Source: Agrococcus beijingensis
Lineage (GTDB): Bacteria > Actinomycetota > Actinomycetes > Actinomycetales > Microbacteriaceae
Direction: 5' to 3'
DNA length: 64,000 bases
NCBI RefSeq assembly: GCF_030758955.1
Contig: NZ_CP132360.1
Span: 1,954,692-2,018,691, forward strand
Below are positions 1 to 64,000 of this stretch, piece after piece. The notes below the pieces were generated by a model that was given only the letters and a program-made list of their open reading frames with translations, searched no databases and was not told where the DNA came from. Made by a program: the position numbers and the translations under genes. The first letter of the stretch is position 1. Each line of letters opens with the position of its first letter.

Positions 1-1005
1 ACCGACTGGAACGGCCGCAACTCGCCGCTCTTCAACGACAACGTCGAGGTCGTGGGCCTCGACAACTACGCGGCGATCACCACCGACGACTCGCTGACCC
101 GAGAGCTGTTCGGCCGCTCGATCCGCAACAACGTCTACTACGTGCTGTTCGTGGTGCCGCTGCAGACTGCGCTCGCCCTCTTCCTGGCGGTGCAGGTGAA
201 CCGCCGCATGCTGAAGGCGAAGAGCTTCTTCCGCACCGCGTTCTACTTCCCGTCGGTGACCTCGTCGATCGCCATCACCGGCGTGTTCCTGTTCCTCTTC
301 TCGGCCACCGGCGTCGTCAACCGCATCCTCGGCTGGCTGAGCATCGAGGGCCCGAACTGGTTCGCCGACCCGCGCGGGGTCTTCCACATCCTGATGGGCG
401 GCGGTCAGCCTCCGCCCGGCTGGGATCAGCCGGGCTTCCTGGGCGTGACGCCATGGGACTGGGTCGCCGGCCCCTCCGTCGCGCAGGTCGTGCTGATCAC
501 GATGGCGGTCTTCACGACCTCAGGCACTTTCATGCTGCTGTTCCTCGCGGGCCTGCAGAACATCGGCGCCGAGGTCGGCGAGGCCGCGGTGATGGACGGC
601 GCCGGGCCGGTGCGCACGTTCTTCTCGGTCACGCTGCCGATGCTCAAGCCGACGCTCTTCACGGTGCTGACGCTCGGCCTCATCGGCACCTGGCAGGTCT
701 TCGATCAGGTCTACCTGACGCGCGGCACCCCGGCGGCGCCCACCCTGACGAGCCCCGCCTTCCTCGCCTTCACGCAGGCGTTCGACAACAACGAGCCCGG
801 CATCGCCGCGGCGATCGCGTTCGTGCTGTTCCTCATCATCATCGCGATGACGCTGATCCAGCGCTGGGCGCTCGCCGACCGCGACGCCAGCGGCATGGGC
901 AGGAAGCGCCGCCGCGGCAAGGGCGGCGACCCCGAGCTGGGCAGGGTCGCCGATGCGACCGCGCACGTGCAGGCCGGGTCGACCGGGACAGGAGGTGGGG
1001 TATGA
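1..1005 (+). CDS. sugar ABC transporter permease, MalF type (5' partial)
   Basis: Inner-membrane permease of a carbohydrate ABC importer (binding-protein-dependent transport family 1). The frame is open from the first base (TDWNGRNSPLFNDN...), so the start lies upstream of the window; the GTG at 52 is probably internal. Several hydrophobic spans are visible. The EAA loop that docks on the ATPase reads EVGEAAVMDGAGPVRTFFSV, followed by TLPMLKP, at about codons 190-215 of the visible frame. The C-terminus is a basic cytoplasmic tail. It overlaps the next permease by 4 bp (ATGA), so the two are translationally coupled and should form a heterodimer. The binding protein and probably the regulator lie outside the window; no cognate ATPase is seen here, as is common for importers that share MsiK. 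The substrate cannot be read from sequence. Confidence 0.93.
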   Translation, partial: TDWNGRNSPLFNDNVEVVGLDNYAAITTDDSLTRELFGRSIRNNVYYVLFVVPLQTALALFLAVQVNRRMLKAKSFFRTAFYFPSVTSSIAITGVFLFLFSATGVVNRILGWLSIEGPNWFADPRGVFHILMGGGQPPPGWDQPGFLGVTPWDWVAGPSVAQVVLITMAVFTTSGTFMLLFLAGLQNIGAEVGEAAVMDGAGPVRTFFSVTLPMLKPTLFTVLTLGLIGTWQVFDQVYLTRGTPAAPTLTSPAFLAFTQAFDNNEPGIAAAIAFVLFLIIIAMTLIQRWALADRDASGMGRKRRRGKGGDPELGRVADATAHVQAGSTGTGGGV

Positions 1006-1835
1006 AGGAGCGGGTCACCGGCGGGCTGATCGCCGGCTATGTCGTGCTCGTCGTGCTCGCGACGGTCTACATCTACCCCTTCGTGATCGCGATCATCGAC
1101 TCGTTCAAGACGGATGCCGAGGCCACGGCGGATCCCATGGGCCTGCTGCCGCAGACCTTCACGTTCGAGGCCTACGAGCGCCTCTTCTTCGGCACCGACC
1201 TGCCGATCTGGGCGGCCAACTCGGTCTTCATCACGGTGGTCGTCACCGTCTTCCGGGTGTTCTTCGACTCGCTGGCCGGCTACGCGCTGTCGCGGCTGCG
1301 GTTCCGTGGGCGCAACACGATCTTCGCGCTGTTCATCGCGGTGCTGGCCGTGCCCTCGGTGGTGCTGCTGATCCCCCGCTTCCTCGTCATCAAGGAGCTC
1401 GGGCTCTACGACAGCTACGGCGGCATGATCCTGCCGCTGCTGGCCGACGCGGCGGGCATCTTCATCATGAAGCAGTTCTTCGACTCGATCCCCGCGTCGA
1501 TCGAGGAGGCCGCGCGCATCGACGGGGCGGGGGTGTTCCGCACGTTCTGGTCGGTGACGCTGCCGATGGCGACGCCTGCCCTCATCACGCTGACGATCCT
1601 GTCGTTCCAGGGCTCCTGGAACGAGTTCGCGCACTTCATCATCTCCCGCCAGAGCCCAGAGCTCCACACGCTCACCACCGGCGTCGGCACGCTCATCTCG
1701 GGCGCACTGGGCTCGGGCAACCAGTTCCCGCTGAAGCTGGCCGCGGCCGTGCTGATGACGATCCCTGTCGCGATCGTCTTCTTCATCTTCCAGCGGCGCA
1801 TCATGTCGACCACCGAGGGGGCGGAGAAGGGGTAG
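1002..1835 (+). CDS. sugar ABC transporter permease, MalG type
   Basis: Second permease of the carbohydrate importer, 277 residues, the usual length for MalG-like subunits. The start is the ATG at 1002 overlapping the upstream stop, with GGAGGTGGGG just before it; longer readings of the frame are shadows inside the first permease. An N-terminal membrane span (GLIAGYVVLVVLATVYIYPF) is followed by the family loop SIEEAARIDGAGVFRTFWSV and TLPMATP near residues 165-190, which contacts the ATPase. The C-terminal span ends in RRIMSTTEGAEKG. It ends 6 bp before a convergent debranching-like gene, which fits alpha-glucoside or oligosaccharide uptake, but this link is only contextual. Confidence 0.95.
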   Translation: MKERVTGGLIAGYVVLVVLATVYIYPFVIAIIDSFKTDAEATADPMGLLPQTFTFEAYERLFFGTDLPIWAANSVFITVVVTVFRVFFDSLAGYALSRLRFRGRNTIFALFIAVLAVPSVVLLIPRFLVIKELGLYDSYGGMILPLLADAAGIFIMKQFFDSIPASIEEAARIDGAGVFRTFWSVTLPMATPALITLTILSFQGSWNEFAHFIISRQSPELHTLTTGVGTLISGALGSGNQFPLKLAAAVLMTIPVAIVFFIFQRRIMSTTEGAEKG

Positions 1836-1841
1836 CGCTGG

Positions 1842-3836
1842 TCAGCGCTGGTCGCCGGAGGGCTCGACCAGCCGCAGGTGGCCGCGGCGCGTGCGCGCAC
1901 CGCCCCGGGCGATGATCGACGGGGGCTCCGCCGAGGGCGTGGGCGAGGGCTGCGGATGCGCGGGCACAGGCTCGATCGGCGACTCGGCCGGGTGCTCGGC
2001 GGCCGGGTGCTCGGCTGCCGGGTGCTCGGCTGCCGGGTGTTCGGCTGCCAGCGCGCGGCGCACCGGCACGACCGCCGCGGCGCTGCCGGCGTGCGGGGAG
2101 CAGGTGCCGGGCAGCGCGATCGGCATGGCGGTCTCCGCGGGGCCGTGCCCGCTGTAGATCTCCGGCAGGCGGCCGTGGAACGCATCCGCCGCCCGTTCCA
2201 GCTGCTCGGCGAGCGCCTGCGCCTCGGCGCGCAGGCCGATGCGCAGCAGCCCCTCGACGGCGACCGCCGTGTCGACCGGCCGCACCGCGCCGGCGTGCTC
2301 GGCCAGCGGCCGGTAGCCGCGAGCGTCGGCGGCGAGCGTGCGCAGCCCGAAGCCCGAGCTCAGCCGCTCGTCGAGCAGCAGGCGCGCGACGATGCGCTCC
2401 TCGTCGCGGTCGAGCAGCGTCGATCCGAGCAGCTGGCCGAGTGCCGCGCCGAGCGTGGCGACCGGGGCCCCCGCGTCGTCGAGCGACGCCGCCGGGAAGC
2501 GCGCGCCGTCGCGCGTCACCCAGAACGCGGCGCGGAAGCGGCGCCGCAGGGCCTCGGCCCACGCCCGCCAGGGGTCGCCGTCGTCGCCGAGCGCGTCGAG
2601 CAGCGCCGCAGCGCCGACGGCCGCCCTGCAGGCCAGCGCCTGCACCGCCGCGTCGACGGGACCGGGCGAGCCCGTGGCCGCGTCGCGATCGGTCTGCGGC
2701 GACTGGAGGAAGCCGGTGCCGGAGTGCGCCCGCAGCCACCACAGCGCCGCGTGCAGCCCCAGCCGCAGCTCGCGCACCGTCTCGAGCGGCAGGCCGGCGC
2801 GCCAGGCGTCGTGCAGCAGCACGATCCACAGCGGCGTCTCGTCGAGCTCGCGCGTGAAGCTGGCCAGCCGCTCGGCGGGCCGCTGCGCCTCGAGCCGGTG
2901 CTGGCGCAGCTCGTGCAGGATCCGGCCAGGCTCCTCGCCGGTCGCGGGGTCGTGGCGCACGCCCTGTCGGGCCGTCAGCGTGCGCAGGGTGCCCTTGGCG
3001 ATGCGGGTGCCGAGCGGCAGCAGCAGCCGCGCCGCGGTCAGCGCCTCCCGTGCCGACAGGGTCAGGTGCCAGGGCGCCCCTGCCGCGAGGAATGCGCCGT
3101 GGCCGGCGTCGAGCAGGAGGCTCTCGAGGTCGGCCACGGCTCGTCGACTCCACCGGTCGGTGCTGGCGCGGCCCGTGGGCTCGACCGCGGTACATGGCGC
3201 CCCCACCAGCACGCCCCGCACCGCGAGCGTGAGGTCCTCGAGCTCGAGCTCGAGCTCGAGCGTGCACCAGTCGGCCGGGCGCAGGATGCGATCGGCCGAG
3301 AGCACCACGCGATCGTCGACGACGGCGAGCTCGCCGCCGCGGCCGCGCACGCGCAGCGAACGGGTGCCGTCGGTGATGGTCACCACCCCGCGCTCGAGCT
3401 GCACGTCGACGCCCGCGACGGTCGCGCGACCCGAGCGCACGTCGGCGATGCGCGCGAACGCGATCTCGAAGGCGAGCTCGATCGACGCCGCGATCGGCTG
3501 GTCGCCGTCGTTGGCGACCGTCGCGCGCTCGACGACGCCGCCGGGGGTGACCTCGCGGGTGCGCTCGACGCGGGGCCGGGTGAGGTCGCGGACCGGCTCC
3601 GAGCCCCGGAACGAGGCACCACCGGGCTCGAGGGTGGCGGCGAGCCGCTCGACCCGCTCGCGGTCGACCAGCAGCTCGAGCGCCCGCAGGTAGCGCCACT
3701 CGCCGTGGAAGGCGCCGTGCACCGGGCTCGAGCCCATCGAGCCGTCGTGGTGCGACCACACCTGGGTCGGCGCTGCCAGCACGACGAGCGGCTCGGGCAG
3801 CGGCGGGGGGCTGGCCCCGAGCTCGTGCTGACCCAT
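1842..3836 (-). CDS. glycogen debranching-like protein (amylo-alpha-1,6-glucosidase family)
   Basis: About 664 residues. The first third is the beta-rich glycogen-debranching N-terminal domain (VVLAAPTQVWSHHDGSMGSS, then FRGSEPVRDLTRPRVERTREV). The second part is helical with alternating helices and the motif SGTGFLQSPQTDRD, as in (alpha/alpha)6 glycosidases of this family. The likely role is hydrolysis of alpha-1,6 branches or storage glucans, but I could not place the catalytic acids with certainty. Start: ATG codons lie at 3839 and 3836 behind GGGAGAGG; 3836 has the better spacing. The C-terminal tail carries a fourfold AEHPA repeat and a Pro-rich stretch not expected in the family. The gene converges on the sugar permeases and may act on the imported sugar. 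Confidence 0.8.
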   Translation of the reverse strand: MGQHELGASPPPLPEPLVVLAAPTQVWSHHDGSMGSSPVHGAFHGEWRYLRALELLVDRERVERLAATLEPGGASFRGSEPVRDLTRPRVERTREVTPGGVVERATVANDGDQPIAASIELAFEIAFARIADVRSGRATVAGVDVQLERGVVTITDGTRSLRVRGRGGELAVVDDRVVLSADRILRPADWCTLELELELEDLTLAVRGVLVGAPCTAVEPTGRASTDRWSRRAVADLESLLLDAGHGAFLAAGAPWHLTLSAREALTAARLLLPLGTRIAKGTLRTLTARQGVRHDPATGEEPGRILHELRQHRLEAQRPAERLASFTRELDETPLWIVLLHDAWRAGLPLETVRELRLGLHAALWWLRAHSGTGFLQSPQTDRDAATGSPGPVDAAVQALACRAAVGAAALLDALGDDGDPWRAWAEALRRRFRAAFWVTRDGARFPAASLDDAGAPVATLGAALGQLLGSTLLDRDEERIVARLLLDERLSSGFGLRTLAADARGYRPLAEHAGAVRPVDTAVAVEGLLRIGLRAEAQALAEQLERAADAFHGRLPEIYSGHGPAETAMPIALPGTCSPHAGSAAAVVPVRRALAAEHPAAEHPAAEHPAAEHPAESPIEPVPAHPQPSPTPSAEPPSIIARGGARTRRGHLRLVEPSGDQR
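1989..2048. repeat. four tandem 15-bp units coding for AEHPA
   Basis: Four consecutive 15-bp units of the form CGGGTGCTCGGCNGC (the last has GTT for GCT) encode, on the minus strand, Ala-Glu-His-Pro-Ala repeats in the C-terminal tail of the debranching-like protein. Units of this size change copy number by slippage without breaking the frame. Confidence 0.9.
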
Positions 3837-3908
3837 CATGCCTCTCCCGTCGAGCGGTTGGGCGCCACGGTAGCCGCGCGGGCGACGGGTGGCGCCCAAG
3901 GCAGCGTC

Positions 3909-3929
3909 AGGCTTCTCCGACGGAAGCCT
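3909..3929 (-). terminator. hairpin downstream of the MFS gene
   Basis: AGGCTTC and GAAGCCT form a 7-bp stem with a 7-nt loop, 40-60 bp beyond the MFS stop codon and upstream of the debranching-like gene. No T-run follows, so this is a possible GC-rich actinobacterial terminator only. Nothing else is seen in the 132-bp gap 3837-3968. Confidence 0.45.
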
Positions 3930-3968
3930 CAGCGCCGGCGCGCGGCACGGGCGGCGCCGCAGCCGCGG

Positions 3969-5378
3969 CTACAGCGAAGGGTTGCGCGCGTCGTAGGCGA
4001 GGAACGAGCGCTGCGTGCGCGTGACGACCGCGATGAGCGCGACGATCAGGATGCCGCCGAACAGCGGCGGCGCCCAGAGCGCGAGCATCGTGGCGACCGC
4101 GCCGACGTAGAGGTCGCCCAGTCGCGGCCCGCCCGCCACCACCACCGTGAACAGGCCCTGGGTGCGGCCGCGCATCTCGTCGGGGGTGGCCGCCAGCAGC
4201 ATCGTCGAGCGGAAGATCGCGCTGATCTCGTCGCTCGCGCCCATGCCGGCCATCGCCAGCGCGGCGGCGACGAGGGCCGGCCGCGCGACCTGCGACCACT
4301 CCGCGCTCACGGCGGCACCCCATCCGATCGTCTGCACGACCAGCACGAGCCCGAACAGCAGCACGAAGCCGCCGTAGACGGTGATCGCGCGCGCGATCGC
4401 GACGCCGTGCCGGTGCACGTGCGCGACCGGGCCGGAGAAGAGGCTGGCGAGCAGCGTGCCCACGGCGCCGGCCGCCGTCAGCACGCCCACCGTGATCGGG
4501 CCGCCGCCGACGACGAGCGCGCCGACCGCCGGCAGCAGCGCGTAGGGGCGGCCGAACGTCATCGCGATGATGTCGACGACGAACGACATGCGGATGTTCG
4601 GGGCGGTGCGCAGGAACCGGTAGCCGTCGCGCAGCGACTCCAGTCCCGGCCTGGCGACCGCGCCGAGCGGCGGCAGCTTGGGCAGGCCGACGATGCCGAT
4701 GAAGCCGGCGGTGAACAGCGCGGCGTCGATCGCGAAGGTCAGCGGCAGCCCGACCAGCGCGACGAGCACGCCGGCGGCGGCCGGGCCGATCGTGAGCATG
4801 ATGCCGATCGCGATGCCGTTGAGCGCCGCGGCCCGCGAGATGAGGTGGGTCGGCAGCAGTCGCGGCGTCACCGCCGAGCGGGTGGCGCCCGAGACGGTGG
4901 CCGCGATCGTGTTGATCGTCGCGAGCACGTAGAGCGGCCAGATCGGCGCCCGCTCGCCGCCGTCGACGAGCGCGGCGTCCCACGCCGACAGCCCGACCAG
5001 TCCCAGCACCGCGGCCCAGCCGGTCAGGCTCGAGACCAGCAGCACCGCGCGGCGGTCGAAGGCGTCGGCCAGCATGCCGCCCCAGAGGCCGGCGACGACC
5101 ATCGGCAGCAGCGCGACACCGGCGACGAGCGCGACCATCAGCGTGCTGCCGGTCATGTCGAACACCTGCAGGCCCACCGCGACCACCGTCATCTGCGCGC
5201 CGATGCCGCTGATGGTGTTGCCGATCCAGAGGCGCGCGAACGCGGGGGAGGCCCGCAGCGGCGCCAGGTCGACCATGCGGCGGCGGCGCACCGGCTCGGC
5301 AGAGCCGCTCTCGCGCGGATCGAGCTCGAGCGCCGCGGGCGGCAGGATGGCGTGGTCGCCGGTGGCGGGATCGCTCAC
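3969..5378 (-). CDS. MFS transporter (MFS_3, EntS-like exporter)
   Basis: 469-residue major facilitator with about twelve hydrophobic spans, close to the family length. After a roughly 40-residue charged N-terminus, the first span begins at ASPAFARLWIGNTISGIGAQ, the typical opening of the enterobactin-exporter-like MFS_3 group. GMLADAFDRRAVLL is the conserved loop 2-3 motif, and RGRTQGLFTVV is the repeated loop in the second half. It starts with GTG at 5378, 99 bp after hemA on the same strand, so co-transcription with hemA is possible. A role in exporting a tetrapyrrole, siderophore or drug is plausible from position and family but cannot be assigned from sequence. Confidence 0.85.
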   Translation of the reverse strand: MSDPATGDHAILPPAALELDPRESGSAEPVRRRRMVDLAPLRASPAFARLWIGNTISGIGAQMTVVAVGLQVFDMTGSTLMVALVAGVALLPMVVAGLWGGMLADAFDRRAVLLVSSLTGWAAVLGLVGLSAWDAALVDGGERAPIWPLYVLATINTIAATVSGATRSAVTPRLLPTHLISRAAALNGIAIGIMLTIGPAAAGVLVALVGLPLTFAIDAALFTAGFIGIVGLPKLPPLGAVARPGLESLRDGYRFLRTAPNIRMSFVVDIIAMTFGRPYALLPAVGALVVGGGPITVGVLTAAGAVGTLLASLFSGPVAHVHRHGVAIARAITVYGGFVLLFGLVLVVQTIGWGAAVSAEWSQVARPALVAAALAMAGMGASDEISAIFRSTMLLAATPDEMRGRTQGLFTVVVAGGPRLGDLYVGAVATMLALWAPPLFGGILIVALIAVVTRTQRSFLAYDARNPSL

Positions 5379-5477
5379 GCGGCGCGGAGGCCGAGGCCGA
5401 GGCCGCGGCCGCGGTCGTGGCGGGCGCCGACTCGACCGCCGAGGCCCGAAGGGGCGGCTCGCAGCTCCACCTGGCGC

Positions 5478-6848
5478 CTACGCGACGTCGTTGATGCCGT
5501 AGAGCGTGTCGATCGCCGAGAGGAAGTCGTCGTGGCGACCCTCGGCGGCCAGCTGGCGTGCGCGGACCGTCGGCTTGTGCAGCACGACGCCGGCGAAGTG
5601 CCGCAGCGCCTGCTCGGCGAGCCTGCGCTCCTCCTCGGTGCCGCGCTTGCCGATGCGCTGGAGCTCGGCGTGCATGGCCTCCTGCACGTGCTCGCGCAGG
5701 GCGGCGATGGCGGGCCCGAGCCGCTGCTCGGCGGTGCCGCGCTCGAAGCGCTGCGCGGCCTTGCGCACGAGGTCGCGGGCGTCCTCTGTGGCGGTGAGGT
5801 GCTCGAGCGGCGCGTGCAGGCGGATCGTCTCGAGGTCGAGCAGCTGCACGCCGCGCACGGTGGCGACGTCGGGGTCGACGTTGCGCGGCATGCCCATGTC
5901 GACGACGAGCTGCGCCGTCCGCCCGTGCTCGACGGGGCACGAGGCGTCGCCGTGCAGGCCGTCGGGGTGCACCGGGCAGGTGCCGGCGTCGCCGAGGGCG
6001 ACCGGGCAGGCGGATGCGTCGTGGTCGTCGACCTCGTCGCCCGGGAAGGCGTGGGTGGCCGAGAGCTGCGCCCGGCCGGCGCGCAGCAGGGCGGCGTCGA
6101 CCACGTACTCCTCGGCGCTCGTGCAGGTGACGATGACGTCGGCGCTCGCGGCGGCGAGAGCGGCGTCGGGGGGGTCGACGTAGCCGATCGCGTGGCTGCG
6201 GGCGAAGCCCTCGCCGCGGTTCGACGGGCTCCACACCTCGATGTGCGAGGCGCCGCGGCGGCGCAGCTCGGCGAGCGAGACGCCCGCGAAGCGGCCGGTG
6301 CCGACGAGCAGCACGCGGGCGCCGGCGAGGTCGACGCTGCTGCTGGCCAGGTCGAGCGCGAGGCGCACGATCGAGCGGCCCGCCTCGCCGAGCCCGGTGC
6401 GGTTCTTGATGCCACGCTGCGTCTCCGAGGCACGCTGGAAGAGGCGCTCGAGGTCGGGCGAGGTGGTGCCGGCGTCGCGCGCGGAGGCGAGCGCTCGGCG
6501 CACCTGCCCGGCGATCTCGCCCTCGCCGATGACGACCGACTCGAGGCCCGAGGCGACGGCGAAGAGGTGCTCGGCGGCGCGCACGTCGGCGAGCGGCTCG
6601 AGCGACTCCGGGTGGTGGAACCCCAGCGCATCCGCCGCCGCGGTCTGGGCGATGCCGGCCGCATCGTCGGCCTCGGCGTCGACGTCGAGGTAGACCTCGA
6701 AGCGGTTGCAGGTCGAGACGACCACGGCCCCGTCGATCGAGGGGTGCGCGGCGAAGGAGGTGGGCAGCTGCGCGGCGTCGGCGGACGACAGCGCCTCGAG
6801 GGCGGTGAAGTCGGCGTTCCTATGGCTCGCCGTCAGGCAGATGAGCAC
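5478..6848 (-). CDS. hemA: glutamyl-tRNA reductase with a Cys-Pro-Val-rich insertion
   Basis: Reduces glutamyl-tRNA(Glu) to glutamate-1-semialdehyde with NADPH, the first committed step of C5 haem synthesis, in the cytosol. 456 residues. The N-terminal catalytic domain has the nucleophile Cys47 in VVVSTCNRFEVY and the signature GLESVVIGEGEIAGQV (101-116). The Rossmann NADPH site is VLLVGTGRFAG (179-189). The C-terminal dimerisation helices follow residue 365. Unusually, about 45 residues (around 265-310, between the Rossmann strand and VVDMGMPRNVDP) are inserted. They contain three CPV motifs at Cys281, Cys291 and Cys304 with nearby His residues 276, 294, 299 and 308, resembling Cys-Pro haem-regulatory motifs. 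hemA diverges from hemE across a 103-bp region with a perfect 20-bp palindrome. Confidence 0.96.
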   Translation of the reverse strand: MLICLTASHRNADFTALEALSSADAAQLPTSFAAHPSIDGAVVVSTCNRFEVYLDVDAEADDAAGIAQTAAADALGFHHPESLEPLADVRAAEHLFAVASGLESVVIGEGEIAGQVRRALASARDAGTTSPDLERLFQRASETQRGIKNRTGLGEAGRSIVRLALDLASSSVDLAGARVLLVGTGRFAGVSLAELRRRGASHIEVWSPSNRGEGFARSHAIGYVDPPDAALAAASADVIVTCTSAEEYVVDAALLRAGRAQLSATHAFPGDEVDDHDASACPVALGDAGTCPVHPDGLHGDASCPVEHGRTAQLVVDMGMPRNVDPDVATVRGVQLLDLETIRLHAPLEHLTATEDARDLVRKAAQRFERGTAEQRLGPAIAALREHVQEAMHAELQRIGKRGTEEERRLAEQALRHFAGVVLHKPTVRARQLAAEGRHDDFLSAIDTLYGINDVA

Positions 6849-6873
6849 CGACCCATCCTACCGGCTCGGGCGC

Positions 6874-6893
6874 GTGCTCGGGCGCCCGAGCAC
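6874..6893. promoter_or_regulatory. perfect 20-bp palindrome between hemA and hemE
   Basis: GTGCTCGGGCGCCCGAGCAC is an exact palindrome. It lies 25 bp upstream of the hemA start codon and 58 bp upstream of hemE in their shared divergent control region. It could be an operator for both directions. A transcript hairpin in the hemA leader is the alternative. No known operator consensus was matched. Confidence 0.5.
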
Positions 6894-6951
6894 ATAGCGG
6901 AATGCTAGGCAGCGGGCGGCGCGACGCGCCCGGAGGTGGGAGACTGGGGCA

Positions 6952-8064
6952 ATGCCTGCGCTGCGCGACGATCACCCCCTCCACAGCCGCACGAACGCCT
7001 CCGGGCTGGTGCGGGCGTACCGCGGCGACCGCCCCGAGATCACGCCGGTCTGGTTCATGCGGCAGGCAGGGCGCTCGCTGCCCGAGTACCGCGAGCTGCG
7101 CCAGCGCACCGACCGCCCGGGCCGCAACATGCTCGACACCTGCCTCGACCCGGCGCTCGCGAGCGAGATCACGCTGCAGCCCGTGCGCCGCCACGGCGTC
7201 GACGCGGCCATCTTCTTCAGCGACATCATGGTGCCGCTGCGCCTGGTCGGCGTCGACGTGACGATCGAGCCGGGCGTCGGCCCGGTGATGGGCAGCGCGA
7301 TCCGCACCCCCGAGGACGTCGACCGGCTCGTCGCCCTCGACCCCGCGGTGCTCGACGAGGCGCTCGAGCCCGTGCGCGAGGGCGTGCGCCAGACCGTCGC
7401 GGGCCTCGCCGAGATCGGCGACGGCTCGACGCCGCTGATCGGCTTCGCCGGCGCCCCCTTCACGCTCGCCGCCTACCTGATCGCCGGCCGCCCCTCGAAG
7501 GACCACCTCGAGGCGCGCACGCTCATGCGCTCGCACCCCGATGCCTGGGATCGCCTGAGCCGCTGGGCGGGCGACGTCACCGGCCGGTTCCTGCGCGCGC
7601 AGGTCGAGGAGGGCGCCTCGGCCGCTCAGCTGTTCGACTCGTGGGCGGGCTCGCTGCCGCTCGAGCAGTACCGCGAGCACGTCGCCCCCGCCTCGCGCCT
7701 GGCGCTCGACGCGGTGCGCGACCTCACCGACGCCGCGGGCCGCCGCGTGCCGCTCGTGCACTTCGGCGTCGGCGCCGGCGAGCTCTACAGCGCGATGGAC
7801 CTCGACGTCGACGCGGTCGGCGTCGACTGGCGGGTACCGCTCGACGTGGCGCTCGAGCGCATCGACGCCGACGTGACGGTGCAGGGCAACCTCGACCCGG
7901 CCGTGCTCGGCGCGCCCTGGGAGATCGTCGAGGCGGCCATCGACCACGTCATGATGGCCGGCTCCGTCGCCCGTGCGCACGTGTTCAACCTCGGCCACGG
8001 CGTGCCCCCGACCACCGACCCGGCGGTGCTGACGCGCATCGTGCAGGCGGTGCACGCGCGGTGA
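6952..8064 (+). CDS. hemE: uroporphyrinogen decarboxylase
   Basis: Decarboxylates the four acetate side chains of uroporphyrinogen III to coproporphyrinogen III. 370 residues, the usual size. Signature residues are seen in TPVWFMRQAGRSLPEYREL (31-49, Arg37 and Arg41 bind substrate) and AAIFFSDIMVPL, whose Asp is the essential catalytic residue. GFAGAPFTLAAYLI is the second family signature, and FNLGHGVPPTTDP is the conserved C-terminal motif. The ATG at 6952 has GGAGGTGGG upstream. First gene of a rightward haem operon; its stop overlaps the GTG start of hemY. Confidence 0.97.
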   Translation: MPALRDDHPLHSRTNASGLVRAYRGDRPEITPVWFMRQAGRSLPEYRELRQRTDRPGRNMLDTCLDPALASEITLQPVRRHGVDAAIFFSDIMVPLRLVGVDVTIEPGVGPVMGSAIRTPEDVDRLVALDPAVLDEALEPVREGVRQTVAGLAEIGDGSTPLIGFAGAPFTLAAYLIAGRPSKDHLEARTLMRSHPDAWDRLSRWAGDVTGRFLRAQVEEGASAAQLFDSWAGSLPLEQYREHVAPASRLALDAVRDLTDAAGRRVPLVHFGVGAGELYSAMDLDVDAVGVDWRVPLDVALERIDADVTVQGNLDPAVLGAPWEIVEAAIDHVMMAGSVARAHVFNLGHGVPPTTDPAVLTRIVQAVHAR

Positions 8065-9731
8065 CCGAGGTGCACCCCGAGGCCGTGCACGGGCCTGCGG
8101 ATGCGTCCGCTCCCGAGGGCGCGCCGCGGTACGACACGATCGTGGCCGGCGCGGGCGTCGCGGGGCTGACCGTCGCGCACGAGCTGGCCGGCCGCGGCTA
8201 CCGGGTGCTGGTGCTCGAGGCGTCGGCGCGCCTCGGCGGCGTCGCGAGCCCGCTCGAGCTCGACGGCCTGGTGCTCGACGCGGGCGCGGAGTCGTTCGCG
8301 ACCCGCGGCGGCGCGGTGGCCGAGCTCGCGACCGAGCTGGGCCTGGGCGACGAGATCGTCTCGCCCAACCCCGCGGGCGCCTGGCTGCAGCTGCCCGGCC
8401 GGGCTGCACCGCTGCCGAGGGCGACGCTGCTGGGCATCCCGTCGGTGCCGCTCGCGAAGGACGTCATCGCGGTGCTCGGCTGGGGCGGCGCGCTGCGCGC
8501 CTACGCCGATCGGCTGATGCCGGTGCTGCGCATCGGCTCGTTCGACGCGCTCGGCCCGCTCGTGCGGCGCCGCATGGGGCAGAAGGTGCTCGACCGGCTG
8601 GTCGCGCCGCTCGCCGGCGGCGTCTACTCCGCCGACACCGACCTGCTCGACATCGCGACGGTCGCGCCGGGGCTCAACAACGCCCTGACGCAGGCCGGCT
8701 CGCTGTCGGGCGCGGTCGCGGTGGTGCTCGAGGAGCGCGCCGCGGGCGCCGCGACCGGCAGGGCCGGCTCTGCCGTGCAGGGCATCCGCGGCGGCATCCA
8801 TCGGCTCACCGCCGCGCTCGCGGCCCGCGCCGCCCTGCACCGCGCCGAGCTGCGCACGGGTGTGCGCGTCGAATCGGCCGCGAAGACCGACACCGGCTGG
8901 CTCGTGACGACGGATGCGGGCAGCGTCGCCGCGTCGTCGCTGGTCGTCGCGCTCCCCGAGCGCGAGGCGCGCCGGGTGCTCGCCGACGTCGACGGCTTCG
9001 CGCCGCCGCCCTTCGCGCACAGCCGCGACGCGCAGCCGCTGCGCGACCCGGAGGGCGAGGCCGGTGTCACCGTCGAGCTCGTCACCCTGGTCTTCCCGCC
9101 CGGAGCGATCGAGGGCGACCCGCGCGGCACCGGCGTGCTCGTCGCCGCCGACGCGACCGGCGTGCAGGCGAAGGCGATGACCCACTCGACGGCCAAGTGG
9201 CCGTGGCTGCGCGAGGCGGCCGCCGGCCGCGAGGTCGTGCGGCTCTCCTACGGCTCCGGCATCGCCGCGCCCGCCACCGAGGGCCTCGACGACGCCGCTG
9301 CCGCCGAGCTCGCGCTCGCCGATGCGCGCGCGATCCTGGGGCTCGACCTGCCGCAGCCCGTCGCCAGCGCGCGCGTGCGCTGGGAGCAGGGCCAGCCCTC
9401 GAGCATCGTCGGCGCCCGCGCCCGCCAGCAGGCGCTGCGCGACGCCGCCGCCCCGCACGACACCCTGCTGATCGTCGGCGCTGCCGTCGCGGGCACCGGC
9501 CTCGCGCAGGTCGTGCCCGACGCCCGCAGGGCCTCGCTCGAGATCCGCCGGGAGCGCTTCGCCGTGCCCGGCACCCCCTGGACGACCGACCTCGACGCCG
9601 AGACGAGCGCGCACGACGCGCTGGAGGCATCCGCCGAGCCGCACGCATCCCCTGCGCCCGGCGCAGCCGACCCCGACCACGACCGCACCGCAGGCGCCTC
9701 GAGCGCCGAAGAACCCCGAGGAGACGCATGA
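8061..9731 (+). CDS. hemY: coproporphyrinogen III oxidase, HemY/CgoX type
   Basis: FAD enzyme of the coproporphyrin-dependent pathway that oxidises coproporphyrinogen III to coproporphyrin III using oxygen. 556 residues from the GTG at 8061, which overlaps the hemE stop (GTGA). About 30 residues precede the FAD-binding dinucleotide fold DTIVAGAGVAGLTVAHEL, then LVLEASARLGGVA. A C-terminal motif LLIVGAAVAGTGLAQVV completes the FAD site. The tail after about residue 510 is low-complexity and acidic. The family was long annotated as protoporphyrinogen oxidase (HemG). The neighbouring hemQ and the type of hemH indicate coproporphyrinogen as substrate, an inference from pathway logic. The stop overlaps the hemQ ATG. 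Confidence 0.94.
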   Translation: MTEVHPEAVHGPADASAPEGAPRYDTIVAGAGVAGLTVAHELAGRGYRVLVLEASARLGGVASPLELDGLVLDAGAESFATRGGAVAELATELGLGDEIVSPNPAGAWLQLPGRAAPLPRATLLGIPSVPLAKDVIAVLGWGGALRAYADRLMPVLRIGSFDALGPLVRRRMGQKVLDRLVAPLAGGVYSADTDLLDIATVAPGLNNALTQAGSLSGAVAVVLEERAAGAATGRAGSAVQGIRGGIHRLTAALAARAALHRAELRTGVRVESAAKTDTGWLVTTDAGSVAASSLVVALPEREARRVLADVDGFAPPPFAHSRDAQPLRDPEGEAGVTVELVTLVFPPGAIEGDPRGTGVLVAADATGVQAKAMTHSTAKWPWLREAAAGREVVRLSYGSGIAAPATEGLDDAAAAELALADARAILGLDLPQPVASARVRWEQGQPSSIVGARARQQALRDAAAPHDTLLIVGAAVAGTGLAQVVPDARRASLEIRRERFAVPGTPWTTDLDAETSAHDALEASAEPHASPAPGAADPDHDRTAGASSAEEPRGDA

Positions 9732-10396
9732 GCGAGCAGACGCAGCCGCAGCCGGGCGACGGCTTCACCATCTGGAGCGTGCACAAGCGCGGCACCGCGG
9801 GCACCACGGGCGCATCGCTCGCCGACGAGCTCGCAGCGCTGGCCGCCGAGGGCGTCACCGCGCGCGGCATCTACGACGTCTCGGCGATGCGCGCCGACGC
9901 CGACATCATGGTCTGGCTGCACGGCGGGTCGCCCGAGCAGCTGCAGGCCGCCGTGCGCCGCGTGCGCCGCTCGCGCGAGCTCGCCGGCACCGAGCAGGTG
10001 TGGGGCGCGATGGGCGTCCACCGCGACGCCGAGTTCAACAAGAGCCACGTGCCCGGGTTCCTGCGCGGCATCGAGCCGAAGCGGTGGGTGACCGTCTACC
10101 CCTTCAACCGCTCCTTCGACTGGTACCTGCTGCCCGCAGAGGAGCGCAGCCGCATGCTCGCCGAGCACGGCCGCGCCGGCGCCGCCTACCGCGGCGTCAT
10201 CGCCAACACCGTCGCCGCGTTCGCGCTGGGCGACTACGAGTGGATCCTGCCGCTGGAGAGCGACGAGCTGACCGAGCTGGTCGACATGATGCGCGAGCTG
10301 CGTGCGGTCGACGCGCGCCTCCACGTGCGCGACGAGATCCCGTTCTTCACCGGTCGCCGCATCGCGGTCGACGAGATCGAGGAGGTGCTCGCATGA
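9728..10396 (+). CDS. chdC: coprohaem decarboxylase ChdC (HemQ)
   Basis: Converts iron-coproporphyrin III (coprohaem) to haem b by two hydrogen-peroxide-dependent decarboxylations, the last step of the coproporphyrin route. 222 residues, chlorite-dismutase superfamily. Family motifs are YDVSAMRADADIMVWLHG in the first half, the active-site Tyr in RWVTVYPFNRSFDWYLLP, and the proximal haem His in MLAEHGRAG (about 140). The ATG at 9728 overlaps the hemY stop, and the TGA overlaps the hemH ATG, so hemY-hemQ-hemH are tightly coupled. Actinobacterial ChdC usually has a distal His; I did not assign it here. Confidence 0.96.
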   Translation: MSEQTQPQPGDGFTIWSVHKRGTAGTTGASLADELAALAAEGVTARGIYDVSAMRADADIMVWLHGGSPEQLQAAVRRVRRSRELAGTEQVWGAMGVHRDAEFNKSHVPGFLRGIEPKRWVTVYPFNRSFDWYLLPAEERSRMLAEHGRAGAAYRGVIANTVAAFALGDYEWILPLESDELTELVDMMRELRAVDARLHVRDEIPFFTGRRIAVDEIEEVLA

Positions 10397-11733
10397 GCGA
10401 GTCGATGGACACCGAGCTGATGAGCGCCGCACCGGCCGGCGGCTGCTGCGGCGGAGGCTGCTGCGGCGGCGCCAGCGCCATGGCCGGCGCCGTGCAGTCG
10501 CAGCCCGAACTGCAGCAGGCGGCCCAGCAGGAGGCCCGCCGCGAGACGAAGCCCCCGGCCGCTACCGGCGTGCGCCTCGAGCCCGGTGCAGCGGTGCCGA
10601 GCGCGACGCCCGCCGCGCAGGCCGGCCCCGAGCACGTCGAGGAGCCCGTCGCCTACGACGGCATCCTGCTGTCGGGCTTCGGCGGGCCCGAGGGCCAGGA
10701 CGACGTGATCCCGTTCCTGCGCAACGTCACGCGCGGCCGCGGCATCCCCGACGAGCGGCTCGAAGAGGTCTCGACCCACTACCGCCACTTCGGCGGCGTG
10801 AGCCCCATCAACCAGCAGAACCGCGAGCTGAAGGCGGCGCTCGAGGCGGCGCTCGCCGAGGCCGGCGTCGACCTGCCCGTCTACTGGGGCAACCGCAACT
10901 GGGCGCCCTACCTCGACGAGGCGCTGCAGCAGGCCGCGGCGGCCGGGGCGACGGCGCTGCTCGCGATCCCCACCTCTGCCTACTCCTCGTACTCGTCGTG
11001 CCGTCAGTACCGCGAGGACTGGGCCGACGCGCTCGAGGCGACCGGCCTGCAGGAGTCGCTGTCGATCGACAAGGTGCGCCAGTTCTTCAACCACCCCGGC
11101 TTCCTGGCCCCGTTCGTCGACGGCGTGCGCGGCACGGTCGCCGAGGCGCGCGCCGCGGGCTTCGCGGATGCCGACATCGAGGTGCTCTTCGCGACCCACA
11201 GCATCCCCACCGCCGACGCCGAGCGCTCCGGCGCGCCCGACCTGCACCAGTGGGGCCCGGGCGGCGGCTACGAGGGCCAGCACCTCGCCGCGGCCGAGTG
11301 GGTCATGGGCGAGGCAGCGCCCGACGTCGCCTGGCAGCTCGTCTACCAGTCGCGCTCGGGGCCGGCGTCGCAGCCGTGGCTCGAGCCCGACGTCAATGAC
11401 GCGATCGAGGCGCTCGAGAACCGCAAGGCCGTGGTTATCGTGCCGCTCGGCTTCGTCAGCGACCACATGGAGGTCATGTGGGACCTCGACGAGGAGGCGC
11501 TGGAGACCGCCGAGGAGCACGGACTCTGGGCGCGCCGCGCGCCGACGCCGGGCGTCGACCCGCAGTACGTTGGCGCGCTCGTCGACCTCGTGCAGGAGCG
11601 GCTCGAGGGCCGGCCGACCGCCGAGCGCAAGGCGGTCACCTCGATCCCCGCCTGGTACGACGTCTGCCGCCCCGGCTGCTGCGAGAACCCGCGCCTCGGC
11701 TTCCGGCCCGCGATCGCCGGGCTGCAGCCGTGA
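10393..11733 (+). CDS. cpfC: coproporphyrin ferrochelatase, Fe-S type, with Cys-rich N-terminal extension
   Basis: Inserts Fe(II) into coproporphyrin III to give coprohaem, the substrate of ChdC. 446 residues, longer than usual because about 85 residues precede the ferrochelatase domain, which begins YDGILLSGFGGPEG. Catalytic His269 lies in LFATHSIP, and the acidic helix VSDHMEVMWDLDEEA carries the conserved Glu. Cys203 (AYSSYSSCRQYRED) and Cys425, Cys429 and Cys430 (YDVCRPGCCENPR) match the [2Fe-2S]-binding set known from actinobacterial enzymes. The extension begins with the unusual stretch GGCCGGGCCGGA (Cys18, 19, 23, 24), then an Ala/Gln/Glu-rich linker; its function is unknown, and metal binding is only a suggestion. 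Confidence 0.95.
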   Translation: MSESMDTELMSAAPAGGCCGGGCCGGASAMAGAVQSQPELQQAAQQEARRETKPPAATGVRLEPGAAVPSATPAAQAGPEHVEEPVAYDGILLSGFGGPEGQDDVIPFLRNVTRGRGIPDERLEEVSTHYRHFGGVSPINQQNRELKAALEAALAEAGVDLPVYWGNRNWAPYLDEALQQAAAAGATALLAIPTSAYSSYSSCRQYREDWADALEATGLQESLSIDKVRQFFNHPGFLAPFVDGVRGTVAEARAAGFADADIEVLFATHSIPTADAERSGAPDLHQWGPGGGYEGQHLAAAEWVMGEAAPDVAWQLVYQSRSGPASQPWLEPDVNDAIEALENRKAVVIVPLGFVSDHMEVMWDLDEEALETAEEHGLWARRAPTPGVDPQYVGALVDLVQERLEGRPTAERKAVTSIPAWYDVCRPGCCENPRLGFRPAIAGLQP

Positions 11734-11765
11734 GCGCGGTGCGCGTCTGCACCCCCGGCCGCCCG

Positions 11766-11861
11766 GTGCACAACGCAAGCTCCAGCGCGGCGAACCGCGG
11801 CGCATGGGCCCGTGCTGCCGCGACCGCCGCGGATCCCGCTGGCCGGGCTTGCGTTGTGCAC
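11766..11861. repeat. 96-bp inverted-repeat element, copy 1
   Basis: GTGCACAACGCAAGC (11766-11780) is repeated as its exact complement GCTTGCGTTGTGCAC (11847-11861), giving 15-bp terminal arms around a 66-bp GC-rich core. It fills most of the 139-bp gap between hemH and hemC. The same terminal sequence occurs at 29604-29695 with a different core. No ORF is likely inside. It could be a small non-autonomous element or a dispersed regulatory hairpin. Confidence 0.85.
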
Positions 11862-11872
11862 GGGGGTGCGCG

Positions 11873-12832
11873 ATGAGCGTCGTGCGGGTCGGCACCCGCG
11901 GCTCGGCGCTCGCGATGGCGCAGACGAAGGCGCTCGCCGCGCGCTTCGCGGGCGAGGTCGAGATCGTCGAGATCACCACGAAGGGCGACGTGGACCGCTC
12001 GTCGCTGCAGCAGCTCGGCGGCACCGGGGTCTTCGTCTCGGCGCTGCGCGACGCGCTGCTCGACGGCACCGTCGATGTGGCCGTGCACTCGATGAAGGAT
12101 CTGCCGACCGCGCCGGCCGCCGGCATCGAGCTGGCCGCCGTCACCAAGCGCGAGGACGCCCGCGACGCGCTCTGCGCCCGCGACGGCCTGACGCTCGCCG
12201 AGCTGCCCGAGGGCGCGAAGGTGGGCACCGGCTCGCCGCGCCGCATGGCGCAGCTGCGGCTGGCCCGCCCCGACCTCGAGATCGTCGACATCCGCGGCAA
12301 CGTGCCCACGCGCCTCGCCCGCGCGCAGGGCGACCCCGAGACGGGCGAGGGCGCCGACCTCGACGCGGTCGTGCTCGCGCTCGCGGGGCTGCGCCGGCTC
12401 GGGCTCGACGGCCACGCGACCGAGATCCTCGACCTCATCGACTTCCCGACCGCGCCCGCCCAGGGCGCGCTCGCGGTCGAGATCCGCGAGGGCGACGCGG
12501 TCGCGCGCGCGGCGGTGACGAAGACCGACCACGCGTCGACGCGGGCCGCCGCCGACGCCGAGCGCCGCGTGCTCGCGGGGCTCGAGGCCGGCTGCGCCGC
12601 GCCGCTCGCCGCCAGCGCCGAGGTCGTCGACGGGATGCTCTTCCTCACCGCGATCGCGTACGCGACCGACGGGTCGAGGCGACTGAGCGCATCCCACGCC
12701 TACACGCTCGACTCGACGAAGCCGGCCGAGCTGGCCGAGGCCGCCCGCGACGTCGCCGAGCGCGCCGTCACCGAGCTGCTCGACGGCGGCGCGGCGGCGC
12801 TGGTGCACGAGGCCCGCGAGCCTCGCGGCTGA
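11873..12832 (+). CDS. hemC: hydroxymethylbilane synthase (porphobilinogen deaminase)
   Basis: Polymerises four porphobilinogens into the linear tetrapyrrole hydroxymethylbilane. 319 residues, normal length. The domain starts VVRVGTRGSALAMAQT. DVAVHSMKDLP holds conserved substrate contacts, and VGTGSPRRMAQL and IRGNVPTRLAR bind the acidic chain. Cys241 in GLEAGCAAPLAA anchors the dipyrromethane cofactor. The ATG at 11873 has only a weak ribosome-binding site and lies just after the inverted-repeat element that separates it from hemH. It is followed by a small membrane protein and hemD. Confidence 0.97.
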   Translation: MSVVRVGTRGSALAMAQTKALAARFAGEVEIVEITTKGDVDRSSLQQLGGTGVFVSALRDALLDGTVDVAVHSMKDLPTAPAAGIELAAVTKREDARDALCARDGLTLAELPEGAKVGTGSPRRMAQLRLARPDLEIVDIRGNVPTRLARAQGDPETGEGADLDAVVLALAGLRRLGLDGHATEILDLIDFPTAPAQGALAVEIREGDAVARAAVTKTDHASTRAAADAERRVLAGLEAGCAAPLAASAEVVDGMLFLTAIAYATDGSRRLSASHAYTLDSTKPAELAEAARDVAERAVTELLDGGAAALVHEAREPRG

Positions 12833-12871
12833 AGCAGCGGGATCGCGGCCGGCGTCCCGTAGTTTTGGCGC

Positions 12872-13078
12872 ATGCGCACCATCGCCACCGTCCTCGCCGG
12901 CGTCAGCCTCATCTGCGTCGGGCTCGTGCTGTTCGGGGCGGCAGGCGTCGAGCGGTCGATCGTCGCCGCGATCACCTGCGCGATCCTGGCGGTGGCGTTC
13001 GCGGTGCTCTCCCTGCGCAGCCCGGCGGCCGAGGCGGACCCCGTGCGGGCGCCCGTCGAGGGCGAGCGAACTGCCTGA
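12872..13078 (+). CDS. small two-span membrane protein between hemC and hemD
   Basis: 68 residues with two hydrophobic segments (IATVLAGVSLICVGLVLFGA and IVAAITCAILAVAFAVLSL) and a charged C-terminus. I recognise no family. It sits 39 bp after hemC and 74 bp before hemD on the same strand. TAGTTT 20-25 bp upstream could be part of a -10 element. Function unknown; position alone does not prove a haem role. Confidence 0.65.
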   Translation: MRTIATVLAGVSLICVGLVLFGAAGVERSIVAAITCAILAVAFAVLSLRSPAAEADPVRAPVEGERTA

Positions 13079-13152
13079 CTCGCCCCGCCCGTGACGAGCG
13101 CGGCCGCACCGGCCTGGTTGAATGCCAGGACGCATCCGACCCGGGAGGAACC

Positions 13153-13965
13153 ATGCGAGTCCTGATCCCCCGTGGCGGCAGCTGGGGCGACGACGTCGCC
13201 CGGCTCGTCACCGACGCCGGCTTCGAGCCGCTCATCCTGCCGCTCGTCACCATCGAGCCCGCAGACGACCAGGAGCACCTGCAACGGGTGCTCGGCCAGC
13301 TGTCGGAGGGCCGCTTCGACTGGCTCGTCGTCACCAGCCAGTCGACCGTGCGCGTGCTGCCGCGTGTGCCCGCATCGGTGCACGTCGCCGCCGTGGGCGC
13401 CGTCACCGCGGCCTCGCTGCGCGAGCGCGGGGTGCCGGTGGGCTTCATCCCGACGAAGCAGTCGGCGGCGGGGCTGGTCGACGAGTGGCCGATCCGCGAG
13501 GGCCGCGTGCTCTGGCCGCACGCGCTCGACGCGCGCCCCACGATCGCCGACGGGCTGCGCCAGCACGGCATGCAGGTGACCGAGGTGGTCGCCTATCAGA
13601 CGGTGCCCGTCTACGAGTCGGGGCGCGAGCTCGTCGAGGCGATCACCGGCAGCATGCCCATCATCGATGCGGATGCGCTGCGGCAGCAGGAGGAGCTCCA
13701 GGCGGCCGGGGAGGACGGTGCGGATGCGGTGCTCACCGCCGTCGAGCCGGCCGAGACGCCGATCGACGCGGTGCTCGTGACCTCGGGATCGGTCGCGAAG
13801 CAGGTGGCGCGGCTGGGGCTCGCCACCGACACGCGGATCATCGCGATCGGCGAGCAGACCGCCGAGGACTGCCGCAAGTACGGCCTGCGGGTCGCGGCAG
13901 TGGCGAAGCAGCCGAACCCGACGGCGCTGGTGGCGGCGCTGGCGACGACGGCGCCGCGGCCCTGA
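13153..13965 (+). CDS. hemD: uroporphyrinogen-III synthase
   Basis: Cyclises hydroxymethylbilane with ring-D inversion to uroporphyrinogen III. 270 residues. The family is poorly conserved, but the two-lobed pattern is clear: MRVLIPRGGSWGDDVARLVTDAG at the start, DWLVVTSQSTVRVLP in lobe 2, VAYQTVPVY at the return, and AVLVTSGSVAKQVA then IAIGEQTAEDCRKYGL near the end. The ATG at 13153 is preceded by GGGAGGAA. Between the halves is an extra Ala/Glu/Gln-rich segment of about 30 residues (around 175-205) not typical of the family. Last gene of the first haem block. Confidence 0.9.
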   Translation: MRVLIPRGGSWGDDVARLVTDAGFEPLILPLVTIEPADDQEHLQRVLGQLSEGRFDWLVVTSQSTVRVLPRVPASVHVAAVGAVTAASLRERGVPVGFIPTKQSAAGLVDEWPIREGRVLWPHALDARPTIADGLRQHGMQVTEVVAYQTVPVYESGRELVEAITGSMPIIDADALRQQEELQAAGEDGADAVLTAVEPAETPIDAVLVTSGSVAKQVARLGLATDTRIIAIGEQTAEDCRKYGLRVAAVAKQPNPTALVAALATTAPRP

Positions 13966-14268
13966 GCCCCGGAGGCCGCAGCTGCCGCGGCGGCGCCGCG
14001 ATGCGTCGCGATCTGCCGCGCTGCTCAGCGATGTGTGTCCATTCTGGCGCTCATTCGCGTCGGATGGCAGCCATTTCGGACACAGCTGCGGGAATGGGCC
14101 GGCGGCGGCCGCGTCGTTGAGCGGATGTGTGACACACCTGTGGGAGTCGGCCGGCGGCGCCCGCGTCGTTGAGCGGATGGGTGTCCGTTCTGGCGCTCAT
14201 CGGCGGTCGCCGACCGCCATTTCGTGCACACCTCCTTCGCCGTCCTCTCGCAGGCGTAGCGTTGCGGC
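13966..14268. repeat. 303-bp intergenic region with interleaved direct and inverted repeats
   Basis: No gene is supported here. Two near-identical 31-bp direct repeats (14097-14127 and 14149-14179, core GCGTCGTTGAGCGGATG) alternate with two copies of a palindrome-like unit. Its left part GTGTCCATTCTGGCGCTCAT is at 14035-14054, and GTGTCCGTTCTGGCGCTCAT is at 14181-14200; right halves containing GGACACA or GTGCACACC follow. The layout suggests duplicated copies of a small dispersed palindromic element. It marks the boundary between the hemD and ybaK units. Confidence 0.75.
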
Positions 14269-14745
14269 ATGGCCGACACGAACCCCGCGCTCGAGGCGCT
14301 CGCCGCATCCGGACTCGACCACGAGGTCACGCGCCACGGCCGGGTGGGCTCGCTGGCCGAGGCCGCGGCGGCTCGCGGCGTGACGCCTGCCGACATCATC
14401 AAGACGATGGTCGTGCGGCGCGGCGAGGGCGACCACGTGCTCGTGCTGGTGCCCGGCGACCGCACCATCGCCTGGCCCAAGCTGCGCGAGCTGCTGGGCG
14501 TGAACCGGCTGTCGATGCCCGACGCCGACGCCGCCTTCGCGGTCACCGGCTTCACGCGCGGCACCATCACGCCGTTCGGCACCACGACGCCCCTGCCCGT
14601 CATCGCCGACGATCGCGTGCGCGGCCGTCGCGTCTCGATCGGCGCCGGCGACCACGGCGTCGCGGCGACCGTCGACGGCGATGCCCTCATCGCGCACCTG
14701 GGCGCCCAAGTCGCCGACGTGACCGATCCCGAGCCGCCGCGCTGA
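14269..14745 (+). CDS. YbaK/ProX-type aminoacyl-tRNA deacylase
   Basis: 158 residues of the YbaK/EbsC superfamily, which hydrolyse mischarged aminoacyl-tRNAs such as Cys-tRNA(Pro). Conserved pieces are GVTPADIIKTMVVRRGEGDHVLVLVPGD with the family lysine, then VTGFTRGTITPFG and VSIGAGDHGVAATVDGD. The ATG at 14269 has no strong ribosome-binding site, and the gene follows the repeat-rich gap. Exact tRNA specificity within the superfamily cannot be read here. The 180 bp after it hold three 13-14 bp direct repeats (CTGCCGCACCCGC type, 14760-14800) of no known function. Confidence 0.88.
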   Translation: MADTNPALEALAASGLDHEVTRHGRVGSLAEAAAARGVTPADIIKTMVVRRGEGDHVLVLVPGDRTIAWPKLRELLGVNRLSMPDADAAFAVTGFTRGTITPFGTTTPLPVIADDRVRGRRVSIGAGDHGVAATVDGDALIAHLGAQVADVTDPEPPR

Positions 14746-14925
14746 CGCATCCGCCCGCCCTGCGGCACCCGCCTGCCGCACCCGCGCTGCCGCACCCGCC
14801 CTGCCGCTTCGCGGCGAGGGGTAGCCCGGCCCCCGCGGTAGCGCCGAGCCGCCCGAGCGCGTAGCATCGCCCGAGCAATCGTCGGCGGTGTCAGCGCCGG
14901 CGCCCCACGCAGGAGAAGAGCCGAG

Positions 14926-14961
14926 ATGACCGAGATCCGCGGAGCCGCGACCGCGCGCTGA
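14926..14961 (+). CDS. possible 11-residue leader peptide before the ABC-F gene
   Basis: A short frame, MTEIRGAATAR, begins at an ATG 10 nt after AGGAG and ends in TGA 62 nt before the ABC-F start. A TAGCAT box at 14862-14867 could be the -10 of a transcript covering both. Many ABC-F genes are controlled by translation of a leader ORF that senses ribosome stalling, so this is a candidate attenuator peptide. It is too short for statistical support, and the downstream ABC-F is truncated. Confidence 0.3.
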   Translation: MTEIRGAATAR

Positions 14962-15023
14962 CCCGACTGCCACGCACAGTCGACGCACCCGTCAGCGCAC
15001 CAGCTGCGTTCTCGGAGGATCTC

Positions 15024-16250
15024 TTGGCAGCTCCTGCCATCGCGCTCTCGCGCGTCTCGTTCACCTGGCCCGACGGCACCGCTGCGCTCGGCAGCGCCGC
15101 GCCGGACCCAGCCGCCGGCGAGCAGCCCGGCGGCATCACCGGTGCGCTCGGCCACGGCCGCACTGGCCTCGTCGGCCGCAACGGCTCTGGCAAGTCGACC
15201 CTGCTGCGCCTCATCGCCGGCGAGCTCACCCCCACCGGCGGCACGGTCGCCGTGCAGGGCACCGCCGCGACGCTGCCGCAGCAGCTCGCGCTCGGCCCCG
15301 GCACGGTGGCGGATGCGCTGGGCATCGCAGGCGTGCTCGGCGCGATCGCGGCGATCGAGTCGGGCGACGTCGCGCCCGAACGGTTCGACCAGGTCGGCGA
15401 CCGATGGGGCATCGAGGCGGAGGCGCTCGGCGAGCTCGCCGGCCTCGGCCTCGCGGGCGATGCCGACCTGCTGCGCCGAGCCGTCGCGTCGCTCTCGGGC
15501 GGCGAGGCGGTGCTCGTCGGGCTCGCGGCGATCCGGCTGCAGCGCGCCGACATCGCGCTGCTCGACGAGCCGACCAACAACCTCGACGCCGGCGCCCGCG
15601 CGCGCCTGCACGAGGCGGTCAGCGGCTGGCGCGGCACGCTGGTCGTCGTCAGCCACGATGTCGAGCTGCTCGAGCGGGTCGACCGCATCGCAGAGCTGCA
15701 CGGGCCGAGCGCCGAGCGGGGCCGCGCCACCGGCCGCGGCGCCGGGCTGCGCGTGTTCGACGGGCCGTACTCGGTCTACCGCGACGCGATCGCGGCCGAG
15801 CAGGCGGCGGCGGAGCGCGACGTGCGCGACGCCCAGCAGCAGCTGCGGCGCGAGCGGCGCGACCGCGTCGAGGCCGCCGATCGGCGGTCGCGCTCGGAGG
15901 CCGCGGGCCGCCAGGCGTTCCTCGCCGGCGGCATGCCGAAGATCGTCGCCGGCGGGCTGCAGCGCCGGGCGGAGCGCACGACCGCGCGCTCGAAGGCGCT
16001 CCACGAGTCGCGCGAGGCGAGCGCCACGGCGGCGCTCGAGGCCGCCGAGGAGCAGCTGCGCGACGACCGCGCGATCCGCATCGACCTGCCCGACACCGCC
16101 GTGCCCGCCCGCCGCGACGTGCTCGAGCTGCGGCTGCCCGACGGCGCGCCGCTCGTCGTGCGCGGCGCGGAGCGCATCGCGCTGACGGGCGCGAACGGCG
16201 CCGGCAAGACGACGCTGCTCGACGCGATCGCGGCCTTCCGGGCGGATGCG
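15024..16250 (+). pseudogene. truncated ABC-F ATPase (second nucleotide-binding domain cut)
   Basis: Two-domain ABC-F protein of the translation-factor or antibiotic-resistance type, without membrane spans. NBD1 is complete: Walker A LVGRNGSGKSTLL (about 48-60), signature VASLSGGEAVLVG, Walker B ADIALLDEPTNNLD, H-loop VVVSHD. The charged interdomain linker follows. NBD2 starts and shows its Walker A, LTGANGAGKTTLLDAIA (about 389-405). The remaining roughly 130-150 residues, including signature, Walker B and H-loop, are missing. The frame runs without a stop through about 65 non-homologous codons into the serine hydrolase at 16440. The TTG at 15024 has GGAGGA upstream. A deletion is the simplest explanation, and normal ABC-F activity is unlikely. 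Confidence 0.82.
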
Positions 16251-16439
16251 TCGGGTGCCGCCGCCGACGCCGGCGCGGTTCCGCGCGGGGCCCGCGCGGC
16301 GGCCCGCGACCGGGGTCGGCGCACGCGCGGCTGCTGTCGCACGAGTGCGCGGTGGCCCCCGACCGGCCGTCGACCCGCACGCGCGCGGCGCCCGCGCCCG
16401 GCGTACGATCCGCAGTGGACGAGCCCCGAGGAGGCGGCC

Positions 16440-17459
16440 ATGCACGTTGACCAGCAGCAGCTCGACGAGGCGGTCGCGAAGGAGGCCTTCACCGGCGTCG
16501 CGACGATCGACGTCGGCGACGAGCGGGTGCTCGAACGGGTCGAGGGCTTCGCCAGCCGCGCCCTCGGGGTGCCGATGACGGCAGGCACCCGCATCGCGAT
16601 CGCGAGCGGCAGCAAGGCCTTCACCGCGGTCGCGATCCTGCGGCTGGTCGAGCAGGGCGCGCTGCGCCTCGACCAGCGGGTGCGCGAGCTGCTCGGCGAC
16701 GACCTGCCGCTCATCGACGACGCGGTGACGATCGAGCAGCTGCTCGACCACACCTCGGGCATCGGCGACTACCTCGACGAGGAGGCCGACTGGGAGCCCG
16801 ATCAGTTCGTGCTGCCGCTGCCGGTGCACACGCTGACGACCGCCGAGGCGTTCGTGCCGATGCTCGACGGATTCCCGCAGGCGTTCGAGCCGGGCACCTC
16901 GTTCGCCTACAACAACGGCGCCTACATCGTGCTGGCCGTGGTGCTCGAGCGCACCACGGGCGAGACCTACCACCAGGCGGTGCAGCGCCTGATGCTCGAG
17001 CCGGCCGGGCTCGCGCAGACCGGCTTCCTGCCGCTCAACGCCCTGCCGGCAGGCACGGCGCTCGGCTACCTGCACGACGACGGCGACCTCGTGAACACGC
17101 TGCACCTGCCGGTGCTCGGCAACGGCGACGGCGGCGCGTTCACGACCGCCGACGACCTGCACCGCTTCTGGCGGGCGCTGCTCGACGGCCGCATCGTCTC
17201 GCGCGAGACCGTCGACGCGATGTCGACGCCGCGGCACGACGTGCCGGGCGAGCAGATGCGCTGCGGCATGGGCCTGTTCCTGCACCAGACGCTGCCGGTG
17301 CTGATGCTCGAGGGCTACGACGCGGGCGCCTCGTTCTGCACCTGGCACATCCCCGCGTCGCAGACGACCGTGAGCGTGCTCGGCAACAGCTCCGAGGGCG
17401 GCTGGCCGGTCATGGGCGTGCTGCGGGCCGCGATCGGCGCGCACCTGGAGCACCGCTGA
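16440..17459 (+). CDS. serine hydrolase, beta-lactamase/penicillin-binding class C fold
   Basis: 339 residues from the ATG at 16440. The ATG has GAGGAGG at 16428-16434 and a TACGAT box at 16403-16408, so it can be expressed on its own. The SxxK nucleophile motif is Ser56-Gly-Ser-Lys59 in IAIASGSKAFTAVAIL. The second motif is the YNN of GTSFAYNNGAYIVLA. IEQLLDHTSGIGDYL is typical of class C-like esterases and peptidases. There is no signal peptide, so a cytoplasmic esterase or peptidase is likelier than a secreted beta-lactamase. The same reading frame continues upstream into the broken ABC-F without a stop, so a fusion could also be made. Confidence 0.87.
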   Translation: MHVDQQQLDEAVAKEAFTGVATIDVGDERVLERVEGFASRALGVPMTAGTRIAIASGSKAFTAVAILRLVEQGALRLDQRVRELLGDDLPLIDDAVTIEQLLDHTSGIGDYLDEEADWEPDQFVLPLPVHTLTTAEAFVPMLDGFPQAFEPGTSFAYNNGAYIVLAVVLERTTGETYHQAVQRLMLEPAGLAQTGFLPLNALPAGTALGYLHDDGDLVNTLHLPVLGNGDGGAFTTADDLHRFWRALLDGRIVSRETVDAMSTPRHDVPGEQMRCGMGLFLHQTLPVLMLEGYDAGASFCTWHIPASQTTVSVLGNSSEGGWPVMGVLRAAIGAHLEHR

Positions 17460-17571
17460 TCGTCGGGCCGGCGAACCCGCCGCGAGCGGCGACCCCTTCC
17501 ACCGATTCCGACCCGGTGCACCGGCTCCGATCTGGTGAACGGGGTCGCCGAACCGCTGGCACACTGGCGCC

Positions 17572-18135
17572 ATGAGCGAGCCGCGCATGCCGCACGAGCG
17601 CATGCCACACGAGCGCATCCCACATGAGCGCATCCTCGACGAGCGCATCCCCGAAGAGTGCATCCCCGACCCGCGCATCCTCGGTCCGGGCCTCGCGCCG
17701 ACCCCGTTCACCGCCGACGAGATCCGCGCGGGCTGCCCCGACGGCCACTGGGCGCTCGTGCGCACCGAGCGGGGCGGCGAGACGACCTTCCACCGCTCGG
17801 GCTTCGAGGCGGGCGACGCCGAGGGCGTCACCTGCACCACGACACCGACGGATGCCTCCGGTCACCCCACCGGGCCCGTCACGAGCCGCCGCGCGACCTG
17901 GGCCGAGCTGCAGGCGCATGCGGCGTTCCAGGCCTCGTCCACGACCGTCGCGAGCGAACGCATCCGCCTGGCCTTCGGCGAGCGCGACTGCCTGCGCTAC
18001 GACGTCGCCGGAGACGACGGCAGCGACGACGGCAGCGGCCCGGCCACCTTCTGGTTCGCGCTCGAGCACCCCGGCATGCCCGTGCGCTACGTCTCGCCCG
18101 GCTTCGCCGCCGAGACGATCGCCGTCGCCGGCTGA
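17572..18135 (+). CDS. hypothetical protein with N-terminal pentapeptide repeats
   Basis: 187 residues, no family recognised. The first 40 residues are seven imperfect units of the type R-[MI]-P-H-E, encoded by 15-bp repeats. The body starts near FTADEIRAGCPDGHWALVRTERGGETTFHRSGF and alternates beta-like stretches; it ends MPVRYVSPGFAAETIAVAG. The coding look (G or C at third positions, clear frame) is good. An earlier start is excluded by the upstream non-coding gap. It is followed by a strong bidirectional hairpin. Function unknown. Confidence 0.7.
   Translation: MSEPRMPHERMPHERIPHERILDERIPEECIPDPRILGPGLAPTPFTADEIRAGCPDGHWALVRTERGGETTFHRSGFEAGDAEGVTCTTTPTDASGHPTGPVTSRRATWAELQAHAAFQASSTTVASERIRLAFGERDCLRYDVAGDDGSDDGSGPATFWFALEHPGMPVRYVSPGFAAETIAVAG
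17584..17688. repeat. seven imperfect 15-bp tandem units in coding sequence
   Basis: Units of the form CGCATGCCGCACGAG encode Arg-Met/Ile-Pro-His-Glu and decay toward the 3' side (CGCATCCTCGACGAG, TGCATCCCCGACCCG). The conserved 15-bp period and gradual divergence point to expansion by slippage in frame. Confidence 0.85.
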
Positions 18136-18159
18136 GGCCGCGCGCCGAGCCGTGACGCA

Positions 18160-18196
18160 GCCGACGGCGCGACCCGCAGAGGATCGCGCCGTCGGC
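18160..18196. terminator. bidirectional hairpin terminator between convergent genes
   Basis: GCCGACGGCGCGA (18160-18172) pairs perfectly with TCGCGCCGTCGGC (18184-18196) around an 11-nt loop. It lies 25 bp after the hypothetical gene and 20 bp after the end of the oppositely oriented dehydrogenase gene. No T-run is present, as is usual at this GC content. Confidence 0.75.
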
Positions 18197-18215
18197 CGGC
18201 GTCAGCGAGGTCCGA

Positions 18216-19238
18216 TCAGGGCACCACGACCGCCCGGCCGCGCACCTTGCCGTCGTGCAGGTCGGCATAGGCCTGCAGGGCGTCCTCGATCGGGTACTCC
18301 TTCGTCTCGATCTTGATCTGGCCGCGCTTGGCCATCTCGACCAGCTCGAGCAGCGACGAGCGCGTGCCCCAGAGCGAGGTGCGCACCTCGACGTCGTACG
18401 GCGCGGTCATCAGCCCGACCTTCGCGCCGCCGCCGCCCGCGCCGACCTCGACGACCGCGCCGGCGACGCGCACCGCGGCCAGCGCCGTGGCGCCGGTCGG
18501 GTCGATGCCGACGAAGTCGAACACCACGTCGGCGCCCACGCCGTCCGTCAGCTCCTTGATCTTCGCGGCGGCCTCGCCGTTCGATTCGAAGGCCTCGTGC
18601 GCGCCCATCTCCTTGGCGAAGGCGAGCTTCTCGTCGCCCACGTCGAGCGCGACGATGCGCGCGGCGGTGAGCTCGCGCAGCAGCTGGATGGCGACATGGC
18701 CGAGGCCGCCGGCGCCGATCACGACGGCGGTCGAGCCGCCGGTGAGGTGGTGCTGCACCTTCTTGATCGCCTCGTAGGGCGTCAGCGCCGCGTCGGTCAG
18801 CGAGGCCGCGCGCACGTGGTCGAGGTCGCCGATCGGCACCAGGTGGCGAGCGGTGTCGACGATCATGTACTCGGCCATCGCGCCGTCGCGACCGAGGCCG
18901 GGGGAGACCATGCCGTTCAGGCACAGCTGCTCTCGGCCCGACGCGCACATGGTGCAGACGCCGCAGCCCCAGCAGCCGTAGACGATCACGCTGTCGCCGA
19001 CCGAGACGCCGGTCGCGCCCTCGCCGAGCTGCTCGACGACGCCGGCCGGCTCGTGGCCGAGGGTCATCGGCATCGGGTAGGGGTAGCCCTCCTCCGGGAA
19101 CGACATCACGACCTCGTCAGAGTGGCACAGGCCCGAGGCGGTGATGCGCAGCAGCACCTCGCCCGGTCCGGGGGTGGGCTTCTCGATCTCGACCAGCTCG
19201 GGGCTCTGCCCGAACGTCGTGTACTGGACCGCCTTCAT
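18216..19238 (-). CDS. zinc-dependent alcohol dehydrogenase (MDR superfamily)
   Basis: 340 residues. N-terminal GroES-like domain with the catalytic zinc ligand in LLRITASGLCHSDEVV and the zinc-alcohol-dehydrogenase signature TLGHEPAGVVEQLGEGATGVSVGDSV. The structural zinc cysteines are in CWGCGVCTMCASGREQLC. The Rossmann NAD(P) site is VIGAGGLGHVAIQLL. Start: the ATG at 19238 has AAGGAGGGA directly upstream; a longer reading to 19340 has no such support. It diverges from hemB. Substrate unknown; NAD-dependent primary alcohols or aldehydes are typical. Confidence 0.92.
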   Translation of the reverse strand: MKAVQYTTFGQSPELVEIEKPTPGPGEVLLRITASGLCHSDEVVMSFPEEGYPYPMPMTLGHEPAGVVEQLGEGATGVSVGDSVIVYGCWGCGVCTMCASGREQLCLNGMVSPGLGRDGAMAEYMIVDTARHLVPIGDLDHVRAASLTDAALTPYEAIKKVQHHLTGGSTAVVIGAGGLGHVAIQLLRELTAARIVALDVGDEKLAFAKEMGAHEAFESNGEAAAKIKELTDGVGADVVFDFVGIDPTGATALAAVRVAGAVVEVGAGGGGAKVGLMTAPYDVEVRTSLWGTRSSLLELVEMAKRGQIKIETKEYPIEDALQAYADLHDGKVRGRAVVVP

Positions 19239-19412
19239 GGGAGTCCCTCCTTCATGTCTGGCGGGGCTGCCGCGGCCTGGATGCACGCGGCTCCTCTGCC
19301 GCTTCAGGCTACTCTCGGCCGACGGGTCGGTAACGGCCAAAGCGGGCCATGGCGATGACGACCGCGGTCAGCGGATGGGTGCGGCGGACGGGTGCGGAGT
19401 ATCCTGGAGGGG

Positions 19413-20393
19413 ATGTCCCCCACCCTCCGCCCCCGCCGGCTGCGGCAGAGCGCCCCCATGCGCCGCCTGGTCGCCGAGACCCGCATCCACCCCGCGCAGC
19501 TCGTGCTGCCGATGTTCGTCGCGGAGGGCCTCGACGAGCCCCGCCCGATCACGAGCATGCCCGGCCAGCTGCAGCACACGCTCGACTCGGCAGCCCGCGA
19601 GGTCGAGCGCGGCATCGCCGCCGGCATCGGCGGCATCATGCTCTTCGGGGTGCCGACCGAGAAGGATGCGGTGGGTTCCGGCGCGACGGACCCTGACGGC
19701 ATCCTCAACACCGCCACGCGGTTCCTCGCGGAGCGCTTCGGCGACGCGACGGTCGTGCAGACCGACCTCTGCCTCGACGAGTTCACCGACCACGGCCACT
19801 GCGGCGTGCTGGCCGCCGACGGCAGCGTCGACAACGACGCGACGCTCGTGCGCTACGCCGACATGGCGCTCGCGCAGGCCGAGGCGGGCAGCCGCATCCT
19901 CGGGCTCAGCGGCATGATGGACGGCCAGGTCGAGCACGTGCGCGCCGCCCTCGACGCCGCCGGCCACCAGCAGACGGCCATCCTCGGCTACTCGGCGAAG
20001 TACGCCTCGGCGCTCTACGGCCCGTTCCGCGAGGCCGTCGACTCGAGCCTGCAGGGTGACCGGAAGACCTACCAGCAGGATCCGGCCAACCGCCGCGAGG
20101 GCCTGCGCGAGGCCCTCCTCGACATCGCCGAGGGCGCCGACATCGTGATGGTGAAGCCGGCCAGCCTCTATCTCGACGTGCTCGCCGACGTCGCCGACGC
20201 ATCCGATGTGCCCGTCTGGGCCTACCAGGTGTCGGGCGAGTACGCGATGGTCGAGGCGGCGGCCGCCAACGGCTGGATCGACCGCGACCGGCTGATCGCC
20301 GAGAGCCTGACCAGCATCGTGCGGGCGGGCGCCGACGTGGTGCTCACCTACTGGGCGATCGAGCAGGCCGAGCTGCTGGGAGCGCTGCGATGA
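19413..20393 (+). CDS. hemB: delta-aminolevulinate dehydratase (porphobilinogen synthase)
   Basis: Condenses two 5-aminolevulinates to porphobilinogen. 326 residues. The Schiff-base lysines are Lys196 ([20 protein letters not shown]) and Lys248 ([15 protein letters not shown]). The metal loop reads [14 protein letters not shown]: Cys120 and Cys130 are present, but the middle position is Asp122 instead of Cys, between the zinc-type CCC and the magnesium-type pattern. The ATG at 19413 is preceded by TGGAGGGG; an earlier in-frame ATG at 19392 lacks this. The stop overlaps the hemL ATG, so the two are coupled. It opens the second haem block. Confidence 0.96.
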
Positions 20394-21700
20394 GCACCAA
20401 CGCCGAGCTCTTCGAGCGCGCGAAGCTGGCGATCCCCGGCGGCGTGAACAGCCCCGTGCGGGCGTTCGGGTCGGTCGGCGGCACGCCGCCGTTCCTCGTG
20501 GCCGCGAAGGGCGCGCACGTCACCGACGCCGAGGGGCGCGAGCTCGTCGACCTGGTGGCGAGCTGGGGCCCGGCGATCCTGGGGCACGCGCACCCCGAGG
20601 TGATCGAGGCGGTGCAGGACGCCGCAGCCCATGGCCTCTCGTTCGGCGCGTCGACGCCCGCCGAGGCGCTGCTGGCCGAGGAGGTCGAGCGTCGCGTCGG
20701 CCCCGTCGAGCGGCTGCGGCTCGTGTCGACCGGCACCGAGGCGACCATGACGGCGATCCGGCTGGCCCGCGGCGCCACCGGCCGCGACCTGCTGGTGAAG
20801 TTCGACGGCCACTACCACGGCCACTCCGACGGCCTGCTGGTCGCCGCGGGCTCCGGGCTCGCCACGCTCGCGATGCCCGGCTCGGCCGGCATCCCGGCAT
20901 CGGTCGCCGCCACCACCGTGGTCGTGCCCTACAACGACCGCGACGCGATCGAGGCGGTGTTCGCCGAGCGCGGCGACCAGATCGCCGCCGTCATCGTCGA
21001 GGCCGCCGCCGCCAACATGGGCGTCGTCGAGCCCGACGGCGACTTCAACGGCTTCCTCGCCCGCACCGCGCACGCGCACGGCGCGCTGCTCATCAGCGAC
21101 GAGGTGCTCACCGGCTTCCGCGTGCACCGCTCGGGCATGTGGGGCATCGAGCAGTGGGTCGGCGACGAGGCGCCCGACCTCCTCACCTTCGGCAAGGTGA
21201 TCGGCGGCGGCATGCCGCTCGCCGCCCTCGGCGGCCGGCGCGACCTCATGGAGCTGCTCGCCCCGCTCGGCCCCGTCTACCAGGCGGGCACGCTCTCGGG
21301 CAATCCCGTCGCGGTCGCGGCGGGCCTCACGACGCTGCGGCTCGCCACCGACGAGGTCTACCGGCGGCTGGATGCCGCTGCCGACACCATCACCGGCGCC
21401 CTCACGGATGCGCTCAGGGCCGAGGGCGTGGCGCACGCGATCTCGCGCGTCGGCAGCCTCTTCTCGGTCGCCTTCGCCCCCGAGGCGCCGCGCGACTTCG
21501 ACCAGGTGCGCGCGCAGGAGGCGTTCCGCTACCCGCCGTTCTTCCACGCGATGCTCGACGCGGGCGTCAGCCTGCCGCCGAGCGTGTTCGAGGCGTGGTT
21601 CGTGACGGCGGCGCACGGCGACGAGGCGCTCGGGCGCATCGTCGACGCGCTGCCGGCCGCGGCGCGCGCCGCTGCGGCCGCGAAGCCCACGGCGGCGTAG
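20390..21700 (+). CDS. hemL: glutamate-1-semialdehyde 2,1-aminomutase
   Basis: PLP enzyme converting glutamate-1-semialdehyde, the product of HemA, to 5-aminolevulinate. 436 residues, normal length. Motifs: [17 protein letters not shown] at the N-terminus, [15 protein letters not shown] in the cofactor pocket, [14 protein letters not shown] with the PLP-contacting Asp, and the Schiff-base Lys269 in [19 protein letters not shown]. Starts with an ATG overlapping the hemB stop. HemL acts directly after HemA although their genes are 14 kb apart here. Confidence 0.97.
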
Positions 21701-21767
21701 CCCCGCGCACCGAGACCACCCCCGGAAGGGGTAGTCCCGGGACCCTCTTGCGGGCTACCGTGGCCGC

Positions 21768-22688
21768 ATGGCGACGACGCTGGCGTGCCCCAACTGCGGC
21801 ACCCCCATGCGCGAGATCGTCTGGGGCTTCGGCACCCTCGCCGACATGGAGGAGCAGGGCGACGTCGTGGTGGGCGGATGCGTCGTCGACGTCGACGAGG
21901 CCGGTCGCGTGGCCGTCGTGCAGTGCCCGCTCTGCGGCACGCGTGCCGACAGAGCAGGCGTCGCGCTCGAGCGCTCCGAGCCCCCTGCCGCCGGCGAGCA
22001 CCCCTTCGCCGTGAGCTTCAGCAGCCCGCCGAGCACGAAATGGGAGGTCAGCATGAGCGATACGCAGCAGCCGCAGCAGCCGAGCGAGCCGGGCGGCGGT
22101 GCCTTCGCCGCCGACGACTTCGGGGCGGCCCGATCGGCGCCCGACACGTGGCGCGACGAGGTCGACCCGTACTCGTCGCACGACGACGAGCTGCCGCAGG
22201 CGTCGGCACCGGCGCCCGACCACGTGGAGCCCTACGCCTCGCGCGGGGATGCCCTGCCTGAGAGCGGCGGCGCGATGCCCGAGCGGGTGGAGCCCTACTC
22301 GTCGCACGAGCACGACGTGCCTGGCGCATCCGCCCCGAGCCCCGAGCGCGTCGCGCCGTACTCGTCGCACGACGATGCGGTGCCCGACCGCGGTGGCCAG
22401 TGGCAGGAGCGGGTGGAGCCGTTCGCGGCCGGCGGCGAGGCGGGCGGCGAGGCGGGCGGCGCCGCCGGCGGCGACGCCAGTGCCCCTGCGGCGGCCGAGG
22501 AGCCGGTGCCGGGCGAGGCGGTGTCGGCAGAGGCGCAGCCCGAGGAGCCGGTCCCGGGCGAGCACGTCGACGGGCATGCGCGCCACACCTCTCGATACAC
22601 CGACGCCGAGGAGGAGGGGTGGCCGCCGCCGCGCGACGATGGCGACGACGCCGACGACGAGGGCAGCCCGTACCCGATGGTCCGCTGA
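21768..22688 (+). CDS. zinc-ribbon protein with acidic PYSSH-repeat region
   Basis: 306 residues, not recognised as a named family. Residues 1-65 form a zinc ribbon with two Cys pairs, ACPNCG (7-10) and QCPLCG (53-56). From about residue 125 there are five degenerate units of about 20-25 residues built on [DER]VEPYSSHDD..P (DPYSSHDDE, EPYASRGDA, EPYSSHEHD, APYSSHDDA, EPFAAGGEA). A GGEA-rich stretch and a strongly acidic end (DDGDDADDEGSPYPMVR) follow. An internal ATG at 22053 (residue 96, MSDTQQPQQ) has GGGAGG 6 bp upstream, so a shorter 211-residue product is possible. The C-terminal part is probably disordered. Function unknown. Confidence 0.72.
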   Translation: MATTLACPNCGTPMREIVWGFGTLADMEEQGDVVVGGCVVDVDEAGRVAVVQCPLCGTRADRAGVALERSEPPAAGEHPFAVSFSSPPSTKWEVSMSDTQQPQQPSEPGGGAFAADDFGAARSAPDTWRDEVDPYSSHDDELPQASAPAPDHVEPYASRGDALPESGGAMPERVEPYSSHEHDVPGASAPSPERVAPYSSHDDAVPDRGGQWQERVEPFAAGGEAGGEAGGAAGGDASAPAAAEEPVPGEAVSAEAQPEEPVPGEHVDGHARHTSRYTDAEEEGWPPPRDDGDDADDEGSPYPMVR

Positions 22689-22731
22689 GGCCGCCGCACC
22701 CGCTCACGCCTCGGCCGGGCAGCCCGGGCCC

Positions 22732-23427
22732 CTAGAACAGCCGAGCGTGCCCCGAGTCGATGCCGCGCATGTCGTCGTAGTCGAGCACCACGCAGCGGAT
22801 CCCGCGGTCCTCGGCGAGCGTGCGCGCCTGAGGCTTGATCTCCTGCGCCGCGAACACGCCCGACACCGGCGCGATGCGCGGGTCGCGGTTCAGCAGCTCG
22901 AGGTAGCGGGTGAGCTGCTCGACCCCGTCGATCTCGCCGCGGCGCTTGATCTCGACCGCCACGGTCGCCCCCGCGGCATCCTTCGCCAGGATGTCGACCG
23001 GCCCGATGGGCGTCATGTACTCGCGCCGCCACAGCTCGTAGCCGTCGCCGAGCCGCTCGATCTGCTCGGCCAGCAGCACCTGCAGGTGCGCCTCCACGCC
23101 GTCCTTCACGAGCCCCGGGTCGACGCCCAGCTCGTGGCTCGAGTCGGCGAGCACCTCGTGCACCTTGACGATCAGCGAGTCGCCGGTCTTCTTGTGCGTG
23201 ACCGTCCAGATCTCGGTGATGCCCGCATCCGCCTGGGTCTCATCGGGGGCGGATGCGGTGAAGGAGGCAGGCGGGCTCATCCAGTTGAGCGGCTTGTACG
23301 AGCCGCCGTCGCTGTGCACGAGGATCGACCCGTCGGCCTTCAGCATCAGCACGCGGGGCGCGAGCGGCAGGTGCGCCGAGAGGCGCCCCGCGTAGTCGAC
23401 CGAGCAGTGGGCGACGACGAGCCTCAT
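22732..23427 (-). CDS. nucS: mismatch-specific endonuclease NucS (EndoMS)
   Basis: Cleaves both strands at mispaired bases and carries out the MutS-independent mismatch repair of actinobacteria. 231 residues. The N-terminal dimerisation/DNA-binding domain begins [16 protein letters not shown]. The C-terminal RecB-like nuclease domain has the acidic active site in [38 protein letters not shown]. The extreme C-terminus, GHARLF, fits the known sliding-clamp-binding tail of bacterial NucS. The ATG at 23427 has AGGAGG upstream and overlaps the stop of the MFS gene, so it is translated from that transcript. Confidence 0.96.
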
Positions 23428-24632
23428 GGGGTGTCCTCCTGGCGGGCGGCGGAGCCGGTGGTGCCGGCGGCAGCGGGGGTGCGCTCGCGCGCGACGTGGC
23501 TGGTGAGCAGCGAGAGCAGCACGAACACGAGCACGGCGAGCAGCGCCAGGCGCAGCCCGACGAGGTCGCCGAGCAGGCCGAGCAGCGGCGGGCCGGCGAG
23601 GAAGGCGATGTAGCCGATCGCCGAGACGGTGCCGACGCGCGCGGCGGCGAGCCGCGGCTCGTCGGAGGCGGCGCTCATGCCGACGGGGAAGCCGAGGCAC
23701 GCGCCGAGCCCCCACAGCACCACACCGACGATCACGACGACCGGCTGGTCGACGAAGATCACGATCAGCAGCCCGACGGCGGCCAGGGCGGCCGACACCC
23801 GCAGCATCGGCACGCGTCCGAAGCGCTCGAGCAGCCCCACGCCCACGAGCCGGCCCACGGTCATCGCGGTCAGGAACAGCGCGAGCGTGAACGCGGCGCC
23901 CTCGTTCGAGAAGCCGTGGCCGTCGACCATCACGAGCGTGAGCCAGTCGTTCGCGCTGCCCTCGGTGAGCGCCATGCCGAGCACGAGCAGGCCCAGCAGC
24001 AGCGTGCGCGGGTCCTTCCACACCGAGAGCCGCTCGCCGAGCGTGACGGGCGTCTCGTGCTCGTCGACCTCGTCCTCCGGCAGGAAGCGGTAGACCACGA
24101 GGCCGAGCGCGACCGTCGCGACCGCGACGCCGGTCGACTGCCACCCGAGCGGCACCCCGAGCAGCTCGCACAGGCCGCCGAGGCCGGCGCCGGCGACGGT
24201 GCCGAGCGAGAAGAACGCGTGGAACACGGGCATGATCGGCTTGCCCAGCGCGCGCTCGTTGGCGGCGCCCGAGATGTTCATGGCCACGTCGGTGATGCCC
24301 GTGAGGCTGCCGCCCACGATGAAGCCGACCACCACGAGCCAGGGCAGCGATGCCTCGGCGGCCCAGCCGGCGATCGCGAGCCCGCCCGAGACGGCGATCA
24401 TGCCGAACGAGGCGACGATGCGCGAGCCGACGGCGTGGATCACGTGGCTCGCCACCAGCAGGCCCGCGATCGAGCCGACCGAGATCCCCAGCAGCAGCAG
24501 GCCCATCTCGCCCGTGGAGGCCTCGAGCGTGTCGCGCACGTGCGGCACGCGCGAGAGCCAGCTCGAGAAGCCGAACCCCATGGTGAAGAAGGTCGCGAAG
24601 ACAGCGTTTCGCCAGGCGGTCACGGGGGTCAC
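23424..24632 (-). CDS. MFS transporter
   Basis: About 402 residues with some twelve hydrophobic spans. The GTG at 24632 is the likely start, just before [33 protein letters not shown]; more upstream codons read GC-rich noise. This N-terminal motif (FFxxGxxxxxWxxRxPxxRDxL) is typical of a sugar-transporter-like or FucP/YbjJ-like group. The second half repeats with [24 protein letters not shown]. It overlaps nucS by 4 bp. The substrate is unknown. Confidence 0.88.
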
Positions 24633-24689
24633 GATCCCATTCTGCCGTGCGCGCGCCGCGCTGCCGAGCAGGGGAGTAGCGTCAGCGCC

Positions 24690-25889
<1,200 letters not shown>

Positions 25890-25896
25890 GTGCACC

Positions 25897-27534
25897 GTGA
25901 CCGGCACCTGGCTGCTGCTCCGGGCGGCGCTGCGGCGCGACCGGCTGGTCGTGCTGCTGTGGGTGCTGGCCGTCGCCGGCATGTGGGCGGCGGTGCTCGG
26001 CGGCCTCGGCGCCGCGTTCGACGAGCAGGCGCGGCGGGGCCTGGTCGCGCTGCTGTCGGCCCAGCCGGCGCTGCTGCTGCTGCGCGGCGCGCCCGCCGGC
26101 ATCAGCCTGGGCGCGGTGATGTTCGTCTCGACCTACGCCTACCTCGCCGTGATGGTGGCGTTCATGATGACCTTCTTCGCGGTGCGCCACTCGCGCGGCG
26201 ACGAGGACGCGGGCCGCGCCGAGCTGGTGCGCGGCACCGCCGTCGGCCGCTGGGCGCCGCTGGTGTCGACGCTGATCGCGGGCGTCGTCGAGCTCGCGAT
26301 CGTCTGCGGCGCGGTGCTGGCGGTGTCGGTCGCGCTCGGCCTGCCCGCGTTCGGCTCGTTGCTGCTGGCGACCGCGCTCGCCGGTGTCGGCGCCGTCGGC
26401 ATGCTCGTCGGGCTGCTCGCCGGGCAGGTCTTCCCGACCTCGCGGGCCGCCAACGGGGCCGCATCGATCGTCGTGGGCGTATGGTTCTTCGTGCGCGGCA
26501 TCGGGGATGCCCTGGGCGATCCGAGCGCGGATCTCACGCGGGTCGAGGCGGCCTGGCCCGTCTGGCTGAGCCCGATCGGGTGGGGCGCCCAGACGCATCC
26601 GTACGCCGATGCGCCGTGGGAGCCCGACGGCACGCCGCTGCTGCTGTTCGTCGCGGCCGTGCTCGTGCTCGGGGCGCTGGTCGCGGCGCTCGAGTCGCGC
26701 CGCGAGCTCGGCCGCTCGCTGCTGCCGGAGCGCGTGGGCCGGCCGACCGGCTCGGCGCGGCTGGGCCTCAGCCCCGGCGGCGCGCCCGTGGGGCTGACGG
26801 CCCGGCTGCTGCGCGGCGGCCTGCTGGCGTGGCTGGTCGTGGGGGCGGTGCTCGGCACGGTCGCGGGCCGGCTGGCGCCGGTGCTGGCGGGCGCGCTCGA
26901 CGACAACCCGGCGCTGGGGGGCATCGTCGCGACCCTCGGCGAGGAGAGCGGCGGCGACACCGAGGGCATGTTCATCACCGCGATCGCCGGCATCATCGGC
27001 GTGATCGCCTGCGCGGGGGCCATGCAGGCGGTGATCCGGCTGCGGCACGAGGAGCAGGCGCACGGCGAGCTGGTGCTCGCGACGACCGTGCGCCGCATCG
27101 GCTGGCTGGCCAGCCACCTGCTGCTCGGCGTCGTCACCGCGCTCGCGACGCTGGCGGCGTTCACCCTGGTGACGGGCGCCTCGCTGGCCGCCGCCGGCGA
27201 CGACCGCTGGGGGCAGCTCGCGAGCGTCGCCGTCACGCATCTGCCGCTCGTCGCCGTCTACCTGGCCCTCGCGGCGGCGCTCGTGGCGTTCCTGCCGTCG
27301 ACGGTCGCGTGGCTCGGCTGGGTGCTGCTCATCGGGCTGCTGCTCGTGGGCGACTTCGCGCCCCTGCTGGGCGACGCGTGGGCGTGGCTCGAGAACATCA
27401 GCCCCTTCCACTGGGTCGCGAACCCGCTCGCCGCAGAGCCGGACTGGACGGGCTCCTGGTGGCTGCTCGCGGTCGCCGCGGTGCTGCTGGCGGCGGCCAC
27501 CGCCCGCTTCCGCACCCGCGACGCGATCGTCTGA
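25897..27534 (+). CDS. ABC-2 type exporter permease
   Basis: 545 residues from a GTG at 25897. About twelve hydrophobic spans arranged as two similar halves, as in the tetronasin/multidrug exporter permeases of actinobacteria: TWLLLRAALRRDRLVVLLWVLAVAGM opens the first, and LTARLLRGGLLAWLVVGAVLGTVAGRLAP the second. Works with the ATPase directly upstream. The substrate is unknown; hydrophobic antibiotics or lipids are the usual cargo. Confidence 0.9.
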   Translation: MTGTWLLLRAALRRDRLVVLLWVLAVAGMWAAVLGGLGAAFDEQARRGLVALLSAQPALLLLRGAPAGISLGAVMFVSTYAYLAVMVAFMMTFFAVRHSRGDEDAGRAELVRGTAVGRWAPLVSTLIAGVVELAIVCGAVLAVSVALGLPAFGSLLLATALAGVGAVGMLVGLLAGQVFPTSRAANGAASIVVGVWFFVRGIGDALGDPSADLTRVEAAWPVWLSPIGWGAQTHPYADAPWEPDGTPLLLFVAAVLVLGALVAALESRRELGRSLLPERVGRPTGSARLGLSPGGAPVGLTARLLRGGLLAWLVVGAVLGTVAGRLAPVLAGALDDNPALGGIVATLGEESGGDTEGMFITAIAGIIGVIACAGAMQAVIRLRHEEQAHGELVLATTVRRIGWLASHLLLGVVTALATLAAFTLVTGASLAAAGDDRWGQLASVAVTHLPLVAVYLALAAALVAFLPSTVAWLGWVLLIGLLLVGDFAPLLGDAWAWLENISPFHWVANPLAAEPDWTGSWWLLAVAAVLLAAATARFRTRDAIV

Positions 27535-27562
27535 GCCGAGGCTCCGGCGCGAGCGGCGGCCG

Positions 27563-28204
27563 TCACGGCTGCCGGAGGAGCGCGGCCGCCATCATGCGCG
27601 TCATCGTGGCGACGTAGTCCTCCGCATCCCAACCGGCGCGCAGCACCAGCCGCTCGTAGAGGTCGCCGGAGAAGGCCAGCAGGAGGTCGCGCGCGGCCTC
27701 GAGGCTGAGGTCGGGGCGCAGGTGGCCGCCGTCGGCCAGCGCTCGTGCGTTGTGCAGCATCCGCTCGGCGCGGCCGCCCTCGATCTCCTCCAGCAGCCCC
27801 CGCGCCTCCGGGTCGACCTCGGCCGCGGAGCGGATGAGCGCGAGCACGGGGGTCGCCCGCGGCGCGACCTCGAGCGCCAGGCGCAGCCAGCCCTCGACGA
27901 TCTCCGCGCCGGTCCCGGCCGACGCCGCTACGGCATCCGCCCGCCGCTCCGCGTGCTCGGGGCCGACGCCGGCCAGGGCGCTCTGCCAGATGGCGCGGAC
28001 CAGGCCGGCCTTGCCCCCGAACGACTTGTAGATCGTCTCGGGGGAGACGCCGGCCTCCGCCGCCACGGCAGCGACGGTGGTGAGGGCGAAGCCCTGTGCC
28101 GTGAAGCGCTGCCGCGCCGCCTCTACGATCCGCCGCCGCCGCTCGGCAGCGCCCTCTCGACGGCGCGCCGCGTCATAGCGCCTCTTGACAGGCTGCTCAG
28201 CCAC
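27563..28204 (-). CDS. TetR-family transcriptional regulator
   Basis: 213 residues. Helix-turn-helix in the N-terminal 60 residues: RRIVEAARQRFTAQGFALTTVAAVAAEAGVSPETIYKSFGGKAGLVRAIW. The C-terminal ligand domain is helical. Start: the GTG at 28204 (VAEQPVKRRYD) is placed 6 nt after GGGGAGG; longer readings would cover the operator. It diverges from a SnoaL-like gene, with an 18-bp dyad between them that is the likely operator, so it probably represses itself and the SnoaL/NAD-binding pair. The inducer is unknown. Confidence 0.92.
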   Translation of the reverse strand: MAEQPVKRRYDAARRREGAAERRRRIVEAARQRFTAQGFALTTVAAVAAEAGVSPETIYKSFGGKAGLVRAIWQSALAGVGPEHAERRADAVAASAGTGAEIVEGWLRLALEVAPRATPVLALIRSAAEVDPEARGLLEEIEGGRAERMLHNARALADGGHLRPDLSLEAARDLLLAFSGDLYERLVLRAGWDAEDYVATMTRMMAAALLRQP

Positions 28205-28221
28205 GAGGATCCTCCCCATTA

Positions 28222-28239
28222 GATACAGATCACTGTATC
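28222..28239. promoter_or_regulatory. TetR-type operator dyad
   Basis: GATACAG-atca-CTGTATC is a perfect 7-bp inverted repeat with a 4-bp centre, in the 70-bp region between the divergent TetR gene and the SnoaL gene. Size, symmetry and place are those of a TetR-family operator. Confidence 0.75.
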
Positions 28240-28274
28240 GAAACTTCGCAGCTCGCACGATGAGGAGTGGGACG

Positions 28275-28715
28275 ATGAACCAGGAGGAGCCGGGCCGCAA
28301 GCGCTCGGCGACAGACGTCGTGCGGAGCCTGTACGGCTCCGTGAGGGCGCACGATCTGCAGGGGATCGTCGCGCACTTCGCGCCGGGCTATGCGCTCGAG
28401 AACCCGGCGCGACCCGATCGGAGCTTCCACGGCGCAGATCAGGTGCGGCGCAACTGGTCGACGCTGCTCGGCTCGATGGCGGATCTCGCGCTGGAGGAGC
28501 GGCGGCTGGTGGCCGACGGCTCGACCGTGTGGAGCGAGATCGCCATCCGCGGACACCTCGCCGACGGCCGAGAGCAGGCGCTGTGCGGCGTCATGATCTA
28601 CCGCGTCGACGCGGGGCTCATCTCGGAGGGCACCTTCTACCTCGAGCCGGTCGTGCGCGACGGGCTCGACGCGGATGCGGCAGTGCGTGCGCTCGCCGCG
28701 GAGACGGGACGATGA
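28275..28715 (+). CDS. SnoaL-like/NTF2-like protein
   Basis: 146 residues with the NTF2-like alpha+beta pattern: SATDVVRSLYGSVRAHDLQGIVAHFAPGYALENP, then FHGADQVRRNWSTLLGSMADLALEERRLVADGSTVWSEIAIRGHLADG. Members include polyketide cyclases, isomerases and hydrolases of small molecules; the exact role is open. The ATG at 28275 follows GAGGAGTGGG. The stop overlaps the start of the NAD-binding gene. Likely controlled by the divergent TetR. Confidence 0.85.
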   Translation: MNQEEPGRKRSATDVVRSLYGSVRAHDLQGIVAHFAPGYALENPARPDRSFHGADQVRRNWSTLLGSMADLALEERRLVADGSTVWSEIAIRGHLADGREQALCGVMIYRVDAGLISEGTFYLEPVVRDGLDADAAVRALAAETGR

Positions 28716-29602
28716 TCCTGGTGGTGGGCGGCTCCGGTCGCCTCGGCCGGCTCGTCGTCGAAGCGCTCAGCGCCCAGCACGAGGTGCGGGTGCTCGCCCG
28801 GCACGCGACGACCGCGGCGCCGCCGCTGCCCGGTCGGGTGCAGCTGGTCGACGGCGACGTCAGGGATGCTGCGGCGATGACCGCCGCGGCCGAGGGCGCC
28901 TCGTGCATCGTGGTCGCCTCGCACGGCGTGGAGAGCAGGGAGCGCGACGGGCTCGAGTCGGTCGACGTGCTGGGCGCCCGGGCGGTCGCCGCCGCCGCGA
29001 CGAGGAACGGGTGCGGCATCGTGCTCGTCTCGGCGGTCGGCGCCGCGCCTGATGCCGCGCAGCCGCTGGCGCGCACGAAGTGGGCCGCCGAGCAGATCGT
29101 CAGGGAGTGCGGAGCCCCGTGGACGATCGTGCGCGCGGCCGCGTTCGCGCAGACCTGGGCCATGATCCTGACGCTCTCCGCGGGGCGATCGGGCCGTCCG
29201 AGCCTGATCGGCCCGGGGGCGGCACTGCATCGGTTCGTCGACGTGCGCGACGTCGCCGCTGTGGTGGCGCGCGCGGCGACCGACGACGCGCTCCGAGGGC
29301 GCATCCTCGAGGTGTGCGGACCGGATCCGCTCACGCCCTCGCAGCTCGCCGCCATGGTGCAGGAGGCCAACTCGTGGCACGGGGCGCCTCGGCACCTGCC
29401 CCTGGCGCTCGCCCGCGTCATCGGGTCGGGCCTGTCGCTCTTCCGCCCGGATCTCGGGCGACGGCTCACGCTCGGCATCGCCATGAACGAGTCGCAGCCG
29501 CCCGACAGCACTGAGGGCGAGCTGCCGACCTGGCTGGCGATGCGCCCGATCACCCCGGAGACGATGCGCTGGCCGCCGGCGTCGACCAGCGTCGACGCGT
29601 GA
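28712..29602 (+). CDS. NAD(P)H-binding atypical SDR (NmrA-like)
   Basis: 296 residues. N-terminal glycine-rich site MILVVGGSGRLGRLVVEAL (GGxGxxG) of atypical short-chain dehydrogenases that often act as redox sensors or quinone reductases. TKWAAEQIVRECGAPWTIVRAAAFAQTW is the conserved middle region; the classical Tyr-x-x-x-Lys is not clear. Coupled to the SnoaL-like gene by a 4-bp overlap. The stop abuts the second copy of the inverted-repeat element. Confidence 0.88.
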   Translation: MILVVGGSGRLGRLVVEALSAQHEVRVLARHATTAAPPLPGRVQLVDGDVRDAAAMTAAAEGASCIVVASHGVESRERDGLESVDVLGARAVAAAATRNGCGIVLVSAVGAAPDAAQPLARTKWAAEQIVRECGAPWTIVRAAAFAQTWAMILTLSAGRSGRPSLIGPGAALHRFVDVRDVAAVVARAATDDALRGRILEVCGPDPLTPSQLAAMVQEANSWHGAPRHLPLALARVIGSGLSLFRPDLGRRLTLGIAMNESQPPDSTEGELPTWLAMRPITPETMRWPPASTSVDA

Positions 29603-29603
29603 C

Positions 29604-29695
29604 GCACAACGCAAGCCCGACTCGGCATCGGCGCGGCAGATCGACTCGTGCTCGGGCGAGCGCCGCGGAAAGGCCTCAACGGGCTTGCGTTGTGC
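29604..29695. repeat. 92-bp inverted-repeat element, copy 2
   Basis: GCACAACGCAAGCCCG (29604-29619) is matched by its exact complement CGGGCTTGCGTTGTGC (29680-29695), 16-bp arms around a 60-bp core. The arm core GCACAACGCAAGC is identical to copy 1 at 11766-11861, while the centres differ. It fills the gap between convergent genes (SDR ending 29602, MATE ending 29718) and could also serve as a terminator. Confidence 0.85.
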
Positions 29696-29717
29696 ATCGG
29701 GAGGCGAGGCGGATGCG

Positions 29718-31034
29718 TCACGTGCGCCCGACCCGCATCCACGCGTCCGAGCGGGCACGCAGGCCCAGCGTCACGGCCCGCGCCCCGAGGTAGCCGAACG
29801 AGAACGCCGCCCAGATCGTCGCCAGCGCATCCACGCCCGGCACGAGCGCCAGCAGCAGCAGCGGCAGGTAGACGGCCAGGTTGAGCAGGCCCGTCCACGC
29901 CAGGTAGCGCACGTCGCCCGCGCCGATCAGCACGCCGTCGAGCACGAAGACGAAGCCGGCGATCGGCTGCGCCAGCGCCAGCAGCACGAGCGCGACCGGC
30001 AGCGCCTCGAGCACGGCCGCGTCGCTCGTGAAGACGCCCCCGAGCACCCACGCGACCGAGAGCAGCAGGGCCCCGACGACGCATCCGAACCCCACGCCCC
30101 ATGCCTGCAGCCGTCGCGTCACGGCGCGCGCCTCGGCCACGTCGCCCGCCCCGAGCGACCTGCCCAGCATCGCCTGGCCGGCGATGGCGAGCGCGTCGAG
30201 CGCGAAGGCGAGCGTCGAGAAGAGGGTGAACGCGATCTGGGTGGCGGCGAGCGTCGCCGTGCCCGCCTGCGCCGCGATGGCGGTCGTCGCGAGCAGCGCC
30301 ACCCGCAGCGACAGCGTGCGCATGAACAGCCAGCCGCCGGTCGACGCGGTGCGGCCGAGGTCGCCCCAGTGGATGCCGAGCGGCACACCGGCCCGCCGCG
30401 CCTCGCGCACCGCGAACCACAGGAAGAACGCGGCCATGCCCCACTGCGCGATGACCGTGCCGAGCGCGCTGCCCGCGACGCCGAGCCCGCCGCCGTAGAT
30501 CAGCAGCACGTTGAGCGCGGCGTTCGCGGCGAAGCCGATGGTGGCGACGACCAGCGGCGTGCGGGTGTCCTGCAGGCCGCGCATGAGGCCGGTCGCGGCC
30601 AGCACGATGAGCATGGCGGGCAGCCCGAGGATCGAGATGCCGAGATAGACGGCCGCGTGCGCGGTGACGGCGGATGCGGCACCGAAGAGGGCGACGACGG
30701 GTCCGGCGAGCGGGGTGGCCAGCACGAGCACCGCACCGGCGACGATCGCCAGCCAGATGCCGTCGATGCCCGCCCGGATCGCAGCCGGACGATCGCCGGC
30801 ACCCAGCAGCCGCGCGACGGCCGGCGTGGTGCCGTAGGCGAGGAAGATCAGCAGCCCGACGGCGGTCGAGAGCGCCGCGACGCCGATGCCGACGCCCGCG
30901 AGCTGCTCGGCGCCGAGGTGCCCGACGAGGGCCGTGTCGACGAGCAGGAACGCCGGCTCGGCGATGAGCGCGCCGAGCGCGGGCACGGCCAGCCGCAGGA
31001 TCTCGCGATCGCGGGCGTCGGGTCGCAGGCGCAC
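29718..31034 (-). CDS. MATE-family efflux transporter (DinF-like)
   Basis: 438 residues with about twelve hydrophobic spans in two repeats. The opening DREILRLAVPALGALIAEPAFLLVDTALVGHLGAEQLAGVGI is the typical MATE/DinF N-terminus, and ATTAIAAQAGTATLAATQIAFTLFS begins the second half. Exports organic cations or drugs coupled to protons or sodium. No regulator is adjacent; it diverges from the M13 peptidase gene. Confidence 0.92.
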   Translation of the reverse strand: MRLRPDARDREILRLAVPALGALIAEPAFLLVDTALVGHLGAEQLAGVGIGVAALSTAVGLLIFLAYGTTPAVARLLGAGDRPAAIRAGIDGIWLAIVAGAVLVLATPLAGPVVALFGAASAVTAHAAVYLGISILGLPAMLIVLAATGLMRGLQDTRTPLVVATIGFAANAALNVLLIYGGGLGVAGSALGTVIAQWGMAAFFLWFAVREARRAGVPLGIHWGDLGRTASTGGWLFMRTLSLRVALLATTAIAAQAGTATLAATQIAFTLFSTLAFALDALAIAGQAMLGRSLGAGDVAEARAVTRRLQAWGVGFGCVVGALLLSVAWVLGGVFTSDAAVLEALPVALVLLALAQPIAGFVFVLDGVLIGAGDVRYLAWTGLLNLAVYLPLLLLALVPGVDALATIWAAFSFGYLGARAVTLGLRARSDAWMRVGRT

Positions 31035-31155
31035 CCGGCAACGCTACCGGCGCGGCGCACGCCGCTGGCGGCCGGTCGGGCGCCCGGTCGCGACGGCGGC
31101 AGCGGCGCCCGGCTCCGACGCCGGATCCCGCACCGCGCGCCATATGCTGACCCCC

Positions 31156-33102
31156 ATGACGACTCTGCCCTCCGGCCTGCCCGTCGACGACTTCAGCGCC
31201 GAGATCCGCCCCCAGGACGACCTCTTCCTCCACGTGCACGCCAAGTGGCTCGAGCGCACCGAGATCCCGAACGACAAGGCTCGCTGGGGCGCCTTCGCGG
31301 TGCTGGCCGAGCAGGCCGAGGAGGCCGTGCGCGAGATCGTCATCGAGATGCAGCAGGCCGAGCCGGGCACCGACGCGCGCAAGGTCGGCGACCTCTACGC
31401 ATCCTTCCTCGACGAGGCGGCGGCCGACGCCAAGGGCATCGACCCGATCCGTCCGCTGCTCGAGCGCGTCGACGCGGTCGACAGCGTCGACGGGCTGCTC
31501 GAGCTGATGGGCGACCTCGAGGCGATCGGCGGCCCGGGCCTGGTGGGCGTGTGGGTCGACACCGACCCGGGCGATCCGGGCCGCTACCTCGTGCACCTCA
31601 ACCAGGGCGGGCTGGGGCTGCCCGACGAGTCGTACTACCGCGAGGATGCGTTCGCCGAGGTGCGCACGGCCTACCTCGAGCACCTGCAGACGATGTTCGG
31701 CCACCTCGGCGACGCCGAGGAGCGCGCCCACGCCGAGGCGACGCTCGTCTTCGCGCTCGAGACCGAGATCGCCACCCACCACTGGGATCGCGTGACCTCG
31801 CGCGATGACGAGAAGACCTACAACCTGCAGCGCCCCGCCGAGCGCTACCCTCGCCTGCACACCTGGCTGCGCGCCGTGCACGCGCCCGAGGGCACGTTCG
31901 ACGAGGCGGTCGTGCGCCAGCCGAGCTACTTCGACGGCGTGTCGGCGATGCTCGTCGACGAGCGCCTCGACGAGTGGAAGGCGTGGCTGCGCCTGGGCGT
32001 GCTGCGCTCGTTCGCCAGCTACCTGACCACCGGCATCTCGAAGGATCAGTTCGACTTCTACGGCACGGTGCTCACCGGCGCCCCCGAGCAGCGCGAGCGC
32101 TGGAAGCGCGGCGTCTCGCTCGTCGAGGGCATGCTCGGCGACGCGATCGGCCGCATCTACGTCGACCGGCACTTCCCGCCGGAGGCGAAGGCCGCGATGG
32201 ACGAGCTGATCGCGCACCTGGTCGACGCCTACCGCGCGTCGATCGCCCAGCTCGAGTGGATGGGCGAGGAGACCCGCGGGCGCGCGCTCGAGAAGCTCGA
32301 GAAGTTCACGCCCAAGATCGGCTACCCCGTGCGGTGGCGCGACTACGGCTCGCTCGAGATCGGCGCCGACCTGGTCGCCAACGTGCAGGCCGCGACCCGC
32401 TTCGAGCACGACCGCGAGCTGGCGAAGATCGGCAAGCCGATCGACCGCGACGAGTGGTTCATGAACCCGCAGACGGTCAACGCCTACTACAACCCCGGCT
32501 TCAACGAGATCGTCTTCCCGGCCGCGATCCTGCAGCCCCCGTTCTTCGACGTGACGAGGGATGCGGCTGCGAACTTCGGCGCCATCGGTGCCGTCATCGG
32601 GCACGAGATCGGGCACGGCTTCGACGACCAGGGCTCGAAGTTCGACGGCGACGGACGCCTCCACGACTGGTGGACCGACGAGGACCGCACGGCGTTCGAC
32701 GCGCGCACGAGCGCGCTGATCGCGCAGTACGACGCGCTCGAGCCGGTCGCGGCCCCCGGGCACAAGGTGAACGGCGCGCTCACGATCGGCGAGAACATCG
32801 GCGACCTGGGCGGGCTCGGGATCGCCTGGAAGGCCTATGTCGCGTCCCTCGGCGGGGCGGAGCCGCCGGAGCTCGACGGGTACACGGGCGCGCAGCGGTT
32901 CTTCCTGTCGTGGTCGTACGCCTGGCAGCTGAAGATCCGTCAGGAGGAGGCCGTGCGGCTCGTCTCGATGGACCCGCACTCGCCGAACGAGCACCGCACG
33001 AACCAGGTGGTCAAGAACCTCGACGCGTTCGTCGAGGCGTTCGGCGTGCGGCCCGGCGATGCGCTCTGGCTCGACCCGGAGGCGCGCGTCACGATCTGGT
33101 GA
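31156..33102 (+). CDS. M13-family zinc metallopeptidase (PepO/neprilysin-like)
   Basis: 648 residues, normal length for the family. The active site is His483-Glu-Ile-Gly-His487 in GAVIGHEIGHGFDDQG, with the third zinc ligand in Glu546-Asn-Ile-Gly-Asp550. AYYNPGFNEIVFPAAILQPPFFD is the conserved substrate-channel stretch, and the end is DALWLDPEARVTIW. No signal peptide is visible (MTTLPSGLPVDDFSAEIRPQDD), so it should act in the cytoplasm on small peptides, as do many actinobacterial PepO. The ATG at 31156 was chosen by homology; an ATG at 31144 is possible. Confidence 0.95.
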   Translation: MTTLPSGLPVDDFSAEIRPQDDLFLHVHAKWLERTEIPNDKARWGAFAVLAEQAEEAVREIVIEMQQAEPGTDARKVGDLYASFLDEAAADAKGIDPIRPLLERVDAVDSVDGLLELMGDLEAIGGPGLVGVWVDTDPGDPGRYLVHLNQGGLGLPDESYYREDAFAEVRTAYLEHLQTMFGHLGDAEERAHAEATLVFALETEIATHHWDRVTSRDDEKTYNLQRPAERYPRLHTWLRAVHAPEGTFDEAVVRQPSYFDGVSAMLVDERLDEWKAWLRLGVLRSFASYLTTGISKDQFDFYGTVLTGAPEQRERWKRGVSLVEGMLGDAIGRIYVDRHFPPEAKAAMDELIAHLVDAYRASIAQLEWMGEETRGRALEKLEKFTPKIGYPVRWRDYGSLEIGADLVANVQAATRFEHDRELAKIGKPIDRDEWFMNPQTVNAYYNPGFNEIVFPAAILQPPFFDVTRDAAANFGAIGAVIGHEIGHGFDDQGSKFDGDGRLHDWWTDEDRTAFDARTSALIAQYDALEPVAAPGHKVNGALTIGENIGDLGGLGIAWKAYVASLGGAEPPELDGYTGAQRFFLSWSYAWQLKIRQEEAVRLVSMDPHSPNEHRTNQVVKNLDAFVEAFGVRPGDALWLDPEARVTIW

Positions 33103-33111
33103 CGCCGCGCG

Positions 33112-33438
33112 TCAGGCGCGGCCGGGCGAGCGCAGCAGCGCCCCGAGCTCGTCGAGCGCGCCGTCGACCACCCGGTAGTGCGCCCACTTGCCCCGCTGCT
33201 CGCGCTCGATGAGCCCGGCGGCGACGAGCACCTTGGCGTGATGGGATGCGGTGGGCTGGCTCACGTCGATGGCGTCGGCCAGGTCGCACACGCAGATCTC
33301 GCCGTCGGTGGCGGCGAGCATCGAGAGCATCCGCAGGCGCGAAGGCTCGGCGACGGCCTTCAGGCGGGCCGCGATCGCCTCGGCCTCCGCGCGCTCGAGC
33401 GCGGGCTCTCCGGGCGTGCACCAGACGGTCTCTCGCAT
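33112..33438 (-). CDS. ArsR-family metalloregulator (As/Sb-type CxC)
   Basis: 108 residues. Winged helix-turn-helix: LKAVAEPSRLRMLSMLAATDGEICVCDLADAIDVSQPTASHHAKVLVAAGLI. Cys49 and Cys51 in ICVCDL match the CVC site with which ArsR binds arsenite or antimonite and leaves DNA. The wing is REQRGKWAHYRVVDGAL. Start: the ATG at 33438 with GAGAGG upstream, or the ATG at 33447. It diverges from a 19-residue cysteine-rich microprotein, with the shared control region between them. No arsenic pump is adjacent; the arsenic genes at 35-36.5 kb have their own regulator. Confidence 0.92.
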   Translation of the reverse strand: MRETVWCTPGEPALERAEAEAIAARLKAVAEPSRLRMLSMLAATDGEICVCDLADAIDVSQPTASHHAKVLVAAGLIEREQRGKWAHYRVVDGALDELGALLRSPGRA

Positions 33439-33466
33439 GTCACGCATCCTCTCGCATCGACCTCCG

Positions 33467-33498
33467 TCGATATGATACACATTGACACACATCGATAC
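33467..33498. promoter_or_regulatory. ArsR/microprotein divergent control region
   Basis: This is an AT-rich island in very GC-rich DNA: TCGATAT (33467-33473) and ATCGATAC (33491-33498) flank ATGATACACATTGACACAC. TATGAT at 33471-33476 can serve as a -10 for the microprotein. AT-rich interrupted dyads of this sort are typical ArsR operators; the exact boundaries are a guess. Confidence 0.5.
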
Positions 33499-33513
33499 GA
33501 GAGGAGGTGCGCG

Positions 33514-33573
33514 ATGGACGAGCAGGTTCTGGAAGAGGCCCGCAAGGAGTGCTGCGGCGACGGCTGCTGCTAA
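33514..33573 (+). CDS. 19-residue cysteine-rich microprotein next to ArsR
   Basis: MDEQVLEEARKECCGDGCC. Too short for usual gene callers but well supported: GAGAGGAGG (33499-33507) lies 6 nt before the ATG, an ArsR-type control region lies upstream, and a perfect 10-bp-stem hairpin follows 12 nt after the TAA. The first twelve residues can form an acidic amphipathic helix. The end holds two Cys pairs, CC-GDG-CC, able to bind a soft metal or As(III). A small metal or metalloid buffer, or a peptide feeding the repressor, is an inference. No homologue is recalled with certainty. Confidence 0.7.
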   Translation: MDEQVLEEARKECCGDGCC

Positions 33574-33585
33574 ACGATCGCTCGG

Positions 33586-33609
33586 GCGGAGGCCCTTGCG
33601 GGCCTCCGC
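33586..33609 (+). terminator. hairpin terminator after the microprotein
   Basis: GCGGAGGCCC and GGGCCTCCGC form a perfect 10-bp stem with the tetraloop TTGC, 12 nt after the microprotein stop. It isolates the microprotein as a transcription unit of about 130 nt. No U-run follows. Confidence 0.75.
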
Positions 33610-33724
33610 TGCCCAGCCGCCGTCGATGTCCAGCAACCTGGGAGCGCACGCGGGTCGCGGCTCGGTATCGTGGGGCGCGGAACCAGGCCAGCTCCGCTGG
33701 CACATCCCAACGGCAGGAGCGAAC

Positions 33725-34015
33725 ATGCGCGGCAGGATCCTTCTCGTGATCGGCTTCGGCGCCGGCTATGTGCTCGGTGCGAAGGCAGGTCGCCTGCGCT
33801 ACGAGCAGATCGCGGGCGCGGCCGACAAGGTGTGGAACTCGCCTTCGGTCGCGAAGCAGCGGCACGAGGTGCAGCATTTCGTCGAGACGAAGGCCCCCAA
33901 GCTCGTCGAGTCGGCGAAGGACGCCGCCGGCGACGCGATCAGCAAGGTCAGCCGGCGCAGCGCGCGCCACGGTGGCGAGGGCTCGAGCACCGGCACGGGC
34001 ACCGGAGAGTTCTGA
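33725..34015 (+). CDS. YtxH-like small membrane-anchored protein
   Basis: 96 residues: a short glycine-rich span at the start (RILLVIGFGAGYVLGAKAGRLRYEQI), then a charged helical part with KDAAGDAISKVSRR. The layout resembles YtxH-type general-stress proteins. The ATG at 33725 has CAGGAG upstream. The stop overlaps the start of the holin-superfamily protein, forming a three-gene unit common in actinobacteria. Precise function unknown. Confidence 0.8.
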   Translation: MRGRILLVIGFGAGYVLGAKAGRLRYEQIAGAADKVWNSPSVAKQRHEVQHFVETKAPKLVESAKDAAGDAISKVSRRSARHGGEGSSTGTGTGEF

Positions 34016-34458
34016 TGGTGGAGCGCAAGTCGCTCGGCGATCTGCTGGCGGAGACGCCGCAGCTGATCGTCGGCCTGATCAAGGCCGAGATCCAGCATCT
34101 GAAGGACGAGCTCTCGACGAAGGCGGCCGGCCTCGGCGCCGGCGCGGGCGTGCTCGCGGGGGCAGGGTTCTTCGCGGTCTTCCTCTTCGGCTGGCTGCTC
34201 GTCGCGGCGTTCGAGGGCCTCAATGTGGTCTTCCCGCCGTGGCTCTCGGCGCTGCTGGTGTCGGCGTTCCTGCTGCTGGTCGCCGGCATCCTGGTGCTCG
34301 TCGGCCTCGGGCTGCTGAAGAAGAACAAGGACTTCTCGAACCTCGAGGCGGTCGACAGCATCAAGGACGACGTCAACATGGTGCGCGGCGTGGGCTACGC
34401 CGCCGAGGGCCGCAGCCCGCTCGACGACCTGCCCACCACGAACGGAGCCCCGCGATGA
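34015..34458 (+). CDS. actinobacterial holin-superfamily III/phage-holin-family membrane protein
   Basis: 147 residues: an amphipathic helix (SLGDLLAETPQLIVGLIKAEIQHLKDELSTKAAGLGAGAG), then two membrane spans (VLAGAGFFAVFLFGWLLVAAF and WLSALLVSAFLLLVAGILVLVGLGLL), then a charged tail. Despite the family name this is a chromosomal protein found beside DUF3618 and YtxH-like genes; no phage genes are near. It overlaps both neighbours by 1-4 bp. Confidence 0.85.
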   Translation: MVERKSLGDLLAETPQLIVGLIKAEIQHLKDELSTKAAGLGAGAGVLAGAGFFAVFLFGWLLVAAFEGLNVVFPPWLSALLVSAFLLLVAGILVLVGLGLLKKNKDFSNLEAVDSIKDDVNMVRGVGYAAEGRSPLDDLPTTNGAPR

Positions 34459-34673
34459 CCGAGCAGCGCGACATCGACCGCCAGCGCGAGGAGCTGCGCC
34501 AGCACCTCAACGAGATCGAGGACCGCGTCAACCCGAAGAAGGTCGCGAACCGCTTCGTGGGCAAGGCGCAGGACTCCTACAACGAGGATCCGACGCCCTG
34601 GATCGCCGCCGCGGCGGGCGCCGCCGTGCTGGTGCTGGGCGGCATCGCCCTGGCGATCTTCGGCCGCCGCTGA
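34455..34673 (+). CDS. DUF3618 protein
   Basis: 72 residues: TEQRDIDRQREELRQHLNEIEDRVNPKKVANRFVGKAQDSYNEDP is a charged helical region, followed by one membrane span (WIAAAAGAAVLVLGGIALAIFGRR). This is the standard DUF3618 layout. Coupled to the holin-like gene by a 4-bp overlap. Function unknown, presumed envelope-associated. Confidence 0.88.
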   Translation: MTEQRDIDRQREELRQHLNEIEDRVNPKKVANRFVGKAQDSYNEDPTPWIAAAAGAAVLVLGGIALAIFGRR

Positions 34674-34696
34674 GCGCTGCGCCGCGACGTCCCGCG

Positions 34697-35083
34697 CTGA
34701 CGGATGCGGGGCGCGCGTTCGCCGTCGAGCGTCACCTGGCGACCCTCAGCACGCTGCGGCGCGACGGCTCGCTGCACGTGGTCGCGGTCGGCTGCACCGT
34801 GGAGGAGACGGCGACCGGCCTCCTCGTGCGGGTGATCACCGACGGCGCTTCGCAGAAGGTGGCGAACCTGCGTCGCGACCCGCGCGCGAGCATCGCCCAG
34901 CTGGATGGCGCGCGCTGGTGCTCCTTCTCGGGCACCGCCACGATCGCGGACGACCCGCGGCGCGTCGCCGATGCGGTCGAGCGCTACGCGCGCCGCTATC
35001 GACAGCCTCGCGTGAATCCGAACCGCGTGGTCATCGAGCTCGAGGTCGAGCGCGCGATGGGCTCGCGGGGACTCATCGCCTGA
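34697..35083 (+). CDS. pyridoxamine 5'-phosphate oxidase-fold (F420/FMN) protein, start unclear
   Basis: Split-barrel flavin or F420-binding protein of about 128 residues. Recognisable pieces are ERHLATLSTLRRDGSLHVVAVG, GASQKVANLRRDPRASIAQLDG and WCSFSGTATIADDP. Homology-like sequence begins at about 34697, yet the first in-frame ATG, GTG or TTG is the GTG at 34778, which would remove the first strand. CTG codons at 34697 and 34670 are the only upstream candidates. The frame is open back into DUF3618, so a CTG start or a -1 frameshift from that gene is possible. Members reduce or oxidise small cofactors; the substrate is unknown. Confidence 0.65.
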   Translation: MTDAGRAFAVERHLATLSTLRRDGSLHVVAVGCTVEETATGLLVRVITDGASQKVANLRRDPRASIAQLDGARWCSFSGTATIADDPRRVADAVERYARRYRQPRVNPNRVVIELEVERAMGSRGLIA

Positions 35084-35095
35084 GGTCGGGCGCGG

Positions 35096-35866
35096 TCACG
35101 CCGAGACGGCGGATGCGGTGGGTCGCGGCGCGTCGACGACGGTCGTGGCGCGCGGGTGGAGCAGCACGGCGATCGCGGCCCCGGCGGCGCCTCCGACGAG
35201 CTGCGCCGCGATGAACGGGAGCACGCTTGCCGGTGCGATGCCCGCGAACGTGTCCGAGAGCATCCGCCCGATCGTCACCGCCGGGTTGGCGAACGAGGTC
35301 GAGCTGGTGAACCAGTAGGCGGCACCGATGTAGGCGCCGACCGCGGGCGCGATCGCGGCCGACCTGCCGCTGCGGGAGAGCGCCACGATCACGAGCACCA
35401 GGCCAGCGGTCGCGACGACCTCGGCCAGCAGGCGGCCGGCGTCGACGCGCTCGGTGGTCGCGATCGCCGTCGGCACCTGGAACATCAGGTTCGCCAGCAC
35501 GGCACCGGCGACGGCGCCGATCACCTGAGCGCCGATGTAGCCGCCGAGCTCGGTGGCGGAGAGGCCGCTGCGGTCGCTGCGCCCGAGCACGGCGTCGACG
35601 ATCGAGACCACAGGGTTGAAGTGCGCTCCGGAGGTCGGCCCGAGCACCACGATGAGCACGGCGAGCCCGAACGCGGTCGCGGTCGAGTTCTGCAGCAGCT
35701 GCAGGCCCGTGTCGTCTGGCGAGAGCCGCGCGGCCATGATGCCCGAGCCGACCACCACCGCCACCAGCAGACCGGTGCCGAGCAGCTCGGCGAGCAGGCG
35801 CCGAGAGAGCGGCAGGTGGGAGGCGGTGGACGAGGTCACCCGACGATCTTGACGACGATCGGTCAC
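35096..35866 (-). CDS. MIP-family aquaglyceroporin (AqpS-like)
   Basis: 256 residues, six spans plus two pore loops. The first pore motif is AHFNPV (NPV instead of NPA) in GPTSGAHFNPVVSIVDAV, the second is FANPAVTIGRML. It begins with GTG at 35866 or, less likely, GTG at 35839. It diverges from the ArsR-ArsC fusion. In Sinorhizobium and others such a channel (AqpS) releases arsenite produced by arsenate reductase down its gradient in place of an ArsB/Acr3 pump. The same role here is inferred from context. Confidence 0.88.
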   Translation of the reverse strand: MTDRRQDRRVTSSTASHLPLSRRLLAELLGTGLLVAVVVGSGIMAARLSPDDTGLQLLQNSTATAFGLAVLIVVLGPTSGAHFNPVVSIVDAVLGRSDRSGLSATELGGYIGAQVIGAVAGAVLANLMFQVPTAIATTERVDAGRLLAEVVATAGLVLVIVALSRSGRSAAIAPAVGAYIGAAYWFTSSTSFANPAVTIGRMLSDTFAGIAPASVLPFIAAQLVGGAAGAAIAVLLHPRATTVVDAPRPTASAVSA

Positions 35867-35885
35867 TCAGTCAACATTGAGTCAA
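35865..35885. promoter_or_regulatory. putative ArsR operator at the aqpS/arsRC divergence
   Basis: ACTCA-N8-TGAGT surrounds the palindrome TCAACATTGA (35871-35880), and AGTCAA is repeated 11 bp apart (35869 and 35880). It overlaps the start codons of both divergent genes, so the transcripts are nearly leaderless and repressor binding would block both. Confidence 0.6.
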
Positions 35886-36553
35886 TGAACACCGAGCAAA
35901 CAGGCCTCGGGGCGCGCGCCGCGAAGCACGCCGCGCTCGCCGATCGGGCCCGGCTGCGCCTGGTCGACCTGCTGACGCTCGGCGATCTCGCACCGAGCGA
36001 GATCGCCGACTCGCTGGGCATGCCGTCGAACCTCGTCGCGCACCACCTCTCGGTGCTCGAGCGCGCCGGTCTCGTCACGCGCACGAGGAGCGAGGCCGAT
36101 CGGCGACGCTCCTACGTGCGCCTCGCCCCTGCCGGGCTCGCGGGGCTCGCACCGTCGCCCACCGCCGCAGCCCGTCGCGTCGTCTTCGTCTGCACCGCCA
36201 ACTCCGCGCGCTCGCAGCTCGCGGTCGAGCTCTGGGCACGACGCAGCGACATCCCAGCGACCTCCGCCGGCACCCGCCCCGCCGCGGAGGTCGCTCCGGG
36301 TGCGGTCGCCGTGGCGGCGCGGCGCGGGCTCGACCTGCAGGGCGCGGTGCCGCGCGGGCTCGACGGTGTCGTCGAGCCCACCGACCTCGTCATCACCGTC
36401 TGCGACGCCGCCCACGAGTCGTTCGAGGGCGCGGCGCTCCACTGGTCGGTGCCCGACCCGGTGCGCGTCGGCACCGACGCAGCCTTCGACGCTGCGTTCG
36501 ACGACCTCGAGCGTCGCATCGACGAGCTCGCGACGCGCCTGAGGGCCGCGTAG
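35885..36553 (+). CDS. ArsR-ArsC fusion: arsenic repressor joined to LMW-phosphatase-type arsenate reductase
   Basis: 222 residues. Residues 1-90 form an ArsR-like winged helix (RARLRLVDLLTLGDLAPSEIADSLGMPSNLVAHHLSVLERAGLVTRTR) without the CVC site. Residues 98-222 form a low-molecular-weight phosphatase/ArsC domain with the P-loop Cys103-Thr-Ala-Asn-Ser-Ala-Arg109 (VVFVCTANSARSQLAVELW), the second Cys173 in VITVCDAAHESF and the Asp of VPDPVRVG. It should reduce arsenate to arsenite, which leaves through the divergent channel; the N-terminal part likely regulates the pair. The thiol partner (mycothiol or thioredoxin) cannot be told from sequence. Confidence 0.92.
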   Translation: MNTEQTGLGARAAKHAALADRARLRLVDLLTLGDLAPSEIADSLGMPSNLVAHHLSVLERAGLVTRTRSEADRRRSYVRLAPAGLAGLAPSPTAAARRVVFVCTANSARSQLAVELWARRSDIPATSAGTRPAAEVAPGAVAVAARRGLDLQGAVPRGLDGVVEPTDLVITVCDAAHESFEGAALHWSVPDPVRVGTDAAFDAAFDDLERRIDELATRLRAA

Positions 36554-36581
36554 CGAGCGACAGGCGCCCGCGGCCTCGAGC

Positions 36582-37727
36582 TCAGCGGGCGACGCCGTCG
36601 CGCCAGACGCCCGCCACCTCGAGGCGCCCGTCGAGCGCGACGAGGTCGGCGCGGGCGCCCACGACGAGACGTCCGAGATCGGGGCGACCGACAGCATCCG
36701 CCGGTGCCCTGGTGGCCGCGTCGAGCGCAGCGTCGATCGGCACGCCGGCGCTCAGCAGCACCCGCACCGCCCGGTCGAGCGTGAGCGTCGAGCCGGCGAT
36801 CGCGCCGCCGTCGGCCAGCCGCGGCAGGCCCTGGCGCACGCGCACCGCCAGCGCACCGATGCGGTAGTCGCCGTCGGCCATGCCGGCCGCCGCCATGGCG
36901 TCGCTGACGAGCGCCACGCGGCCGGGCGCCGACCGCACGAGCAGCGCGAGCACCTCGGGCGCCACATGCTCGCCGTCGGCGATCGCCTCGAGGGTGACGC
37001 GCTCGTCGAGCAGCGACGGCGGCAGCGGCCCGGGGGAGCGGTGGTGCATCGGCGGCATCGCGTTGCAGGCGTGCGTGAGCAGCGTCGCGCCCGCGTCGAA
37101 GGCGGCGCGCGTCGCGTCGGCGTCGGCGCCCGTGTGGCCGACGGCGACCCGCACGCCCGCCGCCACGAAGCGCTCGATCGCGGCGAGCGCGCCCGGCAGC
37201 TCGGGCGCGACGGTGATCTGCAGCAGCCGGCCCTCGCCCGCGGCGAGCAGGCGGTCGACGGCCTCGGGGGTCGGCTCCTGCAGCGCCGAGGCCTGGTGCG
37301 CGCCGCGATGGCTGTCGGCCAGGAACGGCCCCTCGAGGTGGATGCCGAGCACCGAGGCGTCGACCGCGGCCCGCGCGGCCGCCGCGCGCACGCGCCGCTC
37401 GAGCAGCTCGAGCGGAGCGGTGACGAGCGAGATCGCCTGCCGGGTCGTGCCGTGCGCCGCGTGGAAGCCCAGGATGGCGTCGAAGTCGGGCTCGTCGTCG
37501 TCGAAGGCACCGCCGACCGCGCCGTGGCAGTGCAGGTCGACGAAGCCGGGAGCCAGCGTGACCGCGCCGAGCGCGCGGTCGCCGATCGACGCGTCGAGGG
37601 CGCGCGGCGGCGCTCCCTGGCCGATCGCGGTGATGGCGCCGCCCGCGGACTCGAGCCACGCATCCGGCACCAGCATGCCCTCGACGAGCGCGCGGTCAGC
37701 GGTCAGCAGCACACGCGAGTCGGTCAC
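36582..37727 (-). CDS. nagA: N-acetylglucosamine-6-phosphate deacetylase
   Basis: Removes acetate from GlcNAc-6-phosphate in amino-sugar recycling. 381 residues, amidohydrolase fold. Metal ligands: GFVDLHCHGAVGG (HxH), the metal-binding Glu in GIHLEGPFL, and His in VAVGHTGADADATRAAFDAGATLLTHACNAMPP. The catalytic Asp is in VALVSDAMAAAG. The GTG at 37727 is the likely start. No nagB or transporter is adjacent; it diverges from nothing and is followed at 36554-36581 by a short gap to the arsRC gene end. Confidence 0.93.
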   Translation of the reverse strand: MTDSRVLLTADRALVEGMLVPDAWLESAGGAITAIGQGAPPRALDASIGDRALGAVTLAPGFVDLHCHGAVGGAFDDDEPDFDAILGFHAAHGTTRQAISLVTAPLELLERRVRAAAARAAVDASVLGIHLEGPFLADSHRGAHQASALQEPTPEAVDRLLAAGEGRLLQITVAPELPGALAAIERFVAAGVRVAVGHTGADADATRAAFDAGATLLTHACNAMPPMHHRSPGPLPPSLLDERVTLEAIADGEHVAPEVLALLVRSAPGRVALVSDAMAAAGMADGDYRIGALAVRVRQGLPRLADGGAIAGSTLTLDRAVRVLLSAGVPIDAALDAATRAPADAVGRPDLGRLVVGARADLVALDGRLEVAGVWRDGVAR

Positions 37728-37762
37728 CCGCCCAGCCTATTCAGCGGCGACTGCCGAGCCGT

Positions 37763-38578
37763 CTATGCGGCGGCGGTGACGACGGCGGCCGCGGCGAGCT
37801 CGCGACGCGACACCTCGAGGGTGTCGAGGTCGATGCGCACGGCGGTCTCGGGCGCCATGCGCTGCCAGCCGTCGCCGGTCAGGCCGCTCGACGTGACGGC
37901 GACCGCGCCGTCCTCAGAGCGGCGCCACGACAGCTGGTAGTAGTGGTCGACGTGGCCGATCGGCAGGTCGTCGCCCAGCCCCGACTCCTCGAACAGCTCG
38001 AGCGGGATCGGCGCGCCCTCGTTGGCGTGCACCGCGATGAGCTCGCGGTTCGAGAGCACCAGCAGGTTGAGGGCGCTGCTCGGGAACTCCCGCCGCAGCT
38101 CGGCGACCACCGCGGTGACCGCGTCGAACAGCGGCTCGCCGGCGTCGTAGCGGCGCAGGATCAGCGCGAACACCGCCGCCGTGTCGGTCTCGCCGCCGAC
38201 GCGGGCGAGCTCGGCGTCGGTGACCTTCGCGCGCAGCCGGGCGAAGGGCGTCACCGACCCGTTGTGGGCGAGCACGACGTCGTCGACGCGGAACGGGTGC
38301 GTGTTCTGCACGCGCGTGGCGAAGCCCTCGGTGGCGAGCCGCAGGTGCGTCAGCCGGGCGCGCGACGGGGTGTCGCCGAGCGCGTCGGTGAGGTCGGGGT
38401 TGTCGAGGCCGCGGGCGGCGTCGCGGTAGCGGCGCACCTCGTCGCCGTCGAGCCAGGCCGTGCCCCAGCCGTCGGTGTGCAGGCGGCCGAGCCGCTGCCA
38501 CTCGCGCGTGCTGGCGTCGCCGAGCACCTCGCGCGTCGTGGCAGGCGAAGGGGAGACGTGAGCGAGCAGTCTGCACAT
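37763..38578 (-). CDS. class II glutamine amidotransferase (YafJ/EgtC-like)
   Basis: 271 residues. The start is the ATG at 38578, so that Cys2 (MCRLLAHVSP) is the N-terminal nucleophile after Met removal; GGGGAA precedes it. The Ntn-hydrolase core shows LHTDGWGTAWLD, RARLTHLRLATEG, NTHPFRVDDVVLAHNGSV and GGETDTAAVFALIL. Such single-domain enzymes hydrolyse glutamine or a gamma-glutamyl bond (EgtC in ergothioneine synthesis). No other egt genes are seen, so the substrate is unknown. It is 35 bp upstream of nagA on the same strand and diverges from the ABC importer. Confidence 0.87.
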   Translation of the reverse strand: MCRLLAHVSPSPATTREVLGDASTREWQRLGRLHTDGWGTAWLDGDEVRRYRDAARGLDNPDLTDALGDTPSRARLTHLRLATEGFATRVQNTHPFRVDDVVLAHNGSVTPFARLRAKVTDAELARVGGETDTAAVFALILRRYDAGEPLFDAVTAVVAELRREFPSSALNLLVLSNRELIAVHANEGAPIPLELFEESGLGDDLPIGHVDHYYQLSWRRSEDGAVAVTSSGLTGDGWQRMAPETAVRIDLDTLEVSRRELAAAAVVTAAA

Positions 38579-38771
38579 CGTGGGTTCCCCTTCCGTTCCG
38601 ACCATTCTCGCGCATCCGGGCACGAACGGGCGGATGCGTCGTCACACTCGGTAACGCGCGTCGCCACGGGCGTGTTCCGGGTGTGCTCCGGGCGTCGTCC
38701 CCGGCCCGCTTTGCTACGCCCCGTGACGCCGGGGTGGTGCGCTCGGCGGCCGCGGTTCGTAGCGTCGCCCC

Positions 38772-39611
38772 ATGACCACCAGTGCACTCACCGTCGAGCT
38801 CGACGACGTCACCCGCACCTTCGCGCAGCGCGATGCGGACCGCGTCGTGCTCTCCGACGTCGACCTGCGGGTCGGCGCGGCGGAGATCGTCGCGATCCTC
38901 GGCCCATCCGGCTGCGGCAAGTCGACGCTGCTGCGGCTGATCGCCGGCCTCGACAGCGCCGACGGCGGCTCGGTGCGCATCGCCGGCGAGGCCGTGCGCG
39001 CGGCCGATCAGCGCGTGGCCGTCGCCTTCCAGGAGCCGCGGCTGCTGCCGTGGCGCACCATCACCCGCAACGTCGCGCTCGGCCTGCCCGACCACGGCCG
39101 CTCGGCCGCCGGGCTCGCCAGGGTCGCCGAGCTGCTCGACCTCGTCGGGCTCCGCGACGCGGCCGAGCTGCGGCCGAGGCAGGTCTCCGGCGGCATGGCG
39201 CAGCGCGCCTCGCTGGCCCGCGCGCTGGCCCGCGAGCCGGGTGTGCTTGTGCTCGACGAGCCCTTCGGCGCGCTCGACGCCCTGACGCGGCTGTCGATGC
39301 AGGAGCTGCTGCTCGACGTGCACCGCGCCGAGCCGCGCACGATCGTGCTCGTCACCCACGACGTCGACGAGGCCCTGCACCTGGCCGACCGCGTCGTGCT
39401 GCTCGGTCCCGGCGTCACCGCCGAGGGCTCGACCGTCGTCTCGCTCGTCACCGTGCCCGGCGAGCGGCCCCGCGACCGCGGCGCCGCCGACCTCGCGGAG
39501 CTGCGGGCCGAGCTGCTCGAGGGCCTCGGGGTCCCGCGCAGGCACACCGACGCATCCGCCCCCCTTCCTTCCCACGCACTGCACACCGTCGACCAGGAGG
39601 TCCTCGCATGA
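38772..39611 (+). CDS. ssuB: ABC importer ATPase, SsuB/TauB type
   Basis: 279 residues. Walker A AILGPSGCGKSTLLRLIAGL, Q-loop VAVAFQEPRLLPWRTI, signature RQVSGGMAQRASLARAL, Walker B VLVLDEPFGALDALTR, H-loop VLVTHDVDEAL. The QEPRLLPW stretch is typical of nitrate/sulfonate/taurine importers. First gene of a three-gene operon with a binding protein and a permease. No sulfonate monooxygenase or desulfonating enzyme is next to it, so the substrate could also be a pyrimidine precursor or another small anion. The 193-bp upstream gap holds no gene and no clear promoter. Confidence 0.9.
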   Translation: MTTSALTVELDDVTRTFAQRDADRVVLSDVDLRVGAAEIVAILGPSGCGKSTLLRLIAGLDSADGGSVRIAGEAVRAADQRVAVAFQEPRLLPWRTITRNVALGLPDHGRSAAGLARVAELLDLVGLRDAAELRPRQVSGGMAQRASLARALAREPGVLVLDEPFGALDALTRLSMQELLLDVHRAEPRTIVLVTHDVDEALHLADRVVLLGPGVTAEGSTVVSLVTVPGERPRDRGAADLAELRAELLEGLGVPRRHTDASAPLPSHALHTVDQEVLA

Positions 39612-40642
39612 ACCGCACCCGCACCGCAGCCATCGGCGCCAGCCTCATCGCCGCGTCGATGCTCGTCGGCTGCGCCGGCGAGGGCTCGACCGTCGCCCCG
39701 CAGGCGAACGCCGCGACCGACGCCGGCTGGAGCGCCGATACGCTCGACGTCGACTTCGCCACCTACAACCCGCTCAGCCTGATCATCAAGGACCAGGGCT
39801 GGCTCGAGGCGGCCACCGAGGGCGAGGTCACGGTCAGCTGGGTGCAGTCGACCGGCTCGAACAAGGCCAACGAGCTGCTGCGCGCCGGTGCCGTCGACGT
39901 CGGGTCGACGGCCGGCTCGGCCGCGCTGCTCGCCCGCGCGAACGGCTCGCCGATCCGCACGATCGACGTCTACTCGCAGCCCAACTGGTCGGCGATCCTG
40001 GTGCCGGCAGCCTCGGAGGTGACCGAGGTCTCGCAGTTGGAGGGCGCGTCGATAGCGGCCACGAAGGGCACCGACCCCTACTTCTTCCTGCTCCAGTCGC
40101 TCGCCGAGGGCGGCCTGTCGGCCGACCAGGTCAGCGTGCAGAACCTGCAGCACGCCGACGGCCTCGCGGCCCTGCAGTCGGGCGCGGTCGAGGCGTGGTC
40201 GGGGCTCGACCCGATGCTCTCGACCGCGGTCGCCGACGGCAGCGCCCGCATCATCTACGACAACATCGACTTCAACTCCTACGGGTTCCTGAACGCCACC
40301 GAGGAGTTCCTGGAGGCGTCGCCGGATCTCGCGCAGCTGATCGTCGACGCCTACGAGCGAGCGCGCGAGTTCGCGATCTCCGAGCCCGAGGAGACCGCCC
40401 GCATCCTGTCGGAGGTCGCGGGCATCGACCCGGTCGTCGCGACCGCCGTCATCCACGACCGCACCAACTTCGAGGTCGACGCCGCCCCGGGCGACGCACA
40501 GCGCGAGGTGCTCGAGTTCATCGGGCCGATCTTCGTGGAGGCCGGCGACGTCACGAGCCAGGCGGCTGTCGACGAGGCGCTCGACACGCTCTTCGACACG
40601 CAGTTCGCCGACGCGGCCGACCCGAGCTCGGTCGGCTCATGA
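39608..40642 (+). CDS. ssuA: ABC importer substrate-binding lipoprotein, SsuA type
   Basis: 344 residues. Lipoprotein signal peptide with lipobox LVGC (Cys22), then an NMT1/SsuA-like periplasmic-binding fold: DVDFATYNPLSLIIKDQGWLE, WVQSTGSNKANELLRAGAVDVGSTAGSAALLARANGSPI, and the aromatic hinge ATKGTDPYFFLLQSLAEGGL. The SxGSNKANEL stretch is as in aliphatic-sulfonate-binding proteins. It overlaps ssuB and the permease by 4 bp each, so the three are made together. Confidence 0.9.
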   Translation: MNRTRTAAIGASLIAASMLVGCAGEGSTVAPQANAATDAGWSADTLDVDFATYNPLSLIIKDQGWLEAATEGEVTVSWVQSTGSNKANELLRAGAVDVGSTAGSAALLARANGSPIRTIDVYSQPNWSAILVPAASEVTEVSQLEGASIAATKGTDPYFFLLQSLAEGGLSADQVSVQNLQHADGLAALQSGAVEAWSGLDPMLSTAVADGSARIIYDNIDFNSYGFLNATEEFLEASPDLAQLIVDAYERAREFAISEPEETARILSEVAGIDPVVATAVIHDRTNFEVDAAPGDAQREVLEFIGPIFVEAGDVTSQAAVDEALDTLFDTQFADAADPSSVGS

Positions 40643-41439
40643 CGCTGACGCTCGCAGGCCCCGCCCCGGCCCGCGCGGGCAGCGGCCGCCTCGCCGCCCC
40701 GGTGGTGCTGAGCGGGCTGATCGTGCCGCTCGCGCTCTTGGCGCTCTGGTGGGCGGTGACGGCGCTCGGCATCGTGCCGCCGCACCGGCTGCCGCCGCCT
40801 GCCGCAGTGCTCGAGGCGGGGCTGCAGCTGGCGGCCGACGGCACGCTGTGGCGGCACGTCGGCATCTCGGCGCAGCGCGTCGTGCTCGGCTTCGCGATCG
40901 GTGCCGCCGCGGGCCTCGCGCTCGGCGCGCTCGTCGGGCTGTCCCGGCGCGCGAACCGACTGCTCGGCCCGACGGTCGGGGCCTTCCGCGCGGTGCCGTC
41001 GCTCGCCTGGGTGCCGCTGCTGGTGCTGTCGCTCGGCATCAACGAGGACTCCAAGGTCGCGCTCATCGCCATCGGTTCGCTCTTCCCGGTGTTCACGACG
41101 GTCGCCGGCGCCCTGCGGCACGTCGACCCGCAGCTGGTCGAGGCCGGTCGGGCGTTCGGGCTCTCCGGCATCCGTCTCCTCGCCGCCGTGCAGCTGCCCG
41201 CCGTCGTGCCGTCGGTCGTCTCGGGCCTCCGGCTCGCGCTCGCGCAGGCCTGGCTGTTCCTGGTGGCGGCAGAGCTCATCGCGTCGTCGATGGGGCTCGG
41301 GTTCCTGCTGATCGACTCCCAGAACAACGGTCGGGTCGACCGCATCCTGCTGGCGATCGTGCTGCTCGCCGTGCTCGGCAAGGCGAGCGATGCGCTGATC
41401 GGCGTCGCCGAGCGGCGGCTGCTGCGCCGCTGGCTGTGA
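40639..41439 (+). CDS. ssuC: ABC importer permease, SsuC type
   Basis: 266 residues, about six spans. The ATPase-docking EAA loop is LVEAGRAFGLSGIRLLAAVQLPAVVPSVVSGLRLALAQAW, and FRAVPSLAWVPLLVLSLGI is the conserved third span of the nitrate/sulfonate/taurine group. The ATG at 40639 overlaps the ssuA stop. A 99-bp gap follows before the helicase gene. Confidence 0.92.
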   Translation: MTLTLAGPAPARAGSGRLAAPVVLSGLIVPLALLALWWAVTALGIVPPHRLPPPAAVLEAGLQLAADGTLWRHVGISAQRVVLGFAIGAAAGLALGALVGLSRRANRLLGPTVGAFRAVPSLAWVPLLVLSLGINEDSKVALIAIGSLFPVFTTVAGALRHVDPQLVEAGRAFGLSGIRLLAAVQLPAVVPSVVSGLRLALAQAWLFLVAAELIASSMGLGFLLIDSQNNGRVDRILLAIVLLAVLGKASDALIGVAERRLLRRWL

Positions 41440-41538
41440 GGCGCCGCCGATCCGCGCGCCGATCCACAGGCCCCGCCACGGCCGCAACCCGCCCGGCGCC
41501 TGCCCGCTAGCCTCCGCCTGGTGCGTGAGAATGGTGGG

Positions 41539-42972
41539 ATGACCGTCGAGCTGACCCCGGAGCAGCTGGCGATCTATGACGCCATCGAGCAGGGCGACGG
41601 GCACCTGTTCATCACCGGCCGCGCCGGCACCGGCAAGTCGACGCTGCTGCGGCACCTGACCGAGCACTCGAAGAAGTCGATCATCGTCTGTGCCCCGACC
41701 GGCGTCGCGGCCCTCAACGTCGGCGGCCAGACCATCCACTCGCTGCTGAAGCTGCCGCTGGGCGTGATCGCCGAGGCGCCGCTGCGCCAGCGCACCGAGC
41801 TGAAGCAGATGCTCGGCAAGCTCGACCTGCTGGTGATCGACGAGATCTCGATGGTGAACGCCGACCTGATGGACGCGATCGACCGCTCGCTGCGGCAGGC
41901 CCGCGGCGTGCGATCGGTGCCGTTCGGCGGCGTGCAGGTGGTGATGTTCGGCGACCCGTACCAGCTCGCGCCGGTGCCGGGCGACGCCGAGGAGCGCGCC
42001 TACTTCGCCGACCACTACGAGTCGATGTGGTTCTTCGACGCCCGCGTCTGGCGCGAGGAGGCCGAGCTGCGGGTTGTCGAGCTCGTGCACATCCATCGGC
42101 AGTCCGACCTCGAGTTCAAGCAGGCGCTGAACGCCGTGCGCCACGGCACCGTCACCGCCGAGATCGCCCAGCTGCTGAACGACGCGGGCGCGCGCACGCC
42201 CCCTCGCGAGGTGCTGACGCTCGCCACCCGCAACGACACCGTGACGCGCATCAACGCGCGCGAGCTCGCGCAGCTCGCCGGGCGGCCGAAGACCGCGGCG
42301 GCGGAGATCTCCGGCGACTTCGGCGGCCGCCAGTACCCGGCCGACGCCGAGCTGCAGCTGAAGCTCGGCGCGCAGGTGATGTTCCTGCGCAACGACTCCG
42401 AGGGCCGCTGGGTCAACGGCTCGCTCGGCAAGGTCGTCGACATCGGCGGCACCGTGTGGGTCGAGGTCGACGGCGAGCAGCACGAGGTGGAGCCGGCCGT
42501 GTGGGAGCAGTACCGCTACTCGTACTCGCCGGTGACGAAGGAGATCAAGCGGGATGTGGTGGCCGAGTTCACGCAGTTCCCGCTGCGGCTCGCGTGGGCG
42601 GTCACGATCCACAAGTCGCAGGGCAAGACCTTCGACCAGGCGGTCGTCGACCTCGGCACGCGGGCGTTCGCGCCCGGGCAGACCTATGTCGCGCTGTCGC
42701 GGCTGACCTCGCTCGAGGGGCTCTACCTGACGCGCCCCCTCAAGCCCGGCGACATCATCGTCGACCAGCGGGTGCGCCGCTTCATCCACGAGGTCCGTGA
42801 GCGCGATGCGGCCAGGGCGGCCAGGGCCGATCTCAAGGACGCCCCGCCCGCTGCCGCGCAGGCGGCGCAGGCCGCGCCGCCCGACGCGCCCCCGGCCGAG
42901 ACAGCCGCCGAGGAGGATCGTCGCGATCGCGTCGAGGCGCTCTTCGCGCCCGACGCGCCGACGCCCTTCTAA
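41539..42972 (+). CDS. PIF1/RecD-like superfamily 1 DNA helicase
   Basis: 477 residues. Walker A FITGRAGTGKSTLLRHL (about 23-39), motif Ic/TIHSLL in NVGGQTIHSLLKLPLG, Walker B LDLLVIDEISMVNADLMDAID, motif III VMFGDPYQLAPVPG, and late motifs LAWAVTIHKSQGKTFDQAVVD and TYVALSRLTSLEGLYL. This is the single-polypeptide AAA/PIF1-like helicase. The Ala/Pro-rich C-terminal tail is probably disordered. Starts: the ATG at 41539 with GGTGGG upstream is chosen over the GTG at 41521. It converges on the MarR gene with a 4-bp overlap of the ends. Confidence 0.9.
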   Translation: MTVELTPEQLAIYDAIEQGDGHLFITGRAGTGKSTLLRHLTEHSKKSIIVCAPTGVAALNVGGQTIHSLLKLPLGVIAEAPLRQRTELKQMLGKLDLLVIDEISMVNADLMDAIDRSLRQARGVRSVPFGGVQVVMFGDPYQLAPVPGDAEERAYFADHYESMWFFDARVWREEAELRVVELVHIHRQSDLEFKQALNAVRHGTVTAEIAQLLNDAGARTPPREVLTLATRNDTVTRINARELAQLAGRPKTAAAEISGDFGGRQYPADAELQLKLGAQVMFLRNDSEGRWVNGSLGKVVDIGGTVWVEVDGEQHEVEPAVWEQYRYSYSPVTKEIKRDVVAEFTQFPLRLAWAVTIHKSQGKTFDQAVVDLGTRAFAPGQTYVALSRLTSLEGLYLTRPLKPGDIIVDQRVRRFIHEVRERDAARAARADLKDAPPAAAQAAQAAPPDAPPAETAAEEDRRDRVEALFAPDAPTPF

Positions 42973-43610
42973 CGGGGCTGGGCCCGCTCGCCCTGCTGCG
43001 CTGACGCATCCGCCTCGTCTGCGTCCTCGGCGCCATCGTGCTCGGCGGCATCGTGCTCGGCTGCTCCGTGCTCGACGACGGGCAGGTCGGCGAGCGCGCG
43101 CAGGAACCGGGTGGCTGCCTGGCGCTCCTCGCTCGACATCGAGGCGGCGACCGCGAAGCGGCGGGTGTGGTCGCGGCCCACCGAGGCGGTGGCTGCGGTG
43201 CGGGTCTCGTCGGTGACGACCACCGAGAGCGCGCGGCGATCGGTCGGGTGCGCCTCGCGGCGGATGTGGCCGCCGCGCTCGAGCCGGTCGAGCAGCTTCG
43301 TCACCGAGGGCCCGGTGATGCCGAGGTGCTCGCCGAGCAGCGTCGAGGTGACGATGCGGCCCTCGCGCGCGGCCGACATGGTGAAGCGGATCGCCCGCAT
43401 GTCGTTCTCGCCCAGCTTCATGAAGCGCCGGCCGGCCTCGCTGTGCGCCTCCGAGGTGCGATGCCAGGTGCGGAGCGCCTGGAAGAGGTCGACGATCTCC
43501 TCGACCGTCTCGTCGGTCAGGCCCATCGTGCGCACCAGCTCGGAGGACGCCCCCAGGCGCCTGGGGTCGAGCATGGCGCGCTCGTCCGCAGCGTGGGTCG
43601 CATCAGTCAC
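42969..43610 (-). CDS. MarR-family regulator of the carotenoid operon (CrtR-like)
   Basis: 213 residues, MarR fold. Winged helix: GENDMRAIRFTMSAAREGRIVTSTLLGEHLGITGPSVTKLLDRLERGGHIRREAHPTDRRALSVVVTDE. The start is a GTG at 43610, 61 bp from the divergent idi gene. In Corynebacterium glutamicum the MarR protein CrtR lies divergent to the crt operon and represses it until GGPP binds; the same arrangement suggests the same job. The C-terminal tail holds AEHDAAEHD repeats from 15-bp units, unlike typical MarR proteins. Confidence 0.85.
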   Translation of the reverse strand: MTDATHAADERAMLDPRRLGASSELVRTMGLTDETVEEIVDLFQALRTWHRTSEAHSEAGRRFMKLGENDMRAIRFTMSAAREGRIVTSTLLGEHLGITGPSVTKLLDRLERGGHIRREAHPTDRRALSVVVTDETRTAATASVGRDHTRRFAVAASMSSEERQAATRFLRALADLPVVEHGAAEHDAAEHDGAEDADEADASAQQGERAQPR

Positions 43611-43671
43611 GGGGAAACCCTAGTGCAAAGGCTCATAGTTGCGTGGGCTAATTATTTGCTACGCTCACCGC
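43611..43671. promoter_or_regulatory. crtR/idi divergent control region
   Basis: 61 bp containing an AT-rich core (GGCTAATTATTTGCTACGC, 43646-43664) that stands out from the surrounding sequence. TACGCT at 43660-43665 may be the -10 of the idi-crt operon. The palindrome TAATTA and flanks are candidate binding sites for the MarR protein. Confidence 0.45.
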
Positions 43672-44220
43672 ATGTCGATCCAAGCCCAGCTCGAGCAGGA
43701 GCTCGTCGTGCTGCTCGATGACGAGGGCAACGCCGTCGGCACCGCGCCCAAGGCCACCGTGCACCATGCAGACACCCCGCTGCACCTGGCGTTCTCGCTG
43801 CACCTGCTCGACGACGACGGGCGGATGCTCGTCACGCGTCGTGCGCTCAGCAAGATCGCGTGGCCCGGCGTCTGGACGAACGCCTGCTGCGGCCACCCCG
43901 CGCCGGGCGAGACGCTCGACGGCGCCGTGCGCCGCCGCCTCTGGCAGGAGCTCGGCACCGAGGCCGACGCGCTCGAGCTCGCCCTGCCCGACTTCGCCTA
44001 CCGCGCGGTCGACGCGAGCGGGATCGTCGAGCACGAGCGCTGCCCGGTCTTCATCGCCCGGCTGAGCGCGCCGCTGCATCCGGATCCGGCCGAGGTCGCC
44101 GAGGTGCAGTGGGTCGAGCCCGAGCGGCTGCTGGCCGGCATCCGCGCGACGCCGTGGGCGTTCAGCCCCTGGCTGGTGCTGCAGGCCGAGCAGCTGCCGC
44201 TGCTGGCGGGTGCCGCATGA
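43672..44220 (+). CDS. idi: isopentenyl-diphosphate delta-isomerase, type 1
   Basis: Interconverts IPP and DMAPP to feed isoprenoid synthesis. 182 residues, Nudix fold. The active-site Cys is in WTNACCGHPAPGE, with metal ligands in PLHLAFSLHLLD and the Nudix-like helix AVRRRLWQELG. The catalytic Glu lies in IVEHERCPVFIA. The ATG at 43672 (MSIQAQLEQELV) fits the family start; an ATG at 43639 would lie in the control region. First gene of the carotenoid operon. Confidence 0.96.
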   Translation: MSIQAQLEQELVVLLDDEGNAVGTAPKATVHHADTPLHLAFSLHLLDDDGRMLVTRRALSKIAWPGVWTNACCGHPAPGETLDGAVRRRLWQELGTEADALELALPDFAYRAVDASGIVEHERCPVFIARLSAPLHPDPAEVAEVQWVEPERLLAGIRATPWAFSPWLVLQAEQLPLLAGAA

Positions 44221-45236
44221 CCACCGTCGACGCCCCGACGCTGCTGGCCGAGGTCGAGCAGCGCATCGCGCAGCTCGCCGCGCCCACCGGTCCGCATCCG
44301 GTGCAGGCGGCCGCCGCTCGCGCGGCGATCGGCGGCAAGCTGCTGCGGCCGCGCCTGGTGATCGCCGCGGCGGGCCCGGGCGCTCCGCGCGACGCGATCG
44401 TGGCGACGGCCGCAGCGATCGAGCTGCTGCACGCGGCGCTGCTCGTGCACGACGACGTGATCGACGCCGACGACGAGCGTCGGGGCGAGCCATCCGTCGC
44501 CCGAGCCGCAGCCCAGACCGGCGCCTCCGCGGGGCTCTCGGCCACGGCGGCCGCACGGCTGGGCCTCACCACCGCGATCGTCGCCGGCGACGCCCTGCTC
44601 GTGCGCGCGCTCGCCGCCATCGCGCGGCTCGACCTGCCCACGCGCGACCGCACCCGCCTCGTCGACATCGTCGAGCGCGCCATGGTGCGCGCGGCCGAGG
44701 GCGAGCACGACGACGTGCTGCTCGCCGGGGCGGTGCCCGACGAGAGCGCGATCCAGCGGATCCTCGAGGGCAAGACCGCCGACTACTCCTTCCGCGCGCC
44801 GCTCGAGCTGGGCGCCGTGCTCGGCGGTCGCGACGAGGGCGCGGTCGCGGCGCTCGGCGCCATCGGCCTGCGCATCGGCGTGATCTACCAGCTGCGCGAC
44901 GACGTGCTGGGCGTCTTCGGCGACGAGGCGACCACCGGCAAGAGCGCGCTGAGCGACATCCGCGCCGGAGCGCCCACGCTGCTGTCGGCGCTCGCGAGCC
45001 GCCACCCGATCTGGGCGACCGCCACGCGCGACTACGGCGACCCGCGCGCCGACGCCGGCGGGGCCGCCCGCGTGCGCGCCGCGATGCGCGCGAGCGGTGC
45101 GCTCGACGCGGTCGAGCAGCGCATCGCCGCCGAGGCCGCCGAGGCACGCGCGATGATCGCCGAGGCGCCCGTCGAGGAGCGCCTGCGCACCGAGCTGCTG
45201 GCGATGCTCGAGCGCTGCGCGGAGCGCAGCCGATGA
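44217..45236 (+). CDS. crtE: geranylgeranyl diphosphate synthase
   Basis: Builds C20 GGPP from IPP and shorter allylic diphosphates. 339 residues. First Asp-rich motif in LLVHDDVIDADDERRG, second in IYQLRDDVLGVFGDEATTGKS. GGKLLRPRLVIAA carries the IPP-binding Lys and Arg. Overlaps idi and crtB by 4 bp each. In other actinobacteria GGPP from this enzyme also relieves CrtR repression, which would close a feedback loop. Confidence 0.95.
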   Translation: MTTVDAPTLLAEVEQRIAQLAAPTGPHPVQAAAARAAIGGKLLRPRLVIAAAGPGAPRDAIVATAAAIELLHAALLVHDDVIDADDERRGEPSVARAAAQTGASAGLSATAAARLGLTTAIVAGDALLVRALAAIARLDLPTRDRTRLVDIVERAMVRAAEGEHDDVLLAGAVPDESAIQRILEGKTADYSFRAPLELGAVLGGRDEGAVAALGAIGLRIGVIYQLRDDVLGVFGDEATTGKSALSDIRAGAPTLLSALASRHPIWATATRDYGDPRADAGGAARVRAAMRASGALDAVEQRIAAEAAEARAMIAEAPVEERLRTELLAMLERCAERSR

Positions 45237-46159
45237 CCGGCCTCGACCTCTACACGGCGACCGCCCGACGGGCGAGCGCGACCGTGATCGAGGCCTACTC
45301 CAGCTCGTTCGGGCTCGCGAGCAGGCTGCTGCCGCCCGGCATGCGCGGCGACATCCAGACCGTCTACGCGCTGGTGCGCGTGGCCGACGAGATCGTCGAC
45401 GGCTGCGGTGCCGAGTCGGGCCTCGACCAGGCCGCCTGCCGCGAGGTGCTCGACGCCCTCGAGCGCGAGGTCGAGCGGGCGCTCACGACCGGCTTCAGCG
45501 CCGACCTCGTCGTGCACGCCTTCGCCGAGACCGCCCGCCGCGTCGGCATCGACACCGGCCAGACGGCACCCTTCTTCGCCGCGATGCGGCGCGACCTCGA
45601 CCCGGTCGCCTTCGTCGACGAGCGCGAGCTGCGCAGCTACATCTACGGCTCCGCCGAGGTCATCGGCATCATGTGCGTGCGCTGCTTCCTGGGCGGCGAG
45701 CAGCTGCCCGACGCGCAGGCGCGCACCGTGGCGCGCGGTGCCCGAGCGCTCGGCCGCGCCTTCCAGGTGGTCAACTTCCTGCGCGACATCGGCGCCGACG
45801 CCGACGTGCTCGGCCGCGCCTACCTGCCCGGCCTCGACCCGGCGCACCCGACCGAGGAGGCCGTCTGCCGCGTGCTCGACCGGCTCGAGGGCGAGCTGCG
45901 CATCGCGCGCGGCACGATCGGCCTGCTGCCGCGCAGCGCCCGCCCGGCCGTCAGCGCCGCGCACGACATCTTCGCGGCCCTCGCCCGACGCATCCGCGCC
46001 ACCCCGGCAGAGGAGCTGCCGCTGCGCCGCATCAGCGTGCCGCGGCTCGAGAAGGCCGCGATCGTCGCCAGAGCCGCGGTCGGCGCGAGCATCGCCCGCA
46101 CGAGCGCGCCGCGCATGGTGCGCGCCGAGCGCGCCGAGCGGGCCGAGGTCGCCCGATGA
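45233..46159 (+). CDS. crtB: phytoene synthase
   Basis: Joins two GGPP head to head to 15-cis-phytoene. 308 residues. Squalene/phytoene-synthase motifs: SSSFGLASRLLPPGMRGDIQTVYALVRVADEIVDG (DxxxD type) and GRAFQVVNFLRDIGADADVLGRAYLP (second Asp-rich motif). RSYIYGSAEVIGIMCVR is the conserved middle helix. Coupled to crtE and crtI by short overlaps. Confidence 0.95.
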   Translation: MTGLDLYTATARRASATVIEAYSSSFGLASRLLPPGMRGDIQTVYALVRVADEIVDGCGAESGLDQAACREVLDALEREVERALTTGFSADLVVHAFAETARRVGIDTGQTAPFFAAMRRDLDPVAFVDERELRSYIYGSAEVIGIMCVRCFLGGEQLPDAQARTVARGARALGRAFQVVNFLRDIGADADVLGRAYLPGLDPAHPTEEAVCRVLDRLEGELRIARGTIGLLPRSARPAVSAAHDIFAALARRIRATPAEELPLRRISVPRLEKAAIVARAAVGASIARTSAPRMVRAERAERAEVAR

Positions 46160-47727
46160 GCCGCATCGTGGTCATCGGCGGCGGCATCGCCGGCATCGCC
46201 TCGGCCGGCCTGCTCGCGCGCGACGGCCACGAGGTGACGCTGCTCGAGCGGGGCTCCGCCCTCGGCGGCCGCGCGGGCACCTGGCGCTCGCAGGGCTTCA
46301 CGTTCGACACCGGGCCCTCCTGGATGCTCATGCGCGAGCCCTACGAGCACGCGTTCCGCCTGCTCGGCTCGAGCCTCGAGGCAGAGGTCGACGTGGTGCG
46401 CCTCGACCCCGCCTACCGGGTGCTCTTCGAGGGGCACGACGAGCCGTTCGAGGTCTCGGGCGACGTCGAGGTGACGCTGTCGCGCTTCGAGGCGATCGAG
46501 CCCGGTGCGGGCGAGCGGCTGCGGGCCCACCTCGCGTCGGCGACCGAGACGGCCGAGCTCGCCACCGGCGGGCTGCTGTCGAACCGCTTCGACTCGCTCG
46601 GCGCGTTCACCGGCCTCGGCCTCGGCGGCCGCGTCGGCACGCTGCTGCGCCTGCTGGCCGAGACGCTCGAGTCTCGGGTCGCCGGGGTCGTGCGCGACCC
46701 GCGGCTGCGGCAGGTGCTCGGCTACCCGGCCGTCTTCCTCGGCACCGAGCCGAAGTCGGCGCCCTCGATGTACCACCTGATGAGCCACTTCGACCTGGTC
46801 GAGGGCGTCTGGTACCCGCAGGGCGGCTTCGGGGTGATCGTGGATGCGCTGGCCCGCCTGGCCACGGAGGCCGGCGCCGCGCTCCGCACCGGCGCCGACG
46901 TGCGCAGCATCGTCGTCGAGCAGGGCGAGGCCCGCGGCGTGGTGCTCGCCGACGGCAGCCGCATCGACGCCGACATCGTCGTCTCCGCCGTCGACGGCCA
47001 CGCGACCGACACCAAGCTGCTCGCGCAGGAGCCCGGCGTCGCCGAGCGCGGCCGGCGCCGCTGGGCGAAGCGCGTCGCGGGGCCGTCGGCGGTGCTCGTG
47101 ATGCTCGGCGTCGAGGGCGAGCTGCCGCAGCTCGCGCATCACTCGCTGCTGTTCGCCCGCGACTGGGAGCAGGGCTTCGACCGCATCTTCGGCGCGCCTG
47201 CGGTGCGGGCGATCGACGGCGTCACCGATCCCGCCTCGCTCTACGTGAGCAGGACATCCGCCACCGACCCCTCGGTCGCGCCCGCCGGCCACGAGGCGCT
47301 CTTCGTGCTGGTGCCGGTGCCCGCCGACACGCGGCTCGGGCATGGCGGCATCGACGGCGCGGGCGACGCCGACGTCGAGCTGATCGCCGATCGCGCGATC
47401 GCGCAGATCGCCGACTGGGCCGGCATCGACGATCTCGCAGGGCGGGTGGTCACGCGCCGCACGATCGGGCCGGCCGACTTCGCCGCCGACCACGACTCCT
47501 GGCGCGGCACCGCCCTCGGGCCCGCGCACACCCTGCGGCAGAGCGCGATGCTGCGCGGCTCGACGAAGCACGGCTCGGTGCGCGGCCTGCTGCTCGCCGG
47601 CGCCACGACCGTGCCGGGCATCGGCGTGCCCATGTGCCTGATCTCTGCCGAGCTGGTCGTCAAGCACGTGCGCGGCGAGCGGTCGACAGGTCCGCTGCAG
47701 CCGCTCGAGCGAGAGGCGGCGCGATGA
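46156..47727 (+). CDS. crtI: phytoene desaturase
   Basis: FAD-dependent four-step desaturation of phytoene to lycopene. 523 residues. N-terminal FAD motif RIVVIGGGIAGIASAGLLARDGHEVTLLERGSALGGRAG, substrate motif FTFDTGPSWMLM, and the bacterial-type desaturase signature near the C-terminus LLLAGATTVPGIGVPMCLISAEL. Overlaps crtB and crtYe by 4 bp each. Confidence 0.95.
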   Translation: MSRIVVIGGGIAGIASAGLLARDGHEVTLLERGSALGGRAGTWRSQGFTFDTGPSWMLMREPYEHAFRLLGSSLEAEVDVVRLDPAYRVLFEGHDEPFEVSGDVEVTLSRFEAIEPGAGERLRAHLASATETAELATGGLLSNRFDSLGAFTGLGLGGRVGTLLRLLAETLESRVAGVVRDPRLRQVLGYPAVFLGTEPKSAPSMYHLMSHFDLVEGVWYPQGGFGVIVDALARLATEAGAALRTGADVRSIVVEQGEARGVVLADGSRIDADIVVSAVDGHATDTKLLAQEPGVAERGRRRWAKRVAGPSAVLVMLGVEGELPQLAHHSLLFARDWEQGFDRIFGAPAVRAIDGVTDPASLYVSRTSATDPSVAPAGHEALFVLVPVPADTRLGHGGIDGAGDADVELIADRAIAQIADWAGIDDLAGRVVTRRTIGPADFAADHDSWRGTALGPAHTLRQSAMLRGSTKHGSVRGLLLAGATTVPGIGVPMCLISAELVVKHVRGERSTGPLQPLEREAAR

Positions 47728-48065
47728 CGCTCGTCTACCTCGGCGTGCTGCTGCTCTCGGCGATCGGCACGGGCCTGCTCGACCTGCGCTGGCGGCTCGC
47801 GCTGTTCCGCGACGCCCCGCGCACCGCCATCGCCGTGCTGGGCACCGCCGCGGTGCTGCTGCTCATCGACCTCGCCGGCATCGCGACCGGCAACTTCAAG
47901 CTCGGCGCATCGCCGTGGATGACCGGCTTCGAGCTGCTGCCGCACCTGCCGATCGAGGAGCTCGTCTTCATCACCTTCCTCGCCTACGTGTCGCTGGTCG
48001 CCTACGCCGGCGCCGAGCGGCTGCTCGCGTGGCGGCGAGCGCGCACGGCGGAGCGCAGCGCATGA
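47724..48065 (+). CDS. crtYe: C50 carotenoid cyclase subunit CrtYe
   Basis: 113 residues, about three spans (TLVYLGVLLLSAIGTGLLDLRWRLALF, TAIAVLGTAAVLLLIDLAGIATG, LPIEELVFITFLAYVSLVAYAG). The PIEELVF motif is the conserved acidic site of heterodimeric lycopene/C50 cyclases. Acts with CrtYf on the C50 product of CrtEb; epsilon (decaprenoxanthin), gamma (sarcinaxanthin) or beta (C.p. 450) specificity cannot be told by eye. Confidence 0.92.
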   Translation: MTLVYLGVLLLSAIGTGLLDLRWRLALFRDAPRTAIAVLGTAAVLLLIDLAGIATGNFKLGASPWMTGFELLPHLPIEELVFITFLAYVSLVAYAGAERLLAWRRARTAERSA

Positions 48066-48400
48066 GCTACGCGCTGGTGCTCCTGCCCGTGCTGCTGGCG
48101 GCGGTCGTCACGGCGGGGGTCGCCTTCCGCAGCGACCGTCGCGGCTGGGCGGCGCTCGGGCTCGCCTCGCTTCTGGTGCTCGTGCTCACCGTGGTCTTCG
48201 ACTCGATCATGATCGCGGTCGACCTGTTCCGCTACGACGAGTCGCTGCTGCTGGGGCTGCGGGTCGGCGTCGCTCCCGTCGAGGACCTCGGGTACGCGCT
48301 GGTCGCGCCGCTGCTGGTGGCGAGCCTGTGGCGGCTGCTCGGCCCCTGGCGCTCGTCCGGCACCGCCGACGAGCCTCGCCGGGAGCGTGCCGATGCCTGA
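48062..48400 (+). CDS. crtYf: C50 carotenoid cyclase subunit CrtYf
   Basis: 112 residues, about three spans. DSIMIAVDLFRYDESLLLGLRVGVAPVEDLGYALVAPLLVASLW carries the conserved PVEDLGY acidic motif of the second subunit. A separate small gene, not a frameshifted part of CrtYe: the two overlap by only 4 bp and are each full length for the family. Confidence 0.92.
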   Translation: MSYALVLLPVLLAAVVTAGVAFRSDRRGWAALGLASLLVLVLTVVFDSIMIAVDLFRYDESLLLGLRVGVAPVEDLGYALVAPLLVASLWRLLGPWRSSGTADEPRRERADA

Positions 48401-49280
48401 GGTCGCCGCCGACACCGGCCTCGCCCGCCGGCTGCTGCTGGCGTCGCGCCCCGTGAGCTGGATCAACACCGCGTTCCCCTTCGCGGCCGCCATGCTGCTG
48501 ACGACCGGCCAGGTCGACGCGCGGCTCATCATCGGCACGCTGTTCTTCCTCGTGCCGTACAACCTCGCGATGTACGGCATCAACGACGTCTTCGACTACG
48601 CATCCGACGCGCAGAATCCCCGCAAGGGCGGCATGGAGGGCGCGCTGCTGCCGCCCTCCAGCCACCGCGCGACGCTCGCCTGGTCGATCGGCCTCGCCGT
48701 GCCGTTCGTCGTGGCCCTGGTGCTCATCGGCGGGCCGGCGTCGTGGATCGTGCTCGGCGTGAGCCTGTTCGCGGTCGCCGCCTACTCGGTGGCGGGGCTG
48801 CGCTTCAAGGAGGTGCCGGTGCTCGACTCGATCACCTCGAGCACCCACTTCGTGAGCCCCGCGGTCTACGGCCTCGTGCTGGCCGGCGCCGACTGGAGCC
48901 CGCAGCTCGTCGCGCTCCTCGTCGCGTTCTTCTGCTGGGGCATGGCGAGCCATGCGTTCGGCGCGGTGCAGGATGTCATCCCCGACCGTCAGGGCGGCAT
49001 CCACTCGATCGCGACCGTGCTGGGTGCTCGCGCGACGGTGCGCCTGTCGATCGCGCTGTGGGCGGCGGCCGGCCTGCTCATGCTGCTGACGCCCTGGCCC
49101 GCGTGGCTCGGCGCGGTCGTGGCGGTGCCCTACATCGTGCTGGCCGCCCCGTTCTGGAGCATCGACGACGTGGGCAGCGCCGAGGCGAACCGCGGCTGGC
49201 GGCGGTTCCTGTGGGTGAACTACGCCTGCGGCTTCGTGGTGACGATGCTCTGCATCGCGTGGGCGATGGGGGTGCGGTGA
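48393..49280 (+). CDS. crtEb: lycopene elongase/prenyltransferase CrtEb (UbiA family)
   Basis: Adds two C5 units to lycopene to make C50 flavuxanthin-type carotenoids. About 295 residues, eight or nine spans. Asp-rich motifs: YGINDVFDYASDAQNPRKGG (NDxxDxxxD) and FGAVQDVIPDRQGGIHSIAT. Start ATG 48393, with GGGAG 7-8 bp upstream; a GTG at 48387 is possible. It overlaps the crtYf end by 8 bp and the following gene by 4 bp. Confidence 0.94.
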   Translation: MPEVAADTGLARRLLLASRPVSWINTAFPFAAAMLLTTGQVDARLIIGTLFFLVPYNLAMYGINDVFDYASDAQNPRKGGMEGALLPPSSHRATLAWSIGLAVPFVVALVLIGGPASWIVLGVSLFAVAAYSVAGLRFKEVPVLDSITSSTHFVSPAVYGLVLAGADWSPQLVALLVAFFCWGMASHAFGAVQDVIPDRQGGIHSIATVLGARATVRLSIALWAAAGLLMLLTPWPAWLGAVVAVPYIVLAAPFWSIDDVGSAEANRGWRRFLWVNYACGFVVTMLCIAWAMGVR

Positions 49281-50833
49281 GCGGCAGGCGCGTGCTGGTG
49301 ACGGGTGCGACGGGCTACATCGGCGGGCGCCTCGCACCGCGGCTGGTCGAGGCCGGGCACGAGGTGCGGGCGCTCGCGCGCGATCCCGGGCGGCTGCGCG
49401 ATGCGTCATGGGCGGATGCGGTCGAGGTCGTCGCGGGGGATCTCGAGGTGGCCGCCGACGTGCGTCGCGCGGTAGAGGGCATCGACGTCGTCTTCCACCT
49501 GGTGCACGCGATGGCGGCCGGCGGCGACTTCGCGAAGGCGGAGCTCGCGCAGGCGCGGAACGTCGCGGCGGCCGCGAAGCAGGCCGGGGTGCGCCGCATC
49601 GTCTACCTGTCGGGTCTGCATCCGGAGGGGGAGCACCTCTCGAAGCACCTCGCCTCGCGGGTCGCGGTGGGCGAGGCGCTGCTGGCGTCGGGCGTGCCGA
49701 CGATCGTGCTGGAGGCGGGCATCGTGATCGGCTCGGGCTCGGCGTCGTTCGAGATGATCCGGCACCTGACCGAGGTGCTGCCCTACATGCCGGCGCCCCG
49801 GTGGGTGCGCAACTTCGTGCAGCCGATCGCCGTGCGCGACGTGCTGCACTACCTGGTCGAGGCGGCCAGCCTGCCCGACGACGTGCACGGCGCCTTCGAC
49901 GTCGGCGGCCCCGACGTGCTGCGCTACGGTCAGACGATGAACGGGTACGCGGTCGAAGCGGGCCTGCCGCAGCGTCCGATCGCACCGCTGCCGGTGCTGA
50001 CGCCCTGGCTCGCCTCGCAGTGGGTCAACCTCGTGACGCCCGTGCCTCGCGCGATCGCGATCCCGCTGATCGGCTCGCTGCTGCACGACTGCGTGGTCGA
50101 GGAGCGTCGCATCGACGCCGTGATCCCGCCGCCCGAGGGCGGCCTGACCGGCTACCGCGACGCCGTGCGGCTCGCGCTGGTGCGCGAGCGGGCCGGCGAC
50201 ATCGAGTCGAGCTGGCGCTCTGCGTCGGCGGCCGGCGCCCCCGCCGACCCGCTGCCCAGCGACCCGGACTGGTCGGGCTCGACGGTGTTCGAGGATGCGA
50301 GGGAGCGCACCACCACCGCCTCGACCGACGCGGTCTGGCGGGTGATCGAGGCGATCGGCGGCGAGCGCGGCTGGTACTCGGTGCCGCTGCTGTGGAGCAT
50401 CCGAGGCCTCGCCGACCGGCTGGTGGGCGGGGTCGGGCTGCGTCGCGGCCGCCGCGACCCGGTCTCGCTGCGCGAGGGCGACACCGTCGACTGGTGGCGG
50501 GTCGAGCGCATCGATCGGGGGCGGATGCTGCGCCTGCGTGCCGAGATGAAGGTGCCGGGCCGTGCGTGGATCGAGTTCTCGGTCGAGCCGGTCGCAGGCG
50601 TCGCCGCCGCGGACGGCACCGCCGGCTCTGGCGCCGCCCGCTCGCACTACCGGCAGCGCGCGGTGTTCCTGCCCAGCGGCCTCGCGGGCCGGCTCTACTG
50701 GTGGTCGCTGGTGCCCGCGCACCATGTGATCTTCGAGCTGATGGCGGGGCGCATCGTCGCGGCGGCCGAGGCCGAGGGCGCCCAGGACGAGGGCCCCGAG
50801 GTCGAGGGCCCCGACGTCGAGGGCCCGCGGTGA
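49277..50833 (+). CDS. NAD(P)-binding SDR with C-terminal DUF2867 domain
   Basis: 518 residues. N-terminal atypical SDR: RRVLVTGATGYIGGRLAPRLVEAGHEVRALARDP (GxxGxxG), then IDVVFHLVHAMAAGGDFAKAELAQARNVAAAAKQAGVRRIVYLSGL. The C-terminal half (from about residue 330) is a DUF2867 START-like domain, with WYSVPLLWSIRGLADRLVGGVGLRRGRRDP and LYWWSLVPAHHVIFELMAGRI. Starts with GTG overlapping the crtEb stop, so it is in the carotenoid operon. The tail EGPEVEGPDVEGP is repetitive. A role in carotenoid or quinone modification is only suggested by position. Confidence 0.85.
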   Translation: MSGRRVLVTGATGYIGGRLAPRLVEAGHEVRALARDPGRLRDASWADAVEVVAGDLEVAADVRRAVEGIDVVFHLVHAMAAGGDFAKAELAQARNVAAAAKQAGVRRIVYLSGLHPEGEHLSKHLASRVAVGEALLASGVPTIVLEAGIVIGSGSASFEMIRHLTEVLPYMPAPRWVRNFVQPIAVRDVLHYLVEAASLPDDVHGAFDVGGPDVLRYGQTMNGYAVEAGLPQRPIAPLPVLTPWLASQWVNLVTPVPRAIAIPLIGSLLHDCVVEERRIDAVIPPPEGGLTGYRDAVRLALVRERAGDIESSWRSASAAGAPADPLPSDPDWSGSTVFEDARERTTTASTDAVWRVIEAIGGERGWYSVPLLWSIRGLADRLVGGVGLRRGRRDPVSLREGDTVDWWRVERIDRGRMLRLRAEMKVPGRAWIEFSVEPVAGVAAADGTAGSGAARSHYRQRAVFLPSGLAGRLYWWSLVPAHHVIFELMAGRIVAAAEAEGAQDEGPEVEGPDVEGPR

Positions 50834-51249
50834 GGCTCTGGTCGCTGCATCCTGGCCTGCTCGACCGGCAGGGCTTGACGGCGTGCTGGCGCGAGGCGCT
50901 GCTGGCGCAGGCGGTGATCGCCGGTCGCACGCGCGGCTACACGCGCCACCCGCAGCTCGAGCGCTTCCTCGCGCAGCCCGACCCGCTCGCGAGCGTCGGC
51001 GCCTACCTGTCGGCGGTCGCCGATGCGGCCGAGGCGCGCGGCTACAGGTTCGACCGGTCCCGCATCGATCGGCCGGGCCCGGCGCCGGTCATCATCGTCT
51101 CCGACGGGCAGCTGCAGCACGAGTGGCGGCATCTGCGCGCGAAGCTGGCGCAGCGCAGCCCCGAGCGGCTCGGCCTGGCGCGCCGGCCCGTGCCGCACCC
51201 GCTGTTCTTGGTCGAACCGGGGCCGGTCGCGCCGTGGGAGCGCCCCTAG
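50830..51249 (+). CDS. pyrimidine-dimer DNA glycosylase-like protein
   Basis: 139 residues beginning with GTG that overlaps the previous stop. VRLWSLHPGLLDRQGLTACWREALLAQAVIAGRTRGYTRHPQLERF is the conserved N-terminal block of the pyrimidine-dimer DNA glycosylase/endonuclease-V-like family (T4 DenV fold group), and LQHEWRHLRAKLAQR the later one. Expected role: incision at UV photoproducts; activity of the family's bacterial members is little studied. Last gene of the carotenoid operon, linking pigment and UV-damage repair in one transcript. Confidence 0.82.
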   Translation: MRLWSLHPGLLDRQGLTACWREALLAQAVIAGRTRGYTRHPQLERFLAQPDPLASVGAYLSAVADAAEARGYRFDRSRIDRPGPAPVIIVSDGQLQHEWRHLRAKLAQRSPERLGLARRPVPHPLFLVEPGPVAPWERP

Positions 51250-51290
51250 CTGCACCCGGTCATGACCTTGGTGGCAGCCGAGTGGTGCCG

Positions 51291-51933
51291 TCAGCAGCCG
51301 ACGGTGAGGTGGCGATCTGACGAACGCAGCTCGAGCTCGTCGATGACGGCGACCGCGAGATCCTCGGTGGTGATCCGCGATCGGCCGTCCGCGCCGATCA
51401 GCGCCGTGTCCGTGCCCCGGCGGTAGCTGCCCGTGCGAGCGCCGGGCTCGAGGATCGCCGACGGGCTGAGGTAGACCCAGTCAGCCGAGCCGTGCTGCCG
51501 GCATACGCGCAGCTGCTCGCTGCTGGCGAGCGCGAGGGCTCGCCAGGCCACGGGCACCCACGGGCACGAAGTCGGGGTTGTCGACCAGCCGCACGTGCGG
51601 CGCGCCGGGGGTGCGCAACGGGCCGGCGCCGCCCACGATGAGCAGGCGTGTGCCGGTGGCCGCTGCTGCGTCGAGGAGGGTCGCGGTCGCCTCGGCCACC
51701 GAGGAGTCCTCGCCCGGTCTGGCGCGGATCGCGACGACGGCCGCATCCGCGTCCGCCAGCAGCGGGCGCATCGCGGCGTCGTCGGCGGCGACCGAGTGCG
51801 CCGTTACGCCCGGCCGCGCGGGGTGCGCCGGCGGCTGCCGCGCGACGGCGGTCACGCTGTGGCCGCGCCGCAGCGCCTCGTCGGGAGCGGCTGAGCCGAC
51901 CATGCCGCTCGCGCCGATGACGGTGATCCTCAC
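51291..51933 (-). pseudogene. NAD(P)H-binding SDR gene frameshifted by a 10-bp tandem duplication
   Basis: N-terminal part from the GTG at 51933: VRITVIGASGMVGSAAPDEALRRGHSVTAVAR (GxxGxxG) through TRLLIVGGAGPLRTPGAPHVRLVDNPDFVPV. The frame then shifts, and homology-like sequence continues in another frame: VAWRALALASSEQLRVCRQHGSADWVYLSPSAILEPGARTGSY to ITTEDLAVAVIDELE. The break falls on two exact copies of CCACGGGCAC (51548-51567). Removing one copy restores a single 210-codon frame reading DNPDFVPVAWRALALA. Overlaps the EamA stop by 4 bp. As written it is a broken gene; a recent mutation, a reversible switch or a sequencing error are all possible. Confidence 0.88.
51548..51567. repeat. exact 10-bp tandem duplication
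   Basis: CCACGGGCAC occurs twice back to back, inside the SDR gene and exactly at its frameshift. One copy gives an intact reading frame, two give a break. Confidence 0.95.
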
Positions 51934-52829
51934 GTGGTCTCCTTGCGTGGTGGGCTGAGCTGCCCGGCGAGCAGCGCGGTGAGCGCCAGCCCGAATCCGG
52001 TGAGCTGCAGCGCGTTCAGGTTCTCGCCCAGCACGACCGCGCCGAGCGCCGCCGCGACGAGCGGCGACAGCAGTCCGAGCAGAGCGGTCGCGGTCACGGG
52101 CAGACGGCCGATGCCGCGGAACCACAGCGTGTAGCCGAGCAGGCCACCGACGAGCCCGAGCCAGCCGTAGCCGAGAGCAGCCGCCGGGTTGACGCTCGGC
52201 ATGTCCTCGAGCAGCACGGTCAGTGGCAGCAGGAAGAGGCCGCCGGCGGTGAGCTGCCAGCCGGCGAAGGCGAGCGGCCCGGTGCCGGCCGGTCGCCCCC
52301 AGCGCTTCGTCAGGGTGACGCCGAGGGCCATCGCCGTAGCACCCGCCAGGCCGGCGACGATGCCGAGCGGGTCGAGCACGGCTCCCGGGCCGAGCACGAC
52401 CAGCCCGACGCCGACCAGGCCGACGATGCCCCAGCCCAGGCGCCACGTCGACAGCGACTCGCCCAGCACCACGACGGCGAGCAGGGCGACGATCAGCGGC
52501 TGCCCGGCCCCGAGCGTCGCGGCGACGCCACCCGGCAGTCGCTCTGCAGCGACGAACAGCAGCGGGAAGAAGACGCCGATGTTCAGGATGCCCAGCACTG
52601 CCGACTTCCACCACCAGCTGCCGCTCGGCATGGTCCGACTGATCGCGAGAGCGAGCAGACCGGCCGGGAGCGCCCTGACGAGCGCGGCGAAGAGCGGATG
52701 CCCCGCGGGCAGCAGCTCGGTCGTCACGAGGTAGGTGGTGCCCCAGACCGCGGGCGCCAAGGCCGTCGCCGCGATCAGGCCGGCTCTGTTGGTCGTCGGC
52801 GCGCTCAGCGGGGCCACGGTGGTGCTCAT
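51930..52829 (-). CDS. EamA/DMT-family transporter
   Basis: 299 residues, ten spans in two EamA repeats: LIAATALAPAVWGTTYLVTTELLPAGHPLFAALVRALPAGLLAL opens the first, and LGYGWLGLVGGLLGYTLWFRGIGRLPVTATALLGLLSPLVAAALGAVVLGE is the conserved end of the second. Exports amino acids or metabolites; cargo unknown. Upstream of and coupled to the broken SDR gene, and divergent from a LysR regulator that is its likely controller. Confidence 0.92.
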   Translation of the reverse strand: MSTTVAPLSAPTTNRAGLIAATALAPAVWGTTYLVTTELLPAGHPLFAALVRALPAGLLALAISRTMPSGSWWWKSAVLGILNIGVFFPLLFVAAERLPGGVAATLGAGQPLIVALLAVVVLGESLSTWRLGWGIVGLVGVGLVVLGPGAVLDPLGIVAGLAGATAMALGVTLTKRWGRPAGTGPLAFAGWQLTAGGLFLLPLTVLLEDMPSVNPAAALGYGWLGLVGGLLGYTLWFRGIGRLPVTATALLGLLSPLVAAALGAVVLGENLNALQLTGFGLALTALLAGQLSPPRKETT

Positions 52830-52918
52830 CGCCGCCGCCGGGGGTGCGCTTGCGCTGATGTCGTCATGGCTTCAGTGTCGGCCCCCGCCAGCGATGAGTC
52901 CAACACATGGTTGTCATC

Positions 52919-52948
52919 CCATCAATCGTGATGGATCATGAATTCATG
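52919..52948. promoter_or_regulatory. dyads in the eamA/lysR divergent region
   Basis: CCATCA-atcg-TGATGG (52919-52934) is followed by the perfect palindrome CATGAATTCATG (52937-52948), whose last ATG is the proposed lysR start. The AT-rich dyads are good LysR binding-site candidates for autoregulation and control of the divergent exporter. Confidence 0.55.
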
Positions 52949-53812
52949 GAGCTCCAGCAGATGCGCTACGTCGTCGCCGTGGCCGAGACGCGCAGCTTCA
53001 CGCGCGCGGCAGAGCGATGCCTCGTCGTCCAGTCAGCGCTCAGCCATCAGATCGCCAAGCTCGAGCGCGAGCTCGGCGTGCAGCTCTTCGCGCGATCCAG
53101 CCGCCGTGTCGAGGTCACGCAGGCGGGCGAGGCGTTTGTGGCGGCCGCCAGGCAGAGCCTCGATGCGGCGGAGCGCGCCGTCGCGGGTGCGGCAGCCGCG
53201 ATGGGCGAAGTGCGGGGCCGGCTGGCCGTCGGGGTGATCCCGACCGTCGCGGCGGTCGACGTGCCGGAGCTCCTGCAGCGATTCCGCGCTCGGCACCCGA
53301 AGGTGCGCATCTCGCTCGAGGTGGCAGCGAGCGACGAGCTGGCTGCGCGGGTCATGCGCGGTGCACTGGATGCCGCCTTCGTGGGGCTCGAGCAATCGGT
53401 GCCGCCACCGGCCCGCGTGGCGGCGCGGGAGCTGGCCCGTGACCGGCTGCGCGCGGTGCTGCCGGTCGAGCACCCGCTCGCAAGCCGCAAGCGGGTGCGG
53501 CTCGCCGATCTCGCGGACGAGACCTTCGTCGACTTCGCGGCCGGCACACCGGGTCGTGCGCAGTCCGATCGCGCGTTCGCAGCAGCCGGTGTGGTGCGCT
53601 CGGTCGACTTCGAGGTCTCCGCTGCCGATCTGATGGAGCAGATGGTCCGACGCGGGCTGGGCATCGCGCTGTTGCCGTCGACCTACGAGCTGCGCCTGCC
53701 GGAACTGGTGTCCGTCGCGGTGACCGACGGGCCGCACCGGGTGGAGCACCTGCTCTGGAGTGGCTTCCACCCGTCGCCCGCAGCACAGGCGTTCATCGAC
53801 CTGGTGGGCTGA
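52946..53812 (+). CDS. LysR-family transcriptional regulator
   Basis: 288 residues. Helix-turn-helix at the start: MELQQMRYVVAVAETRSFTRAAERCLVVQSALSHQIAKLERELGVQLFARSSRRVEVTQAGE, the standard LysR N-terminus. The C-terminal type-2 periplasmic-binding-like effector domain begins GRLAVGVIPTVAAVDVPELLQRF. The ATG at 52946 matches the family start. It diverges from the EamA/SDR pair. The effector is unknown. Confidence 0.93.
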   Translation: MELQQMRYVVAVAETRSFTRAAERCLVVQSALSHQIAKLERELGVQLFARSSRRVEVTQAGEAFVAAARQSLDAAERAVAGAAAAMGEVRGRLAVGVIPTVAAVDVPELLQRFRARHPKVRISLEVAASDELAARVMRGALDAAFVGLEQSVPPPARVAARELARDRLRAVLPVEHPLASRKRVRLADLADETFVDFAAGTPGRAQSDRAFAAAGVVRSVDFEVSAADLMEQMVRRGLGIALLPSTYELRLPELVSVAVTDGPHRVEHLLWSGFHPSPAAQAFIDLVG

Positions 53813-53814
53813 AC

Positions 53815-53842
53815 GCACCGGCCGACGCATCGCCGCCGGTGC
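53815..53842. terminator. hairpin between convergent lysR and Nudix genes
   Basis: GCACCGGC and GCCGGTGC form an 8-bp stem with a 12-nt loop, 3 bp after the lysR stop and 44 bp from the end of the opposite Nudix gene. A likely bidirectional terminator without T-run. Confidence 0.6.
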
Positions 53843-53885
53843 TGGTCGCGATCATGCCGGCCGAGCGAGACCGGCGGGACTGGCC

Positions 53886-54530
53886 TCAGCGGTGCTCGAA
53901 CCGCCAGGGCAGCGAGCCGACGTGCAGGCGGTGCCGCGGCCCCTCGTCGGTGTCGGCGGCGCCGTCGTAGGCCTCGTCGCCCGCCCACAGCGCCAGGCCG
54001 CGCTCAGGGTCCTGCTTCGTCGCGTAGTCGGCGGGCCCGCGTGCGGCGATCGCTCGCCGCGCCGCCTCGACGGTCGGGAAAGCGAGCAGCGTGTCGAGGG
54101 TCACCCACGTGGGCGGGAACAGCCGCAGCCTGCCTGCCCCATGCCGCTTCAGCGCATCCGCCGGTCGGATCCACTCGTGCGCGATCGCCTCGGCCGCCTG
54201 CAGCACGATCTCGCCCTCGGGTGCCTCGGCGAGGAAGAACCAGGTGTTGAAGCGCGCGGCGAGGTTGGCGGGCGGCGACCAGTGCGACAGCGGCAGCAGG
54301 TCGTCGGGGGCGACGATCAGCCCGCATTCCTCGGCCGTCTCGCGCACGCCGGCGTTGCGCGCGGTGGCGAGCTCGTCGTGCGCCTCGTCGAGCGGCTCGA
54401 CCTTGCCGCCCGGGAAGACCCAGCCGCCGGCGAACGTGCCGCGGTCGGGGCGCTGCAGCAGCAGCACCTCGATGGCGCCCTTGCCGTCGCGCACCAGCAC
54501 GACCGTCGCTGCGGTGGGGGTGTCGCTCAC
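53886..54530 (-). CDS. Nudix hydrolase (NUDT19-like)
   Basis: 214 residues. The Nudix box is GGKVEPLDEAH...ARNAGVRETAEECGL; it keeps the REtxEExGL metal helix but has extra residues between the two halves, as in the NUDT7/19 CoA-diphosphatase-like group. The domain opens ATVVLVRDGKGAIEVLLLQRPDRGTFAGGWVFPGG. A CoA or acyl-CoA substrate is only suggested by family. Separated by 4 bp from rmuC upstream on the same strand. Confidence 0.87.
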   Translation of the reverse strand: MSDTPTAATVVLVRDGKGAIEVLLLQRPDRGTFAGGWVFPGGKVEPLDEAHDELATARNAGVRETAEECGLIVAPDDLLPLSHWSPPANLAARFNTWFFLAEAPEGEIVLQAAEAIAHEWIRPADALKRHGAGRLRLFPPTWVTLDTLLAFPTVEAARRAIAARGPADYATKQDPERGLALWAGDEAYDGAADTDEGPRHRLHVGSLPWRFEHR

Positions 54531-54534
54531 GCCT

Positions 54535-56013
54535 TCACGCTACCGCTGAGGTGGCCTCATCTGCCGCTGATCCGCGCGCCAGGCTGGCGATCTCATGGTC
54601 GGCGTCGGACGGCTGGGGATCGGCCGCGTGGATGTCGGCCTTCTGCGCCGGCACGGCGAGCACCTCAAGCGGCGGCGTGCGCTCGAGCGCCGGCTCGAGC
54701 CCCTGCAGGCTCGAGAAGCGGCGGGCCTGCGTGACGACGTTGCGGTCGAGCGATGCGTTGAACTGGTTGTAGGCCTCGACCGTCTTGTTGAGACGGCTGC
54801 CGAGGGTCGTCAGGTGCCCGCCCATGGTGCCGAGCCGCTTGTGCAGCTCGCGGCCCACCTCGAGCACCTGCTGCGCCTCGCCGGCGAGCTGCTCCTGCCG
54901 CCAGGTGTAGCCCACCGTGCGCAGCAGCGCGACGAGCGTGGCGGGGGTCGCCAGCACGACGTTCTTGGCGAACGCGCGCTCGAACAGCGTCGGGTCGCGC
55001 TCGAGCGCGGCGTTCAGGAAGGGCTCGGCGGGGATGAACATGACGACGAACTCGGGGGAGCCGGGCACGGCCTCCCAGTAGGCCTTCGAGCTGAGCTGGT
55101 CGATGTGGTCGCGCAGGTGTCGCGCGTGGGCGTCGAGCCGCTTGTCGCGGGTCGCGTCGTCGCGGGCCTCCATGGCCTCGAGGTAGCCGTTGAAGGCGAC
55201 CTTCGAGTCGACGATGACCTGCTTGTCGCCGGGCAGGTGCACGAGCATGTCGGGTCGCAGGGCGCCGTCGTCGGTGACGTGGTGCGCCTGCTCGGTGAAG
55301 TCGACGTGCTCGAGCATGCCGGCCGACTCGACCACCCGGCGCAGCTGCAGCTCGCCCCAGCGCCCGCGCACCTGCGGGGCGCGCAGGGCGGTGACGAGCT
55401 GCCGGGTCTCGACGGTGAGCTGCTCGGAGCTCGAGCGCATCGCCTGCAGCTGCTCGGCGAGCGCGGCGTTGGCCTCGGCGCGAGCCTTCTCTGCCGCGGT
55501 CACCTCCGTGCGCACCGAGTCGAGCGACTTCGCGAGCGGGTCCACGAGCTGCTGCACCGCTGCCTCGCGCTTGGCGAGCTCGGCGGCGCCCTCGGTCTGC
55601 GAGCGGCGCAGCCGCTCCTCGGCCTGCGCGAGGAAGAGCGCGGAGTTGCGCTCGAGCGCGGCGCTGGAGAGCTTGGCGAACTCGTCGGCGCGCCGCTCGG
55701 TGTCGGCCTGCAGCTCGGTGAGGGCGTCGCGCCCGCGCTGGCGCTCCTCGGCGACCCGGCGCTCGGCCTCCGCCCGCACCTCCTCGAGCTGCGCGGCGTG
55801 GCGGCGATCGGCGATGTCGCGCTCGCGCTCGCGCTCGGCCTCGAGCACCTCGAGCCGGCCGCGCGAGCTCTGCAGCTCGCCGGCGGCCGTCGCGCGCCCC
55901 GCCGCCTCGCGCGCACGCCCGACGCGCACCCCGAGCAGGGCGCCCAGGGCGCCGGCGAGCAGCGCGGCGACCACGGCGGTGACCAGTGCGGCGATGAGCA
56001 TGAGCGGATCCAT
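54535..56013 (-). CDS. rmuC: DNA recombination protein RmuC
   Basis: 492 residues: one N-terminal membrane span (PLMLIAALVTAVVAALLAGALGALLGVRVG), a long coiled coil (about 40-190, Glu/Arg/Ala-rich) and the RmuC nuclease-like domain (PQVRGRWGELQLRRVVESAGMLEHVDF, VHLPGDKQVIVDSKVAFNGYLEAMEA, VVLATPATLVALLRTVGYTWRQEQ). Limits inversions at short inverted repeats in E. coli. The ATG at 56013 was chosen because the span starts right after it; longer readings are noise. Confidence 0.93.
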   Translation of the reverse strand: MDPLMLIAALVTAVVAALLAGALGALLGVRVGRAREAAGRATAAGELQSSRGRLEVLEAERERERDIADRRHAAQLEEVRAEAERRVAEERQRGRDALTELQADTERRADEFAKLSSAALERNSALFLAQAEERLRRSQTEGAAELAKREAAVQQLVDPLAKSLDSVRTEVTAAEKARAEANAALAEQLQAMRSSSEQLTVETRQLVTALRAPQVRGRWGELQLRRVVESAGMLEHVDFTEQAHHVTDDGALRPDMLVHLPGDKQVIVDSKVAFNGYLEAMEARDDATRDKRLDAHARHLRDHIDQLSSKAYWEAVPGSPEFVVMFIPAEPFLNAALERDPTLFERAFAKNVVLATPATLVALLRTVGYTWRQEQLAGEAQQVLEVGRELHKRLGTMGGHLTTLGSRLNKTVEAYNQFNASLDRNVVTQARRFSSLQGLEPALERTPPLEVLAVPAQKADIHAADPQPSDADHEIASLARGSAADEATSAVA

Positions 56014-56113
56014 GCCTCCATGGGAGCAGAGGCCGCTGACATCGCGGCGGCGGCGCGCTGGCCGCACCGGTCGTGAGCACCGCGCCCCCAGCCCGGCGGC
56101 GTACGGTGTGGGC

Positions 56114-56860
56114 ATGGTGGAGATCGAGCGCATCCTCGCGCCCAACCCCGGACCCATGACCCTCGACGGCACGAACACGTACGTCATCGGCGGCGAGATC
56201 GTGGTCGACCCGGGGCCGGCCGATGTCGAGCACGTCGAGCGGCTGGTGGCGCTGCAGCCGCGGCTGATCCTGGTCACGCACAAGCACACCGACCACACCG
56301 AGTCGGCGCGCGAGCTGGCCCGCTCGACCGGGGCGGTGCTGCGCGGGCTCGATCCCGACGAGTGCCACGGCGGCGAGCCCCTCGTCGACGGCGAGTGGAT
56401 CCCGGTCGGCGACGTCGAGCTGCAGATCCTGGCGACGCCGGGCCACACGCACGACTCGATCTCGATCGTCGTGCCGGGCCGGGCGGTGCTCACCGGCGAC
56501 ACGATCCTCGGCCGCGGCACGACGGTGATCATGCACCCCGACGGCGCCATCGCCCCCTACCTCGCCAGCCTGGACCGGCTCGAGGCGCTCGGCGACCTCG
56601 AGGTGCTGCCCGGCCACGGCGACCCGCTGCCGTCGGTGGCCGAGGCCGCGCGCAGCTACCGCGCGCACCGCCTCGACCGGCTCGAGCAGGTGCGGGCGGC
56701 GCTGACGCAGTTGGGCGTGAGCGCCGCAGACGCCGAGGTCGCCGACGTCGCCGACATCGTCTACGTCGACCTCGACGACCGCGTGCGCACGGCCGCCGAG
56801 GCGTCGACGTCGGCGCAGCTCAGCTACCTGGCCACGGCCGACCGCGACGCTCCGGCCTGA
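56114..56860 (+). CDS. metallo-beta-lactamase-fold hydrolase (LACTB2-like)
   Basis: 248 residues. Metal-binding motif HxHxDH in LILVTHKHTDHTESARELA, a second His in ILATPGHTHDSISIVV, Asp in VLTGDTILGRGTTVI and a final His in VLPGHGDPL. The opening LAPNPGPMTLDGTNTYVIGGEIVVDPGP is typical of the LACTB2 endoribonuclease-like/hydroxyacylglutathione hydrolase group. RNA or thioester substrates are both known in the family, so the choice is open. Diverges from rmuC. Confidence 0.9.
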   Translation: MVEIERILAPNPGPMTLDGTNTYVIGGEIVVDPGPADVEHVERLVALQPRLILVTHKHTDHTESARELARSTGAVLRGLDPDECHGGEPLVDGEWIPVGDVELQILATPGHTHDSISIVVPGRAVLTGDTILGRGTTVIMHPDGAIAPYLASLDRLEALGDLEVLPGHGDPLPSVAEAARSYRAHRLDRLEQVRAALTQLGVSAADAEVADVADIVYVDLDDRVRTAAEASTSAQLSYLATADRDAPA

Positions 56861-56985
56861 CCGGCTCGGGTGACCTGACCTGCTCGCGCGGCCTGACCGG
56901 CTCGCGGGGCCCGGCCACGCGCCTGCGGGCCGTGCCCGCCCGCGCGGGCCAGTGCATCCGCCCGCCGTGCGCAGCCGCAATGGCA

Positions 56986-57049
56986 AGAGGTACGCCCCCG
57001 CCCGACAGGCGGCGGCGTGCGCGTGCCTGTCGGCCGGAGGCGTACCTCT
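56986..57049. repeat. 64-bp nested inverted repeat
   Basis: Outer arms AGAGGTACGCC (56986-56996) and GGCGTACCTCT (57039-57049) are exact complements. Inner arms CCGACAGGC (57002-57010) and GCCTGTCGG (57024-57032) are too. It occupies the 216-bp gap between the metallo-hydrolase and the convergent DUF5302 gene, where it could terminate both; the two-stem design resembles dispersed REP-type elements. Nothing else is seen in the gap. Confidence 0.8.
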
Positions 57050-57076
57050 CGACGGGCTGGGTGGGTGCGGTGCGGC

Positions 57077-57292
57077 TCAGCCGCTCTTGCGGCGGTGCAC
57101 GCGCTTCTGCACGGCGGGGCCCGAGTGGGCGCCCTGCACGCCGCTGCTGGCGTTCATGCCCTGGCCGTGGTGGCCGAGCTTCTTCTTGTCGAGCGCCTCG
57201 CGGAACTTGCGCCGCTGCGCCTCCTCAGCCGTCTCGGTGCCCTCGGGGGTGTCCTGCGGCGTCTCCGCCTCGGCGGGATCGTGTTCACTCAT
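57077..57292 (-). CDS. DUF5302 protein
   Basis: 71 residues, very hydrophilic: acidic N-terminus (SEHDPAEAETPQDTPEGTET), then AEEAQRRKFREALDKKKLGHHGQGMNASSG and a basic end RVHRRKSG. Matches the small actinobacterial DUF5302 family by its FREALDKKK...H stretch. Function unknown. Its ATG overlaps the end of the upstream DUF998 gene. Confidence 0.85.
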   Translation of the reverse strand: MSEHDPAEAETPQDTPEGTETAEEAQRRKFREALDKKKLGHHGQGMNASSGVQGAHSGPAVQKRVHRRKSG

Positions 57293-58416
57293 GTGCCAAC
57301 CTTGCCGCCTGCGGCCACCGATGTCGAGTCGGCGAGCGGCAGCGGGTGCGCCGCGGCATCCTCGCGGTCTGCGGTGGCCGCGTCGATCGCCCTGATGAAC
57401 GCGCTCAGCCACACGAAGATCAGGCCGCAGGCGGCGAACTCGAAGCCGGTGAAGTTGTAGTAGCCGACCGGCACCCACAGCGCCAGGGCGGCGACGGTGC
57501 CGATGACCATCGCGATCGACACCACGTGGATGGCCTTCGGCAGCCGGGGCGCGAAGCGCGGCAGCCCGACGCACAGCACGCAGAAGAGCACCACCATGCT
57601 CGACGCGAAGCCGATGTGCAGCCACTCGGCGATGTCGACGCGCACGAGGCCCGTCAGCACCATGCAGAGCCCGATCGCGGCCAGCAGGCGGCCCACCCAG
57701 CGGGCGCTGCGCGCCGCCGAGCCGACGGTCGCGGCCTCGAGGTCGCCGCGCACGTAGGCGCCCATCGTCGACACGAGCAGGCCCGACAGCACCAGCGTGA
57801 TGTTGAACGCGAAGCCGGAGATGCCGCCGCCCGCGCCCAGCTGCGAGAAGTGCAGCTGCCACCACTGCTCGTCGGAGGCCGTGAGCATCGAGAACACCAC
57901 CCCGACCACCAGGAACGCGGGCACCAGCGTGCCGAGGGTGCGGGTGCTGATGTCGTGCCCGAGCGGATGCGCGACGTAGGCCGCCGTCGCTCCTGCGAGC
58001 GCGCAGGCGAGCGCGCCCGCGAAGGCATCGAGCTCGAGGCCGACGAAGCCGGCCTGCATGATCTCGCCCGCCGACAGCGCAGCCAGGTAGCCGAGGCCGA
58101 AGCAGACCAGCGCGATCGCGGCAGCGCCGACGATGCTCACCGTGCGCTCGAGGCGCTCGCCGAGCCTCGACAGCGGCAGGTCGCTGGTCAGGCGGGCGGC
58201 GACGAACGAGGCGGCTGCGGCAGCACCGGTCGTGAAGGCGGCGATGCGGGCGACCGAGCCGTCGCCGCCGATGGGGCGCAGGCCGTCGCCCATGAGCGCC
58301 AGCCCGAGCACGAAGGCGAGCACGCCGGCGATCGCGGCGGTGACGACCGCCTGCAGCTCCTGCCGCGCGCGGTCGCCCGGGCGGGCGCGGGCGTGCGCCG
58401 TCGGCTCGCTGCTCAC
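57289..58416 (-). CDS. DUF998-like membrane protein, copy 1
   Basis: 375 residues, about ten hydrophobic spans in two similar halves. Start at the GTG at 58416 (VSSEPTAHARARPGDRARQELQ), overlapping the end of the next DUF998 gene by 4 bp. Motifs LTASDEQWWQLHFSQLGAGGGISGFAFNITLVLSGLLVSTMGAYV and FTGFEFAACGLIFVWLSAFIRAI recur in copy 2. Function unknown; presumed lipid or polyprenol-associated membrane protein. Confidence 0.85.
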   Translation of the reverse strand: MSSEPTAHARARPGDRARQELQAVVTAAIAGVLAFVLGLALMGDGLRPIGGDGSVARIAAFTTGAAAAASFVAARLTSDLPLSRLGERLERTVSIVGAAAIALVCFGLGYLAALSAGEIMQAGFVGLELDAFAGALACALAGATAAYVAHPLGHDISTRTLGTLVPAFLVVGVVFSMLTASDEQWWQLHFSQLGAGGGISGFAFNITLVLSGLLVSTMGAYVRGDLEAATVGSAARSARWVGRLLAAIGLCMVLTGLVRVDIAEWLHIGFASSMVVLFCVLCVGLPRFAPRLPKAIHVVSIAMVIGTVAALALWVPVGYYNFTGFEFAACGLIFVWLSAFIRAIDAATADREDAAAHPLPLADSTSVAAGGKVGT

Positions 58417-59489
58417 GCGCCCATGCTCGCACGCGGCCGCAGGCTCGGCAGAGCAGAGGGGCGGGATGCCTCCGGCGCGAAGGCGCTCAGGGTGCGCACG
58501 AGCGTGGTCATCCAGACGAACATGATGCCCACCGCGACCGCCTCGAGGCCGGCGGCGCTGTAGACGGCGAACGGCCACCGCAGCAGCACCGCGACCACCA
58601 GCGCGACGCCCGCGCCGATGGTGGTGAGCAGCATGGTCATCGGCGGCCCGGGCATGACCACCGTCACCACCACGGCGGTGAGCGCGAAGAGCCCGAGCGT
58701 GCCGAACGCCGCGATGTTGTGCAACACGGGTGTGAGCTGCAGCGGGAAGAGGCCGACGCCGGCGAGCGCCCCGCCGGTGAGCGCGAAGAGCAGCACGACA
58801 GCGCCGATGCGGGGGAGCGCGGCGTCGCCGAGCCACCGGTGCAGGTCGCGGCCGACGTAGGCGCCCACCACCGCCACCAGCAGTCCCGCGACCACCACGG
58901 TGCCGTTGAACGCCCATGCGCCGTCGCCGCTGCCGAGATCCGAGAAGTGGCGCTGCCACCAGGTGGGGTCGGCCGCGGTGATCATCGCGAAGACGGTGCC
59001 GATCGTCAGGTAGGCGAACAGCAGGTTGGCGAGGTCACGGGTGGTCAGGTCGACGCCGGCGCGGAACGCCAGCCAGCCGCCCGTCGCGCTCGCGACGCCG
59101 GTCAGCAGCGCGCCGCCGATCGCCGGAGCCTCGAGCCCCTGCAGGCCGATCGCCAGGATCTCGCCGCCGGTGAGCACCCCGACATACGCGACCGCGCCGA
59201 ACGCGAGCGTGATCGCCGCGGTGGCAGCGTGCTCGACGGCCGTCTGCCACGGCGGCATCGGCGCGGTGTCGGCGCGCCGATGCAGCAGCGTGCTCAGCAC
59301 GAAGGCCGCCGCGGTGATGATCGCCGCGATGCCGGCGGCCGGCGGGGCGACGCCGTCGTCTCCGGCGATGGGTCGCGGCTGGCCCGCGAGCGCGATCAGG
59401 CCGAAGGCGAGCCCCGCTCCGAAGGAGGCCCACGCGGCGGCGATCGCACGCGACTCCCGACGTGCCTCGGTCTGCGCGGATGCCTTCAC
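58413..59489 (-). CDS. DUF998-like membrane protein, copy 2
   Basis: 358 residues, about ten spans, clearly paralogous to copy 1: ITAADPTWWQRHFSDLGSGDGAWAFNGTVVVAGLLVAVVGAYVGRDL and YSAAGLEAVAVGIMFVWMTTLVRTL match the equivalent stretches there. Start at the GTG at 59489 (VKASAQTEARRES); the longer reading to 59750 is GC-rich noise. The two genes form an operon with DUF5302. Confidence 0.84.
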   Translation of the reverse strand: MKASAQTEARRESRAIAAAWASFGAGLAFGLIALAGQPRPIAGDDGVAPPAAGIAAIITAAAFVLSTLLHRRADTAPMPPWQTAVEHAATAAITLAFGAVAYVGVLTGGEILAIGLQGLEAPAIGGALLTGVASATGGWLAFRAGVDLTTRDLANLLFAYLTIGTVFAMITAADPTWWQRHFSDLGSGDGAWAFNGTVVVAGLLVAVVGAYVGRDLHRWLGDAALPRIGAVVLLFALTGGALAGVGLFPLQLTPVLHNIAAFGTLGLFALTAVVVTVVMPGPPMTMLLTTIGAGVALVVAVLLRWPFAVYSAAGLEAVAVGIMFVWMTTLVRTLSAFAPEASRPSALPSLRPRASMGA

Positions 59490-59649
59490 GCATCCGATGC
59501 AACCATGCCGCGCTGACCGGTTCGCGCTGACCGGTTCACGCGGGATCGCCGAGCCGCTCGCCGGTGCCCTGCTCAGCAGCCGCTCAGCACTTGCTTCAGT
59601 GCGGCCGGTCGAGGCGTCGTGCGAGAAATCAGACAGGTAGTTTCGGCCG

Positions 59650-59847
59650 GTGACGAACGCAGACATCGCCGAGCTGGGCGAGCAGGATCGAGTCGTGCGG
59701 CTGCGCGCACTGCTCGCCGAGCTCGAGAACGCCTCCCCATTGCCGCGCACGGATCCTCGCTCGGTGCAGCAGCTGGCGCTGTGCGCCGAGGTCGAGGCGA
59801 TCCTGCAGCTGCGGGCGAGGGAGCGCGCGACGCAACGCTTCTCCTGA
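59650..59847 (+). CDS. small hypothetical protein
   Basis: 65 residues from a GTG at 59650: TNADIAELGEQDRVVRLRALLAELENASPLPRTDPRSVQQLALCAEVEAILQLRARERATQRFS. Probably all helical and soluble. No strong ribosome-binding site. An antisense frame of 80 residues covers it; the plus-strand one has the more protein-like composition. Not recognised. Confidence 0.45.
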   Translation: MTNADIAELGEQDRVVRLRALLAELENASPLPRTDPRSVQQLALCAEVEAILQLRARERATQRFS

Positions 59848-59873
59848 CGTCACGCCGCCGCGCAGGCGCACCG

Positions 59874-59890
59874 ATTGACAATCGATAGAT
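59874..59890. promoter_or_regulatory. promoter/operator region of the DUF2975 operon
   Basis: TTGACA (59875-59880) runs into ATCGATAGATTTT, an AT-rich island around the palindrome ATCGAT, 20-35 bp before the ATG. DUF2975/HTH pairs are usually autoregulated by the small HTH protein, so this is the likely binding site. Confidence 0.45.
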
Positions 59891-59909
59891 TTTGAGCGAG
59901 GATCGATGC

Positions 59910-60389
59910 ATGCTTCGTTCTCGTTGGATCGTCCTCCTGCTTCGCGCCATGCTCGTCATCGCCGCCCTCTGGCTCCTCGTCATCATGGGGCTGTCGCTGC
60001 CGGGTGAGCTCGCCGACGAGGCGGTGCCGTTCCGCATCGCCGCGCAGGCCGTGCTGACGGTGGTGCTGCTCAGCGTGCTGGCGGTGGTGGCCTGCATCTG
60101 GCGGCTGCTGACGCTCATCCATCGCGACCGCTTCTTCGGCGACGCATCGCGCCGCTGGGTCGACGGCATCGTGTGGGCGCTCGCGATCGGCTGGAGCGTC
60201 TTCGCCGCGGGCGCGCTGGTGCTCGTGACGGTCATCTTCTTCACGCCCGAGATGCGCGACCCGGGCATCCCGATGCTGCTGTTCGGCGTCGTCGTGCTGT
60301 CGTCGCTGCCGCTGCTGCTGATGGTCGTGATGCGCGGCCTGCTCCGGCAGGCGACCGCCTTCCGCGCTGAGCTCGACGAGGTCATCTGA
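59910..60389 (+). CDS. DUF2975 membrane protein
   Basis: 159 residues, four hydrophobic spans: WIVLLLRAMLVIAALWLLVIMGLSLPGELA, AAQAVLTVVLLSVLAVVACIWRLLTLI, WVDGIVWALAIGWSVFAAGALVLVTVIFF, MLLFGVVVLSSLPLLLMVVMRGLL. Between spans 2 and 3 is the family motif IHRDRFFGDASRRWVDGI. Always paired with a small Cro/CI-type regulator; the stop overlaps its start. Role not known. Confidence 0.9.
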   Translation: MLRSRWIVLLLRAMLVIAALWLLVIMGLSLPGELADEAVPFRIAAQAVLTVVLLSVLAVVACIWRLLTLIHRDRFFGDASRRWVDGIVWALAIGWSVFAAGALVLVTVIFFTPEMRDPGIPMLLFGVVVLSSLPLLLMVVMRGLLRQATAFRAELDEVI

Positions 60390-60616
60390 TGGCCATCGTG
60401 GTGCGGATCGACGTCGAGCTGGCGAAGCGCAAGCTGAGCGTGGGGGAGTTCGCCGAGCGCGTCGGCCTCACGCCCGCCAACGTCGCGGTGCTGAAGAACG
60501 GCCGCGCGAAGGCCGTGCGCTTCTCGACCCTCGACGCCATGTGCCGCGTGCTCGAGTGTCAGCCGGGCGACCTGCTCGAGTGGGTCGACGACGATGAGGC
60601 GGATGCGTCGGCCTGA
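60389..60616 (+). CDS. Xre-type (YozG-like) helix-turn-helix regulator
   Basis: 75 residues: IVVRIDVELAKRKLSVGEFAERVGLTPANVAVLKNGRAKAVRFSTLDAMCRVLECQPGDLLEWVDDDE. The helix-turn-helix lies at about 17-40 and the ending GDLLEW is typical of the family. Translated with DUF2975 and probably controls it. Confidence 0.93.
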   Translation: MAIVVRIDVELAKRKLSVGEFAERVGLTPANVAVLKNGRAKAVRFSTLDAMCRVLECQPGDLLEWVDDDEADASA

Positions 60617-60700
60617 GTCCTGCTCGCGCGAGGTTACGCTCGCGTGAACAATGGCCACCGCGCCTTGTGCGATCGGGTCGCGCCACCGCATCCTGGCGGC

Positions 60701-60958
60701 ATGACCATGATGCGGCGTCGCGCGGCCGGGATCGCCGGCCGAGCGACGTCGTCGCTGCACGCGTCGCAGGACGAGGCGACCGATCGTCTCTATTGGCTGC
60801 TCATGACGCTCGACCCAGACCACACGGTGCCCTGGGGCGAGGTCGAGCGCCGCGCCATCGCGGGCTCCGTCGACGGCACGTCGTGGCGGCTGCTCGAGGC
60901 GCGTGCGCTCGCGAGCATCGTCTCCGACCTCCGAGGACGTCGGATCTCGCACCGCTAG
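60701..60958 (+). CDS. hypothetical protein
   Basis: 85 residues from the ATG at 60701 (MTMMRRRAAGIAGRATSSLHASQDEATDRLYWLLMTLDPDHTVPW...), or 104 from an ATG at 60644. Basic start, then a helical part ending DLRGRRISHR. Ribosome-binding sites are weak at both starts. No family recognised. It ends 9 bp before the glutaminase gene. Confidence 0.45.
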   Translation: MTMMRRRAAGIAGRATSSLHASQDEATDRLYWLLMTLDPDHTVPWGEVERRAIAGSVDGTSWRLLEARALASIVSDLRGRRISHR

Positions 60959-60967
60959 CCTCGGCGC

Positions 60968-62179
60968 ATGCGCAACCCCGTGCCCGACCTGCTCGACGAG
61001 GTGCGGCGCGCGAGTGCCGAAGGCGACGAGGGCGAGGTGCTCGACACCGTCCCTGAGCTCGCCGATGCCGATCCTGATCGGTTCGGCATCGCGCTGTGCA
61101 CGATCGACGGCACCGTCTACGGCAGCGGCGACGATGCGCACCGCTTCACCATCCAGTCGATCTCGAAGCCGTTCGCGTATGCGCTGGCGCTCGCCGACCG
61201 CGGCCGCAACACCGTGCTCGAGCATGTCGGCGTCGAGCCCTCGGGCGATGCGTTCAACGAGATCTCGCTCGAGCAGAACGGGCGGCCCCGCAACCCGATG
61301 ATCAACATCGGCGCGATCACCACGCACGCGCTGGTCGGCGAGGCCGGTATGAGTCGCAGGCGGCGAGACGCGCGACTGCGGCAGGGGCTGTCTGCCTTCG
61401 CCGGTCGCGACCTCGAGGTCGACGAGGCCGTGTACGAGTCGGAGCGCACGGTGGCGAGCCGCAACCTCGCACTCGCCTACCTCGTGCACGCGCAGGGGAA
61501 GCTCGACGGCGAGCCGCACGACGCGGTCGACGGCTACATCCGCCAGTGCGCGCTGCTGGTCGACGTGCGCGACCTCGCGGTGATGGCGATGACGCTCGCC
61601 GCGGGCGGCCGCAACCCGGTGACGGGCGAGCGTGTCGTGCCTCCCTGGGTGTGCACGCAGGTGCTGAGCGTGATGGCGACCTGCGGCATGTACGACGCGG
61701 CCGGCGACTGGATGAGCACCGTCGGCATACCGGCGAAGAGCGGGGTGTCGGGCGGCGTGCTGGGCTCGTTGCCGGGCCAGGTCGGCATCGGCGCCTTCTC
61801 GCCTCGGCTCGACGAGATCGGCAACAGCGTGCGGGGAGTGCGCGCCTTCGAGCGGCTGTCGGCCGAGCTCGGGCTGCACCTCATGCACGCGCCCGAGGTG
61901 GCCTCGCACGTGCTGTACGGCGTGGTCGAGCCCGACGACGACGGCGACGGGATGCGCGAGGTGCAGCTGCAGGGCACCATGCACTTCGCAGCGGCGGAGG
62001 TCGCGGTGCGCGAGCTTGCCGAACTGCCCGACGACGGGGCACCGATCGTGCTCGACCTCTCGCGCGCCGCCTCCGCGACCGACGTCGGGCGGCGTCTGCT
62101 GCTCGAGGCGGTCGAGCGGATGCGCGCCGAGGGTCGAGAGGTCGAGGTCGCCGACCCCGACGGCGTCCTTCAGCCTTGA
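60968..62179 (+). CDS. glsA: glutaminase A with C-terminal STAS domain
   Basis: Deamidates glutamine to glutamate. 403 residues. The glutaminase domain (1 to about 305) has the Ser-x-x-Lys nucleophile in FTIQSISKPFAYALALAD, NPMINIGAITTHALV, ESERTVASRNLALAYLVH, and the conserved SGVSGGVLGSLPGQVGIGAFSPRLDEIGNSVRGVRAFERLS. After LHLMHAPEVASHV comes a STAS-type domain (about 320-403: QLQGTMHFAAAEVAVRELAELPDDGAPIVLDLSRAASATDVGRRLLLEAVERMRAEG) like anti-sigma antagonists. The STAS part may control assembly or partner binding. Confidence 0.93.
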   Translation: MRNPVPDLLDEVRRASAEGDEGEVLDTVPELADADPDRFGIALCTIDGTVYGSGDDAHRFTIQSISKPFAYALALADRGRNTVLEHVGVEPSGDAFNEISLEQNGRPRNPMINIGAITTHALVGEAGMSRRRRDARLRQGLSAFAGRDLEVDEAVYESERTVASRNLALAYLVHAQGKLDGEPHDAVDGYIRQCALLVDVRDLAVMAMTLAAGGRNPVTGERVVPPWVCTQVLSVMATCGMYDAAGDWMSTVGIPAKSGVSGGVLGSLPGQVGIGAFSPRLDEIGNSVRGVRAFERLSAELGLHLMHAPEVASHVLYGVVEPDDDGDGMREVQLQGTMHFAAAEVAVRELAELPDDGAPIVLDLSRAASATDVGRRLLLEAVERMRAEGREVEVADPDGVLQP

Positions 62180-62315
62180 CTCGCGAGCATCGACCAGGCA
62201 TCCACCCGCCTCGCCTTCAACGGCGAAGAGCCCCTCTCACGTCCCTTCCCCGTCGCCGAAGGCGTTCCGGGCCCATCGCCGCCATGTCGGAGGTTCGCGA
62301 TCCGGCCCGGGTGTC

Positions 62316-63929
62316 TCAGAACGGCGTCGGCGGTTCGTCGCTCGCGGGCTCGCGCTCGCTCCACAAGGAGCCGGGCGGCGGAGGCGGCAATTCCACGCCC
62401 GCCAAGCGGTCGGCTTCGAACTGTGCGATGGCTTCCCGCTGGTCTCGGCGTCGCTCGGCTGCGCTCCGCTTGGGCGGCTTCGGTCTGCTGCGGGGCATGT
62501 CGGTGAAGCGTGGCCCGACCGGTGGCGGTTCATCGATGCTCACCTGGCCGATCTGGGAGGTCCAGCGCAGCACCCCGCCGGGCAGCTGCTCCACGCCCCA
62601 GCGGGTCTCGTGCTTGAGCCCGTGGTCGCTGCGACACAGATGCTCGAGATTGCTGAGGGTGGTCAGGCCGCCGCCGGCGAAGTCCTTCGTGTGGTCGACG
62701 TCGGCGCGCAGCACCGACCGGTCGCAGCCCGGTCCCCGGCAGCGGCCGTCGCGGCCCTGCAGCCACCGCCGCTGCGCCGCCGACGCCCGGTGCGTGTCGA
62801 CGGTCACCGCGACGCCGGTGACGGGGTGGGTGAACAGCCGCTCCCAGGTGGCCGTGTCGCCCGCGATCCGGCGGGCGGTGTCGCGGTCGACGAGCACCTT
62901 CCCGTCCAGCGCGGCCGGGAACCGCAGCTCCAGCAGCTCCGGGTCCTGCTCGTCCGGGTCGTGCAGCAGCTCGGTCGCGGGGATCGTGATCGCCACGTGC
63001 GCCTTGATCGGCGAGACGCCGTGCAGGTCCTCCGGCACGACACCGGCGAGCATCAGCTCCAGCAGCGCGTCGGTGCGGAACTGGTCGAAGGTGCGCGGAT
63101 CGTCCTTCGGCTTCCGCCGTGCGGCCTGCGTGAGCCGGTCCATGCAGGCGGTGAGCTCCAGGATCGGGCCGTGCACCACCAGATCGCCCATGCCGTCGCC
63201 GCCGGGGAACAGCGACACCTGCCGCCGCGCCCGCGCGGCATCGTGGCGGACCTGCAGCGGCACGGTGAGCACCTCGTTGACGATCCGCTTCGCCCGCGAC
63301 CGCAGCCGGCTGGTGCTCGTGGCTTCCGCGACCGCCACCAACTCATCGACGACGCGCGCCCGCTCGGCGGGCGCGACCTCGGTGTCGAGCCGCAGCGGCC
63401 GGGTCTCGGCCTCGATGATCCGCAGATGCGACGTCGTGATGCGACCCTGCGTGGCGGCGTCGTGGGCGGCGGGCAGCTCGGTGACGATCGTCCACGCCTC
63501 CGTCATCCGCTGCACCATCCCGGCACCGGTGAGGCCCAGCTCGACCGCGGCCATCATGGCCAGCTCCTTCACCTTCGGGCCGGCATCGCCGGCCATGTCG
63601 ATGACGCGCTGCATGTGGGCGGCCAGCAGCGCCCGGCGTTCGCCCTCCATCCGCGCCGACTGCGTCTCGATCGCCCGCAACCGCGCCACGAACTCGGTGT
63701 CCTGCCGCAGTCGCTCCTGCGGCGGCGACTCCGGTTCCCGCGGCAGCGGCGGCAGCTGCGCGCCGGCGGCGACCTCCTCGTCGGTCATCGCCAGGATCCG
63801 ACGGTTCAGCTCCAGATCGAAGTCGTCCAGCGACGCCTGCAGCTCGTCGGCGGTCTGCCCGAACGGGTCGACCGCGCCAGCACGGATCGCGGCGATGTAC
63901 TCCTCGCCATCAAGCCCGTTCGTGTCCAT
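62316..63929 (-). CDS. DUF222/HNH endonuclease-domain protein (13E12 type)
   Basis: 537 residues. The helical DUF222 domain covers about 20-370. The HNH nuclease motif near 410-460 reads RRWLQGRDGRCRGPGCDRSVLRADVDHTKDFAGGGLTTLSNLEHLCRSDHGLKH, with the metal Cys pair, the DH core and the closing Cys/His. Then comes a proline- and Arg/Lys-rich tail. Families of such proteins are multicopy in actinobacterial genomes and are thought to be mobile or self-spreading genes; activity is not established. The upstream 71 bp run to the window end. The 136 bp before glsA's end hold nothing clear. Confidence 0.92.
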   Translation of the reverse strand: MDTNGLDGEEYIAAIRAGAVDPFGQTADELQASLDDFDLELNRRILAMTDEEVAAGAQLPPLPREPESPPQERLRQDTEFVARLRAIETQSARMEGERRALLAAHMQRVIDMAGDAGPKVKELAMMAAVELGLTGAGMVQRMTEAWTIVTELPAAHDAATQGRITTSHLRIIEAETRPLRLDTEVAPAERARVVDELVAVAEATSTSRLRSRAKRIVNEVLTVPLQVRHDAARARRQVSLFPGGDGMGDLVVHGPILELTACMDRLTQAARRKPKDDPRTFDQFRTDALLELMLAGVVPEDLHGVSPIKAHVAITIPATELLHDPDEQDPELLELRFPAALDGKVLVDRDTARRIAGDTATWERLFTHPVTGVAVTVDTHRASAAQRRWLQGRDGRCRGPGCDRSVLRADVDHTKDFAGGGLTTLSNLEHLCRSDHGLKHETRWGVEQLPGGVLRWTSQIGQVSIDEPPPVGPRFTDMPRSRPKPPKRSAAERRRDQREAIAQFEADRLAGVELPPPPPGSLWSEREPASDEPPTPF

Positions 63930-64000
63930 GCAGGCATTGCATCACGGGCCACTGACATGCACGGTCCTGCGGATCTCCCCGGCGCGAACTCCCGTCAGTG

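Follow-up and report, generated by a model that had tools for sequence, protein, structure and literature searches.

The hemA gene and haem cluster of the window

We analysed a stretch of 64,000 nucleotides from Agrococcus beijingensis (contig NZ_CP132360.1; referred to from here on as the window), in which hemA, encoding glutamyl-tRNA reductase (GluTR), is read divergently from the remaining genes of a haem cluster (Table 1). The latter comprise hemE, genes for a protoporphyrinogen/coproporphyrinogen oxidase, HemQ/ChdC (the actinobacterial HemQ) and ferrochelatase, hemC, and a uroporphyrinogen-III synthase gene whose product scores under every curated cut-off; this gene content suggests the coproporphyrin-dependent route. 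By Pfam and NCBIfam, the HemA of the window is a full GluTR: the GlutR_N, Shikimate_DH and GlutR_dimer domains were each found over their Pfam cut-offs, giving the three-domain architecture, and NF000750 (glutamyl-tRNA reductase) matched with 428 bits against a cut-off of 289. Further, Cys47 is the counterpart of E. coli HemA Cys50, which we take to be the catalytic cysteine. For comparison with relatives, we used the best 120 of 3772 homologues scored at E ≤ 0.001, and Agrococcus sediminis was the closest named homologue among the matches listed (84% identity). We note that 65 of 398 Microbacteriaceae genomes, several of them small but otherwise complete, gave no HemA match with a single-protein query; some of these 65 may be without haem synthesis.

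Table 1. Features of the hemA locus and haem cluster (positions are those of the window)
Feature	Position	Strand	Basis
hemA, glutamyl-tRNA reductase, 456 aa, GTG start	5478..6848	-	ORF; Pfam and NCBIfam matches over cut-off; homologues
Cys47, aligned with the conserved STCNR/TCNR cysteine (E. coli Cys50)	6708..6710	-	alignment; marks GluTR membership
Hypervariable loop, residues 260-312, from the last helix of the NADPH-binding domain to strand QLVVDMG	5913..6071	-	alignment to relatives and E. coli HemA; helix and strand predicted
CPV unit 1 (Cys281-Pro-Val; Cys codon 6006-6008)	6000..6008	-	sequence
CPV unit 2 (Cys291-Pro-Val, then His294; Cys codon 5976-5978)	5970..5978	-	sequence
CPV unit 3, form CPVEH (Cys304...His308; Cys codon 5937-5939)	5925..5939	-	sequence; loop comparison
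Conserved strand and motif QLVVDMGMPRNVDP, directly after the loop	5871..5912	-	alignment
Haem cluster: hemA	5478-6848	-	
Haem cluster: remaining haem genes	6952-13965	+	
Ferrochelatase; Gln-rich N-terminal tail with GGCCGGGCCGG	10393-11733; tail about 10441-10473	+	

A long loop with three CPV units in HemA

The window HemA has 53 residues in the loop where E. coli K-12 HemA has 7. The first-pass annotation of this DNA, which had proposed about 45 extra residues (about 265-310) after the NADPH domain, is thus borne out with the borders at residues 260-312, the loop being placed between helix and strand by alignment alone (both are predicted from the sequence). The same annotation put three CPV units at Cys281, Cys291 and Cys304, exactly where the sequence has them, but its count of four histidines in the insertion has to be raised to five (His 266, 276, 294, 299 and 308). 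CxxC is not present in the loop. Across the two strands of the window, at least two CP[VILM] within 60 residues occurred in just two of the stop-to-stop frames of 100 codons or more: HemA and one of 115 codons, which is probably no gene. Cys-Pro (CP) was absent from the HemE, HemY, ChdC, HemC, HemD and CpfC frames of the window's haem cluster.

CP loops are widespread among close relatives

The annotation had asked whether the insert and its cysteines are conserved in close relatives, and the idea survived this check: the loop carries CP in 103 of the 120 best homologues (of 3772), with one unit in 58, two in 12 and three in 33. An insert private to this strain is ruled out by its presence across relatives. 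In the top 43 entries of the homologue list, window protein included, the loop is 46-101 residues long and has two CP in 10 entries and three in 33; this group is our own cut, the next entry (P0044, 60% identity) being without CP. Agrococcus pullicola and a record of A. casei have one CP each, and the range within Agrococcus is one to three. Among named loci (the best 80 of 557 encoding a relative), 70 have CP, 60 of them one, 1 two and 9 three.

Because the homologue list and the named loci represent the nearest relatives, Microbacteriaceae were also sampled by genus. A readable loop was available for 73 coded genera (126 rows; coded loci L046, L246 and L260 stand outside these counts), and at least one row had CP in 16 of them, four of which were mixed. 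No sampled row had CP in the other 57 genera; 48 of these have only loops shorter than 10 residues, and nine have a loop of at least 10. Named CP carriers include Agrococcus, Plantibacter, Cryobacterium, Glaciibacter, Okibacterium, Mycetocola and Labedella, and only part of Agromyces and of Microbacterium carries CP. We found no CP in 27 readable rows (28 aligned) from other families of the order, L086 and L100 not being counted.

The descent of the CP trait was followed on a HemA tree of 147 rows from which the loop was left out, a quick tree with 33 of its 135 inner branches open. All CP rows save one fall into a single Microbacteriaceae clade (SH-aLRT 97) of 74 rows, 58 with CP and 16 without. 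The outlier, L230, is a frame-shifted HemA whose CP is an artefact, and the CP label requires eight changes on the tree with this row and seven without it. Short loops are found in three CP-less groups, namely Compostimonas, g46, and Leifsonia Root4 with g63. One gain followed by several losses is the simplest reading of the trait; change counts alone cannot separate gain from loss. With regard to L230 itself (genome G009, 86% complete, 5% contamination), we note that its HemA is split over different frames, either by sequencing error or because the gene has decayed.

The Cys-Pro unit looks to be under selection

We assembled 165 dereplicated family proteins and delimited their loops by alignment, leaving out L230 and E. 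coli. Of the 101 loops with at least 10 residues, 77 have CP and 24 do not, the latter including Agromyces loops with zero Cys. Proline follows the cysteine in 110 of 116 cases, compared with a mean of 13.7 and a maximum of 28 in 2000 per-loop shuffles; the rows are related by descent, and hence we attach no probability to this comparison. The six cysteines outside CP belong to P0011, P0045, P0049, L060, L202 and L235; beyond the dereplicated set, L028 reads ACS and L249, with a loop shorter than 10 residues, reads GCAES. The last CP is followed by V in 57 of the 77 loops and by I in another 8 (V or I in 65), and His stands at +4 from the Cys in 31. The other positions around the last CP hold 0.7-1.5 bits, and +3 is free. 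When all units are taken together, 62 of 110 have a His within +2 to +6 of the Cys, and many (in Cryobacterium, Agromyces and several Microbacterium) have no His at +4.

We compared this with the remainder of the loop, CP being removed. At 45-55% core identity, loop identity was 0.34 versus 0.33 for shuffled loops (516 pairs); at 55-65%, it was 0.37 versus 0.36 (829 pairs); and at 75-90%, where the proteins are closer, more of the loop was shared, at 0.49 versus 0.33 (58 pairs). Because the rows were picked for having CP, these values measure the drift of the remainder and not the rate of CP loss (16 of the 74 clade rows are without CP). A single CP is kept across many other Microbacteriaceae genera while the rest of the loop is near saturated with change, and the Cys-Pro unit of the HemA loop looks, as far as these alignments go, to be under selection. 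A loop of low complexity and no function, in which descent or the expansion of repeats accounts for CP, would be in keeping with the richness of the loops in Ala, Gly and Pro, and with about one origin of CP in the family, which means that the rows are not independent. However, the 110 of 116 cysteines in CP, set against the shuffles, and the shuffle-level identity outside CP in distant loops that keep it (rows chosen for CP, as stated) disfavour chance or a low-complexity artefact, and we regard absence of function as very improbable. The retention of the unit points to selection on CP, which is in itself no demonstration of haem.

Selection of this kind could also act on contacts between proteins. 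A short unit kept in a near-saturated loop (46-101 residues in the top 43) is what a linear motif usually looks like, and CPV or CPVxH on a flexible tether might dock a partner (GSA aminomutase, glutamyl-tRNA synthetase or a protease adaptor); the Cys would then serve fit and not chemistry. Two or three copies, as in most Agrococcus, would raise avidity, and a complex of GtrR with glutamyl-tRNA synthetase in M. tuberculosis is described in the part of PMC10991733 consulted here. With +3 free and flanks of about 1 bit each, however, the conserved surface would come down to C-P-V plus sometimes His. Cys is moreover a rare choice for docking motifs, and we consider docking unlikely.

The proximity of two or three cysteines in most Agrococcus also brings a thiol switch to mind, in which loop cysteines, oxidized or thiolated, and paired within the loop in Agrococcus, would signal redox or nitric-oxide stress to the haem pathway. 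A review of thiol control of plant tetrapyrrole enzymes has GluTR among its most frequent terms (PMC3778395, seen in extract). Most CP-bearing relatives outside Agrococcus, however, have a single CP in the loop, and a thiol switch leaves the near-fixed Pro (110 of 116) unexplained; we think it quite unlikely.

A putative haem sensor in the loop

The role in which Cys-Pro units are best known is that of haem-regulatory motifs, and GluTR is a known point of control. We propose, tentatively and at somewhat less than even chances, that the CP units of the loop are haem-regulatory motifs, haem sensing being in our judgement the best single explanation of the sequence pattern. The loop, its position, its variability and its retention of CP are observed. 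From these, the loop would act as a tether, presumably flexible, that displays one to three Cys-Pro units; when free haem accumulates, ferric haem would be bound by a CP cysteine, and the His at +4, where there is one, might often serve as second ligand or hand-over site. The haem-loaded loop might then either lower GluTR activity or tag the enzyme for an ATP-dependent protease, and less 5-aminolevulinate would be made.

Several features of the loop agree with such motifs. A conserved Cys-Pro is present, three times in the window, and the loop forms GCPVDHD, GCPVNHD and CPVEH fit the picture of a haem-regulatory motif, as does the predicted location between helix and strand. In mammalian haem-binding proteins, the CP motifs are mostly found in loops that join secondary-structure elements, and aliphatic residues precede the Cys (PMC10377097, in extract); A, V, I or L stands within four residues before the Cys in 96 of our 110 units, although this lends weak support because Ala is common in these loops. 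The contrast on a disorder scale was small and is not relied upon.

Charge tells in the other direction. Negative net charge of haem-binding nonapeptides is unfavourable, as a peptide tendency (PMC6356037), and the three CP nonapeptides of the window carry net charges of -1, -1 and -2, where that tendency, which is not a strict rule, would have them not negative. In the family, 53 of 110 CP nonapeptides are negative, 43 zero and 14 positive. Within CP loops, 42% of the 9-mers without CP and 48% of those with CP are negative, indicating that CP is not placed in basic surroundings. The many units with no His at +4, and the 24 longer loops and 57 coded genera in which CP is missing, likewise speak against haem sensing. 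The acidic charge of the window units thus appears unfavourable to haem binding. It would be better suited to a metal ion, and the Cys and His of the loop (CPVxH and the other loop His, with a His between +2 and +6 in 62 of 110 units) might form a site for Fe(II), Zn(II) or an Fe-S cluster; iron, not haem, would then gate the pathway. Most relatives, however, offer one Cys and often no near His, leaving few ligands unless two subunits share a site, and the window loop is without CxxC; we hold a metal site to be distinctly unlikely.

In favour of the proposal, GluTR is under haem control in other organisms, and M. tuberculosis GtrR is a haem-binding protein, although feedback in mycobacteria is no more than a suggestion in the consulted part of PMC10991733. 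Binding of haem by a GluTR need not mean feedback: S. aureus GtrR also binds haem, yet haem homeostasis was the same when this binding was lost (PMC10991733). The same review describes mycobacterial GtrR as pupylated, its level rising more than 2-fold without Pup (PMC10991733). In the Agrococcus genome, we found no match to the Pup ligase family PF03136 (in the control, 1 of 14 genomes matched, that of C. glutamicum), and GluTR turnover would therefore need a protease other than the pupylation route, which we set aside as a route of HemA degradation on this ground.

Comparison with known systems of haem control

The proposed sensor shares its Cys-Pro units, their place in a loop or flexible region and a link to haem synthesis with the CP haem-regulatory motifs of the ALAS1 leader, Irr, IRP2 and BACH2, as far as the extracts consulted describe them. 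The ALAS1 leader has three CP motifs according to the part of PMC6154995 used here, and the CP haem motif given for bacterial Irr, Gly-Cys-Pro-Trp-His-Asp, resembles the loop forms GCPVDHD and GCPVNHD (PMC11442138, in extract). Unlike in these four proteins, the putative motif lies in an internal loop of GluTR, and the units of the window are net acidic.

Salmonella HemA is the same enzyme and, as proposed for the window HemA, has a cysteine as haem ligand: in the portion of PMC5801465 consulted, Cys170 is the haem ligand in control of the enzyme level, together with Lon and ClpAP. In the window HemA, however, Leu165 stands at the aligned place (E. coli K-12 numbering), which rules out an equivalent of Cys170, and the loop cysteines lie in another part of the protein. 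Caulobacter ALAS is described, in the part of PMC6154995 that we draw on, as inactivated by haem through His340/Cys398 of each subunit, a feedback site. It resembles the window HemA in being the first committed enzyme of its pathway, and its His and Cys haem ligands (PMC6154995, same part) recall the candidate ligands of the loop; it differs in being an unrelated enzyme of the Shemin route whose site is not presented there as a CP loop.

In actinobacteria, the limitation by haem of its own synthesis at GluTR is little known; for corynebacteria, PMC10991733, as far as consulted, gives a transcriptional control of haem synthesis by haem. No publication on this HemA loop was found by title and start of abstract in the literature searched, to the scope of which most subscription journals do not belong. 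Haem feedback on GluTR could be tested directly with a loop that can be removed, carries one to three discrete units and is present in some related genera but absent from others; such a loop would also offer a handle on strains producing haem or 5-aminolevulinate.

A second CP insert at the same turn in Streptomyces

Our survey of GluTR loops covered actinobacteria plus E. coli. In a phylum sample (loci L262-L310), the loop was obtained in 33 of 49, and CP occurred in 4 loops, all Streptomyces-like, and in none of the 27 other rows. These four are among the six rows of genus code f20, g172, and have 151-171 residues with one CP between the same anchors that enclose 87 in the window protein; L292, of this group, shares 98% identity with a named Streptomyces protein. 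We then examined the 120 nearest listed relatives of L292, in which the loop was read in 119 and CP was found in 118, mostly as DE(N/D/G)CPLD; this set is the best 120 of at least 8000 candidates, with 83-98% identity, and hence little about deep conservation can be read from its CP count. The net charge of the Streptomyces CPL nonapeptides (n = 119) is -3 or -4 throughout, still less favourable to haem binding than in the window by the peptide tendency of PMC6356037.

The Streptomyces insert (CPL[DE]) is like the window loop in its turn and in bearing CP, here a single unit, and unlike the Microbacteriaceae loop in being longer, mostly conserved among near relatives and strongly acidic around the CP. 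The two show no likeness by eye, and the insert probably has an origin separate from that of the Microbacteriaceae loop; with it, this turn of GluTR is seen to carry a Cys-Pro unit in a second group. As evidence, the Streptomyces case is the weaker one, because the insert is mostly conserved and near-identical sequences dominate the set, and we think haem binding less likely for it than for the Microbacteriaceae loop. That a built-in haem sensor was gained twice at the same turn of GluTR, once as the Microbacteriaceae CP tether (with three units in most Agrococcus) and once as the Streptomyces insert, we consider doubtful, though worth entertaining. If true, the double gain would provide direct feedback at the committed step without the need for HrrSA, HemX or Cys170.

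Cysteines in ferrochelatase tails

The ferrochelatase tail reads CCGGG in 21 of 24 Agrococcus loci, the exceptions being L332-L334, and CC was found in none of the tails of 33 readable loci (of 35) from other genera and families. The Cys-rich tail may therefore be an Agrococcus feature, in which case added cysteines would be present in both the first enzyme and ferrochelatase. CP units may also occur in ferrochelatase tails. In L356 and L369, CP is found in the tail region, probably upstream of the start codon. L354 (g85), whose HemA loop has CP, reads NDSCPVPF in the ferrochelatase tail, and in L332, an Agrococcus that lacks the CCGG tail, this region reads DDACPLD, of the acidic CPLD kind seen in the Streptomyces HemA insert.
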